Part shown: positions 1 through 64,000 of the stretch, in pieces | Position numbering within the stretch: the stretch's first letter is position 1 | Layout: every line of letters starts with the position of its first letter | Assembly (NCBI GenBank): GCA_024278935.1 | Contig: JAJRSF010000041.1 | Coordinates: forward strand, 1 to 64,000 | Length of the DNA: 64,000 bases | Origin: Candidatus Zixiibacteriota bacterium | GTDB lineage: Bacteria > Zixibacteria > MSB-5A5 > GN15 > FEB-12 | Direction of reading: 5' to 3' | The notes under the pieces: generated by a model | The model's input: only the letters and a program-made list of their open reading frames with translations | Told to the model about the DNA's origin: nothing | Databases searched by the model: none | Made by a program: the position numbers and the translations under genes

Positions 1-1
1 T

Positions 2-1321
2 ATCTTTATTGTAGATGATGAAAGTAGCGTGAGAGATTCGTTGTCGAAGTGGTTTCAAGAATTTGATTATAATGTCGGTACAGCAGCCGATGCCGATGAA
101 GCATTGGAACTTTTTAAACCGGGGAAGTGGGATATAGTTTTTTTAGATATCAGACTGCCCGGAATGGACGGGACAGATTTACACCACAAGCTCAAAGAGA
201 TTGACCCTGATATCACAACGATTATGATAACTGCTTATGCCTCGGTAGATACTGCGGTGAAGACATTAAAAGATGGTGCATACGATTATATTACAAAACC
301 AATTGATCCTGATTATTTGATTCATCTGATTTCAAAAATAATAGAGCAGAAAAAAGTAGTCACCGAAAACAAAAAGCTAAAAAATCGAATCAATGAATTA
401 TGTCGCTTTGATAAATTTATCGGCGAAAGCCGTCAGGTAAAAAAAGTTCTCGAACTTGTTAATACCGTGGCACCAACTGATACATCTGTAATGATCAGAG
501 GTGAAAGTGGAACCGGCAAAGAACTCTTAGCTCAGCTTATACACTCATTAAGTCCAAGATGTTATTTTCCGATGGTTACGATAAACTGTGGAAGTTTAAC
601 GCCGGGGTTAGCCGAGAGTGAATTTTTTGGACATGAGAAAGGTGCATTTACAGGGGCGATGTATCGACGGAAAGGTAAGCTAGAAATCGCGCATCAGGGG
701 ACTGTCTTTCTTGATGAAATCGGGTGTATTGATGCTAAGACTCAGATGGATCTCCTTCGGGTTATCGAGACCAAACAATTTACACGAGTTGGCGGGAACG
801 ATATCGTAGAAGTCGATTTCAGATTGATATGTGCGACCAATTTAGATATGGAAAAAGCGGTTGCCGATGGTACTTTCAGAGAAGATTTGTATTATCGTTT
901 AAATGTTTTTTCAGTCATGGTTCCGCCTCTGCGTGAACGAAGTTCTGATATTCCTCTTATCGCAAATGCTTTACTTAAAAAGATTTCTGAGAATATGAAA
1001 AAGAAAATATCCGGCTTTTCAAAAGAATCAATGGATATGCTTATCAGTCATGAATGGGCAGGGAATGTACGTGAACTTCGAAATTGTATCGAGCGGGCTG
1101 TAGTACTGTCAACTAGCTCAATCATTACGCCGGAATGTTTTACTTTTGAGAACAAACCTTTGGTAAGCAGTACAGATAAGAGTCTCACGGCATTGGAAAA
1201 AGAACATATCCAAAAAACATTAGACTTAACCGGTGGGAACATAACTCACACTGCTGATATTTTAAAAATTGACAGAACTACGTTATATCATAAAATTGAA
1301 AAATACGGACTTAGCAGGTAG
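2..1321 (+). CDS. Sigma54-dependent response regulator (NtrC/AtoC type), 5' end outside the window
   Basis: The frame is open from base 2 (IFIVDDE, the first beta strand and acidic pocket of a receiver domain), so the real start lies upstream. The GTG at 29 is internal. Domains in order: a CheY-like receiver with phospho-acceptor Asp in FLDIRLPGMDG; an AAA+ sigma54-activator domain with Walker A GESGTGKE, the sigma54-contacting loop GAFTGA and Walker B VFLDEIG; and a C-terminal Fis-type helix-turn-helix (ITHTADILKIDRTTLYHKI). Such proteins bind enhancer-like sites and use ATP to open sigma54-RNA polymerase promoters after phosphorylation by a sensor kinase. The cognate kinase is probably upstream of the window. 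The archaemetzincin gene begins two bases after the stop codon, so the two are co-transcribed. Confidence 0.95.
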   Translation: MFIVDDESSVRDSLSKWFQEFDYNVGTAADADEALELFKPGKWDIVFLDIRLPGMDGTDLHHKLKEIDPDITTIMITAYASVDTAVKTLKDGAYDYITKPIDPDYLIHLISKIIEQKKVVTENKKLKNRINELCRFDKFIGESRQVKKVLELVNTVAPTDTSVMIRGESGTGKELLAQLIHSLSPRCYFPMVTINCGSLTPGLAESEFFGHEKGAFTGAMYRRKGKLEIAHQGTVFLDEIGCIDAKTQMDLLRVIETKQFTRVGGNDIVEVDFRLICATNLDMEKAVADGTFREDLYYRLNVFSVMVPPLRERSSDIPLIANALLKKISENMKKKISGFSKESMDMLISHEWAGNVRELRNCIERAVVLSTSSIITPECFTFENKPLVSSTDKSLTALEKEHIQKTLDLTGGNITHTADILKIDRTTLYHKIEKYGLSR

Positions 1322-1323
1322 TT

Positions 1324-1857
1324 TTGCAAATATATATAATCCCTCTTGAATTTGATGATGAGGAAATTTTGGACAGACTTGCTATTTCGTTAAAACAAGT
1401 TTTCAAAATTCCGATTAGTTACCTGCCTCTGGAGATTGACTTACAAGCCGGTTGGAGTTATGAACGTGAACAATTAAATTCTACATGGCTCTTAACCCAA
1501 TTTTTAGAAAAATGCCCTAACGGAAAAAGTAAAATCCTTGGTGTGACAGTCTACGATCTTTTTACACCAATTTTGACATTTTTATTTGGGGAAGCAGAAC
1601 TGGGAGTAAGAACGGCAGTTTTTTCAACATATCGTTTTGAAGATAAGAGATATGGATTGCCTGAGAATAAAGTAATGCTTGAAGAGCGGATTCTAAAAGA
1701 AGCTATTCATGAGCTGGGACATACCTTTGGAATGCGTCATTGCAAAAATTACGATTGTGTTATGCACTCGAGTACATCGATAGAAGAGTTCGATTTTAAA
1801 ACAGCTAAGTTTTGTGCTGACTGCAATGCAGTATTAGATAACAAAATGACAGCTTAA
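1324..1857 (+). CDS. amzA: Archaemetzincin-type zinc metallopeptidase (M54)
   Basis: The 177-residue protein carries HELGHTFGMRHC at about residue 129, followed by a spaced C-x-M and a CADC pair. This is the extended HExxHxxGxxHC(x4)CxM...CxxC signature of archaemetzincins, which bind a catalytic zinc plus a structural zinc. The length is normal for the family. The start is a TTG two bases after the stop of the NtrC-type regulator, implying translational coupling. No signal peptide is visible, so it is predicted cytoplasmic. Substrates of this family are poorly known. It is commoner in archaea and patchy in bacteria. The pairing with a sigma54 regulator is seen directly; any functional link between the two is inference. 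Confidence 0.9.
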   Translation: MQIYIIPLEFDDEEILDRLAISLKQVFKIPISYLPLEIDLQAGWSYEREQLNSTWLLTQFLEKCPNGKSKILGVTVYDLFTPILTFLFGEAELGVRTAVFSTYRFEDKRYGLPENKVMLEERILKEAIHELGHTFGMRHCKNYDCVMHSSTSIEEFDFKTAKFCADCNAVLDNKMTA

Positions 1858-1913
1858 AGATATTGTTGAGCTAAAGACCGTATGCTGTTGTCATTCAGCG
1901 TCAATAATAACTA

Positions 1914-3611
1914 TTAAAACGACTGGCTGTACGTTAATTTCACGAATGATTCATTAAATGATGTTCGCTCGGCTATATCGGTATTGAATTTATTGTATGT
2001 AAATTCGACGCCTAATGACCCAAAACCTGCAAATGCATATTTACTTCGCAAAGAGCCTCTGAAATTATCTGACTCATCTTGCTTTGAAAGTGACAATCGT
2101 AAACTAGTGACCAATTTCTTTTGGGCAGCATAGTGGCGGGTTGAGATTGCGTAAGTCTGTGTCGTTTTACGGTCGTTGTCCCCTTGTTTGTTCATCAATA
2201 ATTTCAGTGATGGAGAGACATTTAAGTTTCTTGAAAATTGAATTTGTAATCCGATTGATCCCGAGTGAGAATCTAACCCGGAACTTGAACGAAGCGGATT
2301 TGAGTCTTTTGACTTCTGATAGGTATAATCAAAAGACAATGAACGGATGCGATTTTTTGAAAATGCAAGACGGTGACCGGAACGCAACACTAACGATGAA
2401 TAGTCAAGCAGGATATTTTCCTCGACAGCATCATTTTTCATAGTAGAAAAATTAACGGTATTACTGATATTCCATTTTTTTGCCATACGAAAATTTAGAT
2501 TCATGCTATACCGATTACGATTTGTTGTATACGACTTCTGTCCGATCAGATTATCACTCTGAAAAGATGTCTGCACACGGAGCATCGTTCTTTTATGTCG
2601 ATACTTAAAACCACCGGAGATAGACTTGGCATCATTTTGCAACGAAGCCAAACCAAGCGAGACATAGCCCGGTCCGATATATGAATACTTACCGTTGAAT
2701 GATATTTTTTTGAAATTCAATTTCAGATCGGTTATATAGGCGTAGTCAAATGATGAGCTGGTATTTAAAGAGAAAATATCTTCAACACCCGATGGGACAT
2801 CATCGGGATTAAGCTCCGACGATGTAAGGTCTCTGGTAAAAGCAGAGCCGCTTGCTTCAGCGTTAAAAACAAAATTCCCATTATATAAGTCAAGTCTCGT
2901 TTGTAATGCTGCGACAAGGTTCTCCTTGGGTGTTACAGAGGGAATTGCAGTTGAATCTGCCAAGCTGTCACTCATTCCTGTTGTGTCGATTGTGATTTCT
3001 TCAATCGTATTGTATATGTCTTCTGCTTTCATAACAGTAAGTTGAATAAGTGATTTGTTTCTTTTCCCATAGCCAATAAGACCGCCATAGATTTCTCTTT
3101 TAAAACTTTGCAGTTTATCAGCTGTTCTGATTTCTTTTTGAGAGATACCGCCAAACGATGCCAGACGAAATTTACCGGGATAAATATCAAAAGCACCACC
3201 TCGAATTTTAATTCCCGAAACTGTAAGGGGAGAGTATGAAAGTGAAAAATCACCCGCATTGATTTTGCCCCAGCTCCATTGCGGGTTTACATTAAACTGA
3301 TTTATATCCTGGCGAGATGAGTTCCCCTCTGATGAAAGTACAAACTTGAAATCTAATTTTAAAGATTCATAAAATGCAATAGTAGGGTTAACAAAGAGTC
3401 GTTCTGTCGAGGAAGGTCGTCTTTTTTCCCGTCCTGAAATAGAATACAGTTCGCTGTATATACCAAAGTCTCCAGAGAGTTTAATCAATTGTCTCTGAGC
3501 TGTTTCTGTATCTTGGACATCTTGTGCTTTGACAGATGAAGCAAAAAAGATCGCAATGATACTTAGTAAAAAAAGAATCCGACTACTTTCAATTATCAGT
3601 AATTTAGACAT
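1914..3611 (-). CDS. Secreted beta-barrel-like outer-membrane protein, function unknown
   Basis: The frame extends further upstream, but ATG at 3611 is the better start: it has AGGAAAAG just upstream and opens a clear signal peptide ending SSVKAQ. The mature 540 or so residues are rich in alternating polar and aromatic strands and end in ...LTYSQSF with a terminal Phe, as outer-membrane beta-barrels often do. It is the last gene of a three-gene operon, 10 bp after the FN3 protein. I do not recognise the family. An export or anchoring partner for the two large upstream surface proteins is possible but is only inferred from gene order. Confidence 0.75.
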   Translation of the reverse strand: MSKLLIIESSRILFLLSIIAIFFASSVKAQDVQDTETAQRQLIKLSGDFGIYSELYSISGREKRRPSSTERLFVNPTIAFYESLKLDFKFVLSSEGNSSRQDINQFNVNPQWSWGKINAGDFSLSYSPLTVSGIKIRGGAFDIYPGKFRLASFGGISQKEIRTADKLQSFKREIYGGLIGYGKRNKSLIQLTVMKAEDIYNTIEEITIDTTGMSDSLADSTAIPSVTPKENLVAALQTRLDLYNGNFVFNAEASGSAFTRDLTSSELNPDDVPSGVEDIFSLNTSSSFDYAYITDLKLNFKKISFNGKYSYIGPGYVSLGLASLQNDAKSISGGFKYRHKRTMLRVQTSFQSDNLIGQKSYTTNRNRYSMNLNFRMAKKWNISNTVNFSTMKNDAVEENILLDYSSLVLRSGHRLAFSKNRIRSLSFDYTYQKSKDSNPLRSSSGLDSHSGSIGLQIQFSRNLNVSPSLKLLMNKQGDNDRKTTQTYAISTRHYAAQKKLVTSLRLSLSKQDESDNFRGSLRSKYAFAGFGSLGVEFTYNKFNTDIAERTSFNESFVKLTYSQSF

Positions 3612-3621
3612 ATAACTTTTC

Positions 3622-5673
3622 CTAGTTTGACAGAATATCAATTGCTTTGGAGTGAAAACTTTCCCGGTTATTATTTGAAACAGTTGTAATAGTATAAAAA
3701 TATTTTTGACCATTGCTAATATCAGCATCTTTGAATTCAGTAGATTCTATAGTAATAAGTTCTTTATTTACCCTTACAAAAGAACCATCACCGGTATGTC
3801 TATAAATATTGTATCCTTGCATACCATCTAATAAAATCTTGCTCCATGTAAGAGTTACAATATTATTTTGTAAACTCGCCCGCAGATTACTTGGTGGCTC
3901 GGGTGCGATAGTCGTCGGTGAGATTTCAACTGAATGCGATGCGACCCCTTCAGTGCCATTAAAGTGTGCTGATTTAATATGGTAACTGTATGTTTGTTTA
4001 TCTAAATTGAGAGAGTCCAAATAAGTTGTCGTAGAAAAAAGTAAAACAGTATCGTTTAATTTTAAAAGTAAAGAACCATCTTCAGAACTTCTATAAATAT
4101 TATACCCATAGACCGTTTTATCAAGAGGCATTTCCCAATGTAAACGAATACCTGATTGATCGGAGTAGCCGTAAAATTCAGATGGTGGTTGGGGAAGAGC
4201 TATATTTGTCTGTATCGGTTTGACTGCGACCGCTTCGTTGTAGTATGAAAAATCACCATTGAGCGTAGATGATCTCATAGCATAGTAATAGACAGAAAAA
4301 GAAGAGAGCGACGAAGTGTCTGTCCAGATAGTATCACCTCTTGGGAGCAATTCAGAAACTTGAGAGAACTCACCTTTGTAGGTGCTCGTTCTAAAAACAT
4401 AGTAGCCTAAGATTTCTGGGTTTTCTATCACATCCCATGTGAGTGTAATCTTATCACTATCTGAAACGGCATGTAAATTCATTGGAGGTAAAGGACGGGA
4501 TGGGTCTAAATAAAATCCGTAAATATTTGCTGATTGTTCCGATTCATTACCAGATTGGTCAACAGCTGTTAAACGGTAAAAATATTCATCACCTGTCTGT
4601 GTTGTTATATCTTCATAACTGTTCGCATTTAAAGGTAACAGATCGGTATGAATTTTTACAAAAGTAGAATCTTTATCAAAGGCTCTATATAAAACATACC
4701 CGGCGATATCATCTTCTGGGGATAAATCCCATCTGATTTTTATGCCAAGTTCTCCTGCATCTGATTTTATGTTTTTTGGAACCGATGGTGCTTGTTTGTC
4801 TTGAGGTGAAACAGACAGGATATTATTTTTATCACTTTCATTGTCCGCATAATCTACTGATACTACAGCATAAAAATATTGCCGACCGTTGTATGCGAGG
4901 GTGTCAACAAAACTCATTTCTGAATTTTCGTCAGTCTCGTCGTTTATCATCTGGACAAGAATCTCACTATTTAAACGCAGATACCTACCGAGAGAATCAT
5001 AGGCACGGTAAACATTGTATGAAAATGCAGCGGAATCGTTTCGGTTTATTTTCCATGAAATTATAGCTTTGTTATCTTTTGCTTCTGCGTTGATATCAAG
5101 TGGTCCTAATAATTCAAAAAGTTGTTGTCCGGCAGTTACAGTAATTTCTTGCGAATATGATGACTCTGCTCCAGATGCGTCTAATTTTGTACAGACATAT
5201 GTATATGTTTTACCAAGCTCTATGTCGTAATCATATTGGAGCAGACCCATTGCCTGACGGAATTTTTTAAACATCGTTGTCCATACCTCTATAGATGCAT
5301 CTTGGTCAACAAGTAGTTGCCAAAACTGTGCGGAGTCAGCAACCCCGATAATAGGGAACATGCCTTCGAGACTTTGCCCGACTTTTGTAACCAATTTCGT
5401 GTACGATGATTCAGCACGAAGTGGAAGCGGTGTTATTTTGACAAGTGAATCAGTTGCGTTTTCTTTTCTATAAATATGATAGCCTGATTTTGTATCACCA
5501 ATTGTAGGAATAACCCAATCGCCGATGATAACAAGCATGATTCCTTTTGGAGCAGAATATGCATAGACTTGAAAAGGCAAGTCAGTATTGATAGAGTCCG
5601 TCTGTGCGAAAGAACTGCAAGGCGTTAGCATCATTAAATAAACTGCTATAACTATATAGAAAAAATATTTCAT
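3622..5673 (-). CDS. Secreted fibronectin type III repeat protein
   Basis: The protein has 683 residues with an N-terminal signal peptide (cleavage near CSSFAQ). At least five FN3-like modules follow, recognisable by repeated P-x-x-P ... I-x-L-x-W ... GY-x-(I/V)-(Y/F)-R patterns starting near residues 190, 290, 390, 490 and 590, with a more diverged one at the N-terminus. No sorting tail or catalytic motif is visible. A ggag-type ribosome-binding site precedes the ATG. It lies between the giant TANFOR-like gene and the beta-barrel-like gene, with short gaps on both sides, so one transcript is likely. The role is probably extracellular scaffolding or adhesion. Confidence 0.85.
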   Translation of the reverse strand: MKYFFYIVIAVYLMMLTPCSSFAQTDSINTDLPFQVYAYSAPKGIMLVIIGDWVIPTIGDTKSGYHIYRKENATDSLVKITPLPLRAESSYTKLVTKVGQSLEGMFPIIGVADSAQFWQLLVDQDASIEVWTTMFKKFRQAMGLLQYDYDIELGKTYTYVCTKLDASGAESSYSQEITVTAGQQLFELLGPLDINAEAKDNKAIISWKINRNDSAAFSYNVYRAYDSLGRYLRLNSEILVQMINDETDENSEMSFVDTLAYNGRQYFYAVVSVDYADNESDKNNILSVSPQDKQAPSVPKNIKSDAGELGIKIRWDLSPEDDIAGYVLYRAFDKDSTFVKIHTDLLPLNANSYEDITTQTGDEYFYRLTAVDQSGNESEQSANIYGFYLDPSRPLPPMNLHAVSDSDKITLTWDVIENPEILGYYVFRTSTYKGEFSQVSELLPRGDTIWTDTSSLSSFSVYYYAMRSSTLNGDFSYYNEAVAVKPIQTNIALPQPPSEFYGYSDQSGIRLHWEMPLDKTVYGYNIYRSSEDGSLLLKLNDTVLLFSTTTYLDSLNLDKQTYSYHIKSAHFNGTEGVASHSVEISPTTIAPEPPSNLRASLQNNIVTLTWSKILLDGMQGYNIYRHTGDGSFVRVNKELITIESTEFKDADISNGQKYFYTITTVSNNNRESFHSKAIDILSN

Positions 5674-5693
5674 TCTTTTGTTTTCTCCACTCC

Positions 5694-8600
5694 TTAGAAA
5701 CTCACACTAAAATCTGTGCCTGTATTACTTGAATACTTCACATTTGCTTTCATACCTACACAAACTTTGCCACCAAATTTAGGCCAGACACATACTCCCC
5801 AAACTCGTTTGGCACAACCTGAACAAATAGAGTTACAACTTGCATTACAACTTCCAGCCGATGCTGCCAGTGTAAATTTGCCGTATCCGTTTGCTTTCCA
5901 TTCCGAACCTGCTTTGCTTAATCCGGCACCGAGGTCAAATTTTCCTGATGCTCTTAATTTACCAAATGGGTCAAACCCGACATAGGCGTGAGCGTTGCCA
6001 CCCATGTTGATTTCTCCACTAAAGTTTCCTGCCCAAGTCGCATCCATTGTGGCGTGTTGATTAAAACCGACGCCCCATCCGATGACACCATAGTCACCAC
6101 CGAAATAAAAGTCTCTGGTGATATCGACCATGATACCTTTGACAATTATTGTTTCACCATCATGATAGTATGGCCAGTTGTTGGCTGCGATGACCGTGCC
6201 ACGGGCGGTGAAAAATTCTAAGAAGTTTACATCGGCGATACCATGCAGATACCAATACTTACCGAAGTGTACGCCGAAATTTATTTGTCCGTTCATTTGT
6301 AAAGCATCATTGTCATAGACATACATGATATATCCATCAAGTTGTCCCTTTGGAATATCATATTTAAACTCGCCATGTCCGGCATGAATAGAACTTGCGA
6401 CTTCAACATCGGCAGAACCAGTCAGTATAACACCGGATGGTTTCAGGTAGACATTTACTTCAACGGATAAATTGATACCTTTGTCAGATTTTTGCGGAGC
6501 GATAGTTCCACCAATCATAAACCGCCAGGTATCATCTTTTAAACCTACGCCTCCGGTCGCTTCAACAATTTCTGCCGGACCAACCGGGATTCGTGTACCA
6601 GAAATTATTTTGACCCACCAGTCTTTTGAACCGGCGTATCTGAATTCGGCACCAACATGAATAACTGGTTTAACTTGTAAAAGACCTTCGCCCTCAAATT
6701 CTGTATCAGTCCATCGTACTCTGATTTCTACTTCGGTAGGTCCCGCAAAGAAACCGAGTCCGATTTCATCAACGGCAATTTTACCATCGTAGTAGAATTG
6801 CAAGTTACTGGCTTCCATCTTGACACCTTTGATAGCACCAAACTGAACGCCACCACTTACAGAGACAAATTTTCCTTTGGTTGTGTCAATGTCAAAAACT
6901 ATTTCTTCAAGTGAAACAGAGACAATATTTTTGAAAGTTTTGGTTTGGTTGAATGCTATAGTGCCTGTAAAAATATCTGTTTCTGTATATTTTAGATTTT
7001 GAAATTCGACAGGTTTATCAAGTCCGGTAAGAATCAGTTTACCTGACATCATCAAGTACTGGACATTTGCGACGGTATCAACATCCCAGTTGTCAGTACC
7101 AAATGCGATTTCTTCGATAGCAAATTTTTGTCCATGAACAGAAATTTCAGAGTTATCACCATCGGCTGTTACCGTTGCCGATAAGAAGTCACCTTTTTTT
7201 GAGACATGAACATTTTTGATACCAAACTCTCTGTCAGAAAGTTTGTTCATTTTCAAAGAACCTTCAATCCAGAAACCTGTTTCATTCCATGTTGTCGAAC
7301 TGTCATAGACGGTAAAGACCCCAAACGGAATTCTTGGAACCGGGTCTGTTTTAATAGTGATTCCTTTAAATTCTAAAAAGCCGTCTTCGACATTTGCGAT
7401 ATGTAAATTTTCAAAACCAAGTTTGAATTTCTCCTTAAATGTGACCGAGCCAAAAAGATGTAGCCCTGTTGAATCTATATTTGTTTTGGTGTAATCAATG
7501 CCGAGCTTAACACCTTTGAAAGTTACCTGCACTTCTGTGTCGGTAGCTGTCAGTCCAAATTTCTGAAGTGAACGATTGACACCATCGGACCAGAATGTCG
7601 GCGTTTTCTTTTTTGGGATTTTCATATTGCCGAGTTTAGTCTCGGGGAAGAAGAGCGATGATGCGTCCATCAGAGTTATGTAACCTGAAATACGACCAAC
7701 AGAAAGTGAATCGATCCAAACAACTTTTAATCCGTTTGCACTTTTCATATTTCCATCAAAGCCGAAGACTTTAACATCGACTTCTTTTATCTCAAGATTA
7801 AAAGAATCTTTGAAAGGTTTAAAATTTTCATCTACTAAGATTTTCTTAAATTGTAATTCGAGAGTGCTGTCTTTAAAACTGAGTCCAAATGAATTTTTAA
7901 TATTTATTATCGAACCAGTAAGGTAGCTGTTTGAACCACTTGCTTTTGTCATAGAGTCTAAAATAATCGCAAATCCAAAGAGTGAATCGACAGGTGATTC
8001 TTCTAATTTAATAGTAACATCTTTTATATGGTCACCGGCAGTTATTGACCAATTTTTTGAAAGCCTTACAACTTTGAACCCCGGTTTTTGCGCAACCAAT
8101 GTGATTGGTTTGCCGGCAGGAAGATTCTTAAGGGTGAAGGTGCCATCTTTGGCGGTGGTTGCCTTGATATTGTCGTTGCCATCTATTTTGACTGTCACAC
8201 CACTTATCTTGGCTCCGCCAACAGATGCGAGAACTTTACCTGACATCCTTGCTCCGGGAACAAGTTCTATCTGCTTGAGTGTGTTCTGACCAACCTTGAC
8301 CGTTACCTTAGAAGAAAAAGGAACGTAATCTTTATCGTATGTGTCTGATTTTGGTGATGATACTTTTAATTCCTGACGACCAACATCAACATCTTTAAAT
8401 GTAACTCTTACTGATGCGTTAGTCGTTTTTGATTTTACACCGATAGAAATTTCCATGTTGGCAAGAACATTGTTGGTAGCAGCATCGAGAACTTTTACAT
8501 TGTAAGTACCTACAAACCGTTCCATAACAATTTCAACTTTATTATCTTTTAGATAATCCTCTTGACCTAATAGATCATGTTCATCCAATGTGTCTGGCGG

Positions 8601-11369
8601 AACAGTGACTTCTATCGTTGTATCCTGATGATTATGAAATGTGAGTTTTAATTCCATCTTACCTGACGGTACATCTTTTAATAAAAACTCACCGTTGGCG
8701 GTCGTATACAGAGTAATGCCTAATGGACCTTTGACGCTCACCATATGCAGGAGGTCGTCGTTTGAAGATTTTACCACTCCCGCTAGAGAACCATTCTTTG
8801 AATCTTTTATAACAAGGTCTCGCTCAACAGTTTTTCCACCAAAAACAGGGAAGGAGTCAGAAACATTTTTCAGATTTTGAGGAGTTACCGTAATCAGACG
8901 ATAGGTTCCTTTGGCGACATCTATAAAAGAATAATTTCCATCACCATCGGTTACAGTGTAGTCGGAAGTGACAAAAATATTTTCATAGTCCCAATCCAAT
9001 CTTTCAACTTTCAAATCTATCATCTTTGTTAAAATAATCCGAGCTCCCGAGACAGGACCTGATGAGAATTGAATAATTTTGCCGGTTATAATTGAAGGCT
9101 TATCTTTAAGGGTAAAATCTTTTCTGACATTTTCCCCATGGTAGGAAATTCGCACTTCTGAAATTTGCTTGTAGTACCCATCAGCAGTAACTTCCAAAAT
9201 ATAATGGTCAGAGTTTTGTAAGGGATTGTTTATAGGGATATTGCTCAGTAGAAAATTACCTATGGCATCGCTACCACCTGAGGCAAAAGCCTTTTTCACA
9301 TCGACAATCGTTCCCCATGCTCCCGAGTCACTTGCTTGTTCGTCAGTTGGAACTTCGTAATCATCAAGTTTATATAACCTGACAATAGCATTTTCAAGTG
9401 GGGCAACTGAACTTGCTATGGTTCCTGAAATAGAACCTGTTCTGGCGGAAAGAAGATGAGTCCCGACATCGGTGACTTGCCCCATGACAAACTTAATTTC
9501 TTCAGGAGCAACATATTTGTCATATTGAGAATGTTCGATTGATAGCGATAACATTTTTTCTGAAATACTTAGCAATCGTTGCGATGTAGCACTGTATGTA
9601 TAATTATTTTCAGTAGAACTGTTAGTCAGCTCAACATTAAATTCTGGTTGAATGTTTTTACAAATAAAATATCCGTTTTCATCTGTTTGTACAGATATTT
9701 TCTGTCCGGAATAACCGCTGATTGTTTTTGTCTCTTTTGTTGTATGCTTGTTAAATATTTTCCCAAAAAAATCAATGTATGATGTTTTCCTCTCTTCGAT
9801 TTGAGCAGTATACATTTTTGCAATTATTACTTTGGCATTTTTTACATAAGTTGTATCACCGTTCAGAATAGAGACGACGTAGCCTTCAATAGACCCTGCT
9901 TTAGGAGGAATGATAAACAGGAGCGAATCTATATCGCCACTTTGATACATATGGTTGCCAATCTCACGTTTTGCTAAATGTGAGTTAGTCTCTTTTGTAG
10001 TCAGTGCGAAATATGATGAATCGGCAGTTTGTGTAAATGTAAAGTTACCCGCTTCATCAGTGTAGGTATGTAACTGGTTTAACCTGTTCTCATTAAAAGT
10101 GTCAGAGGACTTTGTAACTTGAGAATATGTTATGAATTGCTTAGGTAGTGGTTTGTTAGTAAAGAAATCGACAGCTTTTCCTGATAGAGTTTTATTGCCA
10201 GGTGGTTTAACTGTCAGCTCAATGTCTAAATTATTTATGTTACTATTCAGTTGATACTGTTTACCCCGAAGAACGACAGTCTGGTAGTCGTCGTGTGTAA
10301 CTATTATTTGAAAATAATTTCCTTCTTCACAATTATAGAAATTATACCTGCCATCTTGTGAATTATTTTCATCGGATGTGAATATCCCTTGAGACTCACC
10401 GTATGGCGTCCAAGTTGTATCATTCCCATTGATATCAATTTCAACTGGTTCATAAGAGATAGCTGCCCCACCTACACCTTGTACAAGTGATTGGTCAGCC
10501 CAAACTCGTCCGGAGATAGAATACAACTCTGGGGGAGTGGTTGTGTCAGGGTCATAGACAAAAGAGAAAATTTCACTTTTCCCGTCATTGGATGATGGGG
10601 CGAAATTGTTTTCATCAAGCACCTGTACTTGCCATGCGTAGCGTTTTCCTTTGATAAGTTCTAAGGCATCAAGAGGGTACTGCAGATTTGGGACGGTATG
10701 GTAGTTCTCTTCATAGTGAACAGGGTTCGCCTGCAATGCCTGAAATGGAACCTGCCCGTTATATGTTTCTACAATTTTAAGAGAGTAATGTATCGGAAAT
10801 TCAATCGGTACCTGCACAGGAGTCCATTGGAAAGTCGGAAAGAGTTCTAATAGCGTATCAGAATCAAATGGAAATATTAAATAAGGAGGGTCCGGATATA
10901 ATATTGTAAAGGTAACACAAATGTCAGATAGCAAAACGGTACCATCAATAGTTTGCAATTCGAGGCAAACTGTATATTCGCCCTCAGGCAAACGTCCGGT
11001 ACGAATGATAAGCTCTTCTAAATCCGAATTATAATCTAAACTTCCATAATCAATTATGTCATTGGTTGTAATGTTTTCTATTGAACCGGGAGGGAAGGAA
11101 AAAATGTTACTTTCAGCAGTTGCGATATTCCCACGTTGTGATTCATCTAATGAGAGAAAAATTACCAGTTCAATAGTTTCGGAAGTATTATTACTGATTT
11201 CAACAGAACCAATATTGCCATTTGCTTCCCAGTCTGAAAGATAAGGTGAGGGGAAGGGGTCAAAGACAAAGTCAGCAGTCCAATCGATTTGAGCCGAAAG
11301 TGGCGAGGAAATCAGAAAGACTAAAATCAACATAGTAACTATAGTATTACCGGTAATAATATTTTTCAT
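5694..11369 (-). CDS. Giant secreted protein: TANFOR-like N-terminus, carboxypeptidase-regulatory-like repeats, Cys-rich tail
   Basis: ATG at 11369 (GGGA upstream, clean signal peptide ending PLSAQ) is preferred over TTG at 11384, giving 1891 residues. After the signal come an N-terminal domain with PSPYLSDWEANG and GRLPEGEYTVCLEL, which resembles TANFOR-domain proteins of Bacteroidetes, and an Ig/FN3-like segment. Then follow many carboxypeptidase-regulatory-like modules (patterns such as GSISG..., AxVRLY, DGTFTLKNLPAG) to about residue 1100. The remainder is a long region of repetitive beta-strand character. The last 60 residues contain about ten cysteines (CNASCNSICSGCAKR...). The C-terminus lacks a type IX sorting domain and ends in VSF. 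It heads the operon with the FN3 and barrel genes. Function unknown; a surface fibre or matrix protein is likely. Confidence 0.8.
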   Translation of the reverse strand: MKNIITGNTIVTMLILVFLISSPLSAQIDWTADFVFDPFPSPYLSDWEANGNIGSVEISNNTSETIELVIFLSLDESQRGNIATAESNIFSFPPGSIENITTNDIIDYGSLDYNSDLEELIIRTGRLPEGEYTVCLELQTIDGTVLLSDICVTFTILYPDPPYLIFPFDSDTLLELFPTFQWTPVQVPIEFPIHYSLKIVETYNGQVPFQALQANPVHYEENYHTVPNLQYPLDALELIKGKRYAWQVQVLDENNFAPSSNDGKSEIFSFVYDPDTTTPPELYSISGRVWADQSLVQGVGGAAISYEPVEIDINGNDTTWTPYGESQGIFTSDENNSQDGRYNFYNCEEGNYFQIIVTHDDYQTVVLRGKQYQLNSNINNLDIELTVKPPGNKTLSGKAVDFFTNKPLPKQFITYSQVTKSSDTFNENRLNQLHTYTDEAGNFTFTQTADSSYFALTTKETNSHLAKREIGNHMYQSGDIDSLLFIIPPKAGSIEGYVVSILNGDTTYVKNAKVIIAKMYTAQIEERKTSYIDFFGKIFNKHTTKETKTISGYSGQKISVQTDENGYFICKNIQPEFNVELTNSSTENNYTYSATSQRLLSISEKMLSLSIEHSQYDKYVAPEEIKFVMGQVTDVGTHLLSARTGSISGTIASSVAPLENAIVRLYKLDDYEVPTDEQASDSGAWGTIVDVKKAFASGGSDAIGNFLLSNIPINNPLQNSDHYILEVTADGYYKQISEVRISYHGENVRKDFTLKDKPSIITGKIIQFSSGPVSGARIILTKMIDLKVERLDWDYENIFVTSDYTVTDGDGNYSFIDVAKGTYRLITVTPQNLKNVSDSFPVFGGKTVERDLVIKDSKNGSLAGVVKSSNDDLLHMVSVKGPLGITLYTTANGEFLLKDVPSGKMELKLTFHNHQDTTIEVTVPPDTLDEHDLLGQEDYLKDNKVEIVMERFVGTYNVKVLDAATNNVLANMEISIGVKSKTTNASVRVTFKDVDVGRQELKVSSPKSDTYDKDYVPFSSKVTVKVGQNTLKQIELVPGARMSGKVLASVGGAKISGVTVKIDGNDNIKATTAKDGTFTLKNLPAGKPITLVAQKPGFKVVRLSKNWSITAGDHIKDVTIKLEESPVDSLFGFAIILDSMTKASGSNSYLTGSIINIKNSFGLSFKDSTLELQFKKILVDENFKPFKDSFNLEIKEVDVKVFGFDGNMKSANGLKVVWIDSLSVGRISGYITLMDASSLFFPETKLGNMKIPKKKTPTFWSDGVNRSLQKFGLTATDTEVQVTFKGVKLGIDYTKTNIDSTGLHLFGSVTFKEKFKLGFENLHIANVEDGFLEFKGITIKTDPVPRIPFGVFTVYDSSTTWNETGFWIEGSLKMNKLSDREFGIKNVHVSKKGDFLSATVTADGDNSEISVHGQKFAIEEIAFGTDNWDVDTVANVQYLMMSGKLILTGLDKPVEFQNLKYTETDIFTGTIAFNQTKTFKNIVSVSLEEIVFDIDTTKGKFVSVSGGVQFGAIKGVKMEASNLQFYYDGKIAVDEIGLGFFAGPTEVEIRVRWTDTEFEGEGLLQVKPVIHVGAEFRYAGSKDWWVKIISGTRIPVGPAEIVEATGGVGLKDDTWRFMIGGTIAPQKSDKGINLSVEVNVYLKPSGVILTGSADVEVASSIHAGHGEFKYDIPKGQLDGYIMYVYDNDALQMNGQINFGVHFGKYWYLHGIADVNFLEFFTARGTVIAANNWPYYHDGETIIVKGIMVDITRDFYFGGDYGVIGWGVGFNQHATMDATWAGNFSGEINMGGNAHAYVGFDPFGKLRASGKFDLGAGLSKAGSEWKANGYGKFTLAASAGSCNASCNSICSGCAKRVWGVCVWPKFGGKVCVGMKANVKYSSNTGTDFSVSF

Positions 11370-11771
11370 TATAATTATTCCCAATCAGTTCAAAAAATAG
11401 ATGTTATGAGTATATGATAGATAATATGGACATACTTAATCTATGTCAAGGAGATTATAAAAACAATAATTCACACACGCTAAAGTCTGGATTTTGAATA
11501 TGTTTTATAAATTTCGTCTTAGATTTTTGAGGACTTTTAACAATGCGAACCTTAAAGCAATACATGACTTGTAAAGTATTCAAAATTATTTCAGGAATCT
11601 ATATCTATGAATGGGAATTCTTTTTTTGCCATAGTTCTTTTATGTATGTCAACGCTGACAACAGCTTAGGATGTGAAGTTGAGTTTTACATGGTATAAAA
11701 AGACCGATTTAAACACATTAACCCTTTCTATCTTTTATTATAAAAAGTGGAAAATACGAGTTCTGACCAAT

Positions 11772-11799
11772 AATAGCTTGACAATAATAGCTTGACAAT
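11772..11799 (+). repeat. Tandem 14-bp direct repeat containing TTGACA
   Basis: AATAGCTTGACAAT occurs twice back to back (11772-11785 and 11786-11799), then AAT starts a third copy. Each unit contains a TTGACA hexamer, so the repeat duplicates a -35 element. Only the second copy has a good -10 hexamer at the right distance. Confidence 0.9.
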
Positions 11800-11821
11800 A
11801 ATGGGTAACTGTACATATATT
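11792..11821 (+). promoter_or_regulatory. Sigma70-like promoter for the giant beta-helix gene
   Basis: TTGACA at 11792-11797 is followed after 18 bp by TATATT at 11816-11821. This would start transcription near 11828 and leave an untranslated leader of about 270 nt before ATG 12101. The tRNA-Leu gene in this window has a similar consensus promoter, which supports this promoter class in the organism. Confidence 0.5.
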
Positions 11822-12100
11822 GTATACAATTAAAAAAATTTAAAACTCACCTACGGACGGATTCACTAAAATATCAGTATAGATTAAAGTACTTATAAGA
11901 GATATTAACTAATAGTTTTAAAATAATTAATAAGGAGGTCTTTATAAAAGTAATTTGTTAATACGCAGGACGATATTAAGGGGTTGTCATTTTTTTTCAC
12001 AAAAACACACACATTAAATCTTCTTAAAAAATAATAAACAATTTAATCTTGTAACCGCCTATATTATGTTACGAGATCATAAACTCTGAGGGAGTTTAAG

Positions 12101-15100
12101 ATGAAAGTAGGAAAATACTTAGTAATAACTTTATTAATTGTGTTTTTTCTAGCTGGCACCGTGTTAACCAATGCATCACCGGCAAATTATTGGGACGATA
12201 ATTCTATCAACTTGGATAAGTACACTAAATCAATATTAGATAAATCTAACACAAAAAATTTCTCACTAGCACCGGGTGACCCGGTTAATTTTGATGCTTC
12301 TCAAATTGCAGGAGCAAATTATTTACGTCAAATGCAAGCAGATATTACCGAGGATAATGCCGGTAATGGAAATCCGGATGTACCTGATGATCCCGACGAT
12401 GGTGGTTGGGACTGGTCATCGACAACTTTTACTCATAGTACAGGTGCAAGCCCAACTAATATCTATGGTGCTACAGTTTTGGGTGTGTATTATACGTACA
12501 TGGAATCACCCGATCCTGCTTTATTCACAGTCATGCTGGATGCTGCTGATCACATCGTTTCTACGGGACCAGGAGTTAATAGGTCCGGTGCTGACATGAA
12601 ATTTTTACTTCTGTTTAACGAACTGTATAATGCTGAAGTTTCTATCACGACAGTATACGCCGATGCTGCCAAAGCAAAATACGACGGAAGAATTACTACT
12701 TATGGAACTGCAACTGCTCTCGCTGAAGCAATCCGTGATTTTCGTGCTGGTTCTCATCCTAATGGTATTATTGGTTGGGATATAGGTATTTATTCAGTAA
12801 TAGCTCAAAAATTATTTGGTATATATGGGGTTCCATATGATACTGATGCTGATGATATCGCTGAAGTTCTATGGCAGGATTCATATAACAGTAACCCAGG
12901 GTATTTTGATGTTGTGGCAGATGCTGGATGGGATCCAACATATGCTGATGTCAATTTCTGGTGGTATACTTTAGGTCTTACCGGACTTATAGATGCATTT
13001 GAAGCATCAGGTTCTCATACTGCTGAAATTCCGGATCTCGTTACGAGATTATTGGCCAGTCAATTTTCAGGTGGTGGTATTAGTTTTAGTTATGGAGCAA
13101 ATACCGATGATGAAGATTGGCAATCTACCGGATATGCAATGACAACTCTTGGAAATTTAGATCAAGCTACTCATCAAGACGATTTAAATAGAATGGGCTA
13201 CTGGCTAGGGGCAACTCAAGATGCTTCTGGTGGTTGGGTATACAGTTCGGGTACTCATTATCCTGAAATTGGTGGAGAATGTACAGCAGGTTTATACTTC
13301 ACGACCAATGTCAATGCTGATGTCATAGCTGATGATGACTTTGCCTCTCAAGCAGATGTTGATATTTATAACACAGCCAATAGCACAAGCTATGTATGGG
13401 GCTTTAATGCATTCGCTACTATTCAAGCAGCAATTGATGCTGTGAATGGAAGTACTGTCTTTATTGCTAATGGTTCATATTTGGAAACATTGAGTATCAA
13501 CATGCCACTCACTTTAACTGGTGAATCAGAAGCGGGTGTTATTATTAATATACCACCGGCAGGTGGCTATGGTATATTAGTCACATCAGGTGATGTACTT
13601 ATGGAAAATTGCACTTTAGCAACAAATGCTTCTAATGAAAATTTCCCTATTCATGCGAGGGGAACATCAAATTCACCTACTGGATTTTCCAATTTAACTT
13701 TGCAAAATATTACAATATCAAATGCTCATCGCAGGACAGGCTTTGATATTCATGGATTCACAAATGTACTCCTTACTAGTTTGACTTCTCAGGATGCGTG
13801 GGGTGGAAATGGTTTACAAGTTACCGGTTGTGTCGATGTTACTATCGATAATATAACAACATCCGGGAACGCATGGGGAAGTATGGCTATATATAGTTCA
13901 GGACCAAGTTATCTCAATCGTGGTTCTGATAACGTTATTATTGACGGTAATACTCTGAGTCTTGGAGAAGGGGTTCTCTTTAATCAAGATGAGTTTGGTC
14001 TCACCAACACAAATATTACTGTTGTTGGGTATGAGTATATGGTTCGCAATCTCGCTTTCCGTCCAGATGCATCTGGATTTTATTTCTATCTGGATACATA
14101 CGCAAATGCTGTAGTTTCGGCATTAGGTCTAGAAGGAATCGCTCCCGGATCGTTTATATATTCGCTCGCAAACAATAACGAGTTCTTTGTTGCTCCGGAT
14201 ATTACAATGCAAGCAGCAATAGATGCTGCTACTGCCGGCGGAACAATTAATGTCACAACAGGTACTCATATTGAACCTGCTCAGATTGTAATAGATAAAG
14301 ACCTTACAATTTTTGGTGATGGTAAAGCTTTAACAACACTTACTGCTGGTTTTAATACTACAGCAGGTTATTATCTTACTACAGACGCATTCATATATGT
14401 TATGCCTGGTGTAGATGTAACGATTGAAGATCTTTCAATTGATGGTACCGGGTTTACAATGCGACATGCTATTCAATCTCGTGGCACAAACTTAACGGTC
14501 AGAGATTGTGATATTAGCAATACTTATGCAAGTATTTATGCAGGTCGTGGTATTGTCTTCCTAAGCGGAACAGGCTTAGTTGAAAACTGTACAATGTCAA
14601 ACATTCAACGGATTGGTGTTCATATTAGTGGTGGCGTAGAACCTACTCCTCCTGCCGTTGATGTCATCGGTCTAACTTACGTCGGTAAAGGTGTAGGTGA
14701 TTTCTTAGACTATGGTATCGAGTTTGGTGGCGGTGGTACAGGTACTGCTCAAAATTGTACGATAACAGATTGTTATGGTGTGGCATCATCTGATGGTTCA
14801 GGATCAGCAGCTATTTTAGCGACTGACTTTTATGGAACCGGCACAGAGGCTACAATAACAGACTGTATTTTAAATAATAACTCTATTGGTATTTATGCCG
14901 GGTATACTGCCGGTGATTTAACTGTTGTTGTTGCTCATCATAATGACTTATCAGGCAATGACACTGGTATATTCTCTGTCGCTGCCGGAACACTCAATGC
15001 TACCGAGAACTTTTGGGGTGTTGTCACTGCTCCAGACGTTATCGCATCGGTAGATGGTGATATCGCTTTCTCACCATGGTGTTCAGATGCAAGTTATACG

Positions 15101-18100
15101 AACTGTACATTAACATCTCCAGTGACTGAAAGCTGGGTAGATATTAATTGGGCAGGTTCTCAAAATGGTGATGATCTTGGCGGAGGCATGATTTTTGGAT
15201 ATAATGCTTTTGCTTCTGTTCAAGAAGGAATTGATGCTGTAAACGGGAGTACTGTTCATGTTGCTGCAGGTACATATCGGGAACAAATCTATATTGATAA
15301 AAATATTGACTTGTTAGGTGCTGGTTCTGCTACATGTATAATTGAAGCTCCTGATGCATTAAATCGTACAACATATAGCGTTACTCAGTGGACAGGTTCT
15401 GTAAAAGTGATTGATGCTGTTATTGGCGTTAATGCAGCTGGAACTGTCAACATCGATGGTTTTACAATTGACGGTAGAGATACCGGTCCTTCAAATTTTT
15501 ATGGTGTTCATTATTTTAGTACAAATGGTTCGTTTACTAATTGTACAATTGATAATATTACTTATCCGGCTGTTCCAGGAGCGCAAGCAGTTGTTTCGTT
15601 TGCCGGTACACACGGTGTTGGTGATACATATAATATTGATGTTTCAAACAACACTATTCCTACTTTCCAAAAGGGTGGTATTGTGTTGATGGGACCTGGC
15701 TGTACTTTTACAGTAAATTACAATACTGTAGCGGGTGTCGCATCATCAACTATAGCTGGTAACTGTATTCAATTAAGTTATGGAGCAAGTGGTTCTACAT
15801 TAGGAAACTATGTTGAAGGAACTTCTTTTGCAGGTACTGGTTGGGCTTCAACAGGTATTCTGTTGTTTGAATCAGGCGATGTCTCTATGGTTGACGATGA
15901 AGTTTATAACTGTCAAAACGGCGTCAACTTTAGCGACTGGGGTTGGGGCTATTCTAATCCTACGCCGGTAAATTTAAGTTTTACAAATCTTAATCTACAT
16001 GATAATGAATGGACGGTAGGTGTCCAATTAAGTAGAGATAATTCTCATGCTAATATTATAATGACTGATTGTGATATTTTAAATAATGGCGGTGATGGAA
16101 TTGATCTTTATGGTACTGGTGTCGATCCTTGGGGAGGTAGTTACTATACCGGTTGGAGCAATGGTAGTATAACAGCTTCAATAACAGGGTGTACTATTAC
16201 TAATTCCCTTTATGACGGTCTTTGGACAGCAGATTTGTCTGGGAATCTTACGAATACATCTAGTATAGAAGTTCATGAAAGTGCATTTATTGGCAATACA
16301 TTGTCAGGTATCAATAACACACTTCCTGAAACAATTGACGCTACACAATGCTATTGGGAAGACCCTGCTGCTCCGTTAGCAACTGCGAAAACAAGTACTT
16401 TACAAAAGTCATCTAATATGCCAAGTCCATTTGGTGATGACTTACCAAGCAATGCCGCAATGTCTAGTACAAAATCAAATACTCTTACTAGCATGGCTCA
16501 AGCTTTACTTGGAACGATTTTAGGACCTGTCGCATATTCACCTTATTGGACTCAAAACTATATCGGTGATCCTCATACGTCACCTTGGACATGGGGAGTC
16601 GACAATACAGGCACAATTCAAGCAGGTATCGACGCAGCCATTGCGGGTGATTTTATTGACCTTGCTGCAGGTACTTATGCTGAGGGTCCTCAAATTCATG
16701 TAGACAAGAGTCTTGCTCTCACAGGTCAAGGTTCTGTTACAATTACTCCAATAGCAAACACAGGAAGCTCCGGCGATTCTCGCGGCTGGTTCTTAGTTGA
16801 TGCTGGGGTATTACTTGATTTCAGTAATGTGACACTCGATGGTGCGGGCTTTGATATCTATCAAGGTATTCGTTCACACGGTGGTGGAACCTATGATAAT
16901 ATTTTCTTCCAAAACTTTGTGCATCCTGGTTATGCAGGTGTTGGACTGGCAGTATTTGGAAGTGAAAATGTTTCTAGAACAAATTGTGTTTTCACAAACA
17001 TGGGACGTATTGGTGCTCTACTCTTTGGTAGTGGATTAACAGACTCATACTTTATGAACAATACATATACCGGTAAAGGTGATGGTGATTGGCTTGACTA
17101 TGCGGCTGACATTAGCGCCGGTGCTGTTGTAACTGTTGATAATTGTATAATTACTAATTGTACTGGTGTAGCATCGTCTGATGGTTCTACATCAGCCGGT
17201 CTTTTAGTTTCCACATTCTTTGGAAGTGGAACAACTGCTACTATTACAAATAGTATCTTAGATGGAAACACTGTTGGTATTGCTGTGGGTTATGATAACG
17301 CTGATGAATCAATAGTCAACGCTCATAACAATAGTATTGCTAATAATACAAGTCATGGTATCTCAACTTCAGGTCCATTAGTTGTTGTCAATGCTGAAAA
17401 TAATTACTGGGGTGCATTAGATGGTCCTTTAGATGCAGCAGGCACAATGGAAGCTGTCATTGGTGGTACTTGTTATGCCGTTGGGGATATTACCAACCAA
17501 GTTGCGGAAGGATTTCCTGTTGATGGTTTAGGAAACCAAGTTGACGATGGTGTTGTTTATTGTCCTTGGATTGCTACCGATGTCTTTATGTCTCCAGGTG
17601 ATATTGTGTATATGTGCGATGGTGACTTTGAGATTGATGTCGCTTTAAATCCATCGATTACCGATATGAAATCAATTTCTATCCGCTTGAGTTATCCTGC
17701 TGGTTTATCATTAGCATCTATGGTCTTAGCAGATGCAAATTATGCCAGTGCTCCAATATTTATTTGGGATAATGCAACTGGTTATGATTCGGTTCAAATT
17801 GATATGTTTGTTCAATCTGGATTGATTGACGGTTTTGCAGATTTATTTACGGTTTCATTTAATGGGACTTCAGATATTTGCGTAACTGATATGATCACAA
17901 TGACAAGAGCTGTATGGAAAGCCGGTGTGAGCAATGATGACATTATTGCTGCTGCTGCTACTCCAATTACTATTACAGCCGATTGTGCTGATCCTGTTGT
18001 TACTATTAATGGTCCGGTTGACGGTGGTTTCTATAACATAGCTCCGGCTCTTGATATATCGACATCGGATAACTGTGATATAGATTATTTGTATTATCAA

Positions 18101-19594
18101 ATTAACTCTGACGGATGGGTTGCTATCCTTTCAAGTTATGCAGGTAATTCATACGCTGATGCTGCATGGCAGATTTCAACAGTTGAGTTTGATAATTTAA
18201 CTGAAGATGCTCATTGTTTGCAGTTCCGTGTTGTTGATGATCTCGGTCGGGAAGGGTTAAGTGCATCTTGGTGTTTCAATAAAGATGTTACCGCACCTGA
18301 AACTCCTACTGATTTTGTTGCAGAACCTGGTCATAATAAAGTAAAACTGAGTTGGACAAACTCAACCTCTGCTGACGTTATTGGTGTTCATATCCAAAGA
18401 ACTCCTTGGGGTGATTATCCAACCTACAGTACATCGGAACCTGCATATCCATCAGCTTACAATGTTGGTACAAATATATTCAGTGCTGTCGGTTCATCTA
18501 CTGTTGATCAAGCAGGTATGAGCAATACTTCTAGAGATGTTTATTACTATAGTGCATTTGCTTATGATGCTGCCGGTAACTATTCGGCTCTATCAACGAA
18601 TGCTCAAGCTCGTTCTACATCTTATTGGCTGGGAGATATCGCTGATAATATTTTCACTCTTGGAAATTATGATGGCTTTGTTCATGTTGGTGATTTAACA
18701 GTCTTTGCTACTACATATTGGAAGACTACAGGCGACGCAGGATTTATTGCTGAAGCTGATTTTGGTCCTACTGTTGGAGCGTTAAATTCCGCTCGTGGAA
18801 TACCAACACCTGATGATAGCATTTCATTTACAGATTTAGGAATTTTTGCTATCAATTATCAATCAGTGGATAATCTGATGAAAGCGGTACCTCTCTTTAC
18901 TAATACTTCAGTAAATGGTGCTTTGAATTTATCTCTTGAACCACAAATTGATGGTGACATTGTTACATGTGAATTTAAATTGAACAACAATACAGATGAA
19001 ACTAAAATCGTTCATCTAGTTTTTGAGTATCCTGACAATCTAATATATGAAGGATATGAAAGTAAAATTGCTAATGAAGCCGGAGGATACCCAATCTTTT
19101 CTAAAGCTCGAAAAGTTAATAACCGTATTGAATTTGATATGGCGATAATGGGTCAAGGAATCTCAATGAGTGGTTCCGGTGCTTTGGCGAGTTTTAAATT
19201 TAAATTAAGTGACAACAATGCAGTAGTATTCGATTTTGTTGAAGCTTTTGTGTTTGACAATAATTTAGAAGAGCTATCTGCTGAGTTGGTTTCCGGTAAG
19301 ATTGAATTGATACCGGAAAGATATTCTTTGTCACAGAACTATCCGAATCCATTTAATCCATCTACAGAAATCGCTTATCAACTTCCTCAATCTGGTAAAG
19401 TTACACTTGAAATTTTTAACTTACTTGGACAGAGAGTTATTACGCTAGTGGATAGTGAACAAGAAGCAAATTCATATGTTGTTTCTTGGAATGGACAGAA
19501 TGAAAGTGGCATAAAAGTTAGTAGTGGGGTCTACTTATATAGACTACAGACTAACGATTTTGCACAAACTAAGAAAATGATACTATTTAAATAA
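12101..19594 (+). CDS. Giant secreted beta-helix protein with type IX sorting tail
   Basis: The protein has 2497 residues and an N-terminal signal peptide (ATG preceded by GAGGGAG). Residues about 60-420 resemble an alpha/alpha-toroid of the prenyltransferase/squalene-cyclase-like fold (repeated GGxW, Dx2ATHQDDL, QDASGGWVYS). Next are four right-handed beta-helix modules, each opening with an (A/T)IQAxIDA...AGTY motif near residues 440, 705, 1040 and 1510. Two of them are clearly duplicated: GKGxGDxLDY and CxGVASSDGS recur near 865 and 1660. Then come a cohesin-like domain, an Ig-like domain, FN3 near 2070, a dockerin-like pair near 2175, a second cohesin-like domain, and a sorting domain beginning SLSQNYPNPFNPSTE and ending KKMILFK. 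That tail marks export by the type IX system. It is probably a surface adhesin or polysaccharide-active protein; no catalytic residues are evident. Confidence 0.88.
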   Translation: MKVGKYLVITLLIVFFLAGTVLTNASPANYWDDNSINLDKYTKSILDKSNTKNFSLAPGDPVNFDASQIAGANYLRQMQADITEDNAGNGNPDVPDDPDDGGWDWSSTTFTHSTGASPTNIYGATVLGVYYTYMESPDPALFTVMLDAADHIVSTGPGVNRSGADMKFLLLFNELYNAEVSITTVYADAAKAKYDGRITTYGTATALAEAIRDFRAGSHPNGIIGWDIGIYSVIAQKLFGIYGVPYDTDADDIAEVLWQDSYNSNPGYFDVVADAGWDPTYADVNFWWYTLGLTGLIDAFEASGSHTAEIPDLVTRLLASQFSGGGISFSYGANTDDEDWQSTGYAMTTLGNLDQATHQDDLNRMGYWLGATQDASGGWVYSSGTHYPEIGGECTAGLYFTTNVNADVIADDDFASQADVDIYNTANSTSYVWGFNAFATIQAAIDAVNGSTVFIANGSYLETLSINMPLTLTGESEAGVIINIPPAGGYGILVTSGDVLMENCTLATNASNENFPIHARGTSNSPTGFSNLTLQNITISNAHRRTGFDIHGFTNVLLTSLTSQDAWGGNGLQVTGCVDVTIDNITTSGNAWGSMAIYSSGPSYLNRGSDNVIIDGNTLSLGEGVLFNQDEFGLTNTNITVVGYEYMVRNLAFRPDASGFYFYLDTYANAVVSALGLEGIAPGSFIYSLANNNEFFVAPDITMQAAIDAATAGGTINVTTGTHIEPAQIVIDKDLTIFGDGKALTTLTAGFNTTAGYYLTTDAFIYVMPGVDVTIEDLSIDGTGFTMRHAIQSRGTNLTVRDCDISNTYASIYAGRGIVFLSGTGLVENCTMSNIQRIGVHISGGVEPTPPAVDVIGLTYVGKGVGDFLDYGIEFGGGGTGTAQNCTITDCYGVASSDGSGSAAILATDFYGTGTEATITDCILNNNSIGIYAGYTAGDLTVVVAHHNDLSGNDTGIFSVAAGTLNATENFWGVVTAPDVIASVDGDIAFSPWCSDASYTNCTLTSPVTESWVDINWAGSQNGDDLGGGMIFGYNAFASVQEGIDAVNGSTVHVAAGTYREQIYIDKNIDLLGAGSATCIIEAPDALNRTTYSVTQWTGSVKVIDAVIGVNAAGTVNIDGFTIDGRDTGPSNFYGVHYFSTNGSFTNCTIDNITYPAVPGAQAVVSFAGTHGVGDTYNIDVSNNTIPTFQKGGIVLMGPGCTFTVNYNTVAGVASSTIAGNCIQLSYGASGSTLGNYVEGTSFAGTGWASTGILLFESGDVSMVDDEVYNCQNGVNFSDWGWGYSNPTPVNLSFTNLNLHDNEWTVGVQLSRDNSHANIIMTDCDILNNGGDGIDLYGTGVDPWGGSYYTGWSNGSITASITGCTITNSLYDGLWTADLSGNLTNTSSIEVHESAFIGNTLSGINNTLPETIDATQCYWEDPAAPLATAKTSTLQKSSNMPSPFGDDLPSNAAMSSTKSNTLTSMAQALLGTILGPVAYSPYWTQNYIGDPHTSPWTWGVDNTGTIQAGIDAAIAGDFIDLAAGTYAEGPQIHVDKSLALTGQGSVTITPIANTGSSGDSRGWFLVDAGVLLDFSNVTLDGAGFDIYQGIRSHGGGTYDNIFFQNFVHPGYAGVGLAVFGSENVSRTNCVFTNMGRIGALLFGSGLTDSYFMNNTYTGKGDGDWLDYAADISAGAVVTVDNCIITNCTGVASSDGSTSAGLLVSTFFGSGTTATITNSILDGNTVGIAVGYDNADESIVNAHNNSIANNTSHGISTSGPLVVVNAENNYWGALDGPLDAAGTMEAVIGGTCYAVGDITNQVAEGFPVDGLGNQVDDGVVYCPWIATDVFMSPGDIVYMCDGDFEIDVALNPSITDMKSISIRLSYPAGLSLASMVLADANYASAPIFIWDNATGYDSVQIDMFVQSGLIDGFADLFTVSFNGTSDICVTDMITMTRAVWKAGVSNDDIIAAAATPITITADCADPVVTINGPVDGGFYNIAPALDISTSDNCDIDYLYYQINSDGWVAILSSYAGNSYADAAWQISTVEFDNLTEDAHCLQFRVVDDLGREGLSASWCFNKDVTAPETPTDFVAEPGHNKVKLSWTNSTSADVIGVHIQRTPWGDYPTYSTSEPAYPSAYNVGTNIFSAVGSSTVDQAGMSNTSRDVYYYSAFAYDAAGNYSALSTNAQARSTSYWLGDIADNIFTLGNYDGFVHVGDLTVFATTYWKTTGDAGFIAEADFGPTVGALNSARGIPTPDDSISFTDLGIFAINYQSVDNLMKAVPLFTNTSVNGALNLSLEPQIDGDIVTCEFKLNNNTDETKIVHLVFEYPDNLIYEGYESKIANEAGGYPIFSKARKVNNRIEFDMAIMGQGISMSGSGALASFKFKLSDNNAVVFDFVEAFVFDNNLEELSAELVSGKIELIPERYSLSQNYPNPFNPSTEIAYQLPQSGKVTLEIFNLLGQRVITLVDSEQEANSYVVSWNGQNESGIKVSSGVYLYRLQTNDFAQTKKMILFK

Positions 19595-19609
19595 CAACGA
19601 AAATAAAGG

Positions 19610-19637
19610 AGAGATGTCGAAGCAATTCGACATCTCT
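19610..19637 (+). terminator. Perfect 12-bp hairpin between the two secreted-protein genes
   Basis: AGAGATGTCGAA at 19610-19621 pairs perfectly with TTCGACATCTCT at 19626-19637 around a GCAA loop. Only a weak T-rich stretch (ATTTAAATT) follows, so termination may be partial. The AAAGGAG directly before the hairpin is the only plausible ribosome-binding site for the gene starting at 19647, so the hairpin may also position it. Confidence 0.7.
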
Positions 19638-19646
19638 ATTTAAATT

Positions 19647-20390
19647 ATGAATTTTAAAAATTTAAAACTTAGCATCTTGAGTGCCTTCATATTCTTTGTT
19701 ATTGCTTCGAATAATATTGGAGCTCAAGATAGGATTAAATTCTCACCGGATGGAGTTATTGCGTCTGCTAACGATACATTTGAAGTCAATATTGTTTTGG
19801 ATTCTGGTGTTGTCGATCTGTTTGCTTATTCTGTACATCTAAAATATGATAGTACAATTTTAAGAATAATAGATTCATACCCAACTGATGAATGGTCAGC
19901 ATTATCTAATTTGAGTTCGTATTTTATTGGTGCTGACTCATTAGAAATAAATCCGCTGAATAACCAGCCAAACTGGTATTACCATATATTTGACATCTTA
20001 TTTACAAATCCGAAAAAAACAGTTGATGGATATTTTGAAGTGTCGACTGTTAAATTTGTTGCTCTGCAAACAGGTATCTCACCTTTATATTATGAGTTTT
20101 ATAAAGGTACTGATACTTTGCTTCAAAGTGTCTTGAGTTCATCAGGTGATGCCGTAGTGTATGTATGTCCATTACCTACAGAACCGGGTGATTCAAACAA
20201 TGATGGAGCCGTAGACATTTCAGATTTGGTTTGGATTGTAGATTTTATTTTTACAGGAGGATCTGCACCACTACCTAACCTTTTATCAGGTGATATGAAT
20301 TGTGATGCTAGTGTCGATATTACTGATTTAGTTTGGATTGTAGACTTTATATTTACAGGAGGACCTCCAGGTTGCGAACCTTGCTTGTAA
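19647..20390 (+). CDS. Secreted cohesin-like protein with paired dockerin-type repeats
   Basis: The protein has 247 residues: a signal peptide ending NNIGAQ, a cohesin-like beta domain (about residues 28-170, with VDLFAYSVHLKYDSTILRI), and two calcium-loop dockerin repeats at the C-terminus. The repeats are DSNNDGAVDISDLVWIV and DMNCDASVDITDLVWIV, each followed by DFIFTGG. In cellulosomal systems dockerins bind cohesins. In FCB-lineage genomes this arrangement is very common on secreted proteins outside cellulosomes, and the partner is unknown. It follows the giant beta-helix gene by 52 bp and may be read from the same promoter. No type IX sorting tail is present. Confidence 0.87.
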   Translation: MNFKNLKLSILSAFIFFVIASNNIGAQDRIKFSPDGVIASANDTFEVNIVLDSGVVDLFAYSVHLKYDSTILRIIDSYPTDEWSALSNLSSYFIGADSLEINPLNNQPNWYYHIFDILFTNPKKTVDGYFEVSTVKFVALQTGISPLYYEFYKGTDTLLQSVLSSSGDAVVYVCPLPTEPGDSNNDGAVDISDLVWIVDFIFTGGSAPLPNLLSGDMNCDASVDITDLVWIVDFIFTGGPPGCEPCL

Positions 20391-20454
20391 GTATACTCTA
20401 AAATCAGAGCTTACTATTTTAACATAGTAAAATATGTTTAAAATAATTTATTAC

Positions 20455-20521
20455 AATTAGGACACCTATAGCATTGAAACTTTATCCTAAGTAGAGATGA
20501 ATTGATGTGGGTGTCCTAATT
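20455..20521. repeat. Perfect 12-bp inverted repeat with 43-base loop
   Basis: AATTAGGACACC (20455-20466) and GGTGTCCTAATT (20510-20521) are exact reverse complements, and a partial TATCCTAA lies in the loop. It sits just after the dockerin gene and before the suspected island edge. It could be a long-loop terminator, the end of a lost small element, or a structured RNA. A T-rich stretch follows the second arm. Confidence 0.6.
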
Positions 20522-20547
20522 TTATTTTATAATAAAATTTAAGGTGA

Positions 20548-20820
20548 TATTATACACACTTACTAAAACCTGTTTTATTCAAAAACATTCATTTTTATGA
20601 TGAAATTTTAGGGGATGTAATACCATTTTTAAATGGTGCCGAAGGTTCAGGGCTACGAGAAACCGACAAGCGAATTGATAATTGTAAGTTATTCATATTG
20701 AGACAACAGGGGAGATTATTAGTTGTATTAAATGCTATGAAACGAGTTAAGGCTCGCTTGCCAGAAGTTTTTGTTTGGTTCAATTTTACTGACAAAATGG
20801 GTTACTCGTTTTTATTGTAA
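20548..20820 (+). pseudogene. Stop-free remnant of an unidentified protein, no start codon
   Basis: The plus frame from 20548 (just after a TGA) to the TAA at 20818-20820 is open for 90 codons and has no ATG near its beginning. The peptide has a protein-like composition, with stretches such as NIHFYDEILGDVIPFLNG and RLPEVFVWFNFTDKMGYS. I do not recognise it. Its end overlaps the 3' end of the sigma54 regulator gene. The opposite strand is also open for 66 codons but reads like a shadow. It spans the 9-bp candidate attachment copy at 20637, so it may join sequence from both sides of the island boundary. Confidence 0.35.
20637..20645 (+). repeat. Candidate left attachment copy of the tRNA-Leu 3' end (9 bp)
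   Basis: TGCCGAAGG here matches 48548-48556, the last nine bases of the tRNA-Leu gene read on the plus strand, in the same orientation. The segment between the copies is the metal-resistance region, with a recombinase remnant at the tRNA end. The match is short and no longer repeat is visible, so this is only a candidate. Confidence 0.3.
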
Positions 20821-22157
20821 AATATTTCGTATTTTTTCATACGATAAATTAAAACGTGACGTGGAATCTGAAGAAATTTTGCTGATTTTGTTCTGTTCCA
20901 GGCAAATTTATTAAGAGCATCAATAATTAGTTTCTTTTCTGCTTCATGAAAAGATAAATGGCTCTCTGGTTCTTCATCTTTAACTGGAGATATGGTTTCA
21001 ATAACTCCAAAATCTTCAGGAAGATCCTTCTCGGTAAGTTTTTTTGATTTTCTTAAAATAACCATTCGCTCAATTAAATTTTCTAATTCTCGAACATTCC
21101 CTGGCCAAGAGTAACTCATAAGAGTATCCATAAGTTTAGATGAAACTGTAATATCGTTTTCTGTACCGAACCTTTTTAAGAACTCTTGGACAAGAATAGA
21201 TATATCTTCTTTTCGGTCATTCAAGCTGGGAATGTTGATTGGAATGACATTTAAGCGATAGTATACATCCTCACGAAAATCTCCTCTTGAGACTTTTCTT
21301 TTTAGATTTACATTAGTTGCTGCCAAAATTCGTACATCTACTTCTCTCTTAGACTCTGAACCAACAGGATCTATAATTCTTTCCTGAATGGCTCTAAGTA
21401 ATTTTGCTTGTAGTTCTATATTTAAATCACCGATCTCATCAAGAAAAAGAGTACCTCCATCAGCTAATTCAAATTTTCCTTTTTTGTCTCTAACTGCTCC
21501 CGTAAATGCACCTTTTACATGCCCGAATAATTCAGATTCAATAAGATCTCTTGGAATGGCGGCACAGTTTACAGCAATAAATTCTCTATCTGCACGACTA
21601 CTTTTGTAGTGAATTGACTTGGCTATGATTTCTTTCCCGGTACCTGATGCTCCAGAGATAAGGACTGTTGCATCAGTATCAGCAATTTTATCCACCATTT
21701 TCATCATTTCTTTAAAAGGCTTTGATATACCAACAAAATTATGTAAAAAGTCCTGAGCTTTAAGTTTTCCTTTTAGCTGTTTATTTTCATTTTCTAATCT
21801 TTTAATGCGAAATGCTTTTTCTATTGTTACAAAAAGTTCATCGTCTTCAAAAGGTTTTGTAATATAATCGAACGCTCCTAACTTTAAAGCAGCTACTGCT
21901 TGTGGAACCGAAGCATGAGCTGTTATAAGGATTGTTTTTAAGTCAGGTTGAATAAATTTCGATTGTGCAAGTAGTTCGATGCCGTCAACTTGTGGCATCC
22001 TAATATCAGATAATAATAAATCGAACAGAGATTTTTTTAATTCATCTAATGCTTCTTGCCCATCTTCGACTGCTACAACATCAAATCCTTTTTGCTTAAG
22101 TTTGAAAAGCAAAACTTTTCTGAGTGAGTTGTCATCATCTACTAATAAAATTTTCAT
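20802..22157 (-). CDS. Sigma54-dependent response regulator of the metal island (NtrC/ZraR type)
   Basis: The protein has 451 residues. The receiver has LLVDDD and phospho-acceptor Asp in LLLSDIRMPQVDG. The AAA+ activator domain has Walker A GASGTGKE, GAFTGA and TLFLDEIG. The C-terminal Fis-type helix-turn-helix contains ILIYRMKKY. Its start overlaps the stop of the histidine kinase gene by four bases (ATGA), so the two form one translation-coupled pair. The kinase is transcribed away from the Cus-type operon. A sigma54 -24/-12 promoter and paired upstream sites lie between them, and a second matching set is at 32777-32896. The regulator very probably activates both; this is inferred from sequence, not shown. 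Confidence 0.94.
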   Translation of the reverse strand: MKILLVDDDNSLRKVLLFKLKQKGFDVVAVEDGQEALDELKKSLFDLLLSDIRMPQVDGIELLAQSKFIQPDLKTILITAHASVPQAVAALKLGAFDYITKPFEDDELFVTIEKAFRIKRLENENKQLKGKLKAQDFLHNFVGISKPFKEMMKMVDKIADTDATVLISGASGTGKEIIAKSIHYKSSRADREFIAVNCAAIPRDLIESELFGHVKGAFTGAVRDKKGKFELADGGTLFLDEIGDLNIELQAKLLRAIQERIIDPVGSESKREVDVRILAATNVNLKRKVSRGDFREDVYYRLNVIPINIPSLNDRKEDISILVQEFLKRFGTENDITVSSKLMDTLMSYSWPGNVRELENLIERMVILRKSKKLTEKDLPEDFGVIETISPVKDEEPESHLSFHEAEKKLIIDALNKFAWNRTKSAKFLQIPRHVLIYRMKKYEIFYNKNE

Positions 22158-23215
22158 TGTTTTAATTCTCCGTAAATTGGGAACGCAACTGTTACGGTAG
22201 TACCCTTATTAGGTGTGCTTTCAAATTCAATAGTAGCGTCATGTTTTTCAATAATATTTTTTACAAGGGCTAAGCCTAAGCCAGACCCACTTGGTTTTGT
22301 TGTAAAGAATGGATCAAAAATTTTGGTTATTGTCTCTATAGGGATTCCTTCACCAAAATCAATAACTTGTAATTGAGCCGACGAGTCTGAAACGATTAAA
22401 TTCACAATTATTTTAGAATGTTCATGAGAAGCTTGAATTGAATTTAATAGTAAATTCAAAAGTACTTGATGAATTTTTTCTTCGTCACCATCTATATAAA
22501 TCTCAGGTTTTAGATTTTCTTCTATAAATATATCATTCTTTGAAGCGTTAGAATTAACTTGTTTTAGACATGTTTTGATGATAGTAGATAACTGTATTTT
22601 TTTAATGTTATATTCTTTGGGACGTGATAACTCCAAAAAACTTGATACTGTATTATCAATTCGTTTTATTTCGTTAAAGACAATATCTTTGAATTCTTCT
22701 TTGTCTGATTTGTTTGTTTGTTCGTCGATTAAGATTTCTACTGATCCTTTAATTGAAGCTAAAGGGTTTTTTATCTCATGAGCAACTCCTGCTGCAATTT
22801 GACCAACTATTGATAAGCGGTGAGATTTCTCTAATTCTAAATTTGCTTTTTCATGTTTTTTTCTTATTTTTAATTCTCTTTCAACCAAAGCACCGGTAAC
22901 AATAGCAATCGCAAAATAGAATACGATTTCAACTATTTCACCGGTTAATTCATGTACATCATTGCCTAAATCAGTTATATAAGGGAAGACAAGAACTGAA
23001 ATTATTGATGCCGTGTATAGTCCTCCTCGCAACCCAAACCAAGAAGTCGCAATTACAATTGGGATATAACAAAACCGACCATGTAATGCGTGTAACCAAT
23101 GAACGTGGCCAAAGAATGGCTGTGTAATCCAACCATAATGAAAACCAATAGTCATGATTATTGTCGTAGATAAGATTATCAATTTTAGTCTTGTGTTAAG
23201 TTTCTGTTCAGGCAT
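22154..23215 (-). CDS. Membrane histidine kinase, partner of the sigma54 regulator
   Basis: The protein has 353 residues. The first 130 form a hydrophobic domain of about four to five membrane segments (beginning LKLIILSTTIIMTIGFHYGW), with little periplasmic sequence. The His-phosphorylation site is VAHEIKNPLASIKG. The ATPase domain has an N box (HQVLLNLLLNSIQAS), a G1 box (VIDFGEGIP) and a G2 box (GSGLGLALVKNII), so it should be active. The same membrane sensor domain occurs in the pseudokinase at 33915. Position next to metal efflux genes and similarity in arrangement to ZraS/ZraR suggest sensing of metal or envelope stress; the true ligand is unknown. Confidence 0.93.
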   Translation of the reverse strand: MPEQKLNTRLKLIILSTTIIMTIGFHYGWITQPFFGHVHWLHALHGRFCYIPIVIATSWFGLRGGLYTASIISVLVFPYITDLGNDVHELTGEIVEIVFYFAIAIVTGALVERELKIRKKHEKANLELEKSHRLSIVGQIAAGVAHEIKNPLASIKGSVEILIDEQTNKSDKEEFKDIVFNEIKRIDNTVSSFLELSRPKEYNIKKIQLSTIIKTCLKQVNSNASKNDIFIEENLKPEIYIDGDEEKIHQVLLNLLLNSIQASHEHSKIIVNLIVSDSSAQLQVIDFGEGIPIETITKIFDPFFTTKPSGSGLGLALVKNIIEKHDATIEFESTPNKGTTVTVAFPIYGELKQ

Positions 23216-23370
23216 TATTATCCTTTAACTATCATTTCTGATTATATAAGCAACTTATATACCACATTCTCTCAGACATATTATTATTAACGTTAACTGT
23301 ATGGTATTAAGGTACTTAATTTATTTTTGGCTTAATCACTTAGATGAAAGATATAAGAATGAAAATCATT

Positions 23371-23416
23371 GTTGAAGAATATTGTATAAAGTTCTTCAAT
23401 ATTGAAGAATAGTCAA
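23371..23416 (+). promoter_or_regulatory. Upstream activator sites for the sigma54 promoter (Cus-type operon)
   Basis: Two dyads lie 65-110 bp before the -24 box. GTTGAAGAA (23371) and TTCTTCAAT (ending 23400) form an inverted pair, and TTGAAGAATAGTCAAC runs from 23402. The second is nearly identical to the site at 32777 before the other sigma54 promoter, including the following ACGAT. The 316-bp gap between the divergent kinase and TolC genes holds this, the promoter, and nothing else that I can identify. Confidence 0.65.
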
Positions 23417-23480
23417 CGATTATTTAGAGCCGTGAATGGGAGTAAATTATTAAACCGTTGGTACGAATAGCGTTACGGTT

Positions 23481-23497
23481 TTGGCATGAAATTTGAT
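23481..23497 (+). promoter_or_regulatory. Sigma54 (-24/-12) promoter of the Cus-type efflux operon
   Basis: TTGGCATG, four bases, then TTGAT gives GG and the -12 G exactly 12 bases apart, as the TGGCAC-N5-TTGC consensus requires. The -12 GC is GA here, so the match is not perfect. It lies 35 bp before the TolC start codon, and an NtrC-type activator is encoded next door. Confidence 0.7.
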
Positions 23498-23531
23498 ATG
23501 TATTTAATGAAAATGTAATAAGAGGTTATTT

Positions 23532-24890
23532 ATGAAATTGAAATTAAAAGTTTTTATCTTATTGTCACTTTGTTTATTTCTTGGAAACAAAGCATATTCT
23601 CAAACTGAACCGACTTCTATAAAAGAAGCACGGGAAGAAGTTAATGAGATTGAAGCAAATTTTGATACTGATTTTACTACTGTAAATTTAGATAGCAATT
23701 CAAGTTTGAAAGAATATCTAAAATTAGCAGCTATCAATAATCCAGGTTTAAAATCAGCATTCTATACATGGAAAGGCGATTTAGATAAAACAGGGTATGT
23801 AGGTGCTTTGCCTGATCCAATGATTGTCTATGGATATTTTATAGAAAATGCTGAAACAAGAGTAGGTCCACAAAATCAGAAATTTTCTTTACGTCAGAAA
23901 ATCCCATGGTTTGGTACGTTGGGTGATAAAAAAGATATCGCATTCGAAATGTCAAATGTCAGTTTTAAAAAATTTCAAGCTGAATTGTTAAAATTATCAT
24001 ATCAAGTAAAATCAGCCTATTATGATTTGTATTATTTAGGGAAAGAAATAGAAATCACAAAAGAAAATATTGAACTTCTTCTGTTTTGGGAGTCTGTAGC
24101 CAGAACTAAATATAAAGTCGCATTGAGTCAACATCCTGATGTTATCAAAGCACAAGTCGAATTAGGAAAACTTGAAGACAGAATGCTTACTTTAGAAGAT
24201 AAAGTTCGACCTCTCAAGGCAAGACTTTATGCTGTTATGAATATTTCTGATACAACAGAGCTTCCAATTCCAGAATTGATTAAATTTCAAGAAGAGACAG
24301 CAGCGAATAAAAATTATATAGAACAGGTTTTAAAAAATAATCCTAATCTTAATGCTATAAAGCATTTGATTGAAAAAGAAGAACATGCACTACAACTGGC
24401 AAATAAATCATCTCTTCCAAATTTTACATTGGGGATTGATTACATAGAAACTGGTGATGCCCTAAATCCTTTATTAGATGAAAGTGGAAAAGACCCTTGG
24501 ATAGCATCTGTTGGTATTAATGTACCTCTTTGGTTTGGAAAGAATAATTCCAAAAAAAACGAAGCGAAAGCTAAAAAGAAATCAGCCGAATATTTATTTA
24601 TAGATAAGGAGAACCAACTCAGAGCAATGGCAGAAAGAATTATTTTTCAACATGATGACGCTTTGAGAAAAGTCCAACTATATAGAGATGGCTTGCTTCC
24701 TAAAGCAGAACAATCACTTAATGCATCATATACCTCTTATCAAGCAGGGAAAGCGGACTTCTTAAATGTGCTTGATGCACAACGTCAGCTCTTGAATTTT
24801 CAGCTTATGCTTGATAGATCAAAAACAAATTTGGCAAAAAGAAAAGCCGAAATTGATATGTTAACTGGAATAGAACTTATAACCAATTAA
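23532..24890 (+). CDS. TolC-family outer-membrane efflux channel (CusC/CzcC type)
   Basis: The protein has 452 residues with a signal peptide ending NKAYSQ, followed by the two long coiled-coil repeats typical of outer-membrane efflux proteins: NPGLKSAFYTWKGDLDKTGY near residue 75, and SYQAGKADFLNVLDAQRQL near the C-terminus. It should form the trimeric outer-membrane exit duct for the adaptor and RND pump encoded downstream. It is the first gene after the sigma54 promoter, and AGAGG precedes the ATG. Substrate is inferred as copper or silver from the Met- and Cys-rich neighbours. Confidence 0.92.
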   Translation: MKLKLKVFILLSLCLFLGNKAYSQTEPTSIKEAREEVNEIEANFDTDFTTVNLDSNSSLKEYLKLAAINNPGLKSAFYTWKGDLDKTGYVGALPDPMIVYGYFIENAETRVGPQNQKFSLRQKIPWFGTLGDKKDIAFEMSNVSFKKFQAELLKLSYQVKSAYYDLYYLGKEIEITKENIELLLFWESVARTKYKVALSQHPDVIKAQVELGKLEDRMLTLEDKVRPLKARLYAVMNISDTTELPIPELIKFQEETAANKNYIEQVLKNNPNLNAIKHLIEKEEHALQLANKSSLPNFTLGIDYIETGDALNPLLDESGKDPWIASVGINVPLWFGKNNSKKNEAKAKKKSAEYLFIDKENQLRAMAERIIFQHDDALRKVQLYRDGLLPKAEQSLNASYTSYQAGKADFLNVLDAQRQLLNFQLMLDRSKTNLAKRKAEIDMLTGIELITN

Positions 24891-24912
24891 ACTTATTTTA
24901 AAGGAGTAACAA

Positions 24913-25410
24913 ATGAAAACAACCAAACTCTTCTCAATGATTCTTTTAGGCTTAATGCTTGTATCATTCTCAGCATTTGCTGCTGAAGAAAAAGCAGAAG
25001 TAAAAAAAGAATTAAAAAATCAAACAAATTGTCCAGTAATGGGTGGTGCTATTGATTCATCGACATATACGGACATTCAAGGACAAAGGGTTTATCATTG
25101 TTGTCCGATGTGTTCAAAAAAGCTAAAAAATGATCCTGATACATATTTCAAAAAAGCAGGAGAACAAGGTGTTCTTTTTGAAAATATTCAGACTACTTGT
25201 CCTGTCTCAGGTGAAAAATTAGACGAAAATTCTGTCTATTCAGATTTTGAAGGTCGTCGTATTTATTTCTGTTGTAAAAAATGCCGTGGTGCTTTTAATG
25301 AAGACCCTCAAAAAGTTCTCAAAAACATGGACGGTAAGAACGGAAAAATGGAAATGAAGCATGAAATGAAAAAAGATAGTGGTGACGGTCACAGCGGACA
25401 CAACCACTAA
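24913..25410 (+). CDS. Periplasmic protein with two YHS/TRASH metal-binding domains
   Basis: The protein has 165 residues: a signal peptide ending SAFA, then two similar cysteine domains. The first has NCPVMGGAID ... VYHCCPMCSKKL and the second TCPVSGEKLD ... IYFCCKKCRGAF, each with the aromatic-CC-x-x-C pattern of YHS/TRASH domains. The tail is His- and Met-rich (MEMKHEMKKD ... GHSGHNH). It is probably a soft-metal chaperone or buffer feeding the pump. It lies between the TolC and adaptor genes with short spacers and a ggag ribosome-binding site. Confidence 0.85.
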   Translation: MKTTKLFSMILLGLMLVSFSAFAAEEKAEVKKELKNQTNCPVMGGAIDSSTYTDIQGQRVYHCCPMCSKKLKNDPDTYFKKAGEQGVLFENIQTTCPVSGEKLDENSVYSDFEGRRIYFCCKKCRGAFNEDPQKVLKNMDGKNGKMEMKHEMKKDSGDGHSGHNH

Positions 25411-25438
25411 TTATATATAAATTCTTTAGGAGAATGCT

Positions 25439-27481
25439 ATGAATGACAAAATCAATAATAATAATATACTAAGTAAGATCACTCCAAAGGGAGTGGCTGG
25501 ATGGATTGGATTAGTCATCGTAATTATCCTGGCATTCTCCTTTGGGATAATGATCTCCGGAGGTTCTGATTCCTCCAATGCAACAGCACATGAACATTCT
25601 GCTGAAGCATCATCAGCACCAACAGTTTGGACATGCTCGATGCACCCTCAGATTAAACTACCAAAACCAGGGAAATGTCCAATCTGTCTTATGGATCTTA
25701 TCCCTTTAGAAACTGGTAGTGGAGAAGAATTAGATCCAAGTCAAATTCGCATATCTAAATATGCAAAAGAACTGGCACAAATACAATCAACACCTGTAAG
25801 TCGTGGTTTTGCTGAAGCTGAAATTCGTATGGTTGGTAAAATAGCGTATGATGAAAGAAAAGTTAATTACATAACTGCTTGGGTTCCGGGTAGATTAGAC
25901 CGCTTATATGCTGATTTTACTGGTATGACTGTTAACAAGGGTGATCATATGGTGTATATGTATTCACCAGAATTGTTGGCAGCTCAAGAAGAATTACTGC
26001 AAGCAAAAAAGGCGATAGTCGCATTAGGGAAAACAAAAAGCAGTATCCTCAAAGGAACAGCTGAACAGACTTTAGTAGCTTCAAGAGAAAAATTATCTCT
26101 GTATGGTCTTACAGGTACACAAATTCAAGATATAGAAAACACTGAACAAACTACAACACATTTGACTATCAATGCTCCGATTGGTGGAGTTGTTGTGCAT
26201 AAGAATGTCAAAGAAGGTATGTATGTTAAGACAGGAACGCAAATATATACAATCGTAGATTTATCAAAGCTATGGATTTATTTCGAAGCATACGAGTCTG
26301 ACCTTCCATGGTTACGATACGGGCAAACAGTTCAGTTTACATCACCATCATTTCCAGGTGAAAAATTTGATGCGACTATTAGTTTTATTGATCCTGTTGT
26401 TGACCCTCGTAAACGTACTATAAGAATTAGAGCTATTGTAGAGAATAAGAATAATCTGCTCAAACCGGATATGTTTGTCAGCGGTATTGTAAAATCAAAG
26501 ATTGATAATAATGGTAAAGTTATAGACAAAAACTTAGCTGGTAAATGGATTTCTCCTATGCATCCTGAGATTGTAAAAGATGGTCCGGGTTCATGCGATG
26601 TATGTGGTATGGCACTTGTTAAAGCAGAAGAGTTGGGTTATTCAACCAAAACAATCATGGATAAAGATGCACCACTACTAATACCTGTTACAGCTCCAAT
26701 GATTACTGGTAAACGCGCCATTGTATATGTAGAGATACCGAACGAAGAAGAACCATTGTTTGAAGGACGTGAAGTTGTCCTCGGTCCTCGTGCTGGTGAT
26801 TTTTATGTCGTGAAATCAGGACTTGCTGAAGGTGGACTTGTTGTTGTCAACGGTGCCTTTAAAATTGATAGTGAACTACAGATTCAAGCAAAACCAAGTA
26901 TGATGTCACCTGATGGTGGTGTTGCTCCTCCCGGACACAATCATGGGGATGGTGGTATGGCTTCGATGAAGCCTAAAAGTGAGAAAAAAGAAATTGTAAG
27001 TTATAAAATAAATTCAAAAGCTCTTGCTGCTTTGATACCAATGTATGATGCTTACTTTAAAATTCAGATGGCACTTGCCGATGATGATTTTGATGCGACA
27101 ACAGAAAATTATAAAACAACTTTATCCATAGTTAACAAAGTTGATATGTCATTGTTTGAGGGAGATGCTCATATGGTTTGGATGGAATTGTCAAAAGCAA
27201 TTTCGACTTCGACTGAAGAAGGAACCAAGGCAACATCAATCGCTGATTCGAGAAATGCATTCTTTACTCTTTCAAAAGCTATGATTGAACTTGAAAATAA
27301 ATTTGGTCATATTGACAGTAAAAATTATTACCTAACATATTGTCCTATGGCAAATGATAATAAAGGAGCTCACTGGCTTCAAACAGTTGATACTGTTTAC
27401 AATTCGTTTTATGGCGATATGATGCTTCGTTGTGGCGAAATTCAAAAAACATTAAATGCAAAAGATGGGGAAAAGGAATAG
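25439..27481 (+). CDS. RND periplasmic adaptor (CusB type) with two heavy-metal-binding domains and DUF3347
   Basis: The protein has 680 residues, much longer than the usual 350-450. An N-terminal membrane anchor (VIIILAFSFGIMISGG) and a His-rich linker lead to a first heavy-metal-binding motif, CSMHPQIKLPKPGKCPICLMDL. The HlyD-type barrel-sandwich hybrid and coiled coil follow. A second metal-binding motif (SPMHPEIVKDGPGSCDVCGM) is inserted near residue 370, then the membrane-proximal domain. The last 150 residues match DUF3347-type domains, with YCPMANDNKGAHW near the end. It should link the RND pump and TolC and pass captured Cu(I)/Ag(I) to the pump. Confidence 0.9.
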   Translation: MNDKINNNNILSKITPKGVAGWIGLVIVIILAFSFGIMISGGSDSSNATAHEHSAEASSAPTVWTCSMHPQIKLPKPGKCPICLMDLIPLETGSGEELDPSQIRISKYAKELAQIQSTPVSRGFAEAEIRMVGKIAYDERKVNYITAWVPGRLDRLYADFTGMTVNKGDHMVYMYSPELLAAQEELLQAKKAIVALGKTKSSILKGTAEQTLVASREKLSLYGLTGTQIQDIENTEQTTTHLTINAPIGGVVVHKNVKEGMYVKTGTQIYTIVDLSKLWIYFEAYESDLPWLRYGQTVQFTSPSFPGEKFDATISFIDPVVDPRKRTIRIRAIVENKNNLLKPDMFVSGIVKSKIDNNGKVIDKNLAGKWISPMHPEIVKDGPGSCDVCGMALVKAEELGYSTKTIMDKDAPLLIPVTAPMITGKRAIVYVEIPNEEEPLFEGREVVLGPRAGDFYVVKSGLAEGGLVVVNGAFKIDSELQIQAKPSMMSPDGGVAPPGHNHGDGGMASMKPKSEKKEIVSYKINSKALAALIPMYDAYFKIQMALADDDFDATTENYKTTLSIVNKVDMSLFEGDAHMVWMELSKAISTSTEEGTKATSIADSRNAFFTLSKAMIELENKFGHIDSKNYYLTYCPMANDNKGAHWLQTVDTVYNSFYGDMMLRCGEIQKTLNAKDGEKE

Positions 27482-27484
27482 AAT

Positions 27485-30400
27485 ATGGCTCAAAAAATTC
27501 AAATCCCTAATGGACAAAAACAATCTTTTCTCGATAAAACTATTCAATATTGTCTTGAGAATAAACTTGTTGTAATTTTAATAACTCTGATGTTTATCGG
27601 ATGGGGTGTTATGTCGGCGCCGTTCGATTGGGATATAACTTCTATTCCACGCAACCCGGTTCCTGTTGATGCAATACCTGACATTGGTGAGAACCAACAG
27701 ATTGTCTATACCGAATGGATGGGACGCTCTCCTCAAGATATCGAAGATCAAATTACATATCCTCTGACTGTTTCTCTTTTAGGTATACCGGGTATAAAAA
27801 CAATCAGATCCTATTCCAATTTTGGATTTTCATCAGTCTATATAATTTTTAATGATGATATCGAATTCTACTGGTCACGTTCGCGTGTACTTGAAAAACT
27901 AAGCTCACTTCCCTCGGGAACTCTCCCCGATGGAGTAAGCCCGGCACTTGGTCCCGATGCTACCGCATTAGGTCAAATATTCTGGTACACTTTAGAGGGT
28001 CGTGATAAAGACGGCAATCCTACAGGCGGTTGGGATTTACATGAATTAAGGGCGATTCAGGATTGGACAGTGCGATATGCTTTGCAATCTGCTACAGGCG
28101 TTTCTGAAGTTGCTTCTATTGGTGGTTTGGTGCAGGAATATCAAATTGATGTAAATCCTGATGCGATGCGTGCTAATAATATTAAACTTCAGGATGTCTT
28201 TAGATCTGTCAAAATGTCGAACGTTGATGTTGGGGCAAGAACGATTGAAATTAATAAAGCTGAATATGTTATCAGGGGGCTTGGCTTTATTGAAAGTTTA
28301 GAAGATATTGAAAACACCGTTATCACTCAATTTGATAATGTTCCAATTCGTGTGAAAGATGTTGCCACTGTTGCTTTAGGACCTACAATCCGTCGTGGTG
28401 CTTTAGATAAAGGCGGGGCAGAGGCAGTCGGAGGAGTTGTTGTTGTTCGCTATGGTGAGAACCCTCTTGCCACTATCAAAAACATAAAAAAGAAAATTGA
28501 AGAAATATCTCCCGGGCTTCCTAAAAAAACATTGGCTGACGGTAGAGAATCACAAGTTACGGTTGTACCATTTTATGATCGTACCAAATTGATAAATGAA
28601 ACACTTGGCACACTCAACACAGCTTTAGTAGATGAAATTTTAGTTACTATTATTGTTGTTATAATCATGCTCATGCATCTTCGTAGTTCTATTCTTATAT
28701 CAGGGCTTCTTCCACTAACCGTTCTCGTAGTTTTTATTGCGATGAAAGTTTTCAAAGTTGATGCTAATATTGTAGCATTATCTGGAATTGCGATTGCTAT
28801 CGGAACGATTGTAGATATGGGGGTAGTTATATGCGAGAACATAGTAAGGCATTTAGATAAAGCCCCAACTGGTGCAAATAAAATGCAAGTGATTTATATA
28901 GCAACTACTGAAGTCGGAAGTGCTGTTCTTACTGCTATCGCAACAACAGTTGTCTCCTTCTTACCAGTCTTTACCATGCAGGCAGCCGAGGGGAAATTAT
29001 TTAAGCCTCTTGCATATACGAAAACATTTGCTCTGATTGCTACGGTTATTATAGCGTTAACGATTATTCCTCCGTTTGCTCATATCTTATTTACAAAAGG
29101 GAAAAAAGTAACCAAAGGATTTAATTGGATTCCTGTTGGATTGATCTTGGCAGGTTTTGTCATGATGTTAATGACGTATTGGCTTACTGGAACAGCTCTT
29201 TTAATTGCTGCTTCTTACTTACAGTTTAAAAACCGTATCCCTACAAAGATCAATGACAAAATGCCAACCTATTTTAATTATATTATAGTTTTTGTAGTGG
29301 CATTTTTTCTCTCTGACCATTGGATGCCGTTGGGTGTACAGGCAGGATTAATTTTAAACTTTTTCTTTGTTGTTATTCTGTTAGGTTCAATTTTATTCTT
29401 TTTCCAAATGGTTATCAAAGTGTATGTACCAGTATTAAGATGGTGTCTTGAAAATAAGAAACTCTTTTTATCAATGCCAATTTTTATTGTAATCGTTGGT
29501 ATGTCTATGTGGCTTGGGTTTGATAAAATATTTGGATTCATGCCGAATTGGACGAAATCAAATGCTGTCTATTCTTCATTGAATCACTCAATGCCTGGCT
29601 TTGGTAAAGAATTTATGCCTGATTTGGATGAAGGATCTTTCTTGTATATGCCAACGACCATGCCTCATGCATCTATAGGTGAAGCTTTGTCAGTTCTACA
29701 GACACAGGATAAAGCATTTAATTCAATTCCTGAAATTGAATCTGCTGTTGGAAAACTTGGAAGAGTGGAATCACCGCTTGATCCGGCACCTATTTCTATG
29801 ATTGAAACAGTCATCAACTATAAATCGGAATACATTGTTGATAAAGTCGGTACTAAAGTTAAATTTAAATATGATGAATCAAACGACGAATTTGCCCGTG
29901 ATGAATTTGATGAGTTAATCCAAGATAATGATGGAAGGCCTTTCCGTCAATGGCGTGATAAGATAAAAACACCAAATGATATTTGGAAAGAAATTGTCAA
30001 AGCTGGTAAATTATTAGGAACTACATCAGCACCTAAATTACAACCAATCGCTGCTCGTATTGTCATGCTTCAATCAGGTATGAGAGCACCTATGGGTGTA
30101 AAAGTAAAAGGACCTGATCTTGAGACTATTGAAAAAGTCGGATATGAAATAGAAAAATTCCTGAAGGAAGTACCATCAATTGAACCATCAGCAGTTATTG
30201 CTGACAGGATTGTCGGGAAACCATATTTGGAAATTGATATTGACCGAGAAAAAATTGGACGCTATGGAATTCATATCAGACAAGTACAGGATGTTATCGA
30301 AGTTGCTATCGGTGGTAAAAAAATTACTACTACCGTAGAGGGACGTGAACGGTATCCGGTACGGGTTAGATATCAACGGGAACTCAGAAATACAATTGAA

Positions 30401-31285
30401 GACCTTGAAAGGATTCTAATCCCTACAATGGGTGGTGCTCAGATTCCATTGATTGAGTTAGCTGAGATAAAATTCGTCAGAGGACCAATGGTTATTAAAT
30501 CTGAAGATACATTCTTACTCGGCTATGTACTTTTTGACAAGAAAGAAGGTTTTGCTGAAGTTGATGTTGTCGAACAAGCTCAAAGTTATTTAAAGACAAA
30601 GATCGATAACGGAGAACTTGAAATTCCAGCTGGTGTCAGTTATGTCTTTGCGGGAAGTTATGAAAACCAGATTCGTTCTGAGAAAAGACTGCAAGTTGTA
30701 CTTCCTTTAGCATTGGTTATAATATTTTTAATTCTCTACTTCCAGTTTAAGAAAGTACCTGTTACTCTTTTGGTCTTCTCTGGAATCTTTGTGGCATGGT
30801 CGGGTGGATTTATAATGCTCTGGCTTTACGGACAAGACTGGTTCTTAAACTTCTCACTGATGGGATATGACTTCAGGGAACTGTTTAATATAAAAGAATA
30901 CAATCTATCGGTAGCTGTATGGGTAGGCTTCTTGGCACTATTTGGAATTGCGTCCGATGATGGCGTTATTATTTCTACATACTTGAACCAAGTCTTTGAA
31001 AAACGGAAACCATCAACTGTTAAAGAGATCCGTGAAGCGGTCGTGCATGCCGGTCAACGGAGAATCAGACCTGCTTTGATGACTGTCTCGACAACTATCC
31101 TTGCATTGATTCCGGTTCTTACTTCAACAGGACGAGGGTCTGACATTATGGCTCCAATGGCGATTCCATCCTTTGGAGGTATGACAGTTGTTGTTATTAC
31201 AGTATTTGTCGTACCTGTTTTGTATTGTGCTATTGAAGAGAGAAAAGTAAAAAACAGATCTGCTGAAATTACTGAGGAGTCATAG
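27485..31285 (+). CDS. Heavy-metal efflux RND pump (CusA type, long form)
   Basis: The protein has 1266 residues of the HME family of proton-driven RND pumps. Family marks include DAIPDIGENQQIV near the start, the DDGVIIST stretch in the C-terminal membrane half, and the first-half segment AIGTIVDMGVVICEN. It is about 220 residues longer than CusA or CzcA. Extra membrane segments occur around residues 545-640 (WIPVGLILAGFVMMLMTYWL and onward), and a charged insertion lies near 780-830. It begins three bases after the adaptor stop. It should export Cu(I)/Ag(I) from periplasm or cytoplasm through the TolC channel; the metal is inferred. Confidence 0.92.
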   Translation: MAQKIQIPNGQKQSFLDKTIQYCLENKLVVILITLMFIGWGVMSAPFDWDITSIPRNPVPVDAIPDIGENQQIVYTEWMGRSPQDIEDQITYPLTVSLLGIPGIKTIRSYSNFGFSSVYIIFNDDIEFYWSRSRVLEKLSSLPSGTLPDGVSPALGPDATALGQIFWYTLEGRDKDGNPTGGWDLHELRAIQDWTVRYALQSATGVSEVASIGGLVQEYQIDVNPDAMRANNIKLQDVFRSVKMSNVDVGARTIEINKAEYVIRGLGFIESLEDIENTVITQFDNVPIRVKDVATVALGPTIRRGALDKGGAEAVGGVVVVRYGENPLATIKNIKKKIEEISPGLPKKTLADGRESQVTVVPFYDRTKLINETLGTLNTALVDEILVTIIVVIIMLMHLRSSILISGLLPLTVLVVFIAMKVFKVDANIVALSGIAIAIGTIVDMGVVICENIVRHLDKAPTGANKMQVIYIATTEVGSAVLTAIATTVVSFLPVFTMQAAEGKLFKPLAYTKTFALIATVIIALTIIPPFAHILFTKGKKVTKGFNWIPVGLILAGFVMMLMTYWLTGTALLIAASYLQFKNRIPTKINDKMPTYFNYIIVFVVAFFLSDHWMPLGVQAGLILNFFFVVILLGSILFFFQMVIKVYVPVLRWCLENKKLFLSMPIFIVIVGMSMWLGFDKIFGFMPNWTKSNAVYSSLNHSMPGFGKEFMPDLDEGSFLYMPTTMPHASIGEALSVLQTQDKAFNSIPEIESAVGKLGRVESPLDPAPISMIETVINYKSEYIVDKVGTKVKFKYDESNDEFARDEFDELIQDNDGRPFRQWRDKIKTPNDIWKEIVKAGKLLGTTSAPKLQPIAARIVMLQSGMRAPMGVKVKGPDLETIEKVGYEIEKFLKEVPSIEPSAVIADRIVGKPYLEIDIDREKIGRYGIHIRQVQDVIEVAIGGKKITTTVEGRERYPVRVRYQRELRNTIEDLERILIPTMGGAQIPLIELAEIKFVRGPMVIKSEDTFLLGYVLFDKKEGFAEVDVVEQAQSYLKTKIDNGELEIPAGVSYVFAGSYENQIRSEKRLQVVLPLALVIIFLILYFQFKKVPVTLLVFSGIFVAWSGGFIMLWLYGQDWFLNFSLMGYDFRELFNIKEYNLSVAVWVGFLALFGIASDDGVIISTYLNQVFEKRKPSTVKEIREAVVHAGQRRIRPALMTVSTTILALIPVLTSTGRGSDIMAPMAIPSFGGMTVVVITVFVVPVLYCAIEERKVKNRSAEITEES

Positions 31286-32122
31286 ATGAATACGATTAAA
31301 ATAAGAATTCTGTATTTAATGTTTATTCTGAGCATACTTAGCTTTATCCCTACTACAAGTAATGCTGAAGTTACAAATAAATACTGTCCTGTTACAACCA
31401 ATGAGTTAGCAGAAGAGAAATTTTCATTAGAATATAATGGAGAAACTATATACTTCTGCTGTAACGGGTGCAAAAAAGATTTTTTAGCTGACCCCGAAAA
31501 ATATATGGCAAAACTTGTTGAGATGAAAACAACAGAAGAATCAAAACCTCATGAGCATGATAGTAGTAATGCCCATGGAGTCGCTACTCAAACCGTTGAT
31601 GATTCTCATAATAATACAACCGATGAAAGTCATGGACATGATGATGCATCAGCTCATGACCATGCTACTGATCATCAGCAATCTAGTACTTTACTTACTT
31701 TTATTGGTAAGATGCATCCATTAGTAATTCATTTTCCAATAGCGTTAGTTTTTACAGCTCTGTTATTTACCGGCTTAGCTCTGTTTTTGAAAGTGGAAAT
31801 ATTTAATACGCTTTCTATATATCTGATTTATTTTGCAGCTCTTTCGGCTGTACTGTCTGCAGTGTTAGGATTAATCGCCGGATCAAATGCTTCATATCCA
31901 TCATTTCTATTATCTTCATTTGAATGGCATCGAATTCTTGGCATAAGTTCCTCTTTAGTTACTCTTATAACTGCATATTTTGGTTATAGACAACTATCAC
32001 AACAACCAAACGGTGGAGTTACGCTCTACCGTTTGGTCCTCCTGCTTAATGCAATTCTGATAGGGATTACAGGACATCTTGGAGCGACATTGGTTTATGG
32101 TATTGATTACTTTAACTTTTAA
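31286..32122 (+). CDS. YHS/TRASH plus DUF2231 membrane protein
   Basis: The protein has 278 residues and its ATG directly follows the pump stop codon. A signal peptide precedes a YHS-type domain (KYCPVTTNELAE ... IYFCCNGCKKDF). A linker with about ten histidines follows (HGHDDASAHDHATDHQQ). The C-terminal half is DUF2231, with the typical KMHPLVIHFPIAL and four membrane segments. Fusions like this occur in copper operons of FCB bacteria. It probably binds or senses soft metal at the outer face of the inner membrane; the role of DUF2231 is unknown. Confidence 0.85.
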   Translation: MNTIKIRILYLMFILSILSFIPTTSNAEVTNKYCPVTTNELAEEKFSLEYNGETIYFCCNGCKKDFLADPEKYMAKLVEMKTTEESKPHEHDSSNAHGVATQTVDDSHNNTTDESHGHDDASAHDHATDHQQSSTLLTFIGKMHPLVIHFPIALVFTALLFTGLALFLKVEIFNTLSIYLIYFAALSAVLSAVLGLIAGSNASYPSFLLSSFEWHRILGISSSLVTLITAYFGYRQLSQQPNGGVTLYRLVLLLNAILIGITGHLGATLVYGIDYFNF

Positions 32123-32139
32123 TATTTAGGATATTTATT

Positions 32140-32682
32140 ATGAATAAATTCAAATCAATTAATTTACTGGTACTAGTTTTGATACTTGTAATTGCATTTA
32201 TTGGATGTGACGATGATCATGATGACATGATGACAAATGATGAAGTGTCATCATTTATTGTTAGTGTCTTTCCTAACGCAGGTTCAACTGCTATTTCAAC
32301 TGACACAACAATGTCAATAAAGTTTTCCCAATCAATGGATACAACTTCGTTCATGGATAATTTTCACTTCTCAGGAGGTGATGAAATGCATGACTGGATG
32401 GACTCTTTAAGCCACCACACAGGAGGAATGGGTGGAATGGGGATGGTTGATATGGAGCATATGATGAACATGATGGACTCCATCAAAATCTCAGGAGTTT
32501 TTCATTGGAACAACAATTTTGACAGCTGTGAATTTATTCCAGATTCAACTATGATGTCAAACAGAGACTATATGATGTTTATGGATGAAAACAATATGAT
32601 GAGTCACGATAGTAGTATGATGGGAATGAACATGAATCATAGTGATGATGGCTTTCATCAAAATCATTTTACAACAGAGTAA
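32140..32682 (+). CDS. Met/His-rich lipoprotein with bacterial Ig-like (SbsA/Big_5) domain
   Basis: The protein has 180 residues. A lipobox (AFIGC) is followed by an acidic and Met-rich start (DDDHDDMM). An Ig-like segment (VFPNAGSTAISTDTTMSIKF) then runs into a stretch extremely rich in Met, His and Asp, for example GGMGGMGMVDMEHMMNMMDS and MMSHDSSMMGMNMNHSDDG. Such Met clusters bind Cu(I)/Ag(I) in other proteins. It ends the operon, followed by a strong terminator. A surface or periplasmic copper sponge is the natural inference. I do not know a named family for the Met-rich part. Confidence 0.8.
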   Translation: MNKFKSINLLVLVLILVIAFIGCDDDHDDMMTNDEVSSFIVSVFPNAGSTAISTDTTMSIKFSQSMDTTSFMDNFHFSGGDEMHDWMDSLSHHTGGMGGMGMVDMEHMMNMMDSIKISGVFHWNNNFDSCEFIPDSTMMSNRDYMMFMDENNMMSHDSSMMGMNMNHSDDGFHQNHFTTE

Positions 32683-32714
32683 AAAATTTTCATACCACCC
32701 TCTGCTTTACCCTC

Positions 32715-32745
32715 AAAGCGTCCTTTATTTTAAGGACGCTTTTTT
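32715..32745 (+). terminator. Rho-independent terminator of the Cus-type operon
   Basis: AAAGCGTCCTT and AAGGACGCTTT form an 11-bp perfect stem with a six-base loop, running directly into a T tract. It closes the six-gene operon that starts at 23532. Confidence 0.92.
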
Positions 32746-32776
32746 AATAGAGAATTTTATACAATTCTCTTTAAAT

Positions 32777-32791
32777 TTGAAGAATATTCAA
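32777..32791 (+). promoter_or_regulatory. Upstream activator site shared with the Cus-type promoter
   Basis: TTGAAGAATATTCAA is an inverted repeat (TTGAA-N5-TTCAA). Together with the following ACGAT it nearly repeats the sequence at 23402-23421. It lies about 90 bp before the -24 box, a normal enhancer distance. Confidence 0.65.
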
Positions 32792-32880
32792 CGATAAATA
32801 ATCGTATTAGTTTACGAACTCCCATGCACAATCCTCGTAACCTGTAGTGCGATAATCTTATAGGAAGTAAATAGTTGTTG

Positions 32881-32896
32881 TGGCATGCGATATGCT
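32881..32896 (+). promoter_or_regulatory. Sigma54 (-24/-12) promoter of the sorting-domain/ECF/pseudokinase operon
   Basis: TGGCATG, then four bases, then ATGCT. The GG to GC spacing is exactly that of the -24/-12 consensus, and this match is better than the one at 23481. The start codon at 32933 is about 37 bp beyond the -12 element. Confidence 0.75.
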
Positions 32897-32932
32897 TTCT
32901 AATGTTGTGAAAATAAGAAAGTGAGGTCAAAG

Positions 32933-33367
32933 ATGAAAAATTTAATTATAATTTTAGTAACTTTGTTTCTCGGTGTAAACGTCTTCGGTAAAGAAATAGT
33001 TAAAGAAACAACAAGTAAGTTAAATGATAACATAAGTTCATTAGAAAAAGAGAATACCTTTTTATCTATTGAAGATTCATCTATACCCAAATATTTCCAA
33101 GTGCGACAAAATTATCCAAATCCCTTCAACGCTACTACTACAATTGAATATGATTCGTTTGAACGAGCAAACACATCAATAAAAATTTATAACACTATTG
33201 GTGAATTAATTATCACATTAGAAAATTCTATTAAAGAAGCGGGAAGTTATCGGATTGAATGGGATGGAAGAAACTCTACAAGAAATGTTGTCGCATCAGG
33301 TCTTTACTTTTATGTGGTAGTCGCAAACGATTACTATTCAATTAAAAAGATGATACTATTAAAATAA
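32933..33367 (+). CDS. Small secreted protein consisting almost only of a type IX sorting domain
   Basis: ATG 32933 (AGTGAGG upstream) is preferred over GTG 32921, giving 144 residues. A signal peptide ends NVFG, then comes a short charged linker of about 40 residues. The rest is a complete type IX C-terminal sorting domain (VRQNYPNPFNATTTIEY ... SGLYFY ... KKMILLK). There is no room for a cargo domain. It heads an operon with an ECF sigma factor and a pseudokinase, under a sigma54 promoter. It might report on, or compete for, the secretion and attachment machinery; this is inference. Confidence 0.85.
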   Translation: MKNLIIILVTLFLGVNVFGKEIVKETTSKLNDNISSLEKENTFLSIEDSSIPKYFQVRQNYPNPFNATTTIEYDSFERANTSIKIYNTIGELIITLENSIKEAGSYRIEWDGRNSTRNVVASGLYFYVVVANDYYSIKKMILLK

Positions 33368-33377
33368 GTTGGTAAAA

Positions 33378-33896
33378 ATGAATAATGTTACAGCAGACAT
33401 ATCATTAAAAAATCAATTTCCAATACATTATAATGATCTTTTGACATATGCTTTTAGGTTAATTAAAAATAAAGATGATGCTCAAGATCTTGTTCAAGAG
33501 ACTTATTGTAAAGCATATTCGAATATAGATAAGTTCACTATAGGGACAAATGCCAGGGCTTGGTTATATAGAATATTGTATAATCAATTTTGTAATCAGC
33601 GTAGAAAAAAGTCAATTGTATGGGAACACAGTATAAAATATAGTACTAAAAATTGTACCGTAGAACAAAATATCATATCCGAAGTTGAAATTATCGATTC
33701 AATGAATAATTTAGATGAGAAGTATAAAATTATTTCAATCTTATTTTTTACAAAAGAATTTTCTTATAACGAAATAAAAAAAGTGACAGATTTAAAACTT
33801 GGTACTGTTAAATCAAGAATATATAGAAGTCGACAAATTTTAAAAGATGAAATATCTCTAATAAAAAGAAATAGATTATTATTGAAAGCTGTTTAA
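33378..33896 (+). CDS. ECF-type RNA polymerase sigma factor
   Basis: The protein has 172 residues from ATG 33378 (a TTG at 33369 is an alternative; ribosome-binding site weak, so coupling to the upstream gene is likely). Region 2 has DLLTYAFRLIKNKDDAQDLVQETYCKAY and region 4 the YNEIKKVTDLKLGTVKSRIYRSR helix-turn-helix. No classical anti-sigma factor gene follows. The next gene is instead a membrane pseudokinase, which may take that role. Target promoters are unknown. Confidence 0.9.
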   Translation: MNNVTADISLKNQFPIHYNDLLTYAFRLIKNKDDAQDLVQETYCKAYSNIDKFTIGTNARAWLYRILYNQFCNQRRKKSIVWEHSIKYSTKNCTVEQNIISEVEIIDSMNNLDEKYKIISILFFTKEFSYNEIKKVTDLKLGTVKSRIYRSRQILKDEISLIKRNRLLLKAV

Positions 33897-33914
33897 AAAA
33901 ACAAAAGGTTAAAG

Positions 33915-35036
33915 ATGGAAACTCAAAAAAATAAGCATGATATAAATTACAACTTTATAGGTATAGCTCTAAGCATATTACTTATTTCAATTGGTCATTA
34001 TTTATTCTCTCCTCATCATGGATTAGTTCATAACATACTCCAACGACTCTATTATATTCCGGTCATTTGGGCAGCATATAAATATGGAAAATATAGCGGT
34101 TTATTGACCGCAGTTATTTGTGGTATTGTATATTTACCTCATATATACATAAGCTGGGCGATGCATCCTGAATATCAGATAACGCAAATAATCGAAATTA
34201 TTCTTTTCGTAGCAATCGGTTTTACATCTGGACTTCTTTTTGAGCAGAAAGTAAATAATCAAAGATTATTACAGTCATATGAAAAAATGGCATTATTTGG
34301 GAATTTATCACGTTCAATAATACGATCATTGAAAACGCCATTGAAGTCAATAAATGGAATGCTTATAGCACTTGAGCCTATTGAGAAAAATAATCCTGCC
34401 ATTGTTACTTGTTTAGACGTAATTAGAACAGAGACTAATTCAATTGAAACAGTGAGAAATGATTTAATTTCTCTCGTAGAAAGAAAAAAGCTTCGACTAA
34501 AGAAACAGAATATAAATGAAATCTTGTTTACATTTTTGTCAGAGGCAGAAATTCAATTAAAACACAAAAATATAACAGTCAAAAAAGATATCTCAAATGT
34601 AAAGCTACAAGGGTATATTCACAAAAAAGCTCTTGTTGATACTTTCCATCATCTTTTAGGAAAACTAACAGAGGGTCATAAATCTATTGATACTATTAGT
34701 ATATATAGCAAAGAAACTCCTTCCTATATATTAATAGGAGGGGCGAAATCTGAGCCATTGCTTGATAAGTATTATTACAGTAAATTAAGTGATCTTAATT
34801 CTGATAATTTTCATAATTATGATATGATTTCAGTTATAAATGTTATGAATAATCATTTTGGTGACTGTCGTTTTCGTTGGAAAGACACTGAGTTAGATGA
34901 GTTTATTTTAGTCTTTCCTAAAAGATTAAAACTACCTTGGCACTTAAGAGATGGTGTTAAGAGAGATGATGTAATTAAAAAAGGAAAAACTGAATCAAAA
35001 CATAATATCTTAGAACGCAATAAAGTATTATTTTAA
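33915..35036 (+). CDS. Membrane pseudokinase: sensor domain of the metal kinase without the phospho-histidine
   Basis: The protein has 373 residues. The N-terminal membrane domain (YIPVIWAAYKYGKYSGLL ... LFVAIGFTSGLLFEQ) is clearly related to that of the kinase at 22154-23215 (YIPIVIATSWFGLRGGLY). In the dimerisation helix the expected H-E-x-x-N-P-L reads IIRSLKTPL, so the phospho-accepting His is Arg near residue 136. The C-terminal half aligns in position with an ATPase domain but lacks recognisable N, G1 and G2 boxes. AAAGG precedes the ATG. It may regulate the active kinase or the adjacent ECF sigma factor; it is unlikely to phosphorylate anything. Confidence 0.8.
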   Translation: METQKNKHDINYNFIGIALSILLISIGHYLFSPHHGLVHNILQRLYYIPVIWAAYKYGKYSGLLTAVICGIVYLPHIYISWAMHPEYQITQIIEIILFVAIGFTSGLLFEQKVNNQRLLQSYEKMALFGNLSRSIIRSLKTPLKSINGMLIALEPIEKNNPAIVTCLDVIRTETNSIETVRNDLISLVERKKLRLKKQNINEILFTFLSEAEIQLKHKNITVKKDISNVKLQGYIHKKALVDTFHHLLGKLTEGHKSIDTISIYSKETPSYILIGGAKSEPLLDKYYYSKLSDLNSDNFHNYDMISVINVMNNHFGDCRFRWKDTELDEFILVFPKRLKLPWHLRDGVKRDDVIKKGKTESKHNILERNKVLF

Positions 35037-35094
35037 ATTTAATAAGTTTAAAAACTTTATTCTATCAAATGATGTATAAATAAGGAGTATTATT

Positions 35095-37539
35095 GTGCCA
35101 TTAAAAGATCCAGTTTGTAATATGAATGTTGAGGAGTCATCTAAATTTTCTGCCATACATGAAAATTCTACCTACTATTTTTGTAGTCAAACGTGTTTAG
35201 ATAAATTTAAAGATAATCCGAATAAATATCTTGAACCGCATAAAGCTGATCACAGCTGCTGTAATGCTTCTACAGAGAAAAAAGAAGAGTCTCACAATAG
35301 CAATGCAGGTAAATATACTTGCCCGATGCATCCTGAAGTTGAATCAGACTCTCCCGGTGACTGCCCTAAATGCGGAATGGCATTAGAATCTCTTACTCCA
35401 ATTTTAGCTTCTGAAAAAACAGAATATACTTGTCCGATGCATCCTGAAATTATACAAGATGAACCAGGAAGTTGTCCTATTTGTGGTATGGCATTAGAGT
35501 CACGAACTGTAACCGTTGAAGAAGATAATACAGAACTAAAGATAATGACCAAGAGGTTTTGGGTAGGTGCAGTATTATCTATTCCATTATTGGTCATTTC
35601 GATGGGTGGTCTTATTCCGGCTGTTCATAACTGGTTGCAATCTATCGCATCAAATACTGTTCTTACTTGGTTAGAATTAATATTAGCAACCCCTGTTGTT
35701 CTTTGGGGAGGCTGGCCGTTTTTTGTTAGAGGATGGCAGTCTGTTGTAAATAGAAGTCCGAACATGTTTACTCTGATAGGACTTGGTACGGGTGTCGCTT
35801 ATATTTATAGTCTCATAGCAGTATTGATTCCTGAAATATTTCCCGATGCTTTTCGTGATAAATCTGGGATAGTGGCAGTCTATTTTGAAGCAGCGGCAGT
35901 AATTGTTACTCTGGTTCTACTTGGACAGGTGCTTGAACTCAAAGCAAGAAGCCAAACAGGAGCAGCTATCAAAGCACTGCTTGGATTGGCACCTAAAACT
36001 GCAAAACGTATCAATGATGACGGTTCAGAAGAAGACGTACCTATTGATCAAATAAAAATTGGTGATAAACTTCGAGTACGTCCAGGGGAAAAAGTACCTA
36101 TCGACGGAATAGTTGTTGAAGGAAGTAGTTTAGTTGATGAAGCAATGATAACTGGCGAACCAATACCTGTTGAGAAAACAGAAGGCGATAAAGTTATCGG
36201 GGCTACCGTCAATAGTACAGGCTCTTTGATAATTAAAGCAGAAAAAATAGGTGCTGATACTTTGCTTTCTCAAATAGTACAAATGGTTGCTGATGCTCAA
36301 AGAAGTAAAGCACCAATTCAAAAATTAGCCGACCAGGTTGCAGGATATTTTGTTCCGGCGGTTATTGCTATTGCCGTATTAACTTTTATTGTATGGGCTA
36401 CGGTAGGTCCCGATCCTAAATTGGCTTATGCTCTTATTAGTGCTGTTGCTGTACTTATTATAGCTTGTCCATGTGCTTTAGGTTTAGCAACTCCAATGTC
36501 AATTATGGTTGCTACAGGACGAGGAGCGTCTCTTGGTGTGCTGTTTAAAAATGCCGAGGCAATCGAAACTCTAAGAAAAGTTGATTTACTGGTCGTTGAC
36601 AAAACAGGAACATTAACTGAAGGTAAACCTACTTTAATGAAAGTTCATTCTATCGGGTCATGGAATGATGATGAAGTTTTAAGGTTCGCAGCAAGTCTTG
36701 AAAAGGGGAGTGAACATCCTTTAGCTGATGCTATTGTCAAAGGTGCATTGAAGAAAGATTTACAATTAACAAAAGCCGATGATTTTGAATCAATTACTGG
36801 CAAAGGGGTTGTAGGTAAAGTTGAGAATAGAATAATTGCGTTGGGAAACAAATCTCTTTTTCAAAGCCTGAATATTGACATAACCAATCTTCATGAACAA
36901 GCCAATTCCTTGCGGAATGAAGGACAGACAGTCATGTATGTAGCAGTTGACAATAAAGTTGCTGGACTTATTGGTGTTGCTGATCCAATTAAAGAAACTT
37001 CACAAGACGCAATTAAGCTGCTTCACGATGAAAATATAAAAGTTGTCATGTTAACAGGAGACAATAAAGCAACTGCTGACGTTGTAGCAAGACAATTAGA
37101 GATTGATGAAGTAATTGCTGAAGTGCTACCACATCAAAAAGCAGAAGCAGTGAAACATTTCCAAGAAAAAGGATATTTTGTTGCAATGGCAGGTGATGGC
37201 ATAAACGATGCTCCTGCTTTAGCGCAAGCAGAAGTCGGAATTGCGATGGGAACAGGTACTGATGTTGCCATGGAATCAGCTGGAGTCACTCTTATTAAAG
37301 GTGACATAAGAGGAATTGTACGAGCTCGCCAATTAAGCCGTTTAACTATTAAAAATATAAAACAGAATCTCTTTTTAGCTTTTATATATAATTCTTTGGG
37401 TGTACCAGTTGCCGCTGGAATACTGTATCCGTTTTTTGGGTTACTTTTAAGTCCGATGCTTGCAGCAGCAGCAATGAGTCTCAGTTCTCTTTCTGTTATC
37501 TCGAATGCATTACGACTAAAGAAAAGTAAGTTGTATTAA
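35095..37539 (+). CDS. copA: Copper-type P1B ATPase with YHS and two heavy-metal-binding domains
   Basis: The protein has 814 residues from a GTG start with AAGGAG upstream. The N-terminus has a YHS domain ([14 protein letters not shown] ... YFCSQTC) and two copies of the TCPMHPE...CPxCGMALES motif instead of classical CxxC ferredoxin-like domains. The ATPase core is complete: TGEP, the CPC metal site in [22 protein letters not shown] with the phosphorylated Asp, [10 protein letters not shown], and [19 protein letters not shown] plus conserved membrane residues indicates Cu(I)/Ag(I) export from the cytoplasm. It is the last gene after the second sigma54 promoter and may be co-transcribed with the ECF and pseudokinase genes. 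Confidence 0.93.
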
Positions 37540-37575
37540 AATTAGAGATCAGAGTAAATGCAAATTTTTCATACT

Positions 37576-38556
37576 TTAATCAAAAATACTTTTATCTTCG
37601 GTATGAGAATGTGGTTTTGTTTTATGACCAAATAAAGTCAGTCCAAAATTCAGACCAAATCTCAGATTCCATTTCTCCGTCAATTGTATACCTTGCACAT
37701 ATTGATATAAAGGAACATCTACTTCAGACCAAAACCGAATAGCTTTCTCACCTTCTCCAAATAATACTTTTGAAAATCCGGGTGTGAAATATATATAATC
37801 ACCTCCGCTGTTTACAAAAGTTACATCATTAAAAAAATCCTGTTCGCGATTAATAAATTTAATTTGAGAATTAAGATTGTATGATGCTCCGACTGGGGCA
37901 TAGGTGACATTGAACCCATAAGAATATAAATCTCCGATTTTTGTACGGTTGTCATCATAAGATAGAATCTGACGCGTATAGAATCGAGTATCAAATGACC
38001 ATCCTGGCTTAATCATTATGGCAGAGATCAAACTTACAATCGGGTCAAAAGTACCACTGGCAAAATTCTTCTCATCGGTTATAACATTAGTGATACCGTT
38101 CCCTGTTGGAATTGTTGAGCCAATTGAGAACTGAATATTTGTCGGTTTTGAGAACAGACGAGGGGAAGAAAAATGTCTGAATAAAAGAGAAATATCGCCT
38201 ACATTCGTTTCCCGTGTATCCAAATTTAGGTTCACTGAACGATTGATAATAATAGGCAACGATAAAGATATGCTCATTTTGTTAGAGATACCTACATTAG
38301 CAGAACTGCTTATAATGTGAGATTCTGTCTTTTGCTCTAACAAATCGACTATACTTTTTTTGCCTTGTCTTAATTGGTCTCTACGAGAAAAACTATAACT
38401 AATCCCAAGCTGTAAATCACCTTTATGAATAATAGAGGTTTCAGATCTGCCGACCGGCAGATTAGGTGAAGATCAAAGAGCTCATTGAGCAGATAAATCT
38501 TTTGAAAACAGCAACATCGCAATAATAAGAGATATTTGTGTATAATGTTTTTTCAT
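37576..38556 (-). CDS. Outer-membrane transporter-like protein of the mer operon with two in-frame UGA codons (candidate selenoprotein)
   Basis: ATG 38556 lies two bases after the merP-like stop, with AAAGGA in the end of that gene. Translation gives a signal peptide (MKKHYTQISLIIAMLLFSKD then LSAQ), UGA at codon 25 (38484-38482), Ala-Leu, UGA at codon 28 (38475-38473), then SSPNLPVGRSETS and a continuous frame to the TAA at 37576, 326 residues in all. The body is beta-strand-rich (LGISYSF, FSIGSTIPTGNG, YIYFTPGFSKVLFG) like porin-type transporter proteins, with a His-containing tail. A hairpin 10 nt after the second UGA resembles a bacterial SECIS. Read as selenocysteine, the mature N-terminus has a UxxU motif. 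The alternative is a pseudogene with two nonsense codons, restarting at the TTG near 38343. Confidence 0.6.
38445..38462 (-). promoter_or_regulatory. SECIS-like hairpin downstream of the two UGA codons
   Basis: On the minus strand AUCUGCC (38462-38456) pairs perfectly with GGCAGAU (38451-38445) around the loop GGUC (38455-38452). The loop begins 17 nt after the second UGA and 26 nt after the first. Bacterial SECIS elements lie within the reading frame, with a small G-containing apical loop about 16-37 nt after UGA. The E. coli fdhF element presents GGUCU about 18 nt after its UGA. Seen: hairpin, loop and distances. Function is inferred. Confidence 0.55.
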
Positions 38557-38558
38557 GT

Positions 38559-38774
38559 TTATCCTTTTTGTTTAGCTTTGAATCCGGCAGTTTCTATTGT
38601 TGTAATAATTGTATCAACAGAAGTATCATCTTTGATTTCTATTGTAGCTTCTTTATTTTGAAACGAGACATCTGCCTTAATTCCTGGTAGTGTACTTAAG
38701 AACTTTTTAATTGTTGCTGCACAATGGTCACAGGTCATACCTGTAATTTCTAATGTTATTTTTTCGTTACTCAT
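38559..38774 (-). CDS. MerP-like heavy-metal-associated (HMA) protein
   Basis: The protein is a 71-residue single HMA domain with the metal-binding motif GMTCDHCA near residue 13. There is no signal peptide, so as written it is cytoplasmic, unlike classical periplasmic MerP. It is part of the minus-strand operon headed by merR, and GAGGAA precedes the ATG. It probably passes Hg(II) or another soft metal between the membrane protein and a target. A copper chaperone (CopZ-like) is an alternative, but the operon favours mercury. Confidence 0.85.
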   Translation of the reverse strand: MSNEKITLEITGMTCDHCAATIKKFLSTLPGIKADVSFQNKEATIEIKDDTSVDTIITTIETAGFKAKQKG

Positions 38775-38843
38775 GTTTCCTCTTTCTTAATAGGATCTCT
38801 TTTGTATTACTCTTCATTTCTTGAAATTCGATTTTAAATGTAA

Positions 38844-39254
38844 TCAGTTTTCACAATTCGGACAATTACTATCTATTATAGTCGTACTATTTTTGTTATT
38901 ATTTTTTTCAGGGATATTATTCCAAACCGATGCTATTATCAAAAGAACTGCACCTGTGTAAAAAATATATTCGGATAACGAATAATATTTTCCTGCTAAA
39001 ATAATTGCTGCTCCTATAAGACCTATTATAAATGGGGCATACCCTCTTCTCGTTTTTGCTTTGTATCCCAAACTAAAGAGTGAAATGCTTAATAAAATTC
39101 CGATAAAGAGATAAAAATATGGTCCGGTCATTAAAAAACCTAAACCGAGCGATGAGAGTATCCCCGCATAAATTGGCCAACAAGCCGGACAAGTAGCGTT
39201 CGGAAGTAGTGCGGCTCCTATTCCTGGGAGAGCTATAAGTATTCTTTTAAGCAT
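38844..39254 (-). CDS. MerC-like small membrane protein
   Basis: The protein has 136 residues with four predicted membrane segments and NATCPACWPIYAGILSSLGL in the first, a CxxC within the membrane as in MerC/MerT-type mercury importers. A second pair, NCPNCEN, is at the very C-terminus, facing the cytoplasm if the count of segments is right. ATG 39254 is one base from the stop of the thioredoxin-like gene. Assignment as a Hg(II) uptake protein rests on the cysteines and the operon; I cannot place it firmly in MerC, MerT or MerF. Confidence 0.7.
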   Translation of the reverse strand: MLKRILIALPGIGAALLPNATCPACWPIYAGILSSLGLGFLMTGPYFYLFIGILLSISLFSLGYKAKTRRGYAPFIIGLIGAAIILAGKYYSLSEYIFYTGAVLLIIASVWNNIPEKNNNKNSTTIIDSNCPNCEN

Positions 39255-39255
39255 T

Positions 39256-39573
39256 TTAATTTCCTTTCGCTTTTGACAAATTCCGTTGAATTAATCCCTT
39301 CGATGGAAAGCCTTCCATGACATCACCATTTTTGTATCGACGACATCTCATTGAATATTCTGTCAATTCATCTTCATCAATTTCAAGGTCTTTGTTATTT
39401 ATTCTAATAGATGGAGAGCCAAGAAAACGATATTTCGATGCATCTTCAGGGCTTTCAACATTATAAATTTTAATGTCTGCTTGTATTCCAAATTCTGAAA
39501 GAGATTCTTTAAGGTTTGATAAAGCAATTTCATGATTTGGACATCCCTCAAAATATAAAAATTCGATATACAT
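39256..39573 (-). CDS. Small thioredoxin-fold protein of the mer operon
   Basis: ATG 39573 has AAAGGAG six bases upstream and is preferred over the start at 39600, which would overlap merR; this gives 105 residues. The pattern IEFLYFEGCPNHE with one active-site Cys, followed by LGSPSIRINNKDLE containing the cis-Pro-like site, is typical of a thioredoxin-like family often found in mer and alkylmercury operons. A CRRY near the end adds another Cys. It probably binds or transfers Hg(II) or reduces the membrane protein's cysteines. No mercuric reductase gene follows. Confidence 0.75.
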   Translation of the reverse strand: MYIEFLYFEGCPNHEIALSNLKESLSEFGIQADIKIYNVESPEDASKYRFLGSPSIRINNKDLEIDEDELTEYSMRCRRYKNGDVMEGFPSKGLIQRNLSKAKGN

Positions 39574-39574
39574 A

Positions 39575-39997
39575 TTACACTCCTTTAGACAGTGATTCAA
39601 TTATAGGACAATTTTTAATAGTCGTAGCTGTCTGACATTCTGTAACAAGTTTTGATAGAGTCTTTTTTAATTTTGTAAGTTTTTTTATTTGATCAGTGAT
39701 ATATTCTATTTTACTTTCAGCAATTTTTCTCACATCACAGCATTTGTATATTTCACCATCTGCGACTGCCAATAATTCTTTTATTTCTGACAATGAAAAT
39801 CCAAGTTCTTTAGCGTTTTTAATAAACAGAAGACGTTCTAAATCAGATTGAGTATATTGTCGATATCCACCACCAGTTCTTTCAGGCTCTAGCAGTAATC
39901 CTTTTTTTTCATAAAAACGTATTGTTTCTTTATTCAGTTCAGCTTTTTGGGCTAATTCACTTGTTTTCAAAATATCTGATTTCACATCATTCTCCAA
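39575..39997 (-). CDS. merR: MerR mercury-responsive regulator
   Basis: The protein has 140 residues. The MerR-family winged helix has ETIRFYEKKGLL and GGGYRQYTQSDLERL, followed by a dimerisation coiled coil. The three Hg(II)-binding cysteines of mercury MerR align well: YKCC near residue 88, the TEC near 120 and the NCPIIESL near 129. This separates it from CueR, ZntR and other relatives. It heads the minus-strand operon, and a perfect dyad lies in its own promoter. It should repress without Hg(II) and activate with it. Confidence 0.92.
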   Translation of the reverse strand: MENDVKSDILKTSELAQKAELNKETIRFYEKKGLLLEPERTGGGYRQYTQSDLERLLFIKNAKELGFSLSEIKELLAVADGEIYKCCDVRKIAESKIEYITDQIKKLTKLKKTLSKLVTECQTATTIKNCPIIESLSKGV

Positions 39998-40006
39998 TTC
40001 TATATT

Positions 40007-40040
40007 ATTATACAGCCTGTACTATACTACAGGGTTTCAA
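40007..40040 (-). promoter_or_regulatory. MerR-type operator/promoter of the mer operon
   Basis: CCTGTA-CTATAC-TACAGG (40016-40033) is a perfect dyad. On the minus strand TTGAAA (40040-40035) lies just before it and TGTATAAT just after it, giving a spacer of 20-22 bp. A stretched spacer holding the dyad is the hallmark of promoters that MerR proteins activate by DNA distortion. It lies directly upstream of merR itself. Confidence 0.75.
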
Positions 40041-40205
40041 TGTTTTATGCAATAGGCTAATTTATTGGATAAAATAACTAAAAAGGGTGGATTTAATGCA
40101 TTTTTACCTAATGTATTATTTATTTTGCATCTTTTTCTGTATAATTACGTTAAATATAAAAGAATAAATTGACGACTAATATTATCTATGTTATATTTGT
40201 CGCAT

Positions 40206-40634
40206 ATGAAAAGAAAGAATATGAAATTATCTGTTTTGCCAATATGTCTATTATTTATAGTTGGGCTGACGTTCAGCAGTTTTGGCGATATACTGTGTGT
40301 AAGTGACAGTGGGCATATAAAGGTTGAGTCGATCTGCAATCCTTGTTGTGACGAAACAGCAAATCCTTGTTTTTTAAACAAGACTGATTTTGGTCATGAG
40401 CATCATGATAGCTGTGATAATTGTTCAGATTTATCCTTAGAAAGCCCAAAGATACTTGATAGACTTTCAAACTCTGATTTTGGTTTAGTCAATTTTTCTT
40501 CTAATTCATTACATTTATTTAGTGTTAATAATGACCTTACTATTTCTTCTCAACGATATAGAAATAAAGAACTTTCTTATACAATTTCTAAAGAAGTGGA
40601 TATTCTCATATCTACTACTGTCATCATCTGTTAA
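40206..40634 (+). CDS. Small secreted Cys/His-rich protein, unknown
   Basis: Several in-frame ATGs exist (40188, 40206, 40221); 40206 gives 142 residues with a signal peptide ending SSFG. The mature N-terminus is Cys-rich (ESICNPCCDETANPC) and followed by a His/Cys cluster (FGHEHHDSCDNCSD). It precedes the second efflux operon by 106 bp. I do not recognise a named family. Periplasmic metal binding is a reasonable inference from composition and place. Confidence 0.7.
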   Translation: MKRKNMKLSVLPICLLFIVGLTFSSFGDILCVSDSGHIKVESICNPCCDETANPCFLNKTDFGHEHHDSCDNCSDLSLESPKILDRLSNSDFGLVNFSSNSLHLFSVNNDLTISSQRYRNKELSYTISKEVDILISTTVIIC

Positions 40635-40671
40635 ATCCTTTAATACTACCCATTATAAATTGAATTGTTAA

Positions 40672-40703
40672 TTGATAGCCTGTACAGGTGTATCAAATAT
40701 ATC
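40672..40703 (+). promoter_or_regulatory. Palindromic operator and candidate promoter of the second efflux operon
   Basis: The perfect palindrome CCTGTACAGG (40679-40688) is flanked by TTGATA (40672) and TATCAA (40691), so two nested dyads share nearly one centre. TTGATA can act as a -35 and TATATC (40698) as a -10 with a 20-bp spacer, again MerR-like. The half-sites resemble those at 40016 but their spacing differs, so the same protein need not bind both. Confidence 0.5.
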
Positions 40704-40740
40704 AAAAAAATAATTATTAACTTCTTATGGAGAATTATAA

Positions 40741-41985
40741 ATGAAAGGAATAATGTACATATTATTTCTGTTGTGTTTGTCAATATGTTTTTCTACCGTC
40801 ATTAGTGCTAATGATAGGTGGCAAAGCGGACTTGATACTACTATGACACCCAAATCGATTCATTCGATAATGTCGCTTGATGATGTATTAGCTCTTGTAG
40901 CTACTCACAATCCATCACTTCGTTCATTGGGGTATAAGCGTGAAGCAGCCAATAATCGACTTCTGCAGGCAGGGCTAAGACCCAATCCAGAATTTTCGAC
41001 TGAATTTGAAGAAGTTGGATGGGATGCTCCTGGGTTATCAGAATCAGAGATAACAATATCTTTGTCTCAAGAGTTTGAATTTTTTGGACAACGAAATGCT
41101 CGTAAACAAATAGCATTAACAGATATTAAAACAACAGAGTTTGAAAACAGGTTAGCAGCTTTTGATCTGTACTTAGATACCAAAAGCCGTTTTAACAAAG
41201 TTCTTTACTTCCAAAGAAAGTCAGAGCTTGTAGACTCATCTGTGAATACAGCTGAACATATTTTTAAAAGTATAGAAAATAGGATGAAGCAGGGTGTCGC
41301 ATTGCAATCAGAACTACTTCTTTCTGAGCTTGAATTACAACGATTCATACTTGATAGAGAAGAAACATTGCAAGAACTTCATAGTGCCCAATTAGAATTA
41401 ATGGCACTTTGGCATGGTAAAACAGAACACATACAAGTAACAGCTTCTGATGAACCTAATTTTGAGAGCGTTATTACAAAACTACCAAACTTATTGCTTC
41501 AAATAGATTCTACAAGAAATGTGTTATTGTCTAATTATGAAATGGAAAGAACAGATGCTGAAAAATATTTAGCATCAGTAGAAACCAAACCCGGGATTAC
41601 TTTCAGTGGTGGGTATAAGAGAATTGAAGCAAATAATTCAAATTCACTTTTATTTGGTATATCTCTTCCATTACCTCTTTTCAATAAAAACGAAGGGAAA
41701 ACAGCCGCATTAGATGCAACAATTCGTGCTTTAGAATATGATAAAGAAAGAACTCGGTTAGAAACTAAAGCGTATATCAATTCTGCAATTACAAGACTGA
41801 ATCAATTGGTAAGTAAGCACAAGACCATAGATAACTTGTTATTACCTACAGCAAAGAATGCGTATGAATCTCTTAAGAAAACTTACAATGTAGGAAGAAT
41901 TCCATATACAAGTTTACTTGAAGCTGAACGTTCACTCAATCAATTAAGATTTGATCACAATGATGTCTTATTTGCAATTTACTAA
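40741..41985 (+). CDS. TolC-family outer-membrane efflux channel (CzcC type), second set
   Basis: The protein has 414 residues with a signal peptide (cleavage near VISAND) and the two-repeat outer-membrane efflux architecture. LVATHNPSLRSLGYKREAANNRLLQAG starts the first repeat, and SLKKTYNVGRIPYTSLLEAERSL is the second coiled-coil signature. ATG with GGAG upstream. It starts the second efflux operon and should pair with the adaptor and pump that follow. It is only distantly similar to the first TolC gene, so the two sets were probably acquired separately. Confidence 0.9.
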   Translation: MKGIMYILFLLCLSICFSTVISANDRWQSGLDTTMTPKSIHSIMSLDDVLALVATHNPSLRSLGYKREAANNRLLQAGLRPNPEFSTEFEEVGWDAPGLSESEITISLSQEFEFFGQRNARKQIALTDIKTTEFENRLAAFDLYLDTKSRFNKVLYFQRKSELVDSSVNTAEHIFKSIENRMKQGVALQSELLLSELELQRFILDREETLQELHSAQLELMALWHGKTEHIQVTASDEPNFESVITKLPNLLLQIDSTRNVLLSNYEMERTDAEKYLASVETKPGITFSGGYKRIEANNSNSLLFGISLPLPLFNKNEGKTAALDATIRALEYDKERTRLETKAYINSAITRLNQLVSKHKTIDNLLLPTAKNAYESLKKTYNVGRIPYTSLLEAERSLNQLRFDHNDVLFAIY

Positions 41986-42053
41986 CAACTAATCTTACTT
42001 GAACAGGTTAGTGGAATTGGATTGTACTAATGAAACTACAGGAAGAAAATAAA

Positions 42054-43031
42054 ATGAAATTAATATGTATGTATATGTTTATGGCATTATTGATAATTAC
42101 TCCAACTATTTCAATTGCCGGCGATGGCCATGCCCATGATGACCATGAAGAAGAATCAACCAAAGTAAAACATGATGACCATGGTGATGAAGACGAGCAT
42201 GAAGATAAAAAATTTGTAGAAATGTCTTCAGAAGAGTTAGCTGAATTTGGAGTTGAACTAAGCACGGTTGGTCCTGGTGTTATTCATAATGAAATAGTTG
42301 TTCCCGGAGAAATCTCTGTAAATCGAAATTCACTGGCTCATATCACGCCTCGCTTTACAGGTATGATTACAGAGGTGCGAGCAAATATTGGCGATAAAGT
42401 TAATCGAGGTGATATCCTTGCGGTTGTCGAAAGTAACGAAAGTTTAACACCTTATAATGTAAAATCATTGATTAGCGGAATGGTAATAGACAAACATGCA
42501 ACAATTGGAGAAGTGTTAACAGATGATGTTCCAGCATTTCTGGTTGCTAACCTTGATACTGTGTGGGTAAATCTATCTATTTATCAAATGTATCTGCCTC
42601 TTGTAAAGATTGGACAACGGGTTGTTGTCGCCCTTGGGCATGGCCAAGAGTCACAGGAAGGGACAATAAGTTATATTTCTCCTTTAGTCGACGAGCATAC
42701 AAGAACAGCTACTGCTCGTGTGGTGCTTGACAATAAATCAGGTGATTGGCGTCCTGGCTTATTGATTGAAGGAATACTCACGACAGAAATTACTGAAGTC
42801 TCGATGGTAATTCCAAAAACTGCGTTACAACAAATCGAGGGTACTGATGTAGTATTTGTAAAAACAGAAGAAGGGTTTGCTCCAAAAGCTGTAGTTATGG
42901 GACTTGTAAATCATACTTCTGTTGAAATTATCCACGGATTAGAACAAGGTCAGACTTACGTAAGTAAAGGCGGTTTTACTCTTAAATCAGAATTACAAAA
43001 AGGTTCGTTTGGCGAAGGCCATTCGCATTAA
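42054..43031 (+). CDS. RND periplasmic adaptor (CzcB/CusB type) with His/Asp-rich N-terminus
   Basis: ATG 42054 (CAGGAAG upstream, clean signal peptide) is preferred over 42030, giving 325 residues. After the signal comes a His/Asp/Glu-rich stretch (GHAHDDHEEESTKVKHDDHG). The HlyD-type lipoyl-like and barrel domains follow (GFTGMI-like PRFTGMITEVRANIGDKVNRG; VNLSIYQMYLPLVKIG). The C-terminus is His-rich (GEGHSH). It joins the RND pump to the TolC channel, and the histidines suggest a borderline metal such as zinc, cobalt or cadmium. Confidence 0.9.
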   Translation: MKLICMYMFMALLIITPTISIAGDGHAHDDHEEESTKVKHDDHGDEDEHEDKKFVEMSSEELAEFGVELSTVGPGVIHNEIVVPGEISVNRNSLAHITPRFTGMITEVRANIGDKVNRGDILAVVESNESLTPYNVKSLISGMVIDKHATIGEVLTDDVPAFLVANLDTVWVNLSIYQMYLPLVKIGQRVVVALGHGQESQEGTISYISPLVDEHTRTATARVVLDNKSGDWRPGLLIEGILTTEITEVSMVIPKTALQQIEGTDVVFVKTEEGFAPKAVVMGLVNHTSVEIIHGLEQGQTYVSKGGFTLKSELQKGSFGEGHSH

Positions 43032-43046
43032 ATTGAGAGGAATATC

Positions 43047-46000
43047 ATGTTTGAAAAATTAACAGATTTTGCACTCAAGAACCGTCTATTAATTCTTGTT
43101 TTGGGTGTCTTGACAATTGTTGCAGGATATTATAGTTATAACAAATTACCGATAGATGCATTTCCTGATGTTTCACCTAACCTTGTGCAGGTTTTTACCG
43201 TTACCGAGGGATTAGCACCAGAAGAAATCGAAAAGTATGTAACATACCCGGTTGAAACCGCTATGAACGGTCTACCGGGTATTACAAAGATTCGATCAGT
43301 ATCAAACTTTGGGCTTTCAGTTGTAAATGTCTACTTTGAAGATGATTTAGATATTTATTTCACTCGAAGATTAGTAAATGAACGTCTGCAAGAAGCAAGA
43401 GAACAAATTCCTGAAGGCTTCGGCGAACCAGCTATGGGACCTATTTCAACAGGGATGGGGTTAATACTCTTTTACTATCTTGAGGATACAACCGGTACAT
43501 ATAGTTTTGAGGAACTTCGTTCTATTCAGGATTGGATAGTGAAGTTTAACTTACAAACTGTACCTGGTGTAACAGAGGTGTTGGGTATAGGAGGATATGA
43601 AAAACAATTTCAAGTTATCCTTCATCCAGAACGTCTTTTAAGATATGACGTTTCATTACCTGAATTCATCGAAACAATAAAAGCAAATAATCTCAATGTT
43701 GGAGCACAATTTCTTGAGAAGAATGCTGAAGAGTTTATTGTTCGTTCAGTTGGACTAGTAACGACACTTGAGGATATTGAAAATATCGTTATAAAAACAG
43801 AAGACGGAACTCCGATTTATCTGAATCAAATAGCTGATGTTGTAGTTGGGGGAGCTATTCGTCGAGGCTTACAGACGCACGATGGAATTGAAGAAATTGT
43901 CTCTGGGCAGGTTGTAAAACTGTACGGAACAAATTCATCTACTGTCATTGGTCGAGTGGAACAGAAGATGGAGGAAATAAATAAGACTCTTCCTGAAGGT
44001 ATCCGTCTTGTACCTTACTATGAACAAAAAAGTTTAGTTGTTGCCGCTGTATCAACTGTAACAAACGCCTTGGTCTATGGTATCGGACTCGTAGTACTTG
44101 TTCTCTTAATTTTCATGGGTGGAATCCGCCCATCGGTGGTGGTTGCATTGGCAATACCTTTTTCAGTTTTATTCGCTGCTATTCTTATGCGACAAGCTGA
44201 TTTGTCTGCGAATCTGATGTCGTTAGGAGGACTGGCAATAGCCATTGGAATGCTTGTCGATGGGACAATCGTGATTGTTGAAAACATTGAGAGAATGTTC
44301 AATGAAGCAGACCCAGATGAATCTAAAATGCATATTATCGCACGTGCATGTGCAGAGGTCGGAAGACCGATTATATTTGCTATCGCAATTGTTATCGTTG
44401 TTTTTATTCCTTTGTTTACTTTGCAAGGGGTAGAAGGAAAAACTTTTGGACCTTTGGCGTACACAGTTGCATTTGCAATGCTTGGTTCATTGTTATTTGC
44501 AATATTCTTTTCCCCCGTTCTTGCATCTTTTTTAATGAAAAGGAAAAAGAAAAAAAGTGGTGATCAAAACAATTCTGGCGAAACAGGATTGATGAAATGG
44601 TTATTGATGATTTATCGGCCAATTATTAAATTCTTTGTAGCAAGACGATCTGTTGCTGTCGGAATATCGGTTTTGTTATTGGTTATCGGTGCTGTTATTT
44701 TTCCTCAACTTGGTTCTGAGTTTACACCGAAACTTCAGGAGGGAACTATTGTTTTAAGACTTACAATGGCTCCTTCAATAGCACTTACTGAATCTACTCG
44801 CATAGCATTAATCGTTGAAAGACGTCTCATGAAAGTAGATGAGATTACTGGAGTAGTTACTCGAATAGGTCGTGGTGAAGTTGGTGCTCATACTGATCCT
44901 GTAAATTCTGCTGAGATGTATATCTTATTAAAAGAACCAGATGAATGGACGCATGGATCGAATCAAGAAGAACTTCAGGATTATATACGTGATGAGTTAG
45001 GTGAAATCCCTGGAGTTGCAACGAACTTTACTCAGCCGATTGAAATGACAGTAGATGAACTTCTTGAAGGTATTAGAGCAGAACTTGCTATTAAACTTTT
45101 TGGTGATGATTTAAATGTTTTAAAAGAAGAAGCAGATAAGATAGCTTCAGTAATCGGTGAAGTACAAGGAGCTGCTGATGTGCAGGTTGATCAAATTTCT
45201 GGTACTCCTCAACTTCTAATTAATATTGATCGTCACGCTATTGCTCGTCATGGAATTAACGTTGAAGATGTGCAGGAGACAATTCAAGCCGCAGTTGGTG
45301 GTGCAACGGCGGGACAACTCTTTGAAGGGATCAAAAGATTTGATATTCTGGTTCGGTATCACGAAGAACACCGCAGTACACCTGAGCAAATAGGTAATAT
45401 CCTTGTGCAAACACCAGCAGGGGCTTGGGTACCTCTTCAACAATTGGTAACCATGGAAGAAATAGTTGGACCTCGTCAAATTACTCGTGAGGATAACCAA
45501 CGATTTATTACAATTCAATGTAATGTAATAGAACGTGATATTGGATCATTTGTTACCGAGGCTCAAAAAGCGATTGATGATCAACTTGAGTTACCAAGTG
45601 GATATCTGGTTAAATGGGGTGGTCAGTATAGACTTCAACAGGAAGCAAACAAACGATTTGCAGTCGTAATTCCTGCTACGCTGTTATTAGTTTTTCTTAT
45701 GCTTTTTTCAAGTTTTAATTCTCTGAAAAATTCATTATTAATTCTTTTAAATATCCCGCTTGCTCTTGTTGGGGGAGTTGTGGGGCTTTGGATTACCGGA
45801 GAAAATCTCTCTGTTCCAGCATCGGTAGGATTTATCGCTCTGTTTGGTATTGCATTAGGAAACGGTATGGTACTTGTAACATATCTGAACCAATTGATTA
45901 GGGACGGTCTGTCCTATGATGAAGCCGCTATTAAAGGTGCAAGTCTCAGGCTTCGAGCTGTTTTAATGACAGCGATGACTACAGGTCTCGGATTAACTCC

Positions 46001-46175
46001 TCTTATCTTTTCTAACGGGATGGGCTCAGAAGTACAACGCCCGTTAGCTATTGTAGTTGTAGGAGGCTTAATAACTTCAACTATATTAACTTTACTTGTC
46101 ATACCGTCAATTTATCGATGGTTCTCTGTAGCACCAGTTAAAGCTGTAAGCACAGTAACAAAGGAGATAAAATAA
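43047..46175 (+). CDS. czcA: Heavy-metal efflux RND pump (CzcA type)
   Basis: The protein has 1042 residues, normal for the HME-RND family. Marks include LPIDAFPDVSPNLVQVFT near the N-terminus, AIAIGMLVDGTIVIVENIERM in the membrane domain, GSEFTPKLQEGTI, and FGIALGNGMVLVTYL in the second half. GMLVDGTIV with Asp is the proton-relay type of Zn/Co/Cd pumps, in contrast to the shorter motif of the Cus-type pump at 27485. It starts 15 bp after the adaptor. Zn/Co/Cd specificity is inferred. Confidence 0.92.
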   Translation: MFEKLTDFALKNRLLILVLGVLTIVAGYYSYNKLPIDAFPDVSPNLVQVFTVTEGLAPEEIEKYVTYPVETAMNGLPGITKIRSVSNFGLSVVNVYFEDDLDIYFTRRLVNERLQEAREQIPEGFGEPAMGPISTGMGLILFYYLEDTTGTYSFEELRSIQDWIVKFNLQTVPGVTEVLGIGGYEKQFQVILHPERLLRYDVSLPEFIETIKANNLNVGAQFLEKNAEEFIVRSVGLVTTLEDIENIVIKTEDGTPIYLNQIADVVVGGAIRRGLQTHDGIEEIVSGQVVKLYGTNSSTVIGRVEQKMEEINKTLPEGIRLVPYYEQKSLVVAAVSTVTNALVYGIGLVVLVLLIFMGGIRPSVVVALAIPFSVLFAAILMRQADLSANLMSLGGLAIAIGMLVDGTIVIVENIERMFNEADPDESKMHIIARACAEVGRPIIFAIAIVIVVFIPLFTLQGVEGKTFGPLAYTVAFAMLGSLLFAIFFSPVLASFLMKRKKKKSGDQNNSGETGLMKWLLMIYRPIIKFFVARRSVAVGISVLLLVIGAVIFPQLGSEFTPKLQEGTIVLRLTMAPSIALTESTRIALIVERRLMKVDEITGVVTRIGRGEVGAHTDPVNSAEMYILLKEPDEWTHGSNQEELQDYIRDELGEIPGVATNFTQPIEMTVDELLEGIRAELAIKLFGDDLNVLKEEADKIASVIGEVQGAADVQVDQISGTPQLLINIDRHAIARHGINVEDVQETIQAAVGGATAGQLFEGIKRFDILVRYHEEHRSTPEQIGNILVQTPAGAWVPLQQLVTMEEIVGPRQITREDNQRFITIQCNVIERDIGSFVTEAQKAIDDQLELPSGYLVKWGGQYRLQQEANKRFAVVIPATLLLVFLMLFSSFNSLKNSLLILLNIPLALVGGVVGLWITGENLSVPASVGFIALFGIALGNGMVLVTYLNQLIRDGLSYDEAAIKGASLRLRAVLMTAMTTGLGLTPLIFSNGMGSEVQRPLAIVVVGGLITSTILTLLVIPSIYRWFSVAPVKAVSTVTKEIK

Positions 46176-46516
46176 TGAAAAAAATCAAAGCATACATTAA
46201 ATCACATAAACTTTCAGATGTAACTCTTGCCCTCCACAAAGTGGAGGGTTTTAAGGGGATGAGTGTAACAGAGGTCAAAGGTTTTGGTAGACTTTGTGAC
46301 GATGATAAGCATGATCATGAAAATCAAAGTCCAAGTGAGTTTGAGTCAATTGCCAAAATTGAAATTTTTTGTTTAGATGAACAACTTGATGGGTTAATTG
46401 AAACAATTGAAAAGGCTGCACATACCGGATTATGTGGTGATGGTAAAATCTATGTGTTACCTGTTGAACAAGCTGTGCGAATCAGTACCGGCCAACGTGG
46501 AAACGAGGCGGTGTAA
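46175..46516 (+). CDS. PII-like protein with metal-type T-loop, linked to CzcA
   Basis: The protein has 113 residues and its ATG overlaps the pump stop codon (taATG). PII-family features are EVKGFGR, the GDGKIYVLPV B loop and RISTGQRG at the end. The T-loop lacks the uridylylated Tyr and reads LCDDDKHDHENQSPSEFES, rich in Asp, His and one Cys. PII relatives coded beside RND metal pumps are known. It probably senses metal and tunes the pump, rather than nitrogen. Confidence 0.85.
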   Translation: MKKIKAYIKSHKLSDVTLALHKVEGFKGMSVTEVKGFGRLCDDDKHDHENQSPSEFESIAKIEIFCLDEQLDGLIETIEKAAHTGLCGDGKIYVLPVEQAVRISTGQRGNEAV

Positions 46517-46576
46517 GATGCGAAGATTATTAATACAGATGATATTTATTAAAAAGAATAAGATTAGGGGAGAGTC

Positions 46577-47041
46577 ATGAGTAAACTTAATTTAAAAACA
46601 ATCATGTATTTTGCTCTCATTATAACAGTCTTTCTAATAGGTGGATGTGGGGGACCAACTAATCTGATAAAGACAGGAGTTTATGGAGTAGAAGAATCTT
46701 CTCCATCAGGAATCATATTTTCTCAAATAACTGCATATCAAGATAAAGATGATTTCGTAGTTTCGGGAAAGTTGAAACGTCTTTACACATCTAAGTCGTA
46801 TCCAGGGCATGTCGACATAGCAATAATAGCACCAAATGGTGATATCATAGAAACGACAAGTGTAAAAAATAAAATGCCGTTCAATATTGTTTCAAGAAGA
46901 AAGTTTTCTTCTTTTAAAGCCAAGTTCAATACTACACCCCCTGAAGGATATCAGATCCATGTTAGTTTTCATAGAAAAGGAACAACTAATCAATTTAAAT
47001 GTTCTGATAACCATGCTACTGAGGAACATGATGAATCCTGA
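46577..47041 (+). CDS. Lipoprotein of the second efflux operon, unknown function
   Basis: The protein has 154 residues with a lipobox FLIGGCGG after the signal segment. The mature part is predicted beta-rich (IIFSQITAYQDKDDFVVSGKL; GHVDIAIIAPNGDIIET) and ends in a short His-containing tail (CSDNHATEEHDES). The gap before it is 60 bp, with GGGGAGAG before the ATG. I do not recognise a family. The same lineage often places a small lipoprotein at this point in Czc-type operons, but I cannot verify that here. Confidence 0.7.
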   Translation: MSKLNLKTIMYFALIITVFLIGGCGGPTNLIKTGVYGVEESSPSGIIFSQITAYQDKDDFVVSGKLKRLYTSKSYPGHVDIAIIAPNGDIIETTSVKNKMPFNIVSRRKFSSFKAKFNTTPPEGYQIHVSFHRKGTTNQFKCSDNHATEEHDES

Positions 47042-47092
47042 CTGTAATAAAATAATGAATGAATATACGGATTTAAAATTTAGGTGCATTAT

Positions 47093-47908
47093 TTGATTAT
47101 AAATATTTTAAAATTCAATATGGACCCGGTAATATTTTCTCTGGGTCCTGTTGAAATTCGATATTATGGTCTTTTGTGGGTTTTAACCATAATTATCGGT
47201 TATCAACTATGGATTTGGCAAGCAAATAGAGCAGGCATAAAACGCACAGTTGCGGAAAACTTTCCTGTTTGGGCAATAGCGGGAACAATTATAGGAGCAA
47301 GGCTTGGTCATAGTTTTTTCTATGATTTTCAGACAACTTTATCTAATCCCCTAAGTGTTCTATACATTTGGAAAGGGGGGTTAGCAAGTCATGGTGCTAC
47401 AATTGGTCTTCTTCTTTCGACATTTATTTTTACTAAGAAGAATAACTTAAACTTTATTGATATAGTAGATAGGCTTGTTTTTGTAGCTGCAGTAGGGGCT
47501 ATACTCATAAGAATAGGTAATTTTATAAATTCAGAGATCGTTGGAAGAGCAACCGATTTACCATGGGGAGTGAAATTTATTCGTTATGATAACGGACTAT
47601 TTGCTCGTCACCCATCGCAATTATATGAATCATTATTCGGAGTTGTCTTATTTATCATACTACTAAAAGCAGACAATTATTTCGGAAAAGAAAAACGACC
47701 AAAAGGGTTACTTATGGGACTGTTTTTATTTTTGTATTTTCTTTTTCGTTTTTTAATTGAGTTTTTGAAAGAATATCAAATGTTATCAGATTCATATTTG
47801 ACAATGGGGCAGTATCTATCAATTATCCCGATGCTTGCTGGTGTTTATCTTTTAACTCAAATAGCATTAAAACATAAAGCGATGAAGAAAGATATTAGAA
47901 ATAATTAG
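47093..47908 (+). CDS. lgt: Prolipoprotein diacylglyceryl transferase
   Basis: Several starts are possible (GTG 47084, TTG 47093, ATG 47120); TTG 47093 has AGGTG at the best distance and gives the usual N-terminus. The protein is about 271 residues and polytopic. Family marks are FSLGPVEIRYYGLLW, WKGGLASHGATIG, the signature RIGNFINSEIVGR with the invariant R-x-G-N-F-x-N, and RHPSQLYES. Lgt transfers diacylglycerol to lipobox Cys. Chromosomal lgt is normally elsewhere, so this copy may serve the lipoproteins of the island. Confidence 0.93.
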   Translation: MIINILKFNMDPVIFSLGPVEIRYYGLLWVLTIIIGYQLWIWQANRAGIKRTVAENFPVWAIAGTIIGARLGHSFFYDFQTTLSNPLSVLYIWKGGLASHGATIGLLLSTFIFTKKNNLNFIDIVDRLVFVAAVGAILIRIGNFINSEIVGRATDLPWGVKFIRYDNGLFARHPSQLYESLFGVVLFIILLKADNYFGKEKRPKGLLMGLFLFLYFLFRFLIEFLKEYQMLSDSYLTMGQYLSIIPMLAGVYLLTQIALKHKAMKKDIRNN

Positions 47909-47909
47909 T

Positions 47910-48056
47910 ATGAAAAAAAGTACATTTAAAATTCCTAAAATGGATTGTATGGCTGAAGAACAGCTAATCCGAACAGCTCTTGAGGAAAGTGAGGGTGTTC
48001 ATCTACTTGTATTCAATCGACAATATCAGCTGATAAAATTGAAAACTTTATTCTAA
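47910..48056 (+). pseudogene. Truncated heavy-metal-associated protein gene
   Basis: ATG 47910 starts MKKSTFKIPKMDCMAEEQLI, the N-terminus of an HMA-like domain of the MDC-x-x-EE type. After about 36 residues the similarity ends (LLVFN), and the frame closes at the TAA at 48054. The sequence after about 48005 belongs, in another frame, to a serine recombinase. A recombination or deletion fused the two genes and removed most of this one. Confidence 0.7.
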
Positions 48057-48598
48057 ATCAATTAGACGTCCATAAGAATAAAGTTTTAAACAAAGATAAA
48101 CTTAAAAAATTATTAACTGAAAAGTTGTACCGAAGTACTGAGAATAATACAACTCCAAACAATGATCTTGAGATCAGTATAAAAGAAATAAATTCCAAAA
48201 TTGGAAACTTAACAGATTCTCTAGAACAAGGTGTAAATATCAAATTTATTGCTGAGCGACTTGATAAGCTTGACAAAGAAAAATCTATTCTCGAATATTC
48301 TCATAAACAATCACAATCAAAAATAGCAAAGCCTTTAGATATAGAAAAAACTGTAAGTGAATTGATGGAACTATCTGAGAATGCATTTCTAAAACTAAAA
48401 TCAAGTCATCCACAAAAGATTAAAGAAGCATTACGCATTCTTATTGACAGAGTAGAAGTTGATCCGAAAAAGCAAAAAGCTCTGTTTTATGTTAATAAGA
48501 TTCCAAGTACTTCAAAAAGTTACGGGGAAATTTTGCCAGTTAAAAAATGCCGAAGGCCGGAATCGAACCGGCACGATGTTGCCATCGGAGGATTTTGA
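48005..48598 (+). pseudogene. Remnant of a serine site-specific recombinase (C-terminal part), running into tRNA-Leu
   Basis: The plus frame is open from 47993 to TGA 48596. It starts near the end of the recombinase zinc-ribbon/coiled-coil boundary (STISADKIENFILNQL), continues with a Lys/Glu-rich coiled coil, and ends with KEALRILIDRVEVDPKKQKA, typical of the C-terminus of large serine recombinases. The catalytic N-terminal domain is missing, so it is inactive. The final CRRPESNRHDVAIGGF is the antisense of tRNA-Leu, not protein. It is the main trace of a mobile element at this border. Confidence 0.7.
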
Positions 48599-48631
48599 GT
48601 CCTCTGCGTCTACCAATTTCACCACTCCGGC
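48548..48631 (-). tRNA. tRNA-Leu (anticodon CAA)
   Basis: Read on the minus strand, the acceptor arms GCCGGAG and CTTCGGC pair, with discriminator A at 48548 and no encoded CCA. The anticodon stem GAGGA/TCCTC holds the loop CTCAAAA, so the anticodon is CAA. A long variable arm (CGATGGCAACATCG) and the T arm GTTCGAATC confirm a class II leucine tRNA. A T run follows the 3' end. Confidence 0.96.
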
Positions 48632-48687
48632 AGTCTGAAGGCTGAATCAGAACTTACATAAGTAATCATCATCCTTGGTAGGGGAGA

Positions 48688-48716
48688 ATAGTATTACTTT
48701 TCAGTATATTTGTCAA
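48688..48716 (-). promoter_or_regulatory. Sigma70 consensus promoter of tRNA-Leu
   Basis: On the minus strand TTGACA (48716-48711), a 17-bp spacer and TACTAT (48693-48688) form a near-consensus promoter. It sits about 50 bp before the tRNA 5' end. Confidence 0.8.
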
Positions 48717-48835
48717 GGTAGTATTTTTTGAAAAACTTTGCTTGTTGCCGCATGCTTCGACAAGAACAGCATGACAAAATAAAAGATTGAGTTGTTTGAG
48801 TTACGTACTAAAGATATGTGAGAAAATGAAAGTTT

Positions 48836-50998
48836 TTAAAAATGAGTCCGCTCGTCATCTTCGGAATTGTCATCAGTATTATAATCTTCTTGAGGTTGTA
48901 ACCCACCACGTTTATAGAGACCTGCTGATGGATGTAAATGACATGGTTCCGTTGGTTCAGTACCTTCGATATAAACCTCTTCACGAATCTTGACACAGCG
49001 GTCAGTAGCTATTTCACCTGACTCTAGACAAACAACAAGATGTACGATCCCTTCCGGTTCGACAAAGTCCATCACCGGGAGTGAATCATGGGCAGCGATC
49101 ATATATTCGGTCCAGATAGGAACGCCATTTGTAGCACCATCTTGTCTGTATCATAAAGAAATTTTCTGATCAAATCCAACCCAACACCCTGTAGTTATCT
49201 GCGGAGTATATCCGATAAACCAGTTGTCACAGAAATTATTAGATGTTCCCGTTTTACCACCGGCAGGACGAGTAAATCCACGCCTTCTGGTTCCACGACC
49301 GGTTCCTCCGGTTACAACTGATTGCATCATTGATGTCATTATAAAAGCTGTCTGAGCCGAAAGAACTTCCTCTTTTTTCACAGCTCTGTTATCTTCAAGC
49401 ACTTGACCATAGCGATTGACAATTTTATGCACCATCCGATACGGCACATGAATCCCTTGGTTTGGGAATACCGAAAATGCCGAGACCATTTCTATCAGTC
49501 GAACTTGTGCAGAACCTAAAGCCAGAGAAGGTACAGGCTCAAGCGGAGTCGTAAGACCTAAACTTCGAGCATAAAAAATCGCCTGTTCCGGTTTGATTCG
49601 TAAAATTAATCTAATTGCGATAAGGTTACGAGAATACTGCAGTCCTTCACGCATTGTAATCGGACCTTTGAACTTATTATCAAAATTGTGTGGACGCCAT
49701 TGTTTTGAACCAGGGATATCGAGAACAATCGGGTTGTCATCTATAATTTCAGTCGTCGTAAATCCATTATCGATACATGCCGTATAAACAAATGGTTTAA
49801 AACAGGAGCCCGGCTGAAGCAACGATTGAATCGAACGATTAAATTTTGTCTCTTTAAAAGAACGCCCACCAACCATGGCAAGGACATCGCCATTACTATT
49901 ATCTAATGAAATAAAGGCACCTTGGACCGGCCGAATCATACGAACAGGGTCGCCGTACTCATCAACAGTATCAGGTACAATTATCGAATAGGTTTTATCT
50001 TCGGTTGTATACTTTCTGGAAATTCTTGCCCGAAGTGAATCAATCTTTTTATGCATTGCTTTTTCAGCGTCAAGTTGTAAATCTAAATCAAGCGAGGTGT
50101 AGACTTTCAAACCGCCGGAATACAAAGCATCTTCGCCATAATTTTTCATAATATATTGACGAATAGTTTCAGTGAAATAAGGAGCATGTCCAACTTTTTC
50201 AACAGGAGGGGAAACTTCAAGCGGTTCTGCTTTTAAAGAGTCATAGACCTCACGAGTCAGTCCACCATATTGAAACAGAGAAAACAAAACTCTGTTGCGA
50301 GCCAGCAATGCTTTGTCAGGACGGCGAATAGGCGAATTGATATTCGGACCTTTTAACAATCCGATTATTATCGCACAATCATTCACATTTAATTCAGGAA
50401 CGGTTTTTGAGAAAAATACATGAGCTGCTGCTGCGACGCCATAGGCACCTTTACCAAAATAGTATTGGTTTAAGTACATTTCGAGAATTTCATTTTTAGA
50501 ATAAGAACGTTCAAGTTTAATAGCGGTCAGTGCTTCTTTGATTTTCCGTTCTAGAGTCTGTTTTCGATTTAAGAAAATCATTCGAGATAATTGTTGGGTA
50601 ATAGTCGAAGCTCCGGCAGCAATACGCCACTGAATTATATTGTTGAAAGCAACGACACCAATACGTCGAACATTGATACCCCAATGGTCATAAAATTCTC
50701 TATCTTCTGAAGCAAGCAGAGCCTGTACTAAGTGAGGAGGGAAGTCCTTATAAGGGGTGATAAGTCTGTTCTCGGTATAGAATTCTTTGAGAAGAGTGCC
50801 GTTACGATCATAAATTTTCGTTTTAATACTTGGTTCTATATTATGCAGTTGCTCAAATGACGGTAATTCTGTCTGATAAATATTATATGTCCGTATACCT
50901 AAAATTATCAACAGAACGCAAAATAAACCCAAGAGTACAAATAACGAATTTCGGATTCGTTTTGTTTTTTGTCTGACTTTTGAATTAGCTAATCCCAT
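48836..50998 (-). CDS. Penicillin-binding protein 1A-type transpeptidase/transglycosylase, interrupted by an in-frame TGA
   Basis: From ATG 50998: a membrane anchor; a GT51 transglycosylase domain (EDREFYDHWGI with catalytic Glu, GASTITQQLSRM, ERKIKEALTAIKLER, GAYGVAAAA); then a transpeptidase domain with SxxK in QPGSCFKPFVYT, SRN, and KTGT near the end. TGA at 49153-49151 follows GFDQKISL. The same frame continues for 105 codons (YRQDGATNGVPIWTEYM ... and an acidic tail) to the stop at 48836. Homologs have Gly where the TGA stands, so a GGA to TGA change or a sequencing error is likely. The catalytic parts lie before the interruption. Confidence 0.88.
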
Positions 50999-51183
50999 AA
51001 GGCTCTTATTTTGTCAATTTTCCTCTCCTAAGTCAAGATAAAACCAAAATTACAGTTAAAATTTCATTTTTTTATTTCAAATTGCTCTGAAATTCCGTTT
51101 ATTCAATTAAAATAACAGAACACCTACCTCTTATATGCCGATACGGTAAAAAAGGTTCTCATTATTTAAAGGAGTTTACATAC

Positions 51184-52443
51184 GTGGAGCAAAGTTTTAG
51201 CCCAGAAGTTCTGAAAGAATTCGATAGACAGTGGAAAATAATCTCTCGGGGTGCTGTTGATATACTACCCGAAGGAGAGTTTCAAAATAGATTAAAACAG
51301 TCAATTGCTGATAATAAACCGCTCAGAGTCAAACAAGGATTCGACCCAACATCACCGGATATTCATTTAGGCCACACCGTCGGAATCAGGAAATTAAAAC
51401 AGTTTCAGGATTTAGGCCATCAGGTAGTCCTCATTATAGGAGACTACACAGCCTTAGTTGGTGACCCATCGGGGCAGTCAGCTACGAGACCATCGTTGTC
51501 TTATGAAGATATCATGAAAAACGCGGAGACTTATCAGGACCAGTTTTTCAAAATTTTAGATAAATCCAAAACTGAAATTTGCCATAACAGTGACTGGTTT
51601 AAAAAGATGAATTTTAATGAGATAATGCATCTTGCTACTAAGTTTACTGTTGCTCGAATTCTTGAACGTGATGATTTCACCAAGAGAATGAAAGCCAACA
51701 CGCCGATTTCGATTCATGAACTTTTTTACCCACTTATGCAAGGTTACGATTCTGTTGCAATGAAATCAGACCTCGAGCTTGGCGGAACAGAACAGACATT
51801 TAATCTTTTGGCAGGTCGTACGATTCAAGAAGCATATGGCATGAAAGCACAGCTTGTCTTGACTATGCCATTGCTCGTTGGACTAGATGGTGAAAAGAAA
51901 ATGTCAAAATCTCTCGGCAACTATATTGGTATAGATGAACCTGCTCGTGAGATCTTTGGCAAGTCGATGTCGATCCCTGATAATTTGATTTACAATTACT
52001 TTGAACTTGCTACAGAAGTCTCTTTTGAAAAGTTAGAAGATGTTAAGCAACAACTGAACGACTCATCTGTAAACCCGATGATTATTAAAAAAGAACTAGG
52101 TGAGACTATTGTAGATATGTACAACCCTGAAGGTTCCGGCAGACAAGCGAGAGAAGAGTTCGAACGAGTATTCTCACAGAAAAAGCTCCCTGATGTTATC
52201 CCTGAGATTGATGAGTCCAAATTAGTTGAGTTGGAAATCGACCCGAGAAAAATCTATGTAGTACATCTTATAGCCAAAAATAAAATGTCTAAGTCTAATT
52301 CCGAAGCTCGGAAACTAACTGTTGGCGGTGGTGTTTCAATAAATGATTCAAAAATAACTGACCCGAATCATGAATTCGACTTGATCGAAGATATTATTTT
52401 AAAAGTCGGTAAAAGAAGATATTTGAAGATTTTAAAAAAATAA
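51184..52443 (+). CDS. tyrS: Tyrosyl-tRNA synthetase
   Basis: The protein has 419 residues from a GTG start with AAAGGAG upstream. It is a class I synthetase with the HIGH-like HLGH in PTSPDIHLGHTVG, the tyrosine-site segment GDYTALVGDPSGQSATRP, and KKMSKSLGNYIG carrying the KMSKS loop. A C-terminal S4-type RNA-binding domain (KMSKSNSEARKLTVGGGVSIN) completes it. It attaches tyrosine to tRNA-Tyr in the cytoplasm. The length fits the longer TyrS subfamily. Confidence 0.96.
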   Translation: MEQSFSPEVLKEFDRQWKIISRGAVDILPEGEFQNRLKQSIADNKPLRVKQGFDPTSPDIHLGHTVGIRKLKQFQDLGHQVVLIIGDYTALVGDPSGQSATRPSLSYEDIMKNAETYQDQFFKILDKSKTEICHNSDWFKKMNFNEIMHLATKFTVARILERDDFTKRMKANTPISIHELFYPLMQGYDSVAMKSDLELGGTEQTFNLLAGRTIQEAYGMKAQLVLTMPLLVGLDGEKKMSKSLGNYIGIDEPAREIFGKSMSIPDNLIYNYFELATEVSFEKLEDVKQQLNDSSVNPMIIKKELGETIVDMYNPEGSGRQAREEFERVFSQKKLPDVIPEIDESKLVELEIDPRKIYVVHLIAKNKMSKSNSEARKLTVGGGVSINDSKITDPNHEFDLIEDIILKVGKRRYLKILKK

Positions 52444-52510
52444 GTGCATCATATAAGCAGTTTAGTTGTTAAAGCTTAGTAAGTTAAACTGATAACAAAG
52501 AGAAAATATA

Positions 52511-54160
52511 TTGACTCATAAGATATTAAAAACAGCCCTGTTGCTTTTGTGCGTTCAGGTCGTTGGTTGTTCCACGAGCAAGCTACATAATAATATTGTA
52601 GATGTCCGTGCCGAAGAACCGATTTTAAAGACAGCAGTTCTTGAAGAAAAATCTGAATACAACGATGATTTTGAAGATGTTAGCTATAGTGCATATAATC
52701 ATTATATTCAGGGGATATTTCTAGAGTCTGAAGACCCTCCTGATATTCCTGCTGCTGCGGAACACTATAAACGCGCCCTACAATACCACCCAAATTCACA
52801 TCAACTGATTTATTCGCTGGCTAATACATATATGAGCATGCGTATGTTTCCCGAAACTGTTGAATTACTTGAAAGAATAAAACCTGCCGATAAAAAAGTC
52901 CTCATGATGCTAGGTATTGGCTACCTGCAAACGAGAAAACAGGACTCTGCCAAACATGTCTACGAGAAACTTGCTCAAGTTGCACCGAATGAGCCTACAT
53001 CGTATCATTATCTTTCAAGTTTTTATACAAACTCCAATAACAAAGATTCTCTTATGTGGGCGTATGAAAACCTTTCACGGCTTTTACCTTTTAATCATAT
53101 GTACTGGCTGGAACTTGGTAAATTAAAAGCTGAGAAGGGTGAGTTCAAAGAAGCTAAAATAAATTTCCAAAAATCACTTGAAAAAAATAGCAGTAAATCA
53201 AATATCCTCTCCTATGTCGGTTTAGCTGAAATGTATAAGATTGAACATCAGATGGACTCTGTTCTGATTACCTATAAAAGAGCCCTAGAGGTAGACTCCA
53301 CCAATGCAGCTCTGAACACCGACGTTGCTATGATGTATGCCCAACTTGATTCATTAGAAAAGGCAATTCCGTATGCGTCTAAAGCAGTACAATATAACCC
53401 TGATGATTTGATGGGACTGAGGCGACTGGGCATTATCTATTTTGGAACCCAAAAATTTGATTCTGCTGAAACTGTTTTCACCGAAATGGTCAATAGAGGC
53501 GACAGAGATTACCTGAATCATTTTTATCTCGGTCGTATCGCTGCCCAACGTGAGGATTATAATATCGCTATTGATGAATTTAAAATCATGGTACAGCTCA
53601 ACGATTCGATGCCTGAACATTGGATGGATTTAGGATACGCCTATAAAAAAATCGGTGATGTCCCTCATGAAATCCTTGCATATAAAACCGGGGTTTCAAA
53701 GACTCCTGACAGAGACGGCCAAACAAAACTTCTTTTTTCATTAGGGAACGCTTACGAACAAAATGATATGTTTGATTCTGCTTTTGTTACTTTTGAAAAG
53801 TTACTTGAACTATCACCGGATCATCATCAAACAATGAATTACTTAGGCTATTTACTTGCTGAAAAAGGTGTCCAACTTAAGTATGCCAAAAAGCTTATTG
53901 AGAAAGCTTTAAAACTTGATCCAAACAATGCTGCCTATTTAGATAGTTACGGTTGGGTCTACTTTAAACTTTCTGAGAATAAAAAAGCTGTCAAATATTT
54001 GAAGAAAGCTGCTGAACTTCAAAACGATTATGTTATCTACCAACATTTAGGTGATGCTTATAATGCAAAAGGTGACTCTGAAAAAGCAGTTGAATGGTGG
54101 ACCAAAGCTCTAGAGTTAAGCCCTGACAATAAAGAGATTAAAAATAAACTAAAGAAATAA
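52511..54160 (+). CDS. TPR-repeat lipoprotein
   Basis: The protein has 549 residues from a TTG start; the lipobox VVGC is at about residue 20. At least eleven tetratricopeptide units follow (for example AAEHYKRALQYHPNSHQLIY, AKINFQKSLEKNSSKSNIL, AVKYLKKAAELQNDYVIYQH). The C-terminal repeats carry the pattern NYLGYLLAEKG and DSYGWVYFKL, as in lipoproteins of many Gram-negative bacteria. It is probably a periplasmic scaffold at the outer membrane. The Ig-like lipoprotein gene follows by nine bases. Confidence 0.9.
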   Translation: MTHKILKTALLLLCVQVVGCSTSKLHNNIVDVRAEEPILKTAVLEEKSEYNDDFEDVSYSAYNHYIQGIFLESEDPPDIPAAAEHYKRALQYHPNSHQLIYSLANTYMSMRMFPETVELLERIKPADKKVLMMLGIGYLQTRKQDSAKHVYEKLAQVAPNEPTSYHYLSSFYTNSNNKDSLMWAYENLSRLLPFNHMYWLELGKLKAEKGEFKEAKINFQKSLEKNSSKSNILSYVGLAEMYKIEHQMDSVLITYKRALEVDSTNAALNTDVAMMYAQLDSLEKAIPYASKAVQYNPDDLMGLRRLGIIYFGTQKFDSAETVFTEMVNRGDRDYLNHFYLGRIAAQREDYNIAIDEFKIMVQLNDSMPEHWMDLGYAYKKIGDVPHEILAYKTGVSKTPDRDGQTKLLFSLGNAYEQNDMFDSAFVTFEKLLELSPDHHQTMNYLGYLLAEKGVQLKYAKKLIEKALKLDPNNAAYLDSYGWVYFKLSENKKAVKYLKKAAELQNDYVIYQHLGDAYNAKGDSEKAVEWWTKALELSPDNKEIKNKLKK

Positions 54161-54169
54161 AAGAGTAAA

Positions 54170-55855
54170 ATGGATTTTGCTCCATCTGTAAAACAGACAT
54201 TATTGATACTCACTTTACTATGTTGCCTAGGCTGTGCCGAGATAGGACCACCTCCCGGTGGTGAAGTAGACAAAGTCAAACCTCGTATTCTCGAATCAAT
54301 TCCGGCAAACGGTTCTACTAATGTAGAAGTTAGTAATACAATTATTATCCGTTTTTCTGAGCGGATTAACACGCGAAACTTAAAACGATCAATATATATT
54401 TCTCCTCGTTTAATTGATGAGCCTACTGTCAAATGGAAATCTGACCAAGTCACAATTACTCTGCCAGATTCATTTGCTGTTAATCAAACGTATATAATTT
54501 CATTTCCCGATGATGTTCGTGACTTAAGAAATAACCCTCTAGACTCTGGCTCTGTCATAGCCTTTACAACTGGCGAAACGCTTTCAAGTGGAAAAATCGA
54601 AGGGAACGTTGTTGACCAACAAAACCAACCACAGAATAATATTGTAACTGCCTTATATAGTAAAGCAGACTTGGATAATAAGATTATCGACTCGCTCTAT
54701 CCATTGTACTTGAGTGTTACAAACAATGATGGTTACTTTTCATTTCAATTTATACCCGAAGGCGAGTATCTGCTTCTTGCTTTTACAGACAAGAACAAAA
54801 ATGACAAACTGGACATTGCACAAGAACTATACGGCATGACTGACCGTGCTATTATGCTAGACTCATCGCAAAAGGTAATGAGTGATTTACAAATCACATT
54901 ATCAGCACATACCGAGACTGACTTAGAATTATTGTCGGTACGACAGACAAATAGTAATCTGATCAAAATTGATTTTAACAACAGAATTGAAGTACAGCAC
55001 GACCAGAATCTATTTAACATAAGTCTTCAAAAATATTCTGATAGTTCCAAAGTTTACAACCTCACATATTTAATCAGACCTGACTCGACATATACAAATT
55101 CTATTGAAGCATATTTTGGAGTTATGGATACTGGCTCATACAAACTTAATTTCAGACAAACTGCCAATGATACAGTCATAACTTTTGATTCTATCAAAGT
55201 AAAACTGACTGATGATAAGACTAACCCGTCGATTAAACAGTTTCATCCTGAAGGCATAAAGATATTCAAAGATAGTGCTAATATCTATATGCAGTTTTCA
55301 GAACCACTGGACACATCACAAATTTCAAGTGAAACATTTTATCTTTTAGATAATGATAGTAATTTCGTTCTTCCTAAATTTGAATTTTCAAACCAAAGTT
55401 TCTGTAAGTTTTCACCTGACTTTTTACAGGATGATATCTCCCAATACAAATTATTTGTTTCCGAATTCGACATCGTTGACCTTGCCGGAAACAAGATGGG
55501 GGACAGCACAGCCTTTAAAATTATTAACCTTATCAACCAAGATTCCCTCGGGGTAATAAGAGGAACCGTCACGTTGTCTGAACAATTTCAAGCATATCAA
55601 AATATAAACCTATCATACCGTAACATTGAAACAAATCAGATTTTCAAGCAACAACTTTCTGATAATTCATTTGAGAATCTCCTGCCGCAGGGAAAGTATT
55701 TTCTGAGTGGATATATTGATATTGACAACAACAACAAAAGAGATTTTGGAGATGTTTCTTCTTTGAAATTTGCCGAGCCTACTGTTATGTATGCTGATAC
55801 TATTAAAATAAGAGCACGATTTGAAACTACTGATATAAGATTGGAGTTCAAATAA
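54170..55855 (+). CDS. Ig-like (SbsA/Big_5) domain lipoprotein
   Basis: The protein has 561 residues. The lipobox CCLGC is followed by IGPPPGGEVDKVKPRI, the PP-GG-type start typical of FCB-group Ig-like lipoproteins. The first Ig-like domain has SIPANGSTNVEVSNTIIIRF. Later segments include a carboxypeptidase-regulatory-like domain (GKIEGNVVDQQNQPQ ... GYFSFQFIPEGEYLLLAF) and another Ig-like module (QFHPEGIKIFKDSANIYMQF). Probably outer-membrane associated. The MscS gene follows one base after the stop. Confidence 0.88.
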   Translation: MDFAPSVKQTLLILTLLCCLGCAEIGPPPGGEVDKVKPRILESIPANGSTNVEVSNTIIIRFSERINTRNLKRSIYISPRLIDEPTVKWKSDQVTITLPDSFAVNQTYIISFPDDVRDLRNNPLDSGSVIAFTTGETLSSGKIEGNVVDQQNQPQNNIVTALYSKADLDNKIIDSLYPLYLSVTNNDGYFSFQFIPEGEYLLLAFTDKNKNDKLDIAQELYGMTDRAIMLDSSQKVMSDLQITLSAHTETDLELLSVRQTNSNLIKIDFNNRIEVQHDQNLFNISLQKYSDSSKVYNLTYLIRPDSTYTNSIEAYFGVMDTGSYKLNFRQTANDTVITFDSIKVKLTDDKTNPSIKQFHPEGIKIFKDSANIYMQFSEPLDTSQISSETFYLLDNDSNFVLPKFEFSNQSFCKFSPDFLQDDISQYKLFVSEFDIVDLAGNKMGDSTAFKIINLINQDSLGVIRGTVTLSEQFQAYQNINLSYRNIETNQIFKQQLSDNSFENLLPQGKYFLSGYIDIDNNNKRDFGDVSSLKFAEPTVMYADTIKIRARFETTDIRLEFK

Positions 55856-55856
55856 T

Positions 55857-56945
55857 ATGATAGAACTACTTGAAAAGATACCGGTCGAACCGTTGATGCA
55901 AAAATTCATCGGCGTCGGAATAATTATTTTAGCTACTTTCATTGTTGTCTTCATAGTAAGAATCACGTTAAGACTTCTTATTACAAAGATTACTGATAAA
56001 ACAAAAACAAAACTTGATGACACCTTGGTAGCAATTATTTCTAGGCCTATTGTCATGCTAATCTATTTGTTCGGTGCATCGGTTTTATTTAATTACATTC
56101 AAGCATTACTTATTGAAAGTGTCGGCGAACAGGTATTTAATTTCTTTGATGCTCTTATTTATGGTCTTGGTGTAATTGTTGTCGCATCACTAATTACCAC
56201 AATATTCACCGCACTCGTAAATTGGTACAGTTCAACTATCGCACCTAACACAGAAACAAAAGTAAACGATGAGTTCATGCCGCTGCTTGACAGAGCCTTA
56301 AAAATAATTGTTTACACATTGGCAACACTCATAATTTTAGATCATTTCAAAGTTGATGTCAAAGGGCTTATCGCTGTCTTAGGAATCGGTTCGTTGGCTA
56401 TTGCATTAGCTGCTCAGGAGACGCTTGCCAACATGATTGGTGGATTTGTCATTATGATTGACAGACCTTTCCGTACGGGGGACTGGATTCAGTTTGAAGA
56501 TAACCGTATTTGTCAAGTTAATCAGATTGGCGTCCGTTCTACTAAATTACTTACAATTGAAAACACTCTCATCATCGTACCAAATGCAGAGCTGATGAAA
56601 TCGACGATTCATAATGTAACCTATCCGTTCCCTGAAATTAAATTTAAAATTGAAGTTGGTGTTGGATACGACTCGGATATTGAACTGGTGAAAAATATCT
56701 TGTTAGAGGAGGCGGGGAAGATGGAACATATTCTTAAAAACCCAAAACCAATTTTTCGTTTTGAAGAATTCGGAGATAGTTCTCTTAATGTTATCTTAAT
56801 CTGTTCTGTCCCGGAAGTATCGTACAAATTTGATACTGCCAGTCAACTTAGAGTTAAAATATTAAATAGGTTCAGAGTAGAAAACATAGAGATACCATTT
56901 CCTCAAAGAGTCTTAACATTTGTGAATAATCCAGATAAGCTATAG
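55857..56945 (+). CDS. MscS-family mechanosensitive channel
   Basis: The protein has 362 residues with three to four N-terminal membrane segments. The pore helix and beta domain match MscS (GIGSLAIALAAQETLANMIGG, then DRPFRTGDWI and VNQIGVRSTKLLTIENTLIIVPNAEL). It releases solutes on osmotic downshock in the inner membrane. It is tightly packed between the Ig-like lipoprotein and a small lipoprotein. Confidence 0.94.
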   Translation: MIELLEKIPVEPLMQKFIGVGIIILATFIVVFIVRITLRLLITKITDKTKTKLDDTLVAIISRPIVMLIYLFGASVLFNYIQALLIESVGEQVFNFFDALIYGLGVIVVASLITTIFTALVNWYSSTIAPNTETKVNDEFMPLLDRALKIIVYTLATLIILDHFKVDVKGLIAVLGIGSLAIALAAQETLANMIGGFVIMIDRPFRTGDWIQFEDNRICQVNQIGVRSTKLLTIENTLIIVPNAELMKSTIHNVTYPFPEIKFKIEVGVGYDSDIELVKNILLEEAGKMEHILKNPKPIFRFEEFGDSSLNVILICSVPEVSYKFDTASQLRVKILNRFRVENIEIPFPQRVLTFVNNPDKL

Positions 56946-56953
56946 GAGCATAT

Positions 56954-57489
56954 ATGAAATATTTCCTCACCATTGTTTTACTTCTTTTGATCTCTGCCGG
57001 TTGTACCGAACGAGTAACAAAACAATTTATCAGTGAAGAATCGGATTCAAGTTTGAAACAGCAAGTGATTGACAACTGGGTCATCAGTCCACCAAAACTT
57101 GTTGCTTACACAAACAAACGGCTTGACCAAATAGAAGATATCCCTTACTACTTTTGGTTAACATTAAAAACAAATTCTATAAAAAAATCTCAAGCAATAA
57201 CATGCTTTCTATTGATTCTGTAGGATTGGAATTTATCGAAATAGATTCAACTGTTTGGAGAACTCCAACCCGAGTGGTTCCATACAAACAATCTAAAGAT
57301 CAAACATATCTTGCTTTTGATTTTTTCAAAGACGAGGGTATCATGATACCGAATTCGGTATTAAAGATCAGAGTCTTTTTCGATGCTGTGCTAATTGACA
57401 CAGTCACAAACAGCAGAAAATCACACCCCGTTTCATTCACTATGAACCGTGAAGAGATTTCTCAAATGACCCCGTTTATGATTCAATAA
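56954..57489 (+). pseudogene. Small lipoprotein gene split by a frameshift at a poly-A run
   Basis: The first part, from ATG 56954, encodes a lipobox (ISAGC) and about 75 residues to YYFWLTLKTNS. It then meets seven A at 57181-57187, after which coding sense continues in another frame (KKISSNNMLSIDSVGLEFIE to the TAA at 57487). Joined at the A run they give one protein of about 178 residues with a beta-rich C-terminus. This may be a real frameshift, transcriptional slippage, or a homopolymer sequencing error. Family not recognised. Confidence 0.75.
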
Positions 57490-57501
57490 AAAAATCAAAA
57501 A

Positions 57502-57531
57502 AAAAGACAGAGATTAAAATCTCTGTCTTTT
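57502..57531. terminator. Bidirectional rho-independent terminator
   Basis: AAAAGACAGAGA and TCTCTGTCTTTT form a 12-13-bp perfect stem. It has A-rich sequence on the left and a T tract on the right, so it can stop transcription from the lipoprotein gene (plus) and the OmpA-family gene (minus). Confidence 0.9.
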
Positions 57532-57557
57532 CCAATTTTTTTATAAACCAATAAAAC

Positions 57558-58151
57558 TTAATTCATCGGTCCCCATACAGTAAGAGTCACGCGACGATTT
57601 TTTGAAGAAGAAGACATTTCGCCTGAATCAGCTGATGGTTTGTTTTCACCATGAGAGATGACAAACATGCGGTACAATGCAATACCAAAACGTTCGGATA
57701 AGAATCTTTTAGATGATTCCGCACGTTGTTGACCGAGCATTAAGTTATAATTAGTGCTTCCAGTTTTGTCAGTATGTCCAACGATTTCAACAACAGAACC
57801 AGGGTTCTGTTCCATTTTGTCACCGGCTTCACTTAGAATCTGTTCAGCAGCACCATTAACGTCAGATTTGTCAAAATCAAAATTTAATTCACCAGTCCAA
57901 ATAACTTGGTAGTTTTCAAAACCTTTAGCTTTGTTGATAGCCATGTCAGTTTTTGAATCAAGTTCAGATGCTAATGAACGAAGTTTTGTGATTTCAGAAG
58001 CATTGCCATCTGTTTTGTCACGAAGGGTTCCCATTTCAGCAGCAGTGCGTGATTCAGAATCTTGAATCTGTTGTGCAACATAGTCTTTGTTTACACCACA
58101 ACCGACAAACATAAGTGTCAGTGCGAGTAAAGCGATTGTAAATATTTTCAT
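57558..58151 (-). CDS. OmpA-family (Pal-like) lipoprotein
   Basis: The protein has 197 residues. The lipobox MFVGCG is followed by a short coiled-coil segment (residues about 25-80). An OmpA-like peptidoglycan-binding domain follows, with NFDFDKSDVNGAAEQIL, EIVGHTDKTGSTNYN and LGQQRAESSKRFL, and the expected NRRVTL near the end. It anchors the outer membrane to peptidoglycan. It is a single gene with its own terminator, 98 bp from the ABC transporter genes. Confidence 0.92.
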   Translation of the reverse strand: MKIFTIALLALTLMFVGCGVNKDYVAQQIQDSESRTAAEMGTLRDKTDGNASEITKLRSLASELDSKTDMAINKAKGFENYQVIWTGELNFDFDKSDVNGAAEQILSEAGDKMEQNPGSVVEIVGHTDKTGSTNYNLMLGQQRAESSKRFLSERFGIALYRMFVISHGENKPSADSGEMSSSSKNRRVTLTVWGPMN

Positions 58152-58249
58152 AATTCTTCACCTTTCAATTACTATTATAATTACATATTACCTATTTTCC
58201 TGACAATAAACATTGAAATATATTTAAAGCAACCTAAAATCTCAATAAT

Positions 58250-59065
58250 TTATTGTTTAATTCCACCGGCGGTAATCCCTGAAACTATCTGCTTTTGCAT
58301 TATAATAAAGACAATCAAGACCGGAATGACCGCAATCGCCGAACCTGCCATAAGGTGCTGCCAATCAATCGCTTGATGTCCCTGCATAAGTGCTAGAGCA
58401 ACCGGTAATGTCCTGACAGAATCGGACTGAGTCAGAATAAACGGAAATAAAAATGAGTTCCAATTTGTAAAAAAGACCTGAATTGCTAATACTGCCAAAA
58501 CAGGTTTACATAACGGCATGACAATTCGAAAAAGAATCCGCATCTCACCGGCACCGTCAATACGGGCAGCTTCTTCCATAGACGGCGGAATCGCTTCGAT
58601 ATATTGCTTGACCAAAAAGATTCCAATTGGGTTCACAAGCCAGGGGAGAATCAAAGCAAAATAAGAATCGTAGATTCCAAATTTGACCATCAACAGATAC
58701 ATTGGAATAATTATAATATGAATCGGAATCATCAGAATCAAAATGACAGAAATAAATAACAACTTGTTTACAATATAATCATACCGAGCAATCGTGTATG
58801 CCGTCATAAAACAAAAAATAATATTACCAACCGTTACAACCAAACCAACCAAAACAGAATTGAAAAGATACTGTCCAATCTTAGATGTCGCAAACAGATC
58901 AAGATAATTCTGGAACGAAAATGAACTAGTGAACAAATTTTCAAATGCAACAGAGTTGCCCGATTCCATTAACGACACACGAAACATCCAAAGCAAAGGG
59001 AAAATCATAACCGCTAATATAAGTAACAGCATACTATATCGAATCAGCTTACGAATAATTTTCAT
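58250..59065 (-). CDS. Carbohydrate ABC transporter permease (MalG type)
   Basis: The protein has 271 residues with six membrane segments and the permease EAA loop EEAARIDGAGEMRILFRIVMP, which contacts the ATPase. MalG/UgpE type. Its start overlaps the stop of the preceding permease gene (one-base overlap at 59065). The ATPase subunit is not encoded in the window and is probably shared from elsewhere. The sugar is unknown. Confidence 0.94.
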   Translation of the reverse strand: MKIIRKLIRYSMLLLILAVMIFPLLWMFRVSLMESGNSVAFENLFTSSFSFQNYLDLFATSKIGQYLFNSVLVGLVVTVGNIIFCFMTAYTIARYDYIVNKLLFISVILILMIPIHIIIIPMYLLMVKFGIYDSYFALILPWLVNPIGIFLVKQYIEAIPPSMEEAARIDGAGEMRILFRIVMPLCKPVLAVLAIQVFFTNWNSFLFPFILTQSDSVRTLPVALALMQGHQAIDWQHLMAGSAIAVIPVLIVFIIMQKQIVSGITAGGIKQ

Positions 59066-59931
59066 TATACAGTCCCTCGATTTTTCAAAAGTCTAAATTG
59101 TAAAAACGAGAACACAGCAACAATGAGGAAAAGTATATATGCTGCCGCCGATGCGTAGCCAAAATTAAATTTAGTTGTCAGACCTGACTCATAGATAAAG
59201 TAAACCATAGTTGAAGTTTCAAACTTCCCTTGAGTCATAACAAATATTTCGACAAAAACTTGAAATGATTTTATCGAATTGATAACTAAAATAAACAAAG
59301 CGACAGGTTTTAAAAGAGGAAGTGTTATTGAGAAAAACTGACGAACCTGACCGGCTCCCTGAATCTTTGCCGCTTCGTATAATTCTTGCGGGATTGATTT
59401 TAGTCCTGCCAAAAATATCAGCATATAATATCCGACTGCCATCCATATATCCATTGCCATAATAGAATATAAGGCAGTCGAACTATCTAACAAAAACCCA
59501 TGTTGCGGTGGCGTAAAACCAAGCATCTCGGCAAGCAGTGCGATATAACCACCTCGTTGGAAAAGATTTGTGAAAATGAGAGCAACGACAACCATCGATG
59601 TTATCGACGGTAAAAAATATCCGGCTCGAAAAAGTCCCCGACCTTTAAACTGTTTATTAACTAGAAGTGCTAAGAGAAGTGCAACAATAGTTGTTACCGG
59701 AATCGTACCAAGAACAAAAATAGATGTGTTCTTTAATGCGGTCAGAAAACTCTCATCTGAAAGAAGAGCAATATAATTATCAAAGCCAACCCACTGCCAT
59801 GTTTTTGACAAGAGCTGTCTATCGGTAAACCCAACAACAAACGAATAGATTATAGGGTAGAGCCAAAACAACAGAAGAGTCACAATCCATGGGAGAGCAA
59901 GAAGTAGTGCTGTTGTTTTTTTGTGTTGCAT
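59065..59931 (-). CDS. Carbohydrate ABC transporter permease (MalF/UgpA type)
   Basis: The protein has 288 residues with six membrane segments and the EAA loop YEAAKIQGAGQVRQFFSITLPLL. It opens with the usual cytoplasmic start and PWIVTLLLFWLYPIIYSF. It is three bases after the binding-protein gene and overlaps the next permease gene. Together the two permeases form the channel of a CUT1-type importer. Confidence 0.94.
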   Translation of the reverse strand: MQHKKTTALLLALPWIVTLLLFWLYPIIYSFVVGFTDRQLLSKTWQWVGFDNYIALLSDESFLTALKNTSIFVLGTIPVTTIVALLLALLVNKQFKGRGLFRAGYFLPSITSMVVVALIFTNLFQRGGYIALLAEMLGFTPPQHGFLLDSSTALYSIMAMDIWMAVGYYMLIFLAGLKSIPQELYEAAKIQGAGQVRQFFSITLPLLKPVALFILVINSIKSFQVFVEIFVMTQGKFETSTMVYFIYESGLTTKFNFGYASAAAYILFLIVAVFSFLQFRLLKNRGTV

Positions 59932-59934
59932 CTT

Positions 59935-61137
59935 CTACCGAGCTGCTTCGATTTTTTTACGAGCTTTTAGCAGAGCCGTGCCGGGTTCAACGCCATTGAA
60001 AAGAGCATCTTCAACAGCCTTCTCAATAAAAGATTCATAGACAACCCAATTTGGATCGACCGGAGGATGATTTGCTATTTTCAGTTGTTTGATAAAAGTC
60101 TGCAAGTGCGTGTTCGATTTAAAATACTCATCTTCTGTTGCTGTTTTACTCGATGGATTAGCAGAACGGTTCGCTTGGCAAAATTTGACCTGATTTTCTG
60201 GAGAGGTTATAAAGTCTATAAATTTTTGAGCAGCTTCTTTTTGTTTCGACGCAGAATTTATTGCTAAGAACTCACCACCCATAAATGATCTCCCCGGATA
60301 TTTATCACCCGGTATGAGAGTTGACATCAGATTAAAATCTAACTTTTCATTCTCAATCCTTTTGAGCAACCAGTCACCGGAAAGAACAAATCCAACTTTA
60401 CCATCAAGGAAGGCATCTTCGATACCACGTTGATTGGCGACATACCCGCAAGAGTCATGTAGTTCTTTATAGTAGTTCAAAGCTTTAACTGCATAGTCAG
60501 AAGCTAACAAACAAAGACGGTTATCATCGGAAAATATCTGCGCATCAAATGACCAGGAAAAAGGAAGATACTTTTTGTACGAACGATGTTTCTCAGGAGC
60601 GTTTGAACCAAACCCATATATTTTTTTAGAGAGTGAATCAACTTTATAGACCGCTTCTTTAAATTGGCCTAAAGAAATCGGAGCAAAAGTTTCAGCGTAC
60701 CCGGCTTTATTTAAAAGATCTCTGTTACCAAAAATTACTCGAGTTCCCAAAAACCAAGGTTTGGCGTAAACTTTACTTTGAAATGTCGCCATCTCCCAGC
60801 CATGAAATTCTTGCTGGGCAGCATCGTCAACTTTTATTTCACTTAAATGTCCATTGACCGCAAACTCGGCAATCCAGTCGGAACCAAGCTCGACAATATC
60901 GGGACCATTGCCCGAAGCAAAGGCAATAACAATTTTTTCATGCCCATTTGCCCATGTAAGGTCTGTAAGTTCTACAGCTATATCTGAATTTTGCTTTTCA
61001 AATTCTTCTACCATTTCTTCAATAACAGGCTTAATCGTAGGGTCAGTCCAAAACTGCCACCAACTGATAGTTGTCTTTGCTGAAAGAAGTTGTGATTGTA
61101 ATAATATGAGGGCGAACGTTAAAAGTATCTTTTTCAT
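59935..61137 (-). CDS. Extracellular solute-binding protein (family 1, sugar)
   Basis: The protein has 400 residues with a signal peptide ending QLLSAK. The family-1 binding-protein pattern is clear: TISWWQFWTDPTIKPVIEEM, ENPDIVELGSDWIAEFA-like GNGPDIVELGSDW, and AQKFIDFITSPENQVKF near the end. It collects a carbohydrate in the periplasm and delivers it to the two permeases downstream. It is the first gene of the minus-strand operon. Confidence 0.93.
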   Translation of the reverse strand: MKKILLTFALILLQSQLLSAKTTISWWQFWTDPTIKPVIEEMVEEFEKQNSDIAVELTDLTWANGHEKIVIAFASGNGPDIVELGSDWIAEFAVNGHLSEIKVDDAAQQEFHGWEMATFQSKVYAKPWFLGTRVIFGNRDLLNKAGYAETFAPISLGQFKEAVYKVDSLSKKIYGFGSNAPEKHRSYKKYLPFSWSFDAQIFSDDNRLCLLASDYAVKALNYYKELHDSCGYVANQRGIEDAFLDGKVGFVLSGDWLLKRIENEKLDFNLMSTLIPGDKYPGRSFMGGEFLAINSASKQKEAAQKFIDFITSPENQVKFCQANRSANPSSKTATEDEYFKSNTHLQTFIKQLKIANHPPVDPNWVVYESFIEKAVEDALFNGVEPGTALLKARKKIEAAR

Positions 61138-61263
61138 TTCTATTCCTGTTTTTAAATTTAACGGAAAATATTAAGTTTCTTTCCCTTTGTAAATAAAAAA
61201 ATTCAGCTAATTATCTTCACATTTTTTAGTTGAACCTCAATGCCAACGGAGTTATGCTATAGA

Positions 61264-62070
61264 ATGGATTTAATCATATTAACTCAATCATTATTTAATA
61301 CAGACAGAATGGCAACTTTTCTGATTTCTCTCATTGCAATAGCTATTGTTTTATACACGACATATTTTCGGAAAAACAAAAAACCTTTCACGATTCGTAA
61401 AATAAATGGACTCCAGGCAGTCGAAGATGCTATCGGACGGGCAACAGAAATGGCACGGCCACTCTTATACACTCCGGGGTGGGGGGGAGACATACAACGC
61501 CCGACTACTATTGCATCGATGAATATTCTAAGCTTTGTCGCCGAAAAAACTGCTCAATACGATTGCGACTTAGTTTTCCCGACCCATGACCCAATTATAA
61601 TGTCAGTCGCACAGGAAGTTGTCAAAGAAAGCTATTCTCGAGCTGGGTATCCTGACAGATATAAAGAAGATAATATTTCGTATGTCTCATCATCACAATT
61701 TGGCTATGCTGCCGCCGTTGATGGTATAATCAGTCGCACCAAGCCGGCATCAATTTTTCTCTTAGGAACATTTGAGGCAGAGTCGCTTATCTTGGCTGAA
61801 ACAGGTACCTCGATAAATGCAATTCAAATAGCAGGTACCGACTCGACTATCCAGTTATCATTTTTTATTGTCGCATGCGACTATACATTAATAGGTGAAG
61901 AACTTTTCGCCGCATCGGGATATTTAAGTGGCAACAAATCAATACTTGCCTCTGTACAAGCACAAGATATTATGAAAATCATGATAGCCGTTTTTATCGT
62001 CACAGCAGTTATTTGGGCAACGGTTGAATCTTTAAGCGGAACGCCACTTTCGTATTGGTGGAAATTCTAA
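61264..62070 (+). CDS. DUF6754-type membrane protein
   Basis: ATG 61264 (268 residues) starts directly before a membrane segment; ATG 61240 is an alternative. After the first membrane segment comes a soluble domain with AIGRATEMARPLLYTPG, ASMNILSFVAEKTA, SSSQFGYAAAVDGIISRTKP and ACDYTLIGEELFAASGYLS, which I recognise from DUF6754 proteins. A C-terminal membrane segment ends it. Function unknown. The next gene overlaps it by one base (TAATG), so the four last genes of the window form one operon. Confidence 0.8.
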   Translation: MDLIILTQSLFNTDRMATFLISLIAIAIVLYTTYFRKNKKPFTIRKINGLQAVEDAIGRATEMARPLLYTPGWGGDIQRPTTIASMNILSFVAEKTAQYDCDLVFPTHDPIIMSVAQEVVKESYSRAGYPDRYKEDNISYVSSSQFGYAAAVDGIISRTKPASIFLLGTFEAESLILAETGTSINAIQIAGTDSTIQLSFFIVACDYTLIGEELFAASGYLSGNKSILASVQAQDIMKIMIAVFIVTAVIWATVESLSGTPLSYWWKF

Positions 62071-62690
62071 TGAACCGTCAGATTCCACTTATAGTATGTT
62101 TCTCATTTGGACTTATCATGTTCCTGCAATATTTTTCAAATCATACAATCGCACGCACAATGAATTTAGCAATCTTGGATTACTGGCAAATAATATTTGC
62201 CTTTACATTAGTACTAGGTGTTGTCAGTTATATAAAAGCTAACATGACCAAAATATCTCGCGGTATCGACCGACCATATTTAATCGTCGGACTTCTCGGT
62301 ATGATCTCAATGCCTATCATGGCACTTATCTGGGGAATCAAAGCAGACTCACCATTTATGTGGATGTTTGAAAATGTACAGGCTCCGATGGCATCAACTG
62401 TCTTTGCTCTGCTCGCATTTTTTGTCGCATCAGCATCTTTCCGAGGTTTCCGAGCAAGATCAATGCAGGCTTCTATATTGTTAGGTGCGGCACTTATCAT
62501 TTTGCTGTCTCGCTCAAACCTTCCGATTCCATACACCGAACACTTATCAGAATTCGCCGACTGGATTCGCAACTACCCATCAATGACTGCCCGTCGTGCA
62601 ATCCTTATTGGCATCGGACTCGGTTCGTTGACAACCTCAATGAGAGTTATTTTAGGAATTGAAAGAACATGGCTTGGAGGAGAAAAATAA
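62070..62690 (+). CDS. Membrane protein of the DUF6754-type operon
   Basis: ATG 62070 overlaps the upstream stop (TAATG) with GGTGG upstream, giving 206 residues. About five to six membrane segments are visible (LIVCFSFGLIMFLQYF, IIFAFTLVLGVVSYI, IVGLLGMISMPIMAL, ASTVFALLAFFVAS, ASILLGAALIILL, ILIGIGLGSLTTSM). No named family recognised. It is probably part of a membrane complex with its neighbours. Confidence 0.75.
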   Translation: MNRQIPLIVCFSFGLIMFLQYFSNHTIARTMNLAILDYWQIIFAFTLVLGVVSYIKANMTKISRGIDRPYLIVGLLGMISMPIMALIWGIKADSPFMWMFENVQAPMASTVFALLAFFVASASFRGFRARSMQASILLGAALIILLSRSNLPIPYTEHLSEFADWIRNYPSMTARRAILIGIGLGSLTTSMRVILGIERTWLGGEK

Positions 62691-63496
62691 TGCAGCTGCT
62701 TCCAAGACATTTTGTATTTTTAGGACTTTTTATCTTAATCGGGATTACGATGGCATTAGACATTGACGTTGATGTTGATGTTTCCCCATACACCGAAGAT
62801 ATGTACGCATATATTGATTCAATCCCGGAAGGTTCCACGCTTATAATTTCCTTTGACCACGAGGCTTCATCGTTACCTGAAATCCGTCCGATAGCCTTGA
62901 CAATGTTAAGACATGCTTTCAAAAATAATCTAAAACTAATCGGCGTTTCGCTTTATCCCGAGGGAACCCTAATCGGTTATCGCTTGATGAACAATGTCGC
63001 TAAAGAATACGATAAAACGTATGGTGATGATTTTGTCTATCTCGGGTTCCGTCCACAATATATAGCCGCTATACTTTCGATGGGTGAATCAATCGAAGAA
63101 ACGTACCCGCAAGATTATCTCGGCAACGACTACAGGTCGATTGCCATGCTCCATACGATTGAGAACTACGATGACATCGCTGCCGTTATATCAATCGCCG
63201 ATGGATCCCTCACGACGCATTAGATAGAATATGGTGGACAGTTTGACATCAAAATTCTCGGTGCCGTTACCGCTGCCATGGTGACAACTTACGATCCGTA
63301 TCTGGCGTCACATCAGATGACTGCTATGATTGGTGGTTTGCGTGGTGCCGCTGAATATGAAAAACTGCTTGGCATGAAGGGTGGAGGCTCTCGAGGAATG
63401 CTCGCACAATCTGCCGCTCATTTGTATGTAATCTTTTTAATCGTCTTAGGTAATATTTTCTATTTCCGTAATAAAAAGAAAGGAGCAAGACAATAA
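62690..63496 (+). CDS. Membrane-anchored protein of the DUF6754-type operon, interrupted by an in-frame TAG
   Basis: ATG 62690 overlaps the upstream stop, with GGAGGAG at the right distance. The frame runs through an N-terminal membrane segment, a soluble domain (SIPEGSTLIISFDHEASSLP; FVYLGFRPQYIAAILSMGES) and reaches TAG at 63221-63223 after DGSLTTH. The same frame then continues (IEYGGQFDIKILGAVTAAMV; MIGGLRGAAEYEKLLG) to a C-terminal membrane segment and the TAA at 63494. Without the TAG it is a 268-residue protein. Trp (TGG) is a likely original codon. Nonsense mutation or sequence error. Confidence 0.75.
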
Positions 63497-64000
63497 TGGA
63501 TATTTCAACAATCATCGCCGGCTTGCTCACTCTTATAATATTTTCGTTTCTCTACAAAGACAATCCGTTTTACAAAATGGCAGAGTCTCTGCTCATCGGT
63601 GTATCAATCGGCTATGTCCTCGTTATCACTTGGTCAAACACACTCATGGATATGCTTTTTGAACCGCTCTTTTCAAATGCGGAACTCTCACTCATAATAC
63701 CATTATTTCTGGGACTGTTCATGCTTGGTCGCTTCTCTGATAAAACTGTCGCACTCTCACGAATCCCTATCGCAGTTATGATCGGTTCCGGTGCCGGTAT
63801 CGCAATCCCGACCATGCTTTACAATCGAACGATCAAACAACTCACTGCATCTGTCATGCCAATTTTCACCGAAAGCGGTGGACTGAATATTTCCGGGATT
63901 GTTGTTATTGTCGGACTCCTTTCAACCTTGGCATATTTTTATTTCAGCAGAGAACACAAAGGGAAATTCGGAGCATTTGCGAAACTCGGCACATATTTTC
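63496..64000 (+). CDS. Membrane protein, 3' end outside the window
   Basis: ATG 63496 overlaps the upstream stop (TAATG) with AGGAG upstream. The frame is open to the window end (168 codons). It begins MDISTIIAGLLTLIIFSFLY and has several membrane segments (ESLLIGVSIGYVLVITW; LSLIIPLFLGLFMLG; ISGIVVIVGLLSTLAYF). It has no recognisable motif. It is the fourth member of the DUF6754-type operon. Confidence 0.8.
   Translation, partial: MDISTIIAGLLTLIIFSFLYKDNPFYKMAESLLIGVSIGYVLVITWSNTLMDMLFEPLFSNAELSLIIPLFLGLFMLGRFSDKTVALSRIPIAVMIGSGAGIAIPTMLYNRTIKQLTASVMPIFTESGGLNISGIVVIVGLLSTLAYFYFSREHKGKFGAFAKLGTYF

Follow-up and report, generated by a model that had tools for sequence, protein, structure and literature searches.

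Can a gene that carries two UGA codons in frame near its start, at the end of a merR-controlled operon, encode an intact outer-membrane protein with two selenocysteine (Sec) residues? The original prediction answered yes for a locus of Candidatus Zixiibacteriota, proposing a Sec-Ala-Leu-Sec motif on a β-barrel-like protein. The elements of the locus that bear on this reading, with positions counted in the whole 64,000-nucleotide stretch of DNA that was analysed (the window), are as follows.

37576 to 38556, minus strand: predicted double-Sec outer-membrane barrel gene, 326 codons, U25-A-L-U28, stop TAA
38482 to 38484, minus strand: first in-frame UGA, codon 25, SECIS loop 26 nt further on
38473 to 38475, minus strand: second in-frame UGA, codon 28, SECIS loop 17 nt further on
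38445 to 38462, minus strand: predicted bSECIS hairpin AUCUGCC-GGUC-GGCAGAU, 7-bp stem, loop at 38452 to 38455

Re-read on the minus strand, the frame from 38556 to 37576 has the described architecture, with an AAGGA ribosome-binding site, an ATG start and a signal-peptide-like N-terminus, followed by the UGAs at codons 25 and 28 and then by 298 sense codons before the TAA; the upstream HMA gene ends 2 nt before the start. Under the standard code these are two stops, and were they real, the locus would be either a pseudogene in decay or a short leader with a regulatory role, with the barrel either not made or restarted downstream. The earliest available restart is a TTG at codon 72, no ATG, GTG or TTG lying in between, but initiation there would remove the first barrel strand.

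The alignment of homologues places UGA at both positions, at the same site, in 12 of 12 genes from 12 genomes or bins (the window gene, L003, L005, L007 to L013, the N-terminal fragment L024 and L083), and never Cys, TAA or TAG. The motif reads U-A-L-U in 11 of these genes and U-G-L-U in the remaining one. All close relatives that include the N-terminus, from whole genomes and one MAG contig, have both UGAs, and the other 11 genes share 31–86% identity with that of the window, the 86% belonging to L003 on the MAG contig. This conservation holds despite near-saturated synonymous sites in many gene pairs, and the stretch from the UGAs to codon 72 has a dN/dS of 0.04–0.17, indicating strong purifying selection. 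In the tree, the UxxU genes form one clade (support 100/98), separate from paralogues with Cys. The window comes from a single MAG, which could invite the suspicion of a sequencing or assembly error at both sites, but the same two UGAs recur in independent assemblies, and these relatives refute it; we regard such an error as scarcely credible. The recurrence of both codons in 12 genes, and purifying selection acting through them, likewise speak against real stops.

The family extends somewhat beyond these 12 genes. A search with an RNA model recovered a thirteenth, more distant barrel (L122, G064:C460:7157-7216, minus strand), which reads AA-U-A-G-U-SNPNLPVGG, has the same SECIS and sits after a gene for an HMA–thioredoxin fusion. 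A relative with a single UGA (L026/L071, G055:C15:270210-271136, plus strand), whose U aligns with the second position, keeps the SECIS (CUCCC-GGUC-GGGAG) and has a thioredoxin domain fused to its C-terminus. In genome G025 the barrel lies in two pieces, L006 (G025:C216) and L024 (G025:C68), and homology is lost after IIHKG in the N-terminal piece, owing to either a contig break or a chimera. A sample of 395 genomes from the phylum of the L003 bin contained no additional UxxU member, viral contigs and plasmids contained no close relative, and a PADLOC run returned no match.

A hairpin of the bacterial SECIS kind is located downstream of both codons. The published bSECIS model requires a stem of 4–16 bp, a loop of 3–9 nt with G in one of its first two positions, a distance of 16–37 nt from the UGA and a minimum free energy (MFE) of -7.5 kcal/mol or lower (PMC13188914). 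The barrel hairpin, with an MFE of -11.1 kcal/mol (z -2.75), satisfies all of these constraints. Across 13 sequences, 94.5% of the cells are paired, versus 24–56% with the partner slid, and two-sided changes occur at three pairs (for example, CUACC/GGUAG in L003 and CUCCC/GGGAG in L026), giving a covariation score that 0 of 500 shuffles matched. Because third bases of Leu and Gly codons change jointly, protein constraint cannot explain the pattern. The loop sequence, GGUC, is that of the E. coli fdhF SECIS. The conserved codons most frozen at the synonymous level are the two UGAs and hairpin codons 33–37, besides which there are only one Tyr and one Ile codon. This is the sole GGTC hairpin with a suitable upstream TGA within the 64-kb window, and when 132 genomes of the phylum were searched with an RNA model built on the SECIS site, all matches were members of the barrel family. 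The covarying SECIS adds to the case against real stops.

The window genome encodes the corresponding machinery, namely a tRNA-Sec with anticodon UCA and a SelB (314 bits), both intact, SelA adjoining selB (505 bits) and a SelD that itself bears Sec. In the other carriers that were searched, SelA and SelB were found in all (one SelB match being partial) and SelD above the cut-off in all but one. The expectation that selA, selB, selC and selD occur together in the window genome is thus borne out with one qualification, which is that its selA (L109, G000:C64:9741-11075) has one in-frame TGA in the assembly, at codon 324 of the match (I-TGA-E). This TGA is missing from the selA of relatives, with Leu in three of the same genus, and it may be an error of the MAG assembly, a variant of this strain or a true lesion; it bears on the capacity of the window strain itself for selenoprotein synthesis and is a point in favour of real stops. 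The 7.2-Mb bin that holds the L003 contig is without a true selA and is probably a mixed bin.

In-frame UGAs in both selD and selA could also be taken as signs of a genome-wide recoding, with UGA read as Trp or Gly, for example. UGA, however, terminates 3 of the 30 long open frames in the window, the tRNA-Sec(UCA) is present, a SECIS follows the UGAs and paralogues have Cys in this region, all of which make recoding exceedingly improbable; real stops are scarcely less so. We discarded a pseudogene, an assembly error, UGA reassignment and a leader peptide alike, in view of the conservation, the dN/dS values, the covariation of the SECIS and the frames that UGA ends in the ordinary way. Conserved UGAs, a covarying SECIS, the Sec machinery and purifying selection through the UGAs together uphold the two-Sec reading, and, judged by comparative sequence evidence, both UGAs are almost certainly decoded as selenocysteine.

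With hardly less confidence, we assign the protein to the outer membrane as a barrel of the 12-strand type in the COG4313/FapF superfamily, in agreement with its initial description as barrel-like. A profile of the barrel family matched FapF in the PDB (E=1.4e-5), the AlphaFold2 model (mean pLDDT 77.8) shows about 12 strands forming a barrel, and Foldseek searches with that model retrieved, at E values of about 1e-10, both FapF and the COG4313 channel 4rl8, with target-based TM scores of up to 0.77. In 6 of 24 barrel family members, PF13557 matches at E<0.001 (best 1.7e-10), but the window protein scores 21.1 against a gathering cut-off of 22, and we therefore file it as a fold relative rather than as a member of the Pfam family. 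The UALU motif lies among the residues ahead of strand 1. The window protein resembles the COG4313/Phenol_MetA_deg (PF13557) channel Pput2725 (4rl8) and FapF (5o65–5o68) both in its predicted barrel of about 12 strands and in its N-terminal segment before the first strand. The lumen of 4rl8 is blocked by the protein's own first 14 residues, which fold inwards (PMC4493636), and that of FapF receives a helical plug from the periplasmic side (PMC5557850). Because the N-terminal tail has a pLDDT below 50 (residues 17–39), its placement in the pore rests on analogy with these channels. Unlike the window protein, Pput2725 is not described as having an N-terminal Cys or Sec, cysteine being unmentioned in PMC4493636. 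As for processing of the tail, we tried and rejected lipidation of the Sec or Cys, there being no lipobox and Gln preceding Sec in nearly all sequences. A mature end set by the Bacteroidetes Q-rule (pyroGlu-U-A-L-U) may or may not apply, the rule being reported for Bacteroidetes and not for the whole FCB group (PMC5837995).

According to the original prediction, relatives carry Cys at this position. Distant paralogues do have Cys at the mature N-terminus, where they read QTCSCGG, QACSCGG, QNCCAP, QACC or QSCC, and their first Cys aligns with the first Sec of the UxxU barrels. The spacing is CxC or CC, however, and no CxxC relative of the UxxU clade was found. The window genome itself contains a QTCSCGG paralogue (L002/L106, G000:C38:176784-177713), and further Cys paralogues come from its own phylum and from a second one. 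These QTCSCGG and QNCC proteins are of the same family as the window barrel, with two close Cys at the mature N-terminus, and differ from it in using Cys instead of Sec and in their CxC or CC spacing. Given these paralogues with two close Cys, paired chalcogen residues appear to be a feature of the wider family, for which the UxxU clade uses selenium. The two Cys paralogue copies that were checked also differ from the window barrel in adjoining DUF3179 and not mer genes; the one in the window genome (G000:C38:176784-177713) is followed by a DUF3179 gene, and the same pair seems to be present in G036. DUF3179 is a family that includes selenoproteins.

What the Sec pair might do is suggested by the operon, in which the minus strand carries merR, a DF thioredoxin-like gene, MerC, HMA and, last, the barrel.

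40016 to 40033, minus strand: MerR-type operator dyad CCTGTA-gtatag-TACAGG, flanked by TTGAAA and TGTATA
39575 to 39997, minus strand: merR, encoding all three Cys found in MerR that senses Hg(II)
39256 to 39573, minus strand: DF-family (NF049942) thioredoxin-like protein, Cys form (FEGCPNH); ORF to 39600, ATG likely at 39573
38844 to 39254, minus strand: MerC-like inner-membrane mercury transporter
38559 to 38774, minus strand: HMA metallochaperone (GMTCDHC), MerP/CopZ-like

The best model for the window MerR is TIGR02051, at 140.9 bits versus an NCBIfam cut-off of 150.85 (CueR, 118), its three Cys align with structures of Hg MerR (PDB 4ua1 and 5crl), and the dyad upstream of merR has a long spacer. 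MerC scores 46.5 bits in Pfam against a cut-off of 27.6, and the HMA protein, with its CxxC, reaches 59.9 bits against the NF041115 cut-off of 95. The DF family has been reported to contain selenoproteins by deep-Sep (PMC12013277), and the window DF has Cys. We think that Hg(II) probably induces this operon. Across the clade, merR-led operons contain 8 of the 12 barrel genes, for the most part beside genes of mercury transport, and eight genomes or bins repeat the combination of merR, DF or another thioredoxin-like protein, MerC or a MerT/MerTP-like protein, and barrel. The other four (G061, G055, G058 and G020) lie outside mer operons, one of them with an HMA protein and an ArsC-like ORF nearby, and no MerA above the cut-off was found in the window genome (best match 306 bits versus 454). 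The assignment to a mercury operon that had been made for the window is therefore sustained by the Hg-type MerR, the operator, MerC and the merR-led setting of most members, although it does not extend to 4 of the 12 members and the window genome has no true merA.

Two observations concern the surroundings of individual members. One contig (L083/L107, G101:C17) has an operon of merR, a Trx-like gene, the UGLU barrel, Grx, a CsoR-type repressor and MerTP, in which the Grx-like ORF downstream of the barrel carries an in-frame TGA (SQPG-U-IFC, a UxxC) and would give this operon another candidate selenoprotein besides the barrel. The window itself is a heavy-metal island, as 35095-37539 and 40741-46175, both on the plus strand, hold a copper-type P-ATPase, which has YHS and HMBD domains, and an RND efflux set of the CusA/CzcA type.

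We infer a mechanism in which induction, readthrough, export and mercury capture would follow one another. Hg(II) reaching the cell would cause MerR to switch the operon on; the ribosome, with SelB and Sec-tRNA, would read both UGAs by means of the single SECIS; the protein would be exported and inserted into the outer membrane; and the selenol pair would bind Hg(II) or an organomercurial very tightly, as a trap or a gate, with the metal then handed to, or kept from, the periplasmic and inner-membrane partners (the HMA protein, MerC/MerT and the thioredoxin-like DF protein). As merA is absent, such a system would act by capture and transport and not by reduction to Hg0. Selenols bind mercury far more tightly than thiols do, and bacterial mercury handling has mainly been described as thiol chemistry.

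The full account, a MerR-induced Sec-Ala-Leu-Sec barrel of the outer membrane whose selenols trap or gate Hg(II) or organomercury, is the one that we favour, with reasonable but limited confidence; its selenoprotein part is built on the comparison of sequences, with conserved UGAs, one SECIS at a legal distance from both, an encoded Sec machinery and a clade with Cys paralogues. That the selenol pair serves as the mercury or organomercury ligand, gate or relay specifically at the periplasmic mouth of the pore, as analogy with the plugged channels suggests, has an even chance or slightly better. More tentatively, and a little short of even, the barrel may found an undescribed selenoprotein family, encoded in a mercury operon without merA, in which the plug of an outer-membrane channel bears a Sec pair that binds Hg(II) and so gates the pore or relays the metal. 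It is also possible, if on the doubtful side, that the barrel does contain two Sec but that UxxU is a redox couple forming a selenenyl bond, or a ligand of another soft metal or metalloid, with mercury only one context of the clade. The presence of DF and further thioredoxin-like proteins among the operon products would fit this, as would the UxxC glutaredoxin-like candidate after one barrel, the thioredoxin domain of the single-U relative and the four members outside mer operons, including that near the HMA protein and the ArsC-like ORF; the Hg-type MerR of the window counts against it, as do the merR-led operons in which 8 of 12 members have neighbours for mercury transport.

No NCBIfam model (release 20) matches the barrel family at E<=1, and the family is absent from a 2026 review of 119 families (PMC13188914), with Haft and Tolstoy 2025 covered as far as that review and NCBIfam release 20 represent it. 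The original prediction had gone further, in knowing of no outer-membrane selenoprotein of this kind. Two are already listed, the MtrB/PioB-like barrel GSU2204 and the TonB-dependent receptor FCYXU (PMC13188914), and novelty is therefore limited to the barrel family. Like GSU2204 (NF041027) and FCYXU (NF049945), the barrel is predicted to be an outer-membrane selenoprotein; these two, however, have one Sec each and belong to other families, and the window protein matches neither model. It also resembles the UxxU metal-binding NF041115 and the MerT/MerP/CopZ-type NF045683 in having two Sec in UxxU, or Sec in a heavy-metal transport protein (PMC13188914), and in its mercury or metal setting, whereas those are HMA or inner-membrane proteins to which the barrel is unrelated in sequence.

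If our reading is correct, a single SECIS would serve two UGAs 9 nt apart, in a gene that annotation pipelines would miscut or drop. Selenium would give the organism a natural defence against mercury at its surface, with the outer membrane as the first line, and the finding would point to a role for the vicinal cysteines at the N-termini of a widespread family of outer-membrane channels.
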